DNA of 24,132 bases from a virus, in IMG/VR virus record IMGVR_UViG_3300027868_000030, positions 1 through 24,132 of that record. The stretch is one strand, 5' to 3'. Of the stretch, positions 1 to 24,132 are shown piece by piece; the stretch's first letter is position 1, and each line of letters opens with the position of its first letter. The translations under genes and the position numbers were made by a program. The notes under the pieces were generated by a model. The model saw only the letters and a program-made list of their open reading frames with translations. It did no database searches and was not told the DNA's origin.

Positions 1-2
1 GA

Positions 3-236
3 AAGACTGCCGGACAGACACGACTAAGGGCTGTAGGATTCTATCAGAGTGTCGAGGACTTGGTTGAAGGCCTTATCTCGAAGAAAATGAAGCAGAGTAC
101 CAAGAGAACCCTAAAAGCCTTCCTACAGGAGCACACAGAGCTTGTCGGCGAAATTAGAAGGCTTTTCAGGATAGGTATAACAGGAATCGGAACGATGCCC
201 TGTAAAGAATGTGGAGCAAAAGCAAGGAAGACTTAA
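3..236 (+). CDS. Unrecognised protein, C-terminal part (5' end outside window)
   Basis: An open frame runs from the window edge to TAA at 234-236 and gives the last 77 residues of a protein. The piece is basic and helical (a KKMKQSTKR stretch) and ends in a small cysteine motif, CKECGAK, a few residues before the stop, which could be half of a zinc knuckle. It is followed within 20 bases by a terminator-like structure, so it is probably the last gene of its operon. I do not recognise the family. It could be a phage gene or a host gene next to an integration site; the sequence does not decide between them. Confidence 0.5.
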   Translation, partial: KTAGQTRLRAVGFYQSVEDLVEGLISKKMKQSTKRTLKAFLQEHTELVGEIRRLFRIGITGIGTMPCKECGAKARKT

Positions 237-251
237 CAAAAGGAGAATAAT

Positions 252-349
252 GCGTTCCGGCGATTCATGCAATAATAACAAGTTCAGCAGGGCGGATGGG
301 TGTAAACGCACTTCTTTAGCCGGAACGCAGTGCCTGTCCGCCTTTTTTT
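252..349 (+). terminator. Structured terminator, possible pseudoknot plus T-run
   Basis: A perfect 10-bp inverted repeat, GCGTTCCGGC (252-261) and GCCGGAACGC (319-328), is interleaved with a second pair, GGCGGA (291-296) and TCCGCC (337-342), which is followed at once by eight T (343-350). The second pair plus T-run looks like an intrinsic terminator for the gene ending at 236. Because the two stems interleave they can form a pseudoknot or be mutually exclusive. No gene lies between 237 and 444 on either strand. Confidence 0.55.
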
Positions 350-444
350 TAAGAAAGGATTTGTAAACGAAGTGACAACTGACCGGAGCAAGCACGCCAA
401 GGCGTCGGCCCGGCTGATTGATAGTAAATAGTTCTTTTATAAGT

Positions 445-783
445 TCATAAATCATCCAGAACATCGGTAGCATTAGCAAGGTCACTTGGAAGGATATGAG
501 AATAAGCCCGTTCGGTTGTACGGATCGAGGCGTGTCCGAGTAGCTTGCTTACAAAAGCGATCTGGACACCTCTGATTAGTAGCTGCGTAGCGAACCAATG
601 CCTCATAGCGTGCGGGCCGAACTGTGGTATTTCAGCCTTCGTTGCAATCCGATAGCACTGTAGCAATAGTGCGTTAGGCCTTGCCGGTTTGATTCTCGGC
701 AGGATTTCACGAGCGGTTTTATTTAGCGGGATAGAGCGGCGTTTACGTCCCTTGCCCGTAATTGTCAATGTCGTCACGTCGGC
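445..783 (-). pseudogene. Tyrosine recombinase/integrase, catalytic C-terminal half only
   Basis: The minus-strand frame from about 783 down to TGA at 447-445 encodes the C-terminal part of a phage-type tyrosine integrase. It shows the beta-hairpin ITGKGRKRRSIPL, the box II arginine in HAMRHW (HxxR), the LLGHASIRTT helix with the conserved GH, and the nucleophile tyrosine in ERAYSHI. Box I with its first catalytic arginine and the whole N-terminal DNA-binding domain are missing. The frame stays open to 987, but residues upstream of ADVTTLTITGKG do not look like integrase, and neither of the other two minus frames restores box I. Integrases of this family are usually about 300-400 residues; about 110 are left. 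It therefore looks like an inactive remnant cut by a recombination junction. Confidence 0.8.
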
Positions 784-943
784 ACTAATGGCGGCACGGC
801 CGGTGGCTGATGCCCGCCGGCACGGTATTATCAGCTTATGGTTGGGTCTCTCCTCTCCTCCGGGGCTCAGCCAACCGATATGGATGGAAGGATCGTTGCA
901 CGGACGGCCACGGACGGCGGCCGGTAAGGGAATACATTTCTGA
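782..943 (+). pseudogene. Truncated relative of the small gene at 1033
   Basis: This + strand frame begins where integrase similarity stops. Its translation from 785 has a 16-residue stretch, LMAARPVADARRHGII, matching LMSAGAAADAHKQGII of the gene at 1033-1206 at 9 of 16 positions by eye. The downstream parts do not align well. The first 11 or so residues present in the 1033 gene are absent here, so this looks like a paralogue that lost its 5' end at the same junction that removed the integrase 5' half. A short gene starting at ATG 788 is possible but I see no convincing ribosome-binding site. Confidence 0.35.
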
Positions 944-1032
944 GTATAAAGCCAAAAACCGGCCACACGCGGCCTCTTATCTTCCATCCATATTATTTTG
1001 TTTCATCACCCCCCTCCGGAGATAGGCCAGGG

Positions 1033-1206
1033 ATGGCCTTGGCCTATTCTCAATTATTTGAAAAGTTAATGTCAGCAGGGGCGGCGGCGGATGCCCATAA
1101 GCAGGGAATAATAGCTTTCAGCCCTGACCGTCCCGTGCTGGCACCTAAAGAAAGGAAATGGACTAACCAAATGTTAGAAGGAGAATGCAAATGGCAACTG
1201 ATATGA
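1033..1206 (+). CDS. Small hypothetical early protein, 57 aa
   Basis: ATG 1033 to TGA 1206 encodes a 57-residue protein with an amphipathic N-terminal helix (MALAYSQLFEKLMSAGAAAD) and a Pro- and Lys-rich middle, with two tryptophans near the end. The following gene starts inside it, which suggests translational coupling. The upstream ribosome-binding site is weak (GGAG about 11 bases before the start). No family is recognised. The partial similarity to the frame at 785-832 supports it being coding, since the shared residues are preserved despite synonymous and other base changes. It is the first + strand gene after the integrase remnant. Confidence 0.45.
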   Translation: MALAYSQLFEKLMSAGAAADAHKQGIIAFSPDRPVLAPKERKWTNQMLEGECKWQLI

Positions 1207-1517
1207 ATAATGCAAAGGCAGCGACGGCTGAGCCTTTGCAGGATAAGATTTGGGAACTCGAAACTGCGAACGCCAAGCTGAAAGAGAGAATTTCTTTGTT
1301 GACTAACGAATTGCAGGTCATTGTTGAAATAGGCGAGAAAGCCCTGAAAGAATCTTTTGCCGGTTGTGCTAAATGCAAAGAACAATACGAAGACGAGATT
1401 GCCACGCTGGAAAAGTACAAAGCTTTTTACGACCACATCCAAAACCATTTACCTGAAGGGCAGGTCGTAGTATGTAAAATCTGTGGCAAGGATATTGAGC
1501 AAACCTTGAAAGGATAA
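1191..1517 (+). CDS. Coiled-coil protein with two CxxC motifs, 108 aa
   Basis: AGAAGGAG at 1176-1183 lies 7 bases before ATG 1191 but only one base before the alternative ATG 1185, so 1191 is chosen. The protein has a long heptad-like helix (about residues 15-75, rich in Glu, Lys and Leu) and two cysteine pairs, CAKC near the middle and CKIC near the end. These could bind one zinc ion, giving a small zinc-clasped coiled coil. It sits at the start of the early operon and overlaps the previous gene. No family is recognised. Its last residues (IEQTLKG) and the following bases are nearly repeated at 1720-1747. Confidence 0.65.
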   Translation: MATDMNNAKAATAEPLQDKIWELETANAKLKERISLLTNELQVIVEIGEKALKESFAGCAKCKEQYEDEIATLEKYKAFYDHIQNHLPEGQVVVCKICGKDIEQTLKG

Positions 1518-1747
1518 TGAAATATGGAACTGGCAGATTCAGAATCAAGGCTTGAATGGTACAATAGATGCTGTGAGCTACAAAACGCATTGGGACAAGC
1601 CGAGAAAACATATATAGCCCTCAAAGCCGAGAACACCAAGCTGAAAAAAGAGATAGGTGCTTTACGAGCAAAAGCTGCACAAAAGGGATTGATGAGTCAT
1701 GGAAGTTTTACAGGTAAACATTGAGCAAGTCCTGAAAGGATAATGAA
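1494..1747 (+). repeat. Imperfect direct repeat of a 28-bp gene end and start junction
   Basis: The 28 bases at 1494-1521 and 1720-1747 match at 25 positions. Each copy encodes IEQ-x-LKG, a stop, the AAAGGATAATGA ribosome-binding site and the lead-in to the next start codon. In the second copy the reading frame that ends in IEQVLKG is only 14 codons (1699-1743), so it looks like the leftover tail of a duplicated copy of the 1191 gene. Confidence 0.6.
1524..1724 (+). CDS. Small coiled-coil protein, 66 aa
   Basis: ATG 1524 lies about 10 bases after AAAGGA (1509-1514). The product is mostly one charged helix, with a heptad-like run around YIALKAENTKLKKEIGAL, and two adjacent cysteines near the N-terminus. 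It resembles the coiled-coil part of the gene just upstream but lacks the CxxC pairs. No function is recognised. Small coiled-coil proteins at this place in early phage operons are often host-takeover or accessory factors, which is only an inference from position. Confidence 0.55.
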   Translation: MELADSESRLEWYNRCCELQNALGQAEKTYIALKAENTKLKKEIGALRAKAAQKGLMSHGSFTGKH

Positions 1748-1748
1748 C

Positions 1749-1832
1749 ATGAAGCGAATAGCCAAAGCAATAATATGGATGGTTATTACTTATTTCATGC
1801 CCAATGAGGGGCTGAATGAGATTGAGAAGTAA
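1749..1832 (+). CDS. Possible 27-aa hydrophobic peptide
   Basis: ATG 1749 follows GAAAGGA (1734-1740) at good spacing and reads 27 codons to TAA 1832. The peptide starts with a basic MKRIAKA, continues with a short hydrophobic helix (IIWMVITYFM) and ends acidic, a pattern of very small membrane-associated proteins. A start at 1743 in the same frame would add two residues. It fills most of the gap before the ATPase gene. Coding status rests only on the ribosome-binding site and composition. Confidence 0.35.
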   Translation: MKRIAKAIIWMVITYFMPNEGLNEIEK

Positions 1833-1869
1833 CTTCATATAATAGAATAGAAAGAGGAAGGAAGCCAAA

Positions 1870-3867
1870 ATGAGAATCAAAATAGGAAAAGTCACTTATA
1901 AGAATTTCAAATGTTTTAAGGACTTGACGGCTGACTTTCAGTACAGGAATGCCGTAGCAAGGGGGGAGAACGGCGTAGGCAAGACGTCGTTGAAGGATGG
2001 TGTCTTCTGGGTGCTATACGATAAGGACGCTTCCGGCCGGAAAAGATTTGGGATACGTCCGGTAGATACTAATCCTGAAAGTCCGAAATATTGTAAAGCA
2101 ATTCCTGGCCTGGTTGTCGCCGTTGAATTCCCAATGCTTATCGACGGTGTCGCCAGGACATTCCGCAAGGAGCAGCACGAGAAAATCGATAAGTCCGGCA
2201 AACTGTCATATCAGAATAAATACTGGATCGACGATTACGCCATGCCGGAAGGGAAGTACAAAGAGGCTATGGCTAATATCATTCCCGAAGATAAATTCAA
2301 AATGTTGACCGATCTTGACTACTTCAATAATGACGAGAAGTTCGGCAGGCTAAATCGGCGGGAAATGATTGTAGATATGGCCGGTAATATCGGTACGCCT
2401 GCAGGATTTGAATCTTTGATTGCAAGGCTTAACGGTCATGATGTCAGCGAGGAGAAGAAACGCCTCGGCGATCACCTGGTACTTCTAACAAAAGAGCAGA
2501 CAGAAAACATAACACGAATAGACGAAAAACAACTGGGTCTTGATGAATACGCTCGGAATCAGGGTGACAGCGATGTTGAAATGCAGGCCAAGCGGGAAAT
2601 CCTGATCGAGAAAGTCGCCGGACTCGCCGGCAAGCAAAAAGAACTGCTGGCTACCGAGAAAAACCGTCAGGAAATTTACACGAAAATCAATCAAACAACC
2701 AACCTGAGACTTCACAGGGAAACCATCGTCAAGAACCAGTCCGGGGCGTTAGAGGATTTGATAGATGAACGGAATGGACTTGAGCAGAAACATGCCGATA
2801 AGTCGCAGGCCCTTGTCATATTGCAGAGCGAGATTCAGACAGTCAATACAAACATCGAAGGGATGCAGGCCGAGATCACCCAGAAGCTGCTTACGCTGAC
2901 GTCAATTAAGGAAGAGCAGAAGGCGGCGAAGAAAAAACCTGCCGCCGATACTTGCTATGCCTGCGGCCAGAAACTTCCTGCCGACAAGCTGGCCGAGAAC
3001 ATGAACAAACGCGAGATGGCACTTGAGGATATCAAAGCTCGCGGCAATGAGACAAAGGAAGCCATCAATGAGCGCAAGACCGTATTGCTCAAGCTGCAAG
3101 ATCAATTGAGCGATTTGATTGCCAGGCGGACTACGACTGTTGCCGACCTCGAAGCCGATAAGACCGCAAAGGACAAGCGCATCGCCGAGATTAACGAGGC
3201 CATAATGAACCGGCCCCAGGCGGACACGAGCGGCGATAAAGAGTGGCAGGAGCTGACGGCACAGATCGAGAAGCTGCAAGCGGAACTCGGCGAGCCCGTA
3301 ATCGTACAGCTTGAAAAACTCGAAGCGGAGAAAGGGTTGGCCGATGAACTATTAAGGCAGATGGACGGAGCCTTGGGCCAGGCCGACAGCATTGAAAAGA
3401 GCAAGGCAAGAATTGCGGAACTCGAAGCCCGTCAAAAGGTACTTGCCCAGTTGATAGCCGATTGCAATAAGAAGCTCGACGAGATAAAGCAATTTAACGT
3501 CGCTCAGTCCAGGATGGTCGAGTCCGCTGTTAATGGCATGTTCGACCACGTTACGTATAAGCTATTCGACTACTTCCAGAACGGTGATATCGACGACAGG
3601 GTCTGCGTTGCGATATTAGATGGTGTGCCGTACCCGGATATGTCGGATGGGCAGAAGATATATTGCAATATCGACGTCAGGAACACTTTGAGCGACCACT
3701 ACGGCGTCGAAGTCCCGCTGTTTATTGACCATTTTGAATCCCTAACCATGCCATTGGAGGCACAATCACAAACAATCTACCTTCAAGCCGTTCAGGGCGT
3801 TAAGGAACTACAAATCACGCTGGAAACCCAAACCGAAGTAGCCGAAAGGAAGGCGGAAGTGGCATGA
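1870..3867 (+). CDS. Rad50/SbcC-like AAA ATPase with zinc hook
   Basis: This 665-residue protein has the layout of a Rad50/SbcC/RecF-type ATPase. A Walker A motif GENGVGKTS lies at residues 32-40 near the N-terminus; a long coiled coil follows, broken by a CYAC zinc hook (Cys362 and Cys365); the coiled coil returns; and the C-terminal half-domain carries the signature-like MSDGQK (591-596) and a Walker B-like VPLFIDHFES (Asp620). Such proteins tether and process DNA ends with a nuclease partner. It is shorter than cellular Rad50 or SbcC, with short coiled-coil arms. The start has GAGGAAGGA at 1854-1862. It overlaps the next gene by 4 bases and heads a RecT operon, so a role in end processing for recombination is likely. 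No SbcD/Mre11-type nuclease is seen beside it. Confidence 0.85.
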   Translation: MRIKIGKVTYKNFKCFKDLTADFQYRNAVARGENGVGKTSLKDGVFWVLYDKDASGRKRFGIRPVDTNPESPKYCKAIPGLVVAVEFPMLIDGVARTFRKEQHEKIDKSGKLSYQNKYWIDDYAMPEGKYKEAMANIIPEDKFKMLTDLDYFNNDEKFGRLNRREMIVDMAGNIGTPAGFESLIARLNGHDVSEEKKRLGDHLVLLTKEQTENITRIDEKQLGLDEYARNQGDSDVEMQAKREILIEKVAGLAGKQKELLATEKNRQEIYTKINQTTNLRLHRETIVKNQSGALEDLIDERNGLEQKHADKSQALVILQSEIQTVNTNIEGMQAEITQKLLTLTSIKEEQKAAKKKPAADTCYACGQKLPADKLAENMNKREMALEDIKARGNETKEAINERKTVLLKLQDQLSDLIARRTTTVADLEADKTAKDKRIAEINEAIMNRPQADTSGDKEWQELTAQIEKLQAELGEPVIVQLEKLEAEKGLADELLRQMDGALGQADSIEKSKARIAELEARQKVLAQLIADCNKKLDEIKQFNVAQSRMVESAVNGMFDHVTYKLFDYFQNGDIDDRVCVAILDGVPYPDMSDGQKIYCNIDVRNTLSDHYGVEVPLFIDHFESLTMPLEAQSQTIYLQAVQGVKELQITLETQTEVAERKAEVA

Positions 3868-4046
3868 ACCTTTGCAGCGAGGGTCACGAAGAAGTTTGTT
3901 ATGAAGGGCGAATATGTCCCGCATGTGATCTGAAAGAAGATTATGAGAGTAAAATCGAAGAATTACAAGATGATTTAAAAGAAAGAGAGGAACAAAATGA
4001 AAGAGGCACAGGAAATTCAGAAACGAACGGAAGGCCCGATAGGTAA
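3864..4046 (+). CDS. Small zinc-finger/coiled-coil protein, 60 aa
   Basis: ATG 3864 overlaps the ATPase stop (ATGA), so translation is probably coupled. The N-terminus holds a Cys/His cluster (CSEGHEEVC and then CPAC), which fits one zinc site; the rest is a highly charged helix. The gene ends inside recT, overlapping it by 50 bases in another frame, and the recT ribosome-binding site lies within it. I do not recognise the family. Its place between the Rad50-like ATPase and RecT suggests an adaptor or regulator for one of them, which is an inference from context only. Confidence 0.65.
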   Translation: MNLCSEGHEEVCYEGRICPACDLKEDYESKIEELQDDLKEREEQNERGTGNSETNGRPDR

Positions 4047-5115
4047 GGTTCGAGAATATCTGGCTAACCCGGACGTCAAAGGCAGGCTGTTGGACATTCT
4101 GGGCAAACGTGCGGCGGCTTTCAGTAATTCGATTATCAACGTCGTAAGCGGCAGCAAGCAGTTGCAGGACATAGCCCGTGACAATCCGGGCAGCATAATG
4201 AGGGCGGCGATGAAGGCTGCGACGGTCAACCTTCCTATTGACCCGGCCCTGGGCTGGGCTGCGATTGTGCCTTACGGTAAAGAGGCATGTTTTCAAATCA
4301 TGTATAAGGGCGTAATTCAATTGTGCATACGTTCCAGGCAGTACAAGACAATCAACTGCTCTGAGATCTACGCCGATGAGCTTAAAAGCAACAATCCTAT
4401 TACCGGGGAAGTAACATTCAATGACCCTGAAACCTACAAGATGCGTTATCAGGATAACAGGGACAAGCACGTTGTCGGTCATTACATTTACTTCCGATTG
4501 AAAACGGGCTTTGAAAAGTCGGGATACATAAGCTGCAAAGAAGCTCTCGCCCATGCCAAGAAGTACAGCAAGGCTTACCAATATGATCTGAAATTCAAAA
4601 AGGCGACGAGTGCCTGGTCAACAAATTATGTGGAGATGGGCAACAAAACCGTGATTCTCAAAGAGCTTAAACGTTACGGTGTAATGTCAATCGACATGCA
4701 GGATGCTCTTATTGCCGAACACGAAACGTTCGAGGAAGCCCAAACGAACGCTTCAAGGATGATTGCCGAGGAGTCCGGTTCAGAGCCCGTCGATACGACG
4801 TTCGAGGAAAACGATAAGCCCGACCCTGATGATAAGCCCGACGCCGAGACCCAGGCGAAGATCGATAAGGAGAAGGCTAAACTCGCAGCTGCTGATAAGA
4901 AGGCAAAGACCAAAGGCAAAGACAAGGACGCCAAGCCGAAGTATCACTGTAACAATTCTAAGTGCAAAATAGATTTCCAGGAGCCCAACGCAACCAACGT
5001 CGTCAAAGGCTCTCAATGCCCGAACTGTTTGACCTGGAATACACAATTGAACAACCCGGAAGCGAAGACGGACGAGAACATCCCCGACCCGAGCATTATG
5101 GAAGATGAGGAATAA
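3997..5115 (+). CDS. recT: RecT-family single-strand annealing protein with C-terminal zinc ribbon
   Basis: The first 240 residues or so are RecT-like: a helical N-terminus, then NLPIDPALGWAAIVPYG and a MYKGVIQLCIRSRQY segment typical of the RecT core, followed by the GYISCKEALAHAKKYSKAY region. RecT anneals complementary single strands during phage recombination and usually works with an exonuclease. Length is 372 residues, longer than classical RecT (about 270). The extra C-terminus is an acidic and then Lys/Ala/Asp-rich linker, followed by a four-cysteine zinc ribbon (Cys318, Cys323, Cys341, Cys344) and an acidic tail. The ribosome-binding site AGAGAGG lies just before ATG 3997. It is the centre of the recombination operon. 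Confidence 0.88.
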   Translation: MKEAQEIQKRTEGPIGKVREYLANPDVKGRLLDILGKRAAAFSNSIINVVSGSKQLQDIARDNPGSIMRAAMKAATVNLPIDPALGWAAIVPYGKEACFQIMYKGVIQLCIRSRQYKTINCSEIYADELKSNNPITGEVTFNDPETYKMRYQDNRDKHVVGHYIYFRLKTGFEKSGYISCKEALAHAKKYSKAYQYDLKFKKATSAWSTNYVEMGNKTVILKELKRYGVMSIDMQDALIAEHETFEEAQTNASRMIAEESGSEPVDTTFEENDKPDPDDKPDAETQAKIDKEKAKLAAADKKAKTKGKDKDAKPKYHCNNSKCKIDFQEPNATNVVKGSQCPNCLTWNTQLNNPEAKTDENIPDPSIMEDEE

Positions 5116-5117
5116 TC

Positions 5118-5885
5118 ATGGTAGATAAAGACGAACACAAGAAAAATGAAAATGCTTCAAAAAATATGTACGTATCAAAAGAAGGCTTTGAAAACGTACC
5201 ACTAAGACGGGGCTTTGATGTTATGCGGCCTCTATGGAAAATCCTCAACGATGTTAAAAGCCAGACAAAACAGGACTGTTTCATCTGCGGTGGGTACGCT
5301 CGGTTCTGCGCATCGCCGAGGAAAAAACCAATAGAGGCGGTGGATATAGATGTTTATTGTGAGACAGAAGATGTCTTTAATGTTCTCCAAAAGGCATTAG
5401 AAACATCAGGCTTGGAAGTCCGGCACGAAAATAATATCTCGCTGACTTATGAAGGCCCAGAAGATGGCGAATACGCATACATGCCACCGATTCAACTTAT
5501 TAAACCTATGCAGGAAGCTCGCATCGTTTCGTTCGGTGACAAGAAAACGATTCTTGAAAATTTTGATTTCACTGTGATAAGAGCCGCAATTCTCAGTCCC
5601 GAAGAAGTTATGGTAGACGCAGATTTTATGCACGATGAAAAGCATACACTTCTTCGATTGAAAAATATTCATTGTCCTGTAAGTTCGACCCTTCGGTGTA
5701 TGAAGTATTCCCGTAAAGGTTACTGGCTTCGGCCTTTTGAGTGTCTCAAACTATTCATCGACTGGACAGATAGGCCAGATGAATATCGAATTAAATTGAT
5801 AGAGTTCTTACGGAAAGCATCTGAGAACGATGGATTATCGCAAGTAGAAGTAGACGAACTCGAAGCAATGATGAGGATTGACTGA
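5118..5885 (+). CDS. Nucleotidyltransferase-fold protein (class II CCA/poly(A) polymerase-like head)
   Basis: The 255-residue protein carries motifs of the class II tRNA nucleotidyltransferase/poly(A) polymerase head: GGYAR at 58-62 (the GG-x-x-R helix turn), the metal-binding pair in DIDVY (Asp76 and Asp78), and DFTVIR at 150-155, which parallels the RDFTIN motif of CCA enzymes. Those enzymes add nucleotides to RNA 3' ends. At 255 residues it has a head plus a short helical tail and seems to lack the usual RNA-binding body. An AGGA site precedes ATG 5118. It lies two bases after recT, before the MBL-fold gene, in the same operon. Substrate is unknown; nucleic acid or protein (nucleotidylylation or antitoxin-like) are both possible. 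Confidence 0.7.
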   Translation: MVDKDEHKKNENASKNMYVSKEGFENVPLRRGFDVMRPLWKILNDVKSQTKQDCFICGGYARFCASPRKKPIEAVDIDVYCETEDVFNVLQKALETSGLEVRHENNISLTYEGPEDGEYAYMPPIQLIKPMQEARIVSFGDKKTILENFDFTVIRAAILSPEEVMVDADFMHDEKHTLLRLKNIHCPVSSTLRCMKYSRKGYWLRPFECLKLFIDWTDRPDEYRIKLIEFLRKASENDGLSQVEVDELEAMMRID

Positions 5886-5900
5886 TAGTTGGGACAAGTA

Positions 5901-6623
5901 ATGCAATTTAAGGCACATTACAGCAGCAGCACAGGCAACCTATACGAAGTCGTGGCTTCGAATGGGAAAAGACTGCTCATCGACCCTGGCGTGACGTGGA
6001 AGAAACGGGTGAAGGCGTTAAGCCATGACCTGAGCAATATAGCAGGGGCATTAGTCACGCACGAGCATAAGGATCATTCTAAAGCGGTAGAGGACGTCCT
6101 ACTTGCGGAGATAGATGTGTACGCCAGTGCCGGGACGTTCGAGGCCCTGGGCGTCGTGCATCGCAAAGCTCACGTAATAGAAGATCGCGGCCCGTTCATC
6201 ATAGCAAATACGTTCGATGTTTTTCCGTTCGACGTTGACCATGATGCCGGAGAACCGTTAGGCTTTGTGGTGCATGATCGGTCAAGCAAACAGTGCCTAC
6301 TGTTCGTCACCGATACCAGGAGTATCAAGCCGAAATTCGGCCTTGCCTTCTCCATAATAGCCATCTGCTGTTCTTACGACGGTGCTGTGCTGCGTGAACT
6401 TGAGGCAACGGGCAAGATAGACCCATCGCTGGCAAAACGCCTTCTAACAAGCCACATGGAGAAGGAAACCACAAAGGCGTATATCAGGGACCATTGCTGC
6501 ACGGACAAACTGACCGAGATATATTTGCTCCACATGTCCGGCGGCAATATCGACCAGGAAACGACACGAGCGGAGTTTGAAGATGAATTCTTTACAAAGA
6601 CGATTATAGCTGGCAGGCGGTGA
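5901..6623 (+). CDS. Metallo-beta-lactamase-fold hydrolase
   Basis: The protein has the MBL fold: an N-terminal strand pair around SSSTGNLYEV, a strand leading to LIDPG, and the metal motif THEHKDH (His54, His56, Asp58, His59 counted from ATG 5901). A later Asp in FVTDTRS and histidines in LTSHME and LLHMSGG could complete a two-metal site. The frame is open to a TTG at 5889, but family members usually begin a few residues before the SSSxGN strand, so ATG 5901 is preferred. MBL proteins next to recT are common in phages and are suspected of acting as the nuclease partner, which is family-context knowledge rather than something shown here. A terminator overlaps its 3' end. Confidence 0.82.
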   Translation: MQFKAHYSSSTGNLYEVVASNGKRLLIDPGVTWKKRVKALSHDLSNIAGALVTHEHKDHSKAVEDVLLAEIDVYASAGTFEALGVVHRKAHVIEDRGPFIIANTFDVFPFDVDHDAGEPLGFVVHDRSSKQCLLFVTDTRSIKPKFGLAFSIIAICCSYDGAVLRELEATGKIDPSLAKRLLTSHMEKETTKAYIRDHCCTDKLTEIYLLHMSGGNIDQETTRAEFEDEFFTKTIIAGRR

Positions 6624-6666
6624 CTGGCATTACGTCTTCCTCTCGGCCGGCGCCGCCTGCTTTTTT
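6613..6666 (+). terminator. Intrinsic terminator after the recombination operon
   Basis: GCAGGCGG (6613-6620) pairs perfectly with CCGCCTGC (6653-6660) and is followed by six T (6661-6666). The left arm overlaps the last codons of the MBL gene. The 32-base loop is long and includes a GGCCGGCGCC element that could fold inside it. It separates the recombination block from the replication block. Confidence 0.6.
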
Positions 6667-6721
6667 ATAGAAATCGAAATAGACAGGGAACTTGAGGAGT
6701 ATTTTACGCAAGGATGCAATG

Positions 6722-6832
6722 ATGGCATTATCAAAGAAAATTAGATTTGAAGTATTTAAGAGAGATGGATTCACTTGTGTGTATTGTGGCAAAAGAATAG
6801 GAGTTTTGCAATTTCATGAGCAAACTGAGTAA
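6722..6832 (+). pseudogene. HNH endonuclease N-terminal stub
   Basis: ATG 6722, preceded by AAGGA (6710-6714), reads MALSKKIRFEVFKRDGFTC and then VYCGKR, the classic start of an HNH endonuclease including the first zinc-binding CxxC. The histidine-bearing core that should follow (a VDHI-type segment) is absent. After residue 25 the frame runs into the 41-bp tandem array and stops at 6832, giving 36 residues. This is a remnant of a homing or DNase-type HNH gene whose 3' part was replaced by the repeats. It is AT-rich compared with the MBL gene before it. Confidence 0.75.
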
Positions 6833-6896
6833 AAATTGCAGGAGTTTTGCAATTTCATGAGCAAACTGAGTAAAAATTGCAGGAGTTTTGCAATTT
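6800..6896 (+). repeat. 41-bp tandem repeat array, 2.4 copies, with alternating inverted words
   Basis: Two identical 41-bp units start at 6800 and 6841, and the first 15 bases of a third start at 6882. Inside each unit TGCAATTT and its reverse complement AAATTGCA flank an 18-base spacer, so the array presents five copies of one 8-bp word in alternating orientation (6807, 6833, 6848, 6874, 6889). It lies between an HNH stub and the initiator gene. Candidate roles are initiator binding sites (iterons), operators or a recombination scar. Confidence 0.85.
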
Positions 6897-6970
6897 TTTG
6901 TGGGTTAGATGAATTTCTAACACGTTTTTAAACAAAAGCGTCATTGATGGAAAAAGATAGAGAGGCAAGG

Positions 6971-7714
6971 ATGCCAAAACGATTCACGATAACTGAAAAA
7001 TGGGAAGATCGTTGGTTCTGGTCTCTCAAACCAAATGAAAAACTTCTATGGAATTATCTGTGTGATAAATGTGATTTAGCTGGTTTTTGGGAGGTTAATA
7101 TTGAGCTTGCCGCTGTTCAAACGAAGATAACAAAGAGGGGCATTGAAGGGGCATTGAAGGGGCTTAGTAGGGGCTACTTAGAAAGTGGAAAATATCTATG
7201 GCTAAGAAATTTTATCTACCATCAAGGTAACTACCCACTCAATCCAAAAAATAATGCTCATAAACATATAATTGCTTTAATAAGTAGGCACTGTGATTTT
7301 GATGTAGATTTCTACGAGGAGTTAGACAAAACAGGAAGCCCCAAGGTAGGGGCTAGTCAATCTATTTTAGGGGCTAATCAGGGGCTAATTAGCCCCATAG
7401 GTATAAGTAAAGGTAAAGGTAAAGGTAAAGGTAAAGGTAATAAGGGGGGGTGGGGGGGGGAAATCCCATCATACAAACTTAAAGATTTTCTGGATGCTGG
7501 TATTCTTGTTGGTCTTACAGTAGCTGAATCAGAAGCATGTTTTGATTACTACAAAGGTGAGCAATTTCTTTTTGGATCCGGCAGGTCGGTTATGAACGCC
7601 GCTGATGCTTGCAAGCGTTGGCGCAATAATAGGCAATATTTCACAAAACAAGGCAAACAAAAAGAATCTGTCGCAGATCATGTAGAACAACTCAAAGCAG
7701 AGGGAAGATTATGA
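6971..7714 (+). CDS. Phage replication initiator-like protein (DnaD/replisome-organiser type)
   Basis: The N-terminal 100 residues have the pattern of phage replisome organisers: EKWEDRWFWSLKPNEKLLW followed by YLCDKCDLAGFWEV, a winged-helix-like DNA-binding domain. These proteins bind the phage origin and recruit helicase loader and helicase. A low-complexity linker with a KG repeat follows, then a C-terminal domain (DYYKGEQFLF, WRNNRQYF) as in DnaD-like proteins. The start at 6971 is chosen because GAGAGG (6960-6965) precedes it by 5 bases; in-frame ATG 6947 and TTG 6944 lack such a site. Its DNA is more AT-rich than its neighbours, yet holds G-runs, palindromes and hexamer repeats that look like a nested origin. 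It overlaps the next gene by 4 bases. Confidence 0.75.
   Translation: MPKRFTITEKWEDRWFWSLKPNEKLLWNYLCDKCDLAGFWEVNIELAAVQTKITKRGIEGALKGLSRGYLESGKYLWLRNFIYHQGNYPLNPKNNAHKHIIALISRHCDFDVDFYEELDKTGSPKVGASQSILGANQGLISPIGISKGKGKGKGKGNKGGWGGEIPSYKLKDFLDAGILVGLTVAESEACFDYYKGEQFLFGSGRSVMNAADACKRWRNNRQYFTKQGKQKESVADHVEQLKAEGRL
7137..7173 (+). other. Perfectly periodic G-quadruplex motif
   Basis: Four runs of GGGG start at 7137, 7148, 7159 and 7170, separated by three 7-base spacers, so the period is exactly 11 bp. The first two spacers are identical (CATTGAA). This fits the standard sequence rule for an intramolecular G-quadruplex on the + strand, which is also the non-template strand of the initiator gene. 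Confidence 0.7.
7337..7460 (+). repeat. Dyad, hexamer and G-tract cluster inside the initiator gene (candidate origin)
   Basis: In order: AGCCCC-N6-GGGGCT (7337-7354), a GGGGCTAATC half site at 7370, the perfect 16-bp palindrome GGGGCTAATTAGCCCC (7381-7396), five tandem AGGTAA hexamers (7411-7440), then G7-T-G9 (7444-7460). GGGGCTA occurs four times between 7170 and 7387. Nested iteron clusters in the initiator gene are known from lambda-type origins (ori within gene O). The assignment here is inference from that layout; low-complexity linker drift is the alternative. Confidence 0.5.
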
Positions 7715-8322
7715 ATGATTTACAAGCTGTTGAGCTAATTGAGGATGTATTCAGAGTGCACTGGCCGAACTGGAATTTCCCATTAGAGGAGGCGGCGGTC
7801 TGGGTAAAGGAACTACGCAGATATGACTATGACCGGGCAAAGACGGCGATAAATACTTTCTATATGGCCCAGACAAAACAAGGTAAGCCGCCGCCGGCCT
7901 CCCTTAAAGCGGCATTGCGGAATTCCATAGAGCGGAAGGACCAAAAAGAAGGTGAACTCACGGGGCCGTTGTTTGGAATCAAACGTGCCGATGGTCGTCT
8001 GCGATGGCATAAATTTACCGGCAATCTCAATATGGCCCAACAGGATATTGAGGCAATGGCCTTAAAATTCTGTCGCTACGCCAACCTGTTAGAGACCGGC
8101 CATTACATCGAGTATTACTCGACGGATACAGAGGACAAAGGCTACTATGGAGAGGAAGGGTGTACGATAACACAACGTTGCAGGCAAGCCCGAGACAAAG
8201 CCTTTGCCGACATTCTTAATGGCCCGGACACCAAGATAAAACGATGGTTGCAGAGATACCTGACAAAGAAATACAAGGCCGAAGACGGAGCACAGCAGAT
8301 CGGGGAATTATTGAAGATATGA
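7711..8322 (+). CDS. Probable helicase loader / G39P-like replication protein
   Basis: The 203-residue protein starts at ATG 7711, overlapping the initiator stop (ATGA). Its N-terminal 70 residues follow the pattern of small phage helicase-loader proteins: an amphipathic helix, PNWNFPLEEAAVWVKELR, then YDYDRAKTAINTF and a PPPASLKAAL turn. The C-terminal part is basic and helical and may contact the helicase or DNA. Loaders of this kind bind the replicative helicase and the origin protein. No DnaB-type helicase or primase is seen in the window, so the phage would use the host helicase. The match is by pattern only. Confidence 0.5.
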   Translation: MNDLQAVELIEDVFRVHWPNWNFPLEEAAVWVKELRRYDYDRAKTAINTFYMAQTKQGKPPPASLKAALRNSIERKDQKEGELTGPLFGIKRADGRLRWHKFTGNLNMAQQDIEAMALKFCRYANLLETGHYIEYYSTDTEDKGYYGEEGCTITQRCRQARDKAFADILNGPDTKIKRWLQRYLTKKYKAEDGAQQIGELLKI

Positions 8323-8334
8323 AAGGGAGAACTA

Positions 8335-8655
8335 ATGTATGAACTTACACTAAAAGAAGCGTGGGAACTATGCCATCAGATGTGGAACGACCTGCCAGAC
8401 CCACTGCCGGAAGGCTTCGATATTATGGAATTCAAGGAAATGTGGGTTGAAGGCGAAGGCTACGGAAATGTAATTGAAGGCTGTTTTTTCTGCGAATACA
8501 GCAAACAGCAAGTATCTGATTGTGGCTCCTGCCCCGGCTGTCTAATTGACCCCGCATTTAGCTGCATAAATACCGATTATGATTATGAAGTAAACCCTCT
8601 CGCCTTCCGTGACAAAATCAACGAGCTATACCTAAAATTTAAGAAGCAACTATGA
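8335..8655 (+). CDS. Cys-rich hypothetical protein, 106 aa
   Basis: ATG 8335 follows AGGGAG by a good spacing. The acidic N-terminal half (WNDLPDPLPEGFDI) is followed by a cysteine cluster, CFFC then CGSCPGC and one further Cys, that could bind a zinc ion or an iron-sulfur cluster. It overlaps the next Cys-cluster gene by 4 bases, so both are probably made together. I do not recognise a family. Related small proteins with such clusters occur in phage accessory regions without known function. Confidence 0.6.
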   Translation: MYELTLKEAWELCHQMWNDLPDPLPEGFDIMEFKEMWVEGEGYGNVIEGCFFCEYSKQQVSDCGSCPGCLIDPAFSCINTDYDYEVNPLAFRDKINELYLKFKKQL

Positions 8656-8930
8656 GTGAATTCAAATGTAAACGCTGTGGTTTGTGCTGTGTGTCGGTCG
8701 GTTCGACATTCTGGGCTCACGGCGACTTCGAGCAGTGGCCGGAACTAAAGAGGCAGGCGGAAACTGTAGAGTTGAGTGGTGACGATGCTATGCCTTGTCA
8801 AATGCTGTGGATAACTAACGGCATGGCTTGGTGTATGATCGAATTAAGATATGGCCGCGAAGCGAAGCCGCAAGTCTGCCGCGAACATCCCGACGGCGAG
8901 AAGTGCCAACATGAGAAGCAATTTGAATAA
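8652..8930 (+). CDS. YkgJ-family cysteine cluster protein
   Basis: The N-terminus FKCKRCGLCC is the hallmark CxxCGxCC motif of the YkgJ (zinc- or iron-chelating) family, and further cysteines follow in MPCQM, WCMIE, PQVCREHP and KCQHE, giving the family's usual total. YkgJ proteins are thought to bind metal or an iron-sulfur cluster; their role is not settled. At 92 residues it is near the short end of the family. Translation is coupled to the gene before it (ATGA overlap). A role in phage biology cannot be derived from the sequence. Confidence 0.75.
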   Translation: MSEFKCKRCGLCCVSVGSTFWAHGDFEQWPELKRQAETVELSGDDAMPCQMLWITNGMAWCMIELRYGREAKPQVCREHPDGEKCQHEKQFE

Positions 8931-8981
8931 TCAATAGTAAATAATCAATAATCAATAATCATTTGTAAAACGCGGTGACTG
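8931..8981 (+). repeat. AT-rich gap with TAATCAATA repeats
   Basis: The gap holds ATAGTAAATA followed by tandem AATAATC-type units (about 8935-8962). The word ATAGTAAATA also occurs in gaps near 421-430 and 10913-10922, and TAAATAATCAAT recurs near 10931. No terminator is visible. It may be a leftover of slippage or a binding site shared between operons. Confidence 0.4.
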
Positions 8982-9440
8982 ATGGCTGATTACGAATTGA
9001 TAATCTTAGGCGAGCCGAAGGCACAGAAGCGACACAGGCACACCGGCAGGGACGGTGCCGGCAATCCCCTGAAGTTCGTGCGTACATACGACCCATCGGC
9101 CACAGACAAACAGAACTTGCACGATGTAGTCCAGAGACAAGCCCCCGCCAAGCCGTTGTTGGGGCCGTTGCGAGTCGATTGTCATTTCTACTTCGGCCAC
9201 TTGAAGGGCCACTATGGTTCCGGCAAAAACGCAGGCAACCTCAAAGCCTCGGCGCCGTTGTGGAAAAATACAAAACCAGACCGTGACAACTTAGACAAGT
9301 TCGTTCTGGATGCAATTACAGGCGTATTCTTCCTGAATGATTCGCAGGTATGCGATGGCCGAATAATAAAAAAATACTCGGAACGACCGAGAATGGAAAT
9401 ATTTATCACACAATTAAGAAAGGAGGTGGCACGATTATGA
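8982..9440 (+). CDS. rusA: RusA-family Holliday junction resolvase
   Basis: The 152-residue protein has the RusA layout: GEPKAQKRHRHT near the N-terminus (as in the family's GxPxxKxRPR strand) and the catalytic block KPDRDNLDKFVLDAITG with acidic residues Asp100, Asp102, Asp105 and Asp110, followed by DSQVCDGRIIKKY and a terminal strand. RusA is a dimeric metal-dependent endonuclease that cuts Holliday junctions and branched replication intermediates before packaging. Length is slightly above E. coli RusA (120). It acts with the recombination genes upstream. The ribosome-binding site is weak. Confidence 0.88.
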   Translation: MADYELIILGEPKAQKRHRHTGRDGAGNPLKFVRTYDPSATDKQNLHDVVQRQAPAKPLLGPLRVDCHFYFGHLKGHYGSGKNAGNLKASAPLWKNTKPDRDNLDKFVLDAITGVFFLNDSQVCDGRIIKKYSERPRMEIFITQLRKEVARL

Positions 9441-9560
9441 AATAAGCACCTGCGGCGGCGGGGACGGCTCGTGAATAAAAAATAAGTTTCCACCACCGGC
9501 TTATCGACGGATAGTTCCCGCCTCCATGATTTTAATATCGAGAATTTAGGAGATTAGAAA

Positions 9561-9665
9561 ATGAACCGGGCTCAAGGATGGACGTTGGCATGTGTTGTAG
9601 GACTTGTTATGTGGGTCTTTATTTTTCGGGGCATTGTCGCCTTGATTAAGTGTGTTACGGAATAG
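9561..9665 (+). CDS. 34-aa single-span membrane protein
   Basis: AGGAG (9548-9552) lies 8 bases before ATG 9561, and the frame ends at TAG 9665. The peptide is almost all one transmembrane helix (LACVVGLVMWVFIF, then GIVALI) with a short polar N-terminus and a small C-terminal tail. It is just upstream of a lipoprotein gene. A membrane peptide plus lipoprotein pair recalls spanins or superinfection-exclusion proteins, but it is shorter than known inner-membrane spanins, so I leave the function open. Confidence 0.55.
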   Translation: MNRAQGWTLACVVGLVMWVFIFRGIVALIKCVTE

Positions 9666-9687
9666 GTATTGGAAAAGGAGAAAAAAG

Positions 9688-10020
9688 ATGTTGAAGAAAA
9701 CGGTACAGCCCTTAATGATTCTTAGTCTGTGTTGTATACTACTGACTTCCGGCTGCTGGCAGCAGCAGAACCCAAGAGCGGATTTAGTTGCATCGCAGAA
9801 GGTATTCACGGCGACGGTCAAGTCGATAACGGCCCTTGTCGAGGCCGACAGGGTCAATGACGATGAACTCAAAGAGATAAGCATATACATCGGTCTCGGG
9901 CAGGATTACCTCCAGCAGTGGGCAGAAGCGGTCAAGTCGATAACGGCCCTTGTCGAGTCATTCCAGATCGTTCTAAACAAATTAATCGAATATCAGATAT
10001 TGGAAGGCGGTGACTTATGA
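9688..10020 (+). CDS. Lipoprotein, 110 aa
   Basis: AAAAGGAG (9673-9680) fixes the start at ATG 9688, not at the earlier in-frame ATG. The N-terminus is a lipoprotein signal peptide: basic MLKK, hydrophobic core LMILSLCCILL, lipobox LTSGC, with the acylated cysteine near residue 23. The mature part is helical and contains VKSITALVE twice, 38 residues apart. It would sit in a membrane facing the periplasm or outside. It could be an outer-membrane spanin, a superinfection-exclusion lipoprotein or another accessory gene; the sequence does not decide. It overlaps the next gene by 4 bases. Confidence 0.7.
   Translation: MLKKTVQPLMILSLCCILLTSGCWQQQNPRADLVASQKVFTATVKSITALVEADRVNDDELKEISIYIGLGQDYLQQWAEAVKSITALVESFQIVLNKLIEYQILEGGDL
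9816..9957 (+). repeat. 28-bp perfect direct repeat inside the lipoprotein gene
   Basis: The same 28 bases occur at 9816-9843 and 9930-9957, offset by 114 bp (38 codons), and encode VKSITALVE in frame each time. The intervening codons differ. Perfect identity suggests a recent duplication or gene conversion. Confidence 0.9.
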
Positions 10021-10229
10021 ACTTGCAAACACTTCTTTTGGTAGAGAGTCTTTCAAAGCTCGGATTTGATATATTCAAGGAGCTCGTTGTTCTGGTTGGT
10101 CGTGTCAAAGCCGGCGAAACAATTACCGATGAAGAAATCGAGCAGGGAAGTCTGCGCGTGAATGATTCCGTGGCGAAGTTTAACGATACCGTTAAGAAGA
10201 AGCTCGAACCAACGCCGGACGAAACGTAG
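10017..10229 (+). CDS. Small helical hypothetical protein, 70 aa
   Basis: ATG 10017 overlaps the lipoprotein stop by 4 bases. The 70-residue product starts with a hydrophobic amphipathic helix (LQTLLLVESLSKLGFDIF) followed by KELVVLVGRV, then an acidic and a charged segment. It has no clear signal peptide or membrane span. Coupling to the lipoprotein gene suggests a shared role, possibly at the membrane. No family is recognised. Confidence 0.6.
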   Translation: MNLQTLLLVESLSKLGFDIFKELVVLVGRVKAGETITDEEIEQGSLRVNDSVAKFNDTVKKKLEPTPDET

Positions 10230-10271
10230 GTATTAACATTAGTAGTCGGCCGGCCTCCTTCATACACGCCA

Positions 10272-10916
10272 ATGCCGGGCAGGGTCAAGGGAAAAATGGC
10301 ACCAAGCGCCAGACATATAGAATTACAGGAAATGGCTGAACGGTGGATTAAAAATCGTTCTTTCAAGATGCGTGGAATTTCGGAAGCTAATTGCGTAGGT
10401 TATTTAGCTGATTTTGTGGCTATCGCCGGGATGCACGATGCTGAACACGGAAGATATGCGCGTTTCTCCGGGCTTAAAAAAAAGACAATGAGTCATTGGT
10501 ACGTATGCGTATTTGAAGTCAAAGTATCGCGTTCGGACTTTCTACATACCTTCAACGGCAAGGACACACCGCACGCAAAAGCAAGAATGGAGCCGGTCGG
10601 CACGGCCCATTGGGTCGTAGCTGATAAGGGCGTTTGCAAGCCCCAAGAATTACCCGACTTCTGGGGACTTCTGACGCCCTACGGCCAGGGCCTAACAGAA
10701 TTAAAAATGCCGAGACTAAATGTTTTGCCGGACAGCAGCATCCATGCGATGGCATTTGATATGTTGTGGTTGACTATGAATTTCAGAGCGAGGCAATATG
10801 ATCGATATATAAAAATGCACGAAGCCATAAAAAGTCTGAACGCAGCAATCGTTGACGGAAGACCGGGGGGAGAATTGATTAGGCTTTCCAGCGAGGCTTT
10901 AAGGGCTTGCCAATAG
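10272..10916 (+). CDS. MmcB-like PD-(D/E)XK nuclease-fold protein
   Basis: The protein shows the PD-(D/E)XK core as found in MmcB-type DNA repair proteins: Asp47 in YLADFVAI, and Glu82-x-Lys84 in FEVKVSRSDF, followed by AHWVVADKGV and KPQELPDFWGLL, a typical MmcB ending of the core. This fold cuts or binds DNA with magnesium. A helical tail follows. The frame opens at ATG 10272, which has no good ribosome-binding site; ATG 10296, preceded by AAGGGA, is a possible start and would remove eight residues without touching the core. It lies among accessory genes, so it may act in repair or attack host DNA. Confidence 0.7.
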   Translation: MPGRVKGKMAPSARHIELQEMAERWIKNRSFKMRGISEANCVGYLADFVAIAGMHDAEHGRYARFSGLKKKTMSHWYVCVFEVKVSRSDFLHTFNGKDTPHAKARMEPVGTAHWVVADKGVCKPQELPDFWGLLTPYGQGLTELKMPRLNVLPDSSIHAMAFDMLWLTMNFRARQYDRYIKMHEAIKSLNAAIVDGRPGGELIRLSSEALRACQ

Positions 10917-10957
10917 TAAATAGGAAATAATAAATAATCAATTACAAAGAATGAGCT

Positions 10958-11227
10958 ATGAGTAATTTACTGGAGAAACTGGCTGCGATTACACCACAGC
11001 GCCCGATTGAGGAGGTCGCGGCCGAATGTGAAGTAGTTTTTGCGGATCGTGCTATGGACAGTATCGGGGCCACTGTTTCCGAGGACCCATTTCACGATGC
11101 GTTGGTTTACGCGCGAAATAAAAAACAAAAAGCCCTATTTGTAATAGGTCAATACTTTTCAATCGTCTATCCCGATGCGAGGTGGATGCGAGGTTTGAGA
11201 TTGTATCAACAATATATTAATCATTAA
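10958..11227 (+). CDS. Hypothetical protein, 89 aa
   Basis: This 89-residue protein has no recognisable motif. It is slightly acidic in its first half and ends in an aromatic- and Arg-rich segment (FSIVYPDARWMRGLRLYQQY). The start at 10958 has a weak ribosome-binding site. It follows an AT-rich gap with the ATAGTAAATA word. Codon use is like its neighbours, which supports it being real. Confidence 0.5.
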   Translation: MSNLLEKLAAITPQRPIEEVAAECEVVFADRAMDSIGATVSEDPFHDALVYARNKKQKALFVIGQYFSIVYPDARWMRGLRLYQQYINH

Positions 11228-11243
11228 TCATTAGGAGTTAATC

Positions 11244-11555
11244 GTGGGAAGGAAACCGCAAGACAAAGACACTGTAAAGACAATAGAACGATTACACAAG
11301 AGAATCGAGAATCTTACAAAGGCCAATACCCGCGATTTGCAGGAAATGGCCGAGCGCGGCAAGGACCTGGTCAAGCTCGCAAATATCATAAGGGGCTGCG
11401 AAGATATTATCGAGCAGTCTGTTTACGAGAAGCTCATTGATGTCGTGAAGAAATTCGAGGAACGTTGCTATGTGACACGAAGGAAGAGAATTAAGAAAGG
11501 AAATCAGAATGAGAACAGTAATAATAAGAAAATTGATGAAGATCAAAGCCTGTAA
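11244..11555 (+). CDS. Coiled-coil hypothetical protein, 103 aa
   Basis: GTG 11244 is the likely start, with AGGAG (11232-11236) 7 bases upstream. The product is highly charged and helical, with heptad-like spacing over about residues 10-75 (RLHKRIENLTKAN, KDLVKLANIIRG, YEKLIDVVKKFEE), and a basic, then Asn-rich tail. It overlaps the next gene by 47 bases in another frame. No function is recognised. Confidence 0.55.
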   Translation: MGRKPQDKDTVKTIERLHKRIENLTKANTRDLQEMAERGKDLVKLANIIRGCEDIIEQSVYEKLIDVVKKFEERCYVTRRKRIKKGNQNENSNNKKIDEDQSL

Positions 11556-12060
11556 GAAGGCGGTAAGCTATGCCAGGCAGCAACCGAACTGGCAGGCTGC
11601 ATGGGATAAATGCGAGAGAGGGGATTGGATGCTCTGGCTATTGGGTAAATTATCGGGACCATCGGAAAGCAAGAGCAGGAAAAAACTTGTATTAACCACT
11701 TGTAAATGTGCGCGTCTATCTTTGAAATACATTCCAAAAAAAGAAAAGAGGCCATTGGTAGCGATTGAAACGGCGGAAAAATGGGCTCGGGGAGAAGAGA
11801 CGCTCGGTAATGTCAAACTCGCCGCCGATGCCGCCTATGCCGCCGCCGATGCCGCCGATGCCGCCGCCTATGCCTCCTATGCCGAAGCCGCCGCCCATGC
11901 CGCCTATGCCGATGCCGCCGATGCCGCCTATGCAGCCGCCTATGCAGCCGATGCCTCCTATGCCGATGCCGCCGATGCCGCCGAACGAGAGAAAACATTA
12001 AAACAGTTATCTGTGATAGTGAAGAAGATGTATCCCAAAGCGCCGAAATTAATGGATTAA
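11509..12060 (+). CDS. Ala-rich Imm5-like protein, 183 aa
   Basis: The N-terminal half has the pattern seen in proteins annotated as putative immunity protein (Imm5-like): a helix with ACKKAVSYAR, WDKCERGDWMLWLLGKL, a cysteine-bearing helix TTCKCARLSL, and IETAEKWARGEETLG. The second half (about residues 103-160) is a run of ADAAYA-type repeats coded by GCC, GAT and TAT triplets, an all-helical Ala-rich repeat, and then a short basic end. Imm5 was proposed as an immunity family in toxin systems, but many copies are in phages with no toxin nearby, as here. AAAGGAAA precedes ATG 11509. The repeat DNA creates long open shadow frames on both strands. Confidence 0.65.
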   Translation: MRTVIIRKLMKIKACKKAVSYARQQPNWQAAWDKCERGDWMLWLLGKLSGPSESKSRKKLVLTTCKCARLSLKYIPKKEKRPLVAIETAEKWARGEETLGNVKLAADAAYAAADAADAAAYASYAEAAAHAAYADAADAAYAAAYAADASYADAADAAEREKTLKQLSVIVKKMYPKAPKLMD

Positions 12061-12071
12061 GGGCAGCAACA

Positions 12072-12479
12072 ATGCCACGGAAGGACAGGAAAATAACGGA
12101 TACCGATAGGGGATGGTATCGCCTGGGCCTGCTCGAAAACGTACAGGCTATAAAGGCGGCGTATGCCCGTGGCTGGCAGGAGGGCTGGCAGGAGGGCCGG
12201 CAGGAAGCCGTAAAGCAGCTCGAAAATCGCATCGAAAAGGTGTGCGCGACAAATCACCAGCTCCTAATTGAAATGCTGCGGCTCGGCCGAGATGAACCGT
12301 TGGTAGGCGTACTGCTCACTTACGACTTTGCCAATTTACTGATTCAGCGGCTACGCAAATTCGACAAGAACTCATGGCACGCCTCAAGGCTAAAACATTA
12401 CATTAACAATGCCGATGCCGCGTGGTGCGAGGCGCTTGAGAATTTAGAGGATGAACTCAAAAGGGCAGGGGAGGAATAG
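12072..12479 (+). CDS. Hypothetical protein with WQEG repeat, 135 aa
   Basis: ATG 12072 follows AAGGG by about 8 bases. After a basic N-terminus (PRKDRKITDTDRGWYRLG) the protein has WQEGWQEGRQEA, coded by a 12-bp unit repeated three times near 12172-12207, which leads into a heptad-like helix. The C-terminal half is helical. No family is recognised. It is the last + strand gene before the minus-strand gene and the late region. Confidence 0.55.
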   Translation: MPRKDRKITDTDRGWYRLGLLENVQAIKAAYARGWQEGWQEGRQEAVKQLENRIEKVCATNHQLLIEMLRLGRDEPLVGVLLTYDFANLLIQRLRKFDKNSWHASRLKHYINNADAAWCEALENLEDELKRAGEE

Positions 12480-12553
12480 GGCTTGGTGAGATTCGTCACG
12501 TCCTTTCTAAGCCTCTAAATTGGCCGCTATTCAATCCCAAGTCGCCGCTTATA

Positions 12554-12793
12554 TCATGGATACCAACGGTTGATATTCTGTTCGAGCCAGTCACATTCAC
12601 GCTCTAAATGAGAAGGGCTTACGCCAGATTCACCACCGATAAATCCATCTTCTTGGATGTTGTTCAAACATCTCCTTAAACTACTTAGGCGTCGGCGTTC
12701 CGATTCAGTGAATGGCTGATTTGCTCTCTTAACTTTGAACTGTTTGGCGCGAATTATATTTGACAGTTCTCGGATTCGTTTTAAAGTTGCCAT
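12554..12793 (-). CDS. Small basic helical protein on the opposite strand, 79 aa
   Basis: Reading leftward from 12793, this gene has an AGGA site just before its start and encodes a basic, helical protein (KRIRELSNIIRAKQFKVKRA, SERRRLSSLRRCLNN) with a Trp-rich C-terminus. It is the only apparently intact gene on the minus strand in the window. A helical, basic protein placed against the late region might be a regulator, but no helix-turn-helix is clear. It converges with the gene ending at 12479. Confidence 0.5.
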   Translation of the reverse strand: MATLKRIRELSNIIRAKQFKVKRANQPFTESERRRLSSLRRCLNNIQEDGFIGGESGVSPSHLERECDWLEQNINRWYP

Positions 12794-13200
12794 TTTCCTG
12801 CCCTTTCTAAATAAACAGCCCGGCCCAGGCTTGAACGCTGCGAAACGTGGCTGCCCAGGCTCGGACTGTATGTGTTTGGATTTGCGGAATTGATTTGGTG
12901 TCTTGTATTATTCGCAGCGTTCATAGATACAATTATCGACAATTTATAGCAGCTGTCAAGATAAATTTACAGAAATACTTGCAAGTTATTGATAGTAAAC
13001 ATCTTACGAGTACAATTATTTTTCATCAACATAAAGAAATCACAACGTTTTGTACGATTTCACAGCTCTACTATTAAAGTCACTAACTATGAAATCTCCG
13101 ATATAATGGCGCTACTACTTGGACGGATGGTAGGGTGTGATAAGTAATTAAAGTAGTAATACTGTTATAGCTAAGAAGAAGTAAGGTACGCATTCTAAAG
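12794..13200. other. Intergenic region before the late operon, 407 bp
   Basis: No convincing gene is seen. The only + strand frame here (12847-13077) has no ribosome-binding site and biased, Ile/Tyr-rich composition. The stretch is AT-rich, contains promoter-like sequences, and has a TACTACTT/AAGTAGTA inverted repeat (13113-13120 and 13151-13158, loop 30) a few bases after a TATAAT (13102-13107), which could lie in the leader of the late transcript. CCCAGGCT also appears at both sides of a short dyad near 12809-12863. Confidence 0.5.
12989..13016 (+). promoter_or_regulatory. Possible sigma70-type late promoter
   Basis: TTGATA (12989-12994) and TACAAT (13011-13016) are 16 bases apart in an AT-rich region upstream of the terminase genes. 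The match is fair, but AT-rich DNA gives such matches by chance, and another TATAAT lies at 13102. Confidence 0.3.
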
Positions 13201-13524
13201 ATGGCAGGAAGAGGAAAAAAAAAGATAATTACCAAAGAAGTAATGGCTGAAGCTGAAAGAATGGCAGGATTGAATTGTCAAGACGGCACAATAGCGACAG
13301 CTTTAGGATGGCATGTTAACTTTATTAAGGAAAGAAAGGATATACTAAAGAGATTACGGAAAAAAAGAGCAGAGTTCAAAATTGATTTGCGGGAAGCTCA
13401 GAAAAATCAGACAAATACGCCAGCGATGGCGATATTTCTGGGTAAGAATTATCTCGGCCAGGCTGATAAACAGGAAGTGGATCAGACAATAACACTAAAA
13501 GTAATTGATTATTCCAAAATATGA
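13201..13524 (+). CDS. terS: Terminase small subunit
   Basis: The 107-residue protein has the small-terminase pattern: a basic N-terminus, a helix-turn-helix-like segment (LNCQDGTIATALGWHVNFIKERKDI) and the ending AMAIFLGKNYLGQADKQEVD, a stretch shared by many phage small terminases. The subunit forms a ring that recognises the pac or cos site and regulates the large subunit. It overlaps the large subunit gene by 4 bases. It opens the late operon. Confidence 0.8.
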   Translation: MAGRGKKKIITKEVMAEAERMAGLNCQDGTIATALGWHVNFIKERKDILKRLRKKRAEFKIDLREAQKNQTNTPAMAIFLGKNYLGQADKQEVDQTITLKVIDYSKI

Positions 13525-14936
13525 ATACAATAATATTACCTCACAAGTTTAACCCAAGAGACTACCAGAAGCCATTGTTGCGTGCGATGGATAACGGCAT
13601 AAGGCGTGCGTTGACTGTTTGGCATAGGCGGAGCGGCAAGGACAAGACAGATCTGAATTACACAATAAAGGAAATGGGAAAGCGAGTAGGCCAATATTAT
13701 TATTACTTTCCCACGATGACACAAGGCCGGAAGATATTATGGGATGGTATTGACCGCGACGGATTCAAGTTTATGGGGCATTTTCCGAAGGCATTTATAT
13801 CAAGCAAAAACGACCAGATGATGCAGATTAAGGCGGTTAACGGCTCATTATTCCAAATTGTAGGCACTGACAGGCTGGAGGTTGTTGGACCTAATCCAGT
13901 TGGTTGTGTATTTAGTGAATTCAGCCTGCAAAATCCACGGGGATGGTCTTATGTTAGGCCGATTTTAGCAGAAAATAAAGGATGGGCGATATTTAACTTT
14001 ACACCACGAGGCCGTAACCACGCTTACCGGTTGTATCGGCAGGTATTAAAAAACCCGGACTGGTTTGTCGAGAAGCTATCGGTAGATGATACTGGTGCTG
14101 TGGAGTTAGAATATATTGATGCAGAGCGCCGGGCCGGTATGACTGAGGGACTAATCCAACAGGAGTTTTATTGCTCGTTTGATTACGGCATGATAGGTGC
14201 GTATTATTCCAATGTCCTGAATGAGATAGAGGCTGAAGGTCATTTCCAGCGTAGTTTTCACGATAGAGACTTAGCGACACACATAGTCCTTGACCCAGGC
14301 TATACTACTGCTGTGTGGTTATTCCAGGCCCCTTATGGTACGGAAGTGCCTGTATTGAGGTATTATGAGGACATAGGGCTTGGTATTGACGGATTTGGCA
14401 AGCTATTTAGGCAATGGGAGCATGACCACCACTACAATTACGGTAAGGTCTTTGTTCCATGTGATATGGACTCCAACGCCCATAAGGTAACAAGGGGTGA
14501 GACGGCGTTGGATGTGCTTAGAGAATTAGGCTTTGACTGCGTACCGCTTCCCAGGGAGACCAACGTAGTCCGTGAGGGCATACCGAGGACGGAGAAGTTC
14601 CTACGGCGGTGTTGGTTTGATTATGATCAATGTGAGCTTGGTATAGACAGTCTCAGGTTATATCACGAGGCCCAAAACCAAGCCATGAGTACAGAGGATA
14701 AGCCAGTATTTACAAAAATTCCAGCGAAGGACGGATTTGATCATTGTGCTGATGCTATGCGTTATATGTCAATGGCCTTCGAGAAGGACTTTGTTCGGGC
14801 TTCTTCTTATCCAAGTTCTCACACAGGCGGTTTGGACTACAAGCCTCATACGACCGACATAGCTCGGCCCGGAGCGATAGACGATGAGAGCGATATGCTC
14901 GTAAGTGCTGATACTGAGGGGGCTTACACTGAATGA
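13521..14936 (+). CDS. terL: Terminase large subunit
   Basis: The 471-residue protein has both terminase domains. The ATPase half shows a Walker A variant WHRRSGKDKT (about residues 34-43) and a Walker B with catalytic Glu in GCVFSEFS (Glu133). The RNase H-like nuclease half shows Asp258 in IVLDPGYTTA, a middle acidic motif in VPCDMDSNA, and Asp411 in HCADAMRYM. It drives DNA into the procapsid and cuts the concatemer. The length is normal for the family. It is coupled by 4-base overlaps to the small terminase before it and a membrane protein after it. Confidence 0.92.
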   Translation: MNTIILPHKFNPRDYQKPLLRAMDNGIRRALTVWHRRSGKDKTDLNYTIKEMGKRVGQYYYYFPTMTQGRKILWDGIDRDGFKFMGHFPKAFISSKNDQMMQIKAVNGSLFQIVGTDRLEVVGPNPVGCVFSEFSLQNPRGWSYVRPILAENKGWAIFNFTPRGRNHAYRLYRQVLKNPDWFVEKLSVDDTGAVELEYIDAERRAGMTEGLIQQEFYCSFDYGMIGAYYSNVLNEIEAEGHFQRSFHDRDLATHIVLDPGYTTAVWLFQAPYGTEVPVLRYYEDIGLGIDGFGKLFRQWEHDHHYNYGKVFVPCDMDSNAHKVTRGETALDVLRELGFDCVPLPRETNVVREGIPRTEKFLRRCWFDYDQCELGIDSLRLYHEAQNQAMSTEDKPVFTKIPAKDGFDHCADAMRYMSMAFEKDFVRASSYPSSHTGGLDYKPHTTDIARPGAIDDESDMLVSADTEGAYTE

Positions 14937-15109
14937 ATGATATAGTCATAATAAGTATAGCATTGATAGCGGCTATGGTAGTCGGGGCCGGTCTGGTTCG
15001 GTACGGGATAGGTCTCGGTCAGAAGCTGACTATTGCCGCACAGAACGACTTACCATTAGGCAAGAAGATACCACAGGTTTTACAGGAATTTACAGGAGAC
15101 GAAGAATGA
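14933..15109 (+). CDS. 58-aa single-span membrane protein
   Basis: ATG 14933 overlaps the terminase stop by 4 bases and TGA 15107-15109 overlaps the next start by 4 bases, so it is an integral part of the late operon. One membrane helix (IVIISIALIAAMVVGAGLV) is followed by a polar tail with QNDLPLGKKIPQVLQEF. Small membrane proteins between terminase and portal are uncommon. A holin-like or virion-associated role is possible but not shown. Confidence 0.6.
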   Translation: MNDIVIISIALIAAMVVGAGLVRYGIGLGQKLTIAAQNDLPLGKKIPQVLQEFTGDEE

Positions 15110-15663
15110 GACAGAATAGAGGATTAAATACGCTTATAGTTGTTTTTTTAGCATTGGCCGTAGTTGGTTTTTGTATGGGTCTTACGGTCGAGACCCGGCA
15201 GGAGCCGTGGATACCGTTAAGGACTGCCGTAGACGCCAATGATAGCGTTCTCGACGGTACGACGGCCACTTTGACCTATGCTTTCGCCGACAAGCCTACA
15301 ACTGCGGTAGAGATACCATCGACGTGGAACTCGATAGACGTCTACTTTTACGGTACGGACGCAGCCAATGAGATAGCAAGTTATAAACTTTACGGCTATA
15401 AGGACAACGGCCCAGCCTTACTTCTTACATCCGGGGTGGCCACTCTTGGCACAGCGGTAACTGGTGGGACTACCACATATTACGGCGATACTATCACCGA
15501 GACCGACGTTCACGCGACGTCTGCGGTAACTGACAGTGCTGGAAACAGGATATGTGTTCTTCATTTGACGGGATTGAAGGGTATTTCTTGGCTATACTGT
15601 GAGTTAGACCTACCGACGGCTCCGGTGATGGCTTCGATTTCTTGTGAAATGACGGGGTATTAG
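15106..15663 (+). CDS. Putative structural/exported protein, 185 aa
   Basis: The start (ATG 15106) overlaps the preceding gene. A hydrophobic N-terminal segment (LIVVFLALAVVGFCMGL) could be a signal peptide or membrane anchor. The rest is rich in Thr, Gly and Ala and in alternating beta-type residues, as in small beta-rich virion proteins, and ends close to the portal start. No family is recognised. A virion protein with a hydrophobic N-terminus, or an exported host-modifying protein, are both possible. Confidence 0.5.
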   Translation: MRQNRGLNTLIVVFLALAVVGFCMGLTVETRQEPWIPLRTAVDANDSVLDGTTATLTYAFADKPTTAVEIPSTWNSIDVYFYGTDAANEIASYKLYGYKDNGPALLLTSGVATLGTAVTGGTTTYYGDTITETDVHATSAVTDSAGNRICVLHLTGLKGISWLYCELDLPTAPVMASISCEMTGY

Positions 15664-15665
15664 TG

Positions 15666-17729
15666 ATGGCCCAAACGGAGAACGAAAAGCTGCTCGACCA
15701 GATAAACCGGCTTGAGACCGCCGGAATGAATACGACCAAGCAGTGGTATGAGTTATGGTCGGAGTCCATGCGTTACGTCTTTAGCGACCACGACAGGATG
15801 CTTAGGAGTTCGCAGGAGGAGTGGGAATTCGTAGTCTTAAACTATATTTGGCCGACGATGATTCAGGAGATAGCCAAGCTATCGAAGAACTTTCCCAAGA
15901 TCATCGCCCAGCCTACTGAGGAATCAGACACTGAAGCCGCGGAGATATGGCAGGGTGCAGTTCAATGGCAGTGGAACGAAGGTTTGAAGATGCGTCTCAA
16001 CCAGATAGCTGCTATTCAATGCGGTAAGATATTCGGCTATCGAGTTTCGATGTTCTACAATGAACCTCGATCCAAGTGGAACAAGCAGACCAAGTCATGG
16101 GAGAACAATATCAAGTACAGGCTGTGGCATCCGGCCTTTTTCTGGTCAGATGGGGTGGAGACTGTTGATGACGGCAACTGCGGCACCGTCCGGTGGGTCA
16201 GGGTAGAGTGGGCCAAGAAGCACTGGCCCGGCAATGATACGGCGTTCGACGAGGTGGCGGTCGTAGCTAAGGACTCCGAGGAGGCTTCTTTCGGCGATTC
16301 CAAGTTCCAGTCTTGGATGTCCGGTGCTACGATGGTGCAGACTGAGGACGAGTCTGATAATGCGGTTAAGAAGCGGCACAACCGATTATTGGAGCTTATT
16401 TCCGGCACTCGGCAGAATTCTTCGGAGACGGTTGAAAGCGACCAGAAGTACGTTCGTATCTCGAACTGTTATTTTCACGACTACACCGATAAGCACGTAG
16501 CGGAGAAGGAGCCTTTTAGTGCCGAGGAGATTATCCAGTCCGGTGTGGCTTATCAGGGCATGGACCAGAAGCTGTATAACGAAAAAAACGAGGAGTACAA
16601 CCCGGAAAAGTGGCCGGAAAAGCTTATACGCGAGTATGAAGAACCCGTATTCCCGGATGGCAGGAACGTCTTGAGTGCCGGTCAGGGTGATAAGCGGTTC
16701 ATTCTCAATCCCAAGAAGGAAAACCAGGTCTATCGTTACAGTCGGTGGCCTTTTGTGGTAGTGCCTCACTATTTACTACCGTTCATGTGGCAGGGCGTTA
16801 ATGCTGTCACGCTCTATAAGGGCACTCAGGACATGATAAACGTCTCCGTTACCCACTTATACAACAACCTGAAGCAGCATGGGGATCCCCGGATCGCCAT
16901 AGAAGACGGTGCTATTGCCCTCAATCCGAAGACTAAGAAGCCGTGGTCTATTCGTTCCGGTGCCGGTGCTCTCATAAGGCTGTTGCCAGGTGGCTTGATG
17001 AAGTACAAGATAGAGCCTCCGGTTCAAATATCTCAAAGTGCGGTCGGTTTCTTCGAGTTATGCTCGCAGGACTTTAAGAACATGACCGGCCTTCAGGACG
17101 TCGGGCGGGGCTTGCAGTTGAAGAGCGGCACTACGGCTACCGAAGCCCAGATGCTTACGATTTCGACTAACGACCGTATTTATCTTCAGTCGGTTTTTGA
17201 GGACTACTGGGTAGAGGAAAGTGCCAAGCTTATTGCGGAGATAATGCAGGACAAGTACGATATAGGCCGTTTTATCAGGATAGTCGGCGATGAGAACGTC
17301 CAGGCCATACAACAGATAACGGACAAACTGAAGAGTGTCAAATACGATATAAAAGTCCAGCCCGGTACTACCCTTCCTTTCGACGAGGAGAAGCGGATAG
17401 CAAGATACAAGATGGCCTACGACCTTTTGCAGAACCCGGTAGTCAACCCGATGCTGCCGGAGATGCTCAGGGAACTTGAGATAGGCAATGTGAAGAAGCT
17501 TTTAGCCAAGTACGAGGCATGGCAGGACTACGTAGCTCTTTTGAAGCTCGTAGAAGGCGTCAAAGCCGGCCAGGTTGCCCCGGAGCAGGCGATGCAGATG
17601 ATAGTCAACCGTCTCATGGAAATACAGGGCCAGTCACTTTCAGAAGGAGCAATGAACAATGAGCAAAACAGTCAAGAAAACAATCAAAACAGTCAGCAAG
17701 CCGGACCAGTGGGCGCACCTCAAGGTTAG
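15666..17729 (+). CDS. Portal protein
   Basis: This long gene (687 residues) right after the terminase is the portal by size, place and pattern: a helical N-terminus (ETAGMNTTKQWYELW), a WPTMIQEIAKLSKNFPKI segment, the beta-rich clip and stem, a long region with MTGLQDVGRG and SGTTATEAQM typical of the portal crown, and a Gln- and Asn-rich tail. The portal ring is the channel for DNA entry and exit at one capsid vertex. ATG 15666 is preferred over GTG 15663. The end overlaps the next gene by 71 bases. Confidence 0.88.
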   Translation: MAQTENEKLLDQINRLETAGMNTTKQWYELWSESMRYVFSDHDRMLRSSQEEWEFVVLNYIWPTMIQEIAKLSKNFPKIIAQPTEESDTEAAEIWQGAVQWQWNEGLKMRLNQIAAIQCGKIFGYRVSMFYNEPRSKWNKQTKSWENNIKYRLWHPAFFWSDGVETVDDGNCGTVRWVRVEWAKKHWPGNDTAFDEVAVVAKDSEEASFGDSKFQSWMSGATMVQTEDESDNAVKKRHNRLLELISGTRQNSSETVESDQKYVRISNCYFHDYTDKHVAEKEPFSAEEIIQSGVAYQGMDQKLYNEKNEEYNPEKWPEKLIREYEEPVFPDGRNVLSAGQGDKRFILNPKKENQVYRYSRWPFVVVPHYLLPFMWQGVNAVTLYKGTQDMINVSVTHLYNNLKQHGDPRIAIEDGAIALNPKTKKPWSIRSGAGALIRLLPGGLMKYKIEPPVQISQSAVGFFELCSQDFKNMTGLQDVGRGLQLKSGTTATEAQMLTISTNDRIYLQSVFEDYWVEESAKLIAEIMQDKYDIGRFIRIVGDENVQAIQQITDKLKSVKYDIKVQPGTTLPFDEEKRIARYKMAYDLLQNPVVNPMLPEMLRELEIGNVKKLLAKYEAWQDYVALLKLVEGVKAGQVAPEQAMQMIVNRLMEIQGQSLSEGAMNNEQNSQENNQNSQQAGPVGAPQG

Positions 17730-17958
17730 CAGGATACCTCACGCCGAGGACTGCTGGCTTATCCGCAGAATTTTTGAGAGTTTGGGCCTTGAGGTCACTA
17801 TGAAGCAGTGTAACGAGTTATGGTCTGCTTACTCCAAGACCCAGGAAGGTTCCCCTGAATGGCTTAAACTGCCGACTACTTACGAAGGCTTAAAGAGTAA
17901 ACTCATTCACAACGTCCTTCCCGATATAGTCGGGATCGAACTGGAAGAGGAGATATGA
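17659..17958 (+). CDS. Hypothetical protein overlapping the portal gene, 99 aa
   Basis: ATG 17659 follows a GAAGGAG site (17643-17649) and begins inside the last 71 bases of the portal gene. The N-terminus is basic (MSKTVKKTIKTVSK), and the rest is helical with two tryptophans and a short acidic end. Its length and the strong ribosome-binding site support it as real. No function is recognised. It may be a small head protein or an accessory gene coupled to the portal. Confidence 0.6.
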   Translation: MSKTVKKTIKTVSKPDQWAHLKVSRIPHAEDCWLIRRIFESLGLEVTMKQCNELWSAYSKTQEGSPEWLKLPTTYEGLKSKLIHNVLPDIVGIELEEEI

Positions 17959-18506
17959 TAACCGAAGTGACAGCCAAGAGTCAGTTATACGACGCTCTTC
18001 ACGCGAACAATTTTCAGTATCAACTGATAAACCAGGGCGTTATGACTTTTCACAAGTGGTCGAAATACCTGCCCCCGGTCCCGGCCAGGATATTGGAGTT
18101 CGGCTGCGGTAACGGGTTTTTGTGCAGGGTCTTGGCCAAGATGGGTCACGACGTCACCGGCTATGATATATCCGGCGATTACGAGCACATAGGCTACGAA
18201 TTCACTAAAGAGCCGGTATATCTTGTCTGCGAATACGACTGTATCGTGTCCTTTGACGTCTTTGAACATCTCAAGATAGACGAGATAAGGGACATTCTGC
18301 CACCTCTTTTCGCGCGTGCCGGGAAGGTCATCGCCTCGATAGGCTGTTATGCAGCGAACCGCTTACTGCATGAAACGGTATTAAGTCCCGAAGGGTGGCT
18401 GGAATTACTAAATGAGATATACCCGGCTTTTCAGTGGGACGTTATTGAGACGTTTCAGCGTCACACGGAAGGGGACACTCCCGTTATGATAGTGAAAGGG
18501 GAATGA
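17955..18506 (+). CDS. Class I SAM-dependent methyltransferase
   Basis: The 183-residue protein contains the SAM-binding motif I ILEFGCGNGFL (about residues 46-56), motif II around GYDIS (about 66-70), and a post-motif VSFDVFEHL, which are the usual markers of a Rossmann-fold methyltransferase. The substrate cannot be told: a target-recognition domain of a DNA methylase (such as DPPY) is absent. The start overlaps the previous stop by 4 bases. It sits as an extra gene between portal and scaffold, so it may modify virion protein, a small molecule or a glycan. Confidence 0.75.
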   Translation: MITEVTAKSQLYDALHANNFQYQLINQGVMTFHKWSKYLPPVPARILEFGCGNGFLCRVLAKMGHDVTGYDISGDYEHIGYEFTKEPVYLVCEYDCIVSFDVFEHLKIDEIRDILPPLFARAGKVIASIGCYAANRLLHETVLSPEGWLELLNEIYPAFQWDVIETFQRHTEGDTPVMIVKGE

Positions 18507-18509
18507 ACG

Positions 18510-18674
18510 ATGCCAGCCGTCAGTGAAAAACAGAGAGTAGCCGCCGCGATCGCCGAGCATGAGCCGGAGAAGTTATACAAGCGGAACAAGGGACTAAAGA
18601 AGATGACTAAGAAGCAGCTTCACGACTACGCGAGTAAGAAGAAGAAACAGCATACGTGGGACGAGAATTTATAG
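18510..18674 (+). CDS. DUF3008-like small basic protein, 54 aa
   Basis: AAAGGGG lies just before ATG 18510. The protein is small and very basic and follows the pattern of the DUF3008 family: MPAVSEKQRVAAAIA, an internal KLYKRNKG, and MTKKQLHDYASKKKK near the C-terminus. Members are short phage and bacterial proteins of unknown function. It comes three bases after the methyltransferase gene. Confidence 0.65.
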   Translation: MPAVSEKQRVAAAIAEHEPEKLYKRNKGLKKMTKKQLHDYASKKKKQHTWDENL

Positions 18675-19024
18675 AGGACAATACTAAATGAGTCAAAGAC
18701 TACTTATATCAAGATCGCCCCATACAGATAGTTGTTATGATTGTGTATTAGATGGTAATCAGAAGAGTGAAAGTGAAGTTATAAAAGCAATAGAAGATGA
18801 TTTTTTCTGTCGAGACCATAGAACTGGCACATATTTAGGCCCATTCAAAATAACTATAGATGATATAGACTTATACAAAGCCTATGAAAGTATGATTAAG
18901 AAAGCTTTTGTGGATATAGGCAGGCGATACCCGGACGATGTATGGTTTATTTATTGTAAAGGCAAGAATATTAAGCATCCTAATCGTAACCAATTAAAAG
19001 AATTTATAAAGGACAATACTAATG
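18675..19024 (+). repeat. Duplicated ribosome-binding cassette flanking a small gene
   Basis: AGGACAATACTA followed by a start codon occurs at 18675-18686, again at 19010-19021, and a third time at 20789-20800 before the major capsid gene. The first two copies are 335 bp apart and bracket the gene at 18688-19047, whose last codons contain the second copy. The second copy opens an 11-codon frame (19022-19057). Confidence 0.75.
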
Positions 19025-19047
19025 GTTACAAAAGAAGAACCTCCTAA
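18688..19047 (+). CDS. AT-rich hypothetical protein, 119 aa
   Basis: The gene begins two bases after the first copy of the AGGACAATACTA cassette and ends 27 bases past the second. Its codon use is AT-rich, with many TTA, ATA and AAA codons, unlike the portal and capsid genes. The protein is acidic in the first half (IEDDFFCRDHRTGTY, ITIDDIDLYKAYE) and basic at the end. No family is recognised. Composition and flanking repeats suggest a recently acquired accessory gene. Confidence 0.55.
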   Translation: MSQRLLISRSPHTDSCYDCVLDGNQKSESEVIKAIEDDFFCRDHRTGTYLGPFKITIDDIDLYKAYESMIKKAFVDIGRRYPDDVWFIYCKGKNIKHPNRNQLKEFIKDNTNGYKRRTS

Positions 19048-19084
19048 GCAGGTATAACAAGAGAAAATGGATGGTTAGTTTAGT

Positions 19085-19369
19085 ATGGCATATATGATAG
19101 GACAAGCTGCTATAGATGCCGAAGATCATGCAATGGCTTCCCGCAGGGCACAGGAGTATATGCGGGCCTTGTTCGGCGGCTCCAAGCGGGTTCAATGTAC
19201 CTGTGGCGAGACCGTTAAGTATAAGAACAACAAGCTCGTATGCCCGAACTGCGGCCTGAGATTAAACCGAGTCGAATACGAGGACGACTACGGCGATAAG
19301 ATGTTAAAGACGGTCATTGACGTCGATAGGAAAGAATTTTTACTCGAACAGAAAGACTTTGATGGCTAA
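19085..19369 (+). CDS. Zinc-ribbon protein, 94 aa
   Basis: The protein has a clear two-knuckle zinc ribbon, CTCG then CPNCG, spaced by KYKNNKLV, in its middle, preceded by an Ala-rich helix (AAIDAEDHAMASRRAQEYM) and followed by an acidic segment. Zinc ribbons of this kind bind nucleic acid or protein. The start at 19085 has a weak ribosome-binding site; ATG 19094 is also possible. It overlaps the next gene by a few bases. No closer family is recognised. Confidence 0.6.
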   Translation: MAYMIGQAAIDAEDHAMASRRAQEYMRALFGGSKRVQCTCGETVKYKNNKLVCPNCGLRLNRVEYEDDYGDKMLKTVIDVDRKEFLLEQKDFDG

Positions 19370-19598
19370 AAATGAATGTGAACATAAGAATTGGAAAATA
19401 CAATTAGATAATCGCATTGGTTATGGCACTTGTCTTAATTGCGATAAAGAAGTACCTTTATCTACGTTAATAGTCAATGTTAAAAAGAGGTTATTATATA
19501 TAATATCTAAATTTGAATCAAAGGTTGTTTCGGAAGATGATAAACTTCTTTTATCGTTTTATAAAGAATGCGTAATGGCTCTTGGTTTAGAACTTTAA
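19362..19598 (+). CDS. Small Cys/His protein, 78 aa
   Basis: ATG 19362, within the end of the preceding gene, is preferred over the upstream frame opening because the N-terminus (MAKNECEHKNW) then begins a Cys-His-Cys-Cys set (CEH and CLNC) that could bind zinc. The C-terminal half is a hydrophobic helix pair. The codon use is AT-rich. It overlaps the next start by one base (TAATG). No family is recognised. Confidence 0.5.
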   Translation: MAKNECEHKNWKIQLDNRIGYGTCLNCDKEVPLSTLIVNVKKRLLYIISKFESKVVSEDDKLLLSFYKECVMALGLEL

Positions 19599-19759
19599 TG
19601 GACATTAAACAACTTGAGCAATATATTGACAAGATAGGTAAGGAGTTAATGAATTCCGAGCTATTTAATGGCTTTTATGGTCATGTGCAGTTAAATTATG
19701 TAAATGGTAAATATGTAAACTCGAATATTCACTGGACGACAAAGCCGGAGAAGAAATAG
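19598..19759 (+). CDS. Small hypothetical protein, 53 aa
   Basis: ATG 19598 overlaps the stop of the previous gene (TAATG) and the frame ends at TAG 19759. The product begins with a helix (DIKQLEQYIDKIGKELM) and ends in a Tyr- and Asn-rich beta-like part. It is AT-rich like the gene before it, and is the last gene before a terminator. No function is recognised. Confidence 0.45.
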   Translation: MDIKQLEQYIDKIGKELMNSELFNGFYGHVQLNYVNGKYVNSNIHWTTKPEKK

Positions 19760-19804
19760 CGCTATAGTACAACTGAATAGTTAAAGGGACAATCGTAAAT
19801 AACG

Positions 19805-19847
19805 AAGCCCTGTTTTCCCATACGGGAAGGCGGGGCTTTATTTTTTT
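19805..19847 (+). terminator. Intrinsic terminator before the scaffold gene
   Basis: AAGCCC (19805-19810) and GGGCTT (19833-19838) form the base and TTCCC-ATAC-GGGAA the tip of one hairpin, followed by TTTATTTTTTT. This is the clearest rho-independent terminator in the window. It would limit transcripts reading from the portal region into the capsid genes. Confidence 0.8.
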
Positions 19848-19946
19848 GCCCGAAGCGGCCGACAGGACACAGTGCCAATAGGCAAGCGGGACGGCATGAA
19901 CAACCGGATAGAGACATGGGCTCAAACATAAGGAAAGGTCAGAACG

Positions 19947-20786
19947 ATGGCAAAGACAGAATCAGAACAGTTGGAACAATTAGAGAACGCATTCGGCGAT
20001 GTTCCCGAGTCGGAATTCGACGACGAATTGAACGTTGATACCACTGCGTCCGAAGAGTTTCAGGAAGAGACCTCTGAGGTAGAAGATACCAACAAGGCTA
20101 AAGAGCCGCATAAAGAAAAAGAGGAAACAGACTGGGACAAGGACAGGCAGGAGATTGACCAGGCGCAGGCCAATTATCGCAAGGCGGCGTCTGAATTGTC
20201 GGCGACTAAGACAGAGCTTGATTCGCAGGCGGGTCTCGTAAAGACCTTGCAGGACAAGCTTGATGCTTACGTCAAGGCCAATGAGGTCAATATCGACGAA
20301 CTCGACGAGGAATTGGTCGATCCGGCAATCAAGGGTGTATTGAAGTCAATGCAAATGAAGCTTGACAGTGCGAATGCACGGGCAGAGAGTCTCGAACAGT
20401 CGAGAGACAGGATCACTAAATCGCTCGAAGCCCAGGCACAGGAAGCCGACAAACAGAGGAACAGGGCGGAAATCGTAGCGGACATAGAGCAGGAGTTCCC
20501 GGCCAAGCATAGGAACGAGGCCATCAGACTGGCCAATGAATACTGTACTAAGCGTGGCTCGGCCCCGGCCGACCGTTACGAAGCGGCCAAAATTCTTCGA
20601 GGCTTTTACAAGCAACTCGCCGATGCGGAAACGAAGAACTCTCCGAAACCTTCCAAAAAAACTGAGACTGTCGCCACCGATACGGGCGGAGCACAAAGCG
20701 GCATTGTATCAAACGAGCCGTCCAAGCCTGTAACACTAAAGCAGGCGGCAAACGAATGGCGCCAGAAGCTCCGCAGAAAAACATAG
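19947..20786 (+). CDS. Capsid scaffold-like protein
   Basis: The 279-residue protein is strongly acidic at its N-terminus, mainly coiled coil through the middle (QANYRKAASELSATKTELD, LEQSRDRITKSLEAQAQEA) and basic at the C-terminus (ANEWRQKLRRKT). This is the usual make-up of phage scaffold proteins, whose basic end binds the capsid protein. It lies directly before the capsid gene, where the scaffold normally is. AAGGAAAGG precedes the start. No protease motif is seen, so it is likely a separate scaffold. Confidence 0.75.
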   Translation: MAKTESEQLEQLENAFGDVPESEFDDELNVDTTASEEFQEETSEVEDTNKAKEPHKEKEETDWDKDRQEIDQAQANYRKAASELSATKTELDSQAGLVKTLQDKLDAYVKANEVNIDELDEELVDPAIKGVLKSMQMKLDSANARAESLEQSRDRITKSLEAQAQEADKQRNRAEIVADIEQEFPAKHRNEAIRLANEYCTKRGSAPADRYEAAKILRGFYKQLADAETKNSPKPSKKTETVATDTGGAQSGIVSNEPSKPVTLKQAANEWRQKLRRKT

Positions 20787-20801
20787 AAAGGACAATACTA
20801 T

Positions 20802-21866
20802 ATGGCGTCTCCTAATTTGAGTACGATCACCAGAGACTTGGTGCAGCGTACTATTCACGAACAGGTGTATCGCCGAATGGCATTCCTTGACGAGCTGCAA
20901 AAACGAAGTCAGATTATCACTTCGGGCGGTAAGACCATCAAAGGTATAGCCGATTATGCCGAGGTTGACGATCTCGCTCAGGCTTACAGTACTGACGAGC
21001 AGTTGACGGACGGCGAGAAGACTACGCTGACGATGCCTTACTGGAACTGGAAGAAAGTTCAAATCCCCATGAAGTACGATGGTGACGTTGAAATCCAGAA
21101 CCTTAACGCCGGCAAAGAGGAACAGCTTGTGGACTTGGCGGAGTATATCGCTAAAAAGGCCACGATAGGTATCAGGATAAAGCTCGAAAAGATGGTCGCC
21201 AACGGTGGCGGGGCCGCTTACGATGCCGAATACAGTGACGGCGGCAATAGCTTCAACTCAATGGTGCATGGCCTGCTTCACGAGGACACGGCCACTACGG
21301 GTACATACGGTCATTTGGCAAGGGACATAAGCGCCGGTCTTCGCAACTGGTGGCAGGGCGCCGACCCCGGCAGTATTTTTCAGAATATTGCAGAGGGTAC
21401 AGCAGCTTCTTCCACGCAGGGCACGGCAGTCGATTTGTGTATGGCCAACCTGAGAAAGTGGATCATCCCCGTGCAGCACAGCATTCAGGCCAAGAAGGAC
21501 TTGATGATTGTATGTTGCCCGACCCTCTATCAGAAGTTCAAAGCTGAAATGATGAGCTTCATGCAGTATGAGGGTGCCAAGGACACCGCCGATGTGGGCT
21601 TTAATAAGATGTATTTTGACGGCCATCAATTCGTAGACTGGGACTATCTCGAAACTTCTGCGGTTATGAAGAAGTGGGTATTTGTTCTCAATCTCGCTAC
21701 CTGGCAGTTGCATTTCAATAAGGCCCGGAACTTCAAAATGACCCCGTTCAAATGGTGCGGCGACTTACCCGGCGGATACGATTTTTATCTTGCCAGGATA
21801 CTGTTAGCCGGAAACTGTTTTACCACTCAACCCAACGCGAACATGTTCCTTACGAACGTGACCTAA
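20802..21866 (+). CDS. Major capsid protein (HK97-fold candidate)
   Basis: The 354-residue protein directly after the scaffold fits the major capsid protein. It has the N-terminal arm (SPNLSTITRDLVQRTIHEQ), a KKVQIPMKYDGDV segment as in HK97-fold E-loop to spine region, an AEYIAKKATIGIRIKLEKM spine helix and a C-terminal A-domain with MTPFKWCGDLPGG. The third copy of AGGACAATACTA serves as its ribosome-binding site. Length is within the normal range. The assignment rests on place, length and pattern. Confidence 0.8.
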   Translation: MASPNLSTITRDLVQRTIHEQVYRRMAFLDELQKRSQIITSGGKTIKGIADYAEVDDLAQAYSTDEQLTDGEKTTLTMPYWNWKKVQIPMKYDGDVEIQNLNAGKEEQLVDLAEYIAKKATIGIRIKLEKMVANGGGAAYDAEYSDGGNSFNSMVHGLLHEDTATTGTYGHLARDISAGLRNWWQGADPGSIFQNIAEGTAASSTQGTAVDLCMANLRKWIIPVQHSIQAKKDLMIVCCPTLYQKFKAEMMSFMQYEGAKDTADVGFNKMYFDGHQFVDWDYLETSAVMKKWVFVLNLATWQLHFNKARNFKMTPFKWCGDLPGGYDFYLARILLAGNCFTTQPNANMFLTNVT

Positions 21867-21883
21867 AAGAAAGGAGGTAACAA

Positions 21884-22471
21884 ATGGCTAATTCAACGAT
21901 TGTAAACGAAAAGATCATGCTAATCGACAGATGGCCCGGAGTGGCCGACCCCCGGTTAGGCAAGCCTCCCGACGGATTTACCGGCTCAAGTCACCATAAC
22001 GTGGCGACGGCTATTTATCCACTCGGTCAGAAGCGTACCGTATGGGACCCGACGGCCAAGGGTTATGCGACCTTTATCTACCTTCAGAACATTCAAGGTA
22101 CGGCCGGTGCCGTTGCAGTTACCAACCCGGTCGCCCCCGATACCTCGGAGCAGGCGACGGTGGCTACTACGCAGGTCTACTACAAAGTCGGTAGTGACGG
22201 CGGCGAAGCGTTACTGTCCGGGCCGGGTGCTATCGCTCTTAGTGCCATGACTACCCTTTATTACGGGTGGTTCTGGTGCGGCGGAGTATGCCCGGTCTCT
22301 TTCGTATCGGCGCTCGATACGACCCTGGTAACGGACGGTACTTTGGCTGCTGGTGCAGCTTTCGGTTTCGCCGATTCTACGGCAGATGGCAAGATAGCTC
22401 TTGCTATAGCCATAGCGTCAGCGGTATCCGATATAGGCATCCAAGGTATTTCGTTCATAGCGGACACGTAA
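21884..22471 (+). CDS. Capsid-associated (decoration-like) protein, 195 aa
   Basis: AAAGGAGGT (21869-21877) is the strongest Shine-Dalgarno in the window, as expected for an abundant virion protein. The 195-residue product is rich in Gly, Ala and Thr with beta-type alternation (VYYKVGSDGGEALL) and hydrophobic stretches near the end (IALAIAIASAV). It directly follows the capsid gene, the usual place for decoration or head-fibre proteins. I do not recognise the family, so this is inference from context. Confidence 0.55.
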   Translation: MANSTIVNEKIMLIDRWPGVADPRLGKPPDGFTGSSHHNVATAIYPLGQKRTVWDPTAKGYATFIYLQNIQGTAGAVAVTNPVAPDTSEQATVATTQVYYKVGSDGGEALLSGPGAIALSAMTTLYYGWFWCGGVCPVSFVSALDTTLVTDGTLAAGAAFGFADSTADGKIALAIAIASAVSDIGIQGISFIADT

Positions 22472-22483
22472 GAGGAATTGACT

Positions 22484-23770
22484 GTGAGAATATTGATTAT
22501 ATCAATGGTTCCGCAGCGCGATTGGCTTATCGATTCCATGATTGCGGATGCGGTCAAAGAAAAGGGGCACGAGGTCTTTCTTCGCAAGTTCCTTTCCGAT
22601 GACCGCACCGCAGTCATTTTTGAGAGGCCGGACGTGGCTGTAATTCCCGTTATTCGCTGCGAGTACACCCGCGACCTGGCTATAAGGCTCAGGCAGTGGG
22701 GAGTCCGTATCGTTTCAAGGCGGAGCGAAGCCGGGGTCTCGCGCAAGCAGTACGAGAAACTTCCACGCCACTGGCAGCTCGACCACATAGGCCGATACGA
22801 CTATAAAGACCTCATTGACCTTGAGCTTATCTGGAGTAGTGAGTTCGCGGACATTCTCGTTGAGGAAGGTAAAATCAGGCGAGAGCAGGCCAAAGTTATC
22901 GGTGCAATTACTCTCGACCCTTACTTCAAGTGGAACTTACAGAAATATTCACATAAGGTATTTACAAAAGACAAATCCGAATGGCTGACTGAAAAGGACC
23001 TCGACCCGAATAAAAAGACCCTGTACTTCATAACCGGCTTCGTCCACGCGGAGAGGACTGAATATACACTGCCCGAAGCCCCTATAGGCGACCCGATACA
23101 CAAAGAGCTATACGATAGGGACAGGCGGCTGAGAGACTTGTGGTTCAAAGCCATTGAAAGAATTGTGGCAACGGGCACTTATAATATTATTGTCCGTCCC
23201 CATCACGGTGAAAACCTTTCCTTCTGGTCTTCTCTTAACGGTAATACGCGGGTATCAACCGAAGGGAGTGCCGGGGAAAGCCTTTTCTATAGCGACTTAA
23301 TGGTCCATTCCGGCTCGACGATGGCGATTGAGGCCCACCTTTTCAATAAACCGGCCTTAAGGTTCGGGAATACGGCGCAGGATGAATTGATTGGCCGAAT
23401 ATCGCCACAATGCGAAGATGTTCCCGAGCTTATCGAAAGTATAGACAGTATTGATTTCGACAACACCAATGCGAACATATCGGAAATATCCGATCTTGAA
23501 AAGTCCTTCTTCGGCCCGATAGACGGCAAGGCCCACCAAAGGGCGGCGGATGCTATATGTGAAACAGAACCAACACAGACTTCAATTCCCCTGGAATGGC
23601 CGGAAGAAGAACTGAACGATTATTCTTCCGAAGGGATTATCAAAATAGATTCACGTTACAGAATTATTTATTGCAACGCATGTAAAAAGGCTTCGCAAAA
23701 CGAAACGGGCGGCTTTGCGTATCGCTGCCCGCATTGCGGAATAACGATAACAAATGAAAGTAAGGAGTAA
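22484..23770 (+). CDS. GT-B-like surface-carbohydrate biosynthesis protein with C-terminal zinc ribbon
   Basis: GTG 22484 lies 7 bases after AGAGGA and gives MRILIISMVPQRDWLIDSM, a Rossmann-type N-terminus; TTG 22478 is less likely. The protein resembles bacterial surface-carbohydrate proteins of GT-B-like fold: an IWSSEFADILVEEGKI segment, then IIVRPHHGENLSFW and the SDLMVHSGSTMAIEAHLFN stretch that matches the sugar- or nucleotide-binding site of CDP-glycerol and UDP-sugar enzymes. The C-terminus is a four-Cys zinc ribbon (CNAC and CPHC). It sits between head genes and probably modifies a glycan on the cell or virion, or adds one to virion protein. Confidence 0.65.
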   Translation: MRILIISMVPQRDWLIDSMIADAVKEKGHEVFLRKFLSDDRTAVIFERPDVAVIPVIRCEYTRDLAIRLRQWGVRIVSRRSEAGVSRKQYEKLPRHWQLDHIGRYDYKDLIDLELIWSSEFADILVEEGKIRREQAKVIGAITLDPYFKWNLQKYSHKVFTKDKSEWLTEKDLDPNKKTLYFITGFVHAERTEYTLPEAPIGDPIHKELYDRDRRLRDLWFKAIERIVATGTYNIIVRPHHGENLSFWSSLNGNTRVSTEGSAGESLFYSDLMVHSGSTMAIEAHLFNKPALRFGNTAQDELIGRISPQCEDVPELIESIDSIDFDNTNANISEISDLEKSFFGPIDGKAHQRAADAICETEPTQTSIPLEWPEEELNDYSSEGIIKIDSRYRIIYCNACKKASQNETGGFAYRCPHCGITITNESKE

Positions 23771-23775
23771 ATGAA

Positions 23776-24039
23776 ATGGCGAGAGATAACGCACTTCAAC
23801 GCTCGATAGGTGGAATGGGCGGCAGGTTCGACGCTGGTACTTACGACTTCGTAACGAGTGGTGTTACCGTCGAATTGCCCACAACTCTGTCAACTGTTCT
23901 GGCTTTCCTCGGTGTAGTTGAGGACGATAATGTGACCGTCAAAAGCGACAGGGTGGTTACGGCGGGTTGCATTACGGTAACCAGGGCCACCGGCGGAACG
24001 TCAGCAGCCGGATTCAGCTATATAGCAGTCGGATATTAA
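23776..24039 (+). CDS. Small putative virion protein, 87 aa
   Basis: The gene starts 5 bases after the glycan gene, with AAGGAG just upstream. The product is beta-rich (TSGVTVELPTTLSTVLAFLG, ITVTRATGG) and Gly- and Thr-rich, ending in a hydrophobic strand, as in small phage head or tail fibre accessory proteins. It has no recognised family. Its place in the late operon suggests a virion role. Confidence 0.5.
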   Translation: MARDNALQRSIGGMGGRFDAGTYDFVTSGVTVELPTTLSTVLAFLGVVEDDNVTVKSDRVVTAGCITVTRATGGTSAAGFSYIAVGY

Positions 24040-24062
24040 ACGAATGAAAGTCGGTACGAATC

Positions 24063-24132
24063 ATGGCAAACGAAATAAGAACGGCCTGGCCGACTGGCTC
24101 CACTCTATACGGCATAGTCTTCAGGCCATCGG
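24063..24132 (+). CDS. Start of a further late gene (3' end outside window)
   Basis: ATG 24063 opens a frame that runs to the end of the window, beginning MANEIRTAWPTGSTLYGIVF. The Gly/Thr-rich start is of virion type. GAATGAAAG upstream is a weak ribosome-binding site. Too little is present to name it. Confidence 0.45.
   Translation, partial: MANEIRTAWPTGSTLYGIVFRPS

Follow-up and report, generated by a model that had tools for sequence, protein, structure and literature searches.

Background

Which nuclease serves an SbcC/Rad50-like ATPase and a RecT annealing protein that lie next to each other in a phage gene cluster without a recognizable partner nuclease? The question is posed by a viral record of 24,132 bases, hereafter the window, which is probably a fragment and encodes a P22/SU10-like portal. 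A sequence-only reading had described five genes there as one operon and as the best candidate there for an undescribed system, with the MBL-fold protein as the only candidate nuclease. All five ORFs were found in place, tightly packed on the + strand (Table 1). A scan of the window for promoters and terminators gave nothing above shuffled sequences, and the operon is thus without signal support. The full recT ORF spans 3997-5115 on the + strand. Although the listed MBL ORF opens with a TTG at 5889, translation more likely starts at the ATG at 5901, since the protein of the nearest cassette relative, locus L004, begins at the same point.

Table 1. Features of the window and their relation to the cassette
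Feature	Position	Strand	Relation to the cassette	Match
SbcC/Rad50-like ABC ATPase, one zinc hook (CxxC 362-365)	1870..3867	+	core gene; 665 aa	PHROG 77, E=4.5e-45
Cysteine-rich 60-aa ORF with CxxC; overlaps ATPase end and RecT start	3864..4046	+	outside the conserved unit	
RecT annealing core (residues about 1-248)	3997..4740	+	exchangeable part	PF03837, residues 42-247, E=2.4e-28
RecT C-terminal tail, zinc ribbon CNNSKC...CPNC	4672..5115	+	proposed docking segment for ATPase/MBL	
CCA-adding-enzyme-like nucleotidyltransferase	5118..5885	+	inserted passenger	
MBL-fold protein, WalJ/YycJ kin, proposed 5'-3' exonuclease	5889..6623	+	core gene	
Replication-initiation protein	6944..7714	+	usual cassette neighbour downstream	PHROG 270, E=0.001
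Helicase loader	7711..8322	+	usual cassette neighbour downstream	PHROG 2289, E=0.0011
RusA Holliday-junction resolvase	8982..9440	+	usual cassette neighbour downstream	PF05866, E=7.4e-21

Results

Three genes form a conserved unit

Co-occurrence across phages revealed that the conserved unit consists of three genes, encoding the SbcC/Rad50-like zinc-hook ATPase, an annealing protein and the MBL protein. When viral contigs were scanned with the MBL protein, the same ATPase was found upstream and on the same strand at 78 of the 80 loci, and both exceptions were cut by contig ends. The reverse scan with the ATPase likewise recovered the MBL gene at 78 of 80 viral loci, the remaining two being one locus that a contig end interrupts and one without the gene. 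A scan of viral contigs with RecT yielded 80 loci, among which 15 held both the ATPase and the MBL gene, 65 held neither and none held only one. Usually a single gene for a protein of about 200-380 aa lies between ATPase and MBL at the viral MBL loci, and in most loci this gene is of the annealing type; in one metagenome-assembled genome (L148, a single case) the N-terminal part of the protein at the annealer position is fused to the MBL.

In GTDB genomes, from Bacillota, Bacteroidota, Deferribacterota, Nitrospirota and Cloacimonadota, the ATPase-MBL pair was present at 58 of 65 loci. At several of the loci without the pair, the scan had picked up a chromosomal MBL gene of the WalJ type or another MBL gene. 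Identical gene order was seen in named phages of Staphylococcus, Paenibacillus, Listeria, Marinitoga, Bacteroides and Stenotrophomonas. Downstream of the cassette, Listeria B054, Marinitoga MPV1 and Stenotrophomonas BUCT702 have the replication-initiation gene in the same position as the window; B054 also resembles the window in the helicase-loader and RusA genes that come next, and RusA is found in MPV1 and 23MRA too. Both the MBL and the ATPase are orthologous across the window and two related loci, with identities to the window of 67% (MBL) and 48% (ATPase) for L004 and of 48% and 37% for L005.

The cassette is widespread and has been partly noticed before: the three-gene core is common, and a pairing of recT with a lactamase B2 gene, without a recognizable exonuclease, has been described in Bacillales prophages and tied to the transfer of resistance genes (PMC8093625). 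That report shares with the present analysis the RecT-MBL neighbours and the observation that an exonuclease is absent; it differs in making no link to the ATPase, in covering Bacillales only and in proposing the spread of drug-resistance genes. No description of the ATPase-annealer-MBL trio was found in the literature searched, a search that was incomplete, so that an earlier mention of the neighbourhood is possible; the staphylococcal phage-recombinase papers examined did not treat the cassette.

The nucleotidyltransferase and the 60-aa protein

The linkage that had been expected of all five genes held for ATPase, annealer and MBL and failed for the other two. The 60-aa protein matched no Pfam family, and none of the 80 viral MBL loci contained a relative of it. 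The nucleotidyltransferase occurs in no other cassette examined (viral MBL, ATPase and RecT loci; GTDB loci), the nearest relative L004 included, and a copy 80% identical to it resides in an unrelated phage locus that has no cassette.

The nucleotidyltransferase of the window matched no Pfam family over cut-off, and no curated Pfam or NCBIfam family of CCA-adding enzymes or poly(A) polymerases proper was matched over cut-off either. Its GG..DxD..FDFT signature (GG, DxD and NFDFT) is invariant across 16 relatives. G58, G59, D76, D78 and D150 are likewise invariant; with this third Asp and the NTase fold, the protein has the hallmarks of the Pol beta type. A PDB sequence search with a three-row alignment gave nothing useful; the fold search with the predicted structure (pLDDT 87) returned CCA-adding enzymes as the best Foldseek matches, at a modest TM of about 0.5. 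The protein thus resembles CCA-adding enzymes and Pol beta nucleotidyltransferases in its GG..DxD and FDFT motifs and in fold, and differs from them in having no curated family match and in being a gene of phage replication modules. Elsewhere its neighbours encode SSB together with DnaB, RecA, Sak4 with a PD-(D/E)XK nuclease, an SNF2-type helicase and Pol III alpha, and from these neighbours we conclude that it is a general gene of phage replication and recombination regions. In the cassette of the window it is an unrelated passenger. As a guess from the modelled fold, it might serve in RNA 3'-end repair.

These distributions bear directly on the proposal that the five genes make up one system in which the nucleotidyltransferase would repair DNA ends or add tails to them. 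All five genes do abut in the window, and elsewhere the transferase adjoins genes for RecA, Sak4, SSB and DnaB; its absence from every other cassette, L004 among them, and the cassette-free locus with the 80% identical copy nevertheless make the proposal very improbable, and co-occurrence largely refutes it. The recombination module proposed below has no need of either the transferase or the 60-aa protein.

The usual nucleases are absent from cassette phages

Among 50 long contigs that carry the cassette, YqaJ, DUF3799 and the Metallophos/SbcD family (PF00149) were each found over cut-off in 0 of 50; RecT contigs without the cassette had YqaJ in 21 of 50 and DUF3799 in 13 of 50. Both YqaJ and DUF3799 are missing from roughly one third of the non-cassette RecT records as well, and a missing known exonuclease is therefore no proof by itself. 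The window's 24-kb record, itself a fragment, has no match to YqaJ, DUF3799 or Metallophos. Hence neither of the two classical arrangements was found in the 50 cassette records or the window: a calcineurin-like SbcD/Mre11 partner for the ATPase, as in SbcCD and Mre11-Rad50, or an annealer adjoining a PD-(D/E)XK exonuclease (YqaJ or DUF3799), as in RecET and Red.

The ATPase is SbcC/Rad50-like with an unusual Walker B

PHROG 77, to which the ATPase belongs, bears the name SbcC-like. The best PDB match of the ATPase profile is Rad50, and the hook region also matches Rad50 hook structures. In keeping with this family, the protein is an ABC ATPase split by a coiled coil with a CxxC zinc hook. Walker A is invariant, and N34, G37, K38, C362, C365 and D620 are invariant among 33 relatives. 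The canonical DE pair of Walker B was not found: D620 is followed by N or H, and an E at position 623 is conserved in 96%. The ATPase and its relatives reach only about 500-700 aa. Like SbcCD and Rad50-Mre11, the cassette thus has a zinc-hook ABC ATPase obligately linked to a metallo-nuclease-like gene; unlike them, it lacks a calcineurin-like SbcD/Mre11, its partner is of the MBL fold, and its ATPase combines this small size with a non-standard Walker B.

The MBL protein is kin to WalJ/YycJ

The MBL protein of the window belongs to PHROG 392, matches Lactamase_B_2 (E=1.2e-12) and has a complete set of metal-binding residues. HxHxDH at 58-63, H118, D142, H189 and H215 are invariant in 53 relatives and present in the window protein; the window and L004 proteins have lost E160, which 96% of relatives conserve, and N162, which 94% conserve. 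The predicted structure (pLDDT 95) has a fold of the RNase Z/YhfI/RNase J type among other MBL-fold matches, which include both nucleases and non-nuclease MBL enzymes.

Searching six host genomes with the MBL profile returned prophage copies first (1e-85 to 1e-112), followed in each genome by one chromosomal WalJ/YycJ-type protein (E 4e-31 to 2e-34); proteins of RNase J size reached only about 1e-8. The second-ranking chromosomal proteins carry the WalJ/YycJ motifs, and rlmH follows one such copy (L266) and likewise the Acholeplasma copies L164 and L165. Homology between the phage and chromosomal proteins is nearly full length and extends to all MBL motifs, HDAxEPxGF and HLSxxN included. By sequence, then, the closest cellular relative of the MBL protein is the WalJ/YycJ exonuclease. 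The two groups differ in that the phage proteins are tied to the ATPase and an annealer, not to rlmH/walRK, and in their place in the tree, where the cassette phage MBLs do not fall inside the chromosomal clade and form a clade of their own beside WalJ (support 96/90, falling to 81/0 with more rows). Because their clade is separate, the phage MBLs may differ from WalJ in substrate and polarity. For WalJ a 5'-3' exonuclease activity on dsDNA has been reported (Yang 2013, cited in PMC4801191; also PMC9836290, PMC8034640), an activity that we know from one study, by way of the papers that cite it.

Paenibacillus phage Pl23 encodes RecT and an MBL together with a zinc-hook ATPase of 510 aa. A chromosomal YycJ model gives this MBL 242 bits and the phage model 134 bits, and the tree places it within chromosomal YycJ, on a long branch that calls for caution. 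In Pl23 a WalJ protein seems to have been recruited independently to the same slot, and such a recruitment is what an exonuclease function for this slot predicts.

Taken as a nuclease, the MBL protein occupies the place of both Mre11/SbcD and RecE/YqaJ. This position, its WalJ/YycJ kinship and the absence of known exonucleases from cassette phages uphold the choice of it as the best candidate nuclease. Two other functions were weighed. An Apyc1-like phosphodiesterase, destroying cyclic-nucleotide defence signals and only incidentally adjacent to RecT, is hinted at by weak matches (PF23023, 25.4 bits; 7u2s, E=4e-4 over 53 residues) and by one pair of deposited phage annotations as anti-Pycsar nuclease. 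We consider it quite improbable, since the PF23023 score compares with a cut-off of 50, WalJ/YycJ-type proteins match over almost the whole length with E-values of about 1e-31 to 1e-34, and both the obligate linkage to an SbcC-like ATPase and the exclusion of other exonucleases would be left unexplained; on the PF23023 score and the WalJ kinship, assignment to Apyc1 was rejected. Least credible of all the alternatives is the suggestion of PMC8093625, in which horizontal transfer would spread recT along with a lactamase of the drug-resistance type. The Lactamase_B_2 domain match and the travelling of the pair between phages speak for it; the kinship is with WalJ and not with hydrolytic beta-lactamases, the order with the ATPase is fixed in phages of several phyla, and a true beta-lactamase found no support.

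Annealing proteins exchange cores and keep cassette-linked C-termini

The window annealer is a RecT protein (PF03837, 99.5 bits versus a cut-off of 24). Across cassettes the annealing cores vary among RecT, Bet and the PHROG 561, 3657 and 862 types. At the C-terminus, by contrast, a tip of the form P.{0,2}[FWYIL], exemplified by GPGF, APPF and ECPF, was found in 64 of 86 dereplicated cassette annealers versus 0 of 39 RecTs from outside the cassette (Fisher 6e-17, uncorrected for relatedness), at much the same rate in RecT-type (33/44) and other partners (31/42); 2.4% of the other ORFs in the same loci end in this way. The tip resembles the C-terminal tip of SSB and the tail of T7 gp2.5. A PxF tip as a general RecT feature was rejected for the exact C-terminal position, given the 0 of 39 outside the cassette. 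Several non-cassette RecTs do have a TPF motif, at an internal position close to the C-terminus.

The tip is missing from roughly one in four cassette annealers, and it is absent from the annealers of the window and L004. These two share a tail: residues 226-358 of the window RecT align with the tail of the L004 annealer at 41% identity over 132 residues (E=1e-23). Their cores gave no match to each other, the core in L004 being unrelated although this is the nearest cassette relative, and the L005 annealer has a third core type. As judged from these alignments, in the window lineage a common zinc-ribbon tail on unrelated cores replaces the SSB-like tip. Because cores are swapped and tails are kept, the C-terminal tail is likely to be the part that docks to the ATPase or the MBL protein.

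The behaviour of the annealer also bears on an alternative in which ATPase and MBL would together be an end- or fork-processing nuclease for phage replication, acting for instance on hairpins or stalled ends, with the annealer a mere neighbour. Such a role would suit the replication-initiation and helicase-loader genes downstream, the action of SbcC partners on palindromes (by the PHROG 77 name) and the reported role of WalJ, which is in mismatch repair and not in recombination, as far as it is conveyed by PMC4801191. It would not account for an annealing-type gene between ATPase and MBL in most loci, for an annealer whose C-terminus, and not its core, tracks the cassette, or for the exclusion from the cassette of the exonucleases that serve RecT elsewhere. 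We therefore regard it as unlikely, though the most serious of the alternatives.

Discussion

Gene linkage, the exclusion of known exonucleases, MBL-WalJ homology and interchangeable annealing cores with cassette-specific C-termini are the direct observations from which we propose, with a probability of roughly 0.7, that the cassette serves homologous recombination in phages as an exonuclease-plus-annealer (RecET/Red-like) module, whose WalJ-type exonuclease is probably operated by the ATPase. In this module the MBL protein would trim the 5' strand at double-strand ends, as its kinship to WalJ/YycJ suggests. The SbcC-like zinc-hook ATPase would probably clamp or open the DNA end and feed the nuclease, as it does with SbcD/Mre11 elsewhere, a role consistent with the obligate linkage of the two genes. 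The annealing protein would then be loaded on the 3' single strand, through docking of its C-terminus (PxF tip or zinc-ribbon tail) to the ATPase or the MBL protein, and would pair that strand with homologous DNA. The chief doubts about this reading come from the separate clade of the phage MBLs and from the loss of E160 and N162 in the MBL lineage of the window; the cassette annealers without a PxF tip, the internal TPF motif of some other RecTs and the mixed fold matches of the MBL model also count against it.

As in RecET of the Rac prophage and Red alpha-beta of lambda, an annealer of the RecT superfamily adjoins a candidate 5'-3' exonuclease, and the cassette MBL holds the slot that YqaJ or DUF3799 holds in other RecT phages; unlike in those systems, the candidate has the MBL fold and not PD-(D/E)XK, and an SbcC-like ATPase is always added. 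The fuller picture, to which we give slightly less than even odds, is of a machine for end resection that is widespread among phages. Its exonuclease, an MBL protein of the WalJ type, would replace both Mre11/SbcD beside the zinc-hook ATPase and RecE beside RecT, and the machine would hand DNA over to interchangeable annealers via a plug-in C-terminus, an SSB-like PxF tip or, in the window lineage, the zinc-ribbon tail.

The proposed mechanism is specific and testable, and the short docking motif and the tail swap are offered as concrete items for such tests. If true, it would identify the missing exonuclease for a large class of RecT phages, among them phages of Staphylococcus, Listeria, Bacillus and Bacteroidota, and would correct labels like lactamase, anti-Pycsar nuclease and endonuclease. 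It could also yield complete recombineering sets for hosts in which RecT alone works only with oligonucleotides. Finally, it would mean that a Rad50-type ATPase has swapped its nuclease partner for one of another fold, a change with a bearing on the way nucleases are controlled by ATPases of this type.

Sequence features of the cassette proteins

At residues 160 and 162 of the MBL-fold protein, E and N are found in 96% and 94% of relatives, respectively, and likewise at the equivalent positions of chromosomal WalJ; in the window and its nearest cassette relative (L004), these residues are C and S. On a single MAG contig, an N-terminal stretch of a PHROG 862-like protein, about 110 residues long, is fused in frame to the MBL protein. 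RecT proteins encoded outside the cassette frequently carry an internal TPF, SPF or LPF motif a few residues ahead of the C-terminus (loci L173, L179, L180, L185, L189, L194, L227 and L242), perhaps the same contact, in a shifted position, as the PxF tip in which cassette annealers often end.

Annotation of the ATPase gene in named phages

The C-terminal part of the cassette ATPase is matched by PHROG 20188 (endonuclease) and PHROG 21084 (recombinase), and because of these matches the labels of the two features that occupy the site of the expected single ATPase gene in Staphylococcus phage 23MRA look wrong. For Marinitoga phage MPV1, a note in the record states that the packaged genome carries a disrupted SMC-like ATPase gene.

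Features in the window and related loci
Feature	Location	Strand	Observation
Partial tyrosine integrase	window 445-987	-	PF00589, C-terminal part
MBL protein	window 5889-6623	+	C160, S162
46-aa ORF	window 6692-6832	+	Start of HNH endonucleases (PHROG 14314, 2118)
Alanine-rich repeat protein	window 11509-12060	+	Match to PF21805 (putative immunity protein, Imm5-like) at E=3.8e-7
Transferase relative	L104:5941-6720		Conserved C-terminal part absent
MBL fusion	L148:7674-8708		~110 N-terminal residues, in frame
23MRA features	L253:2611-4565		Annotated AAA ATPase and endonuclease
MPV1 ATPase	L256:3-1082		Disrupted in packaged genome, according to the record

Neighboring genes

One relative of the CCA-adding-enzyme-like transferase (L104) is missing the conserved C-terminal part, as a frameshift would leave it. 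Directly past the cassette, the 46-aa ORF, which ends after matching the N-terminal start of HNH endonucleases, is a putative truncated or decayed HNH gene. On the strand opposite the cassette, the integrase ORF lacks a complete N-terminal part, and this partial gene suggests that the window derives from a temperate phage or a remnant.
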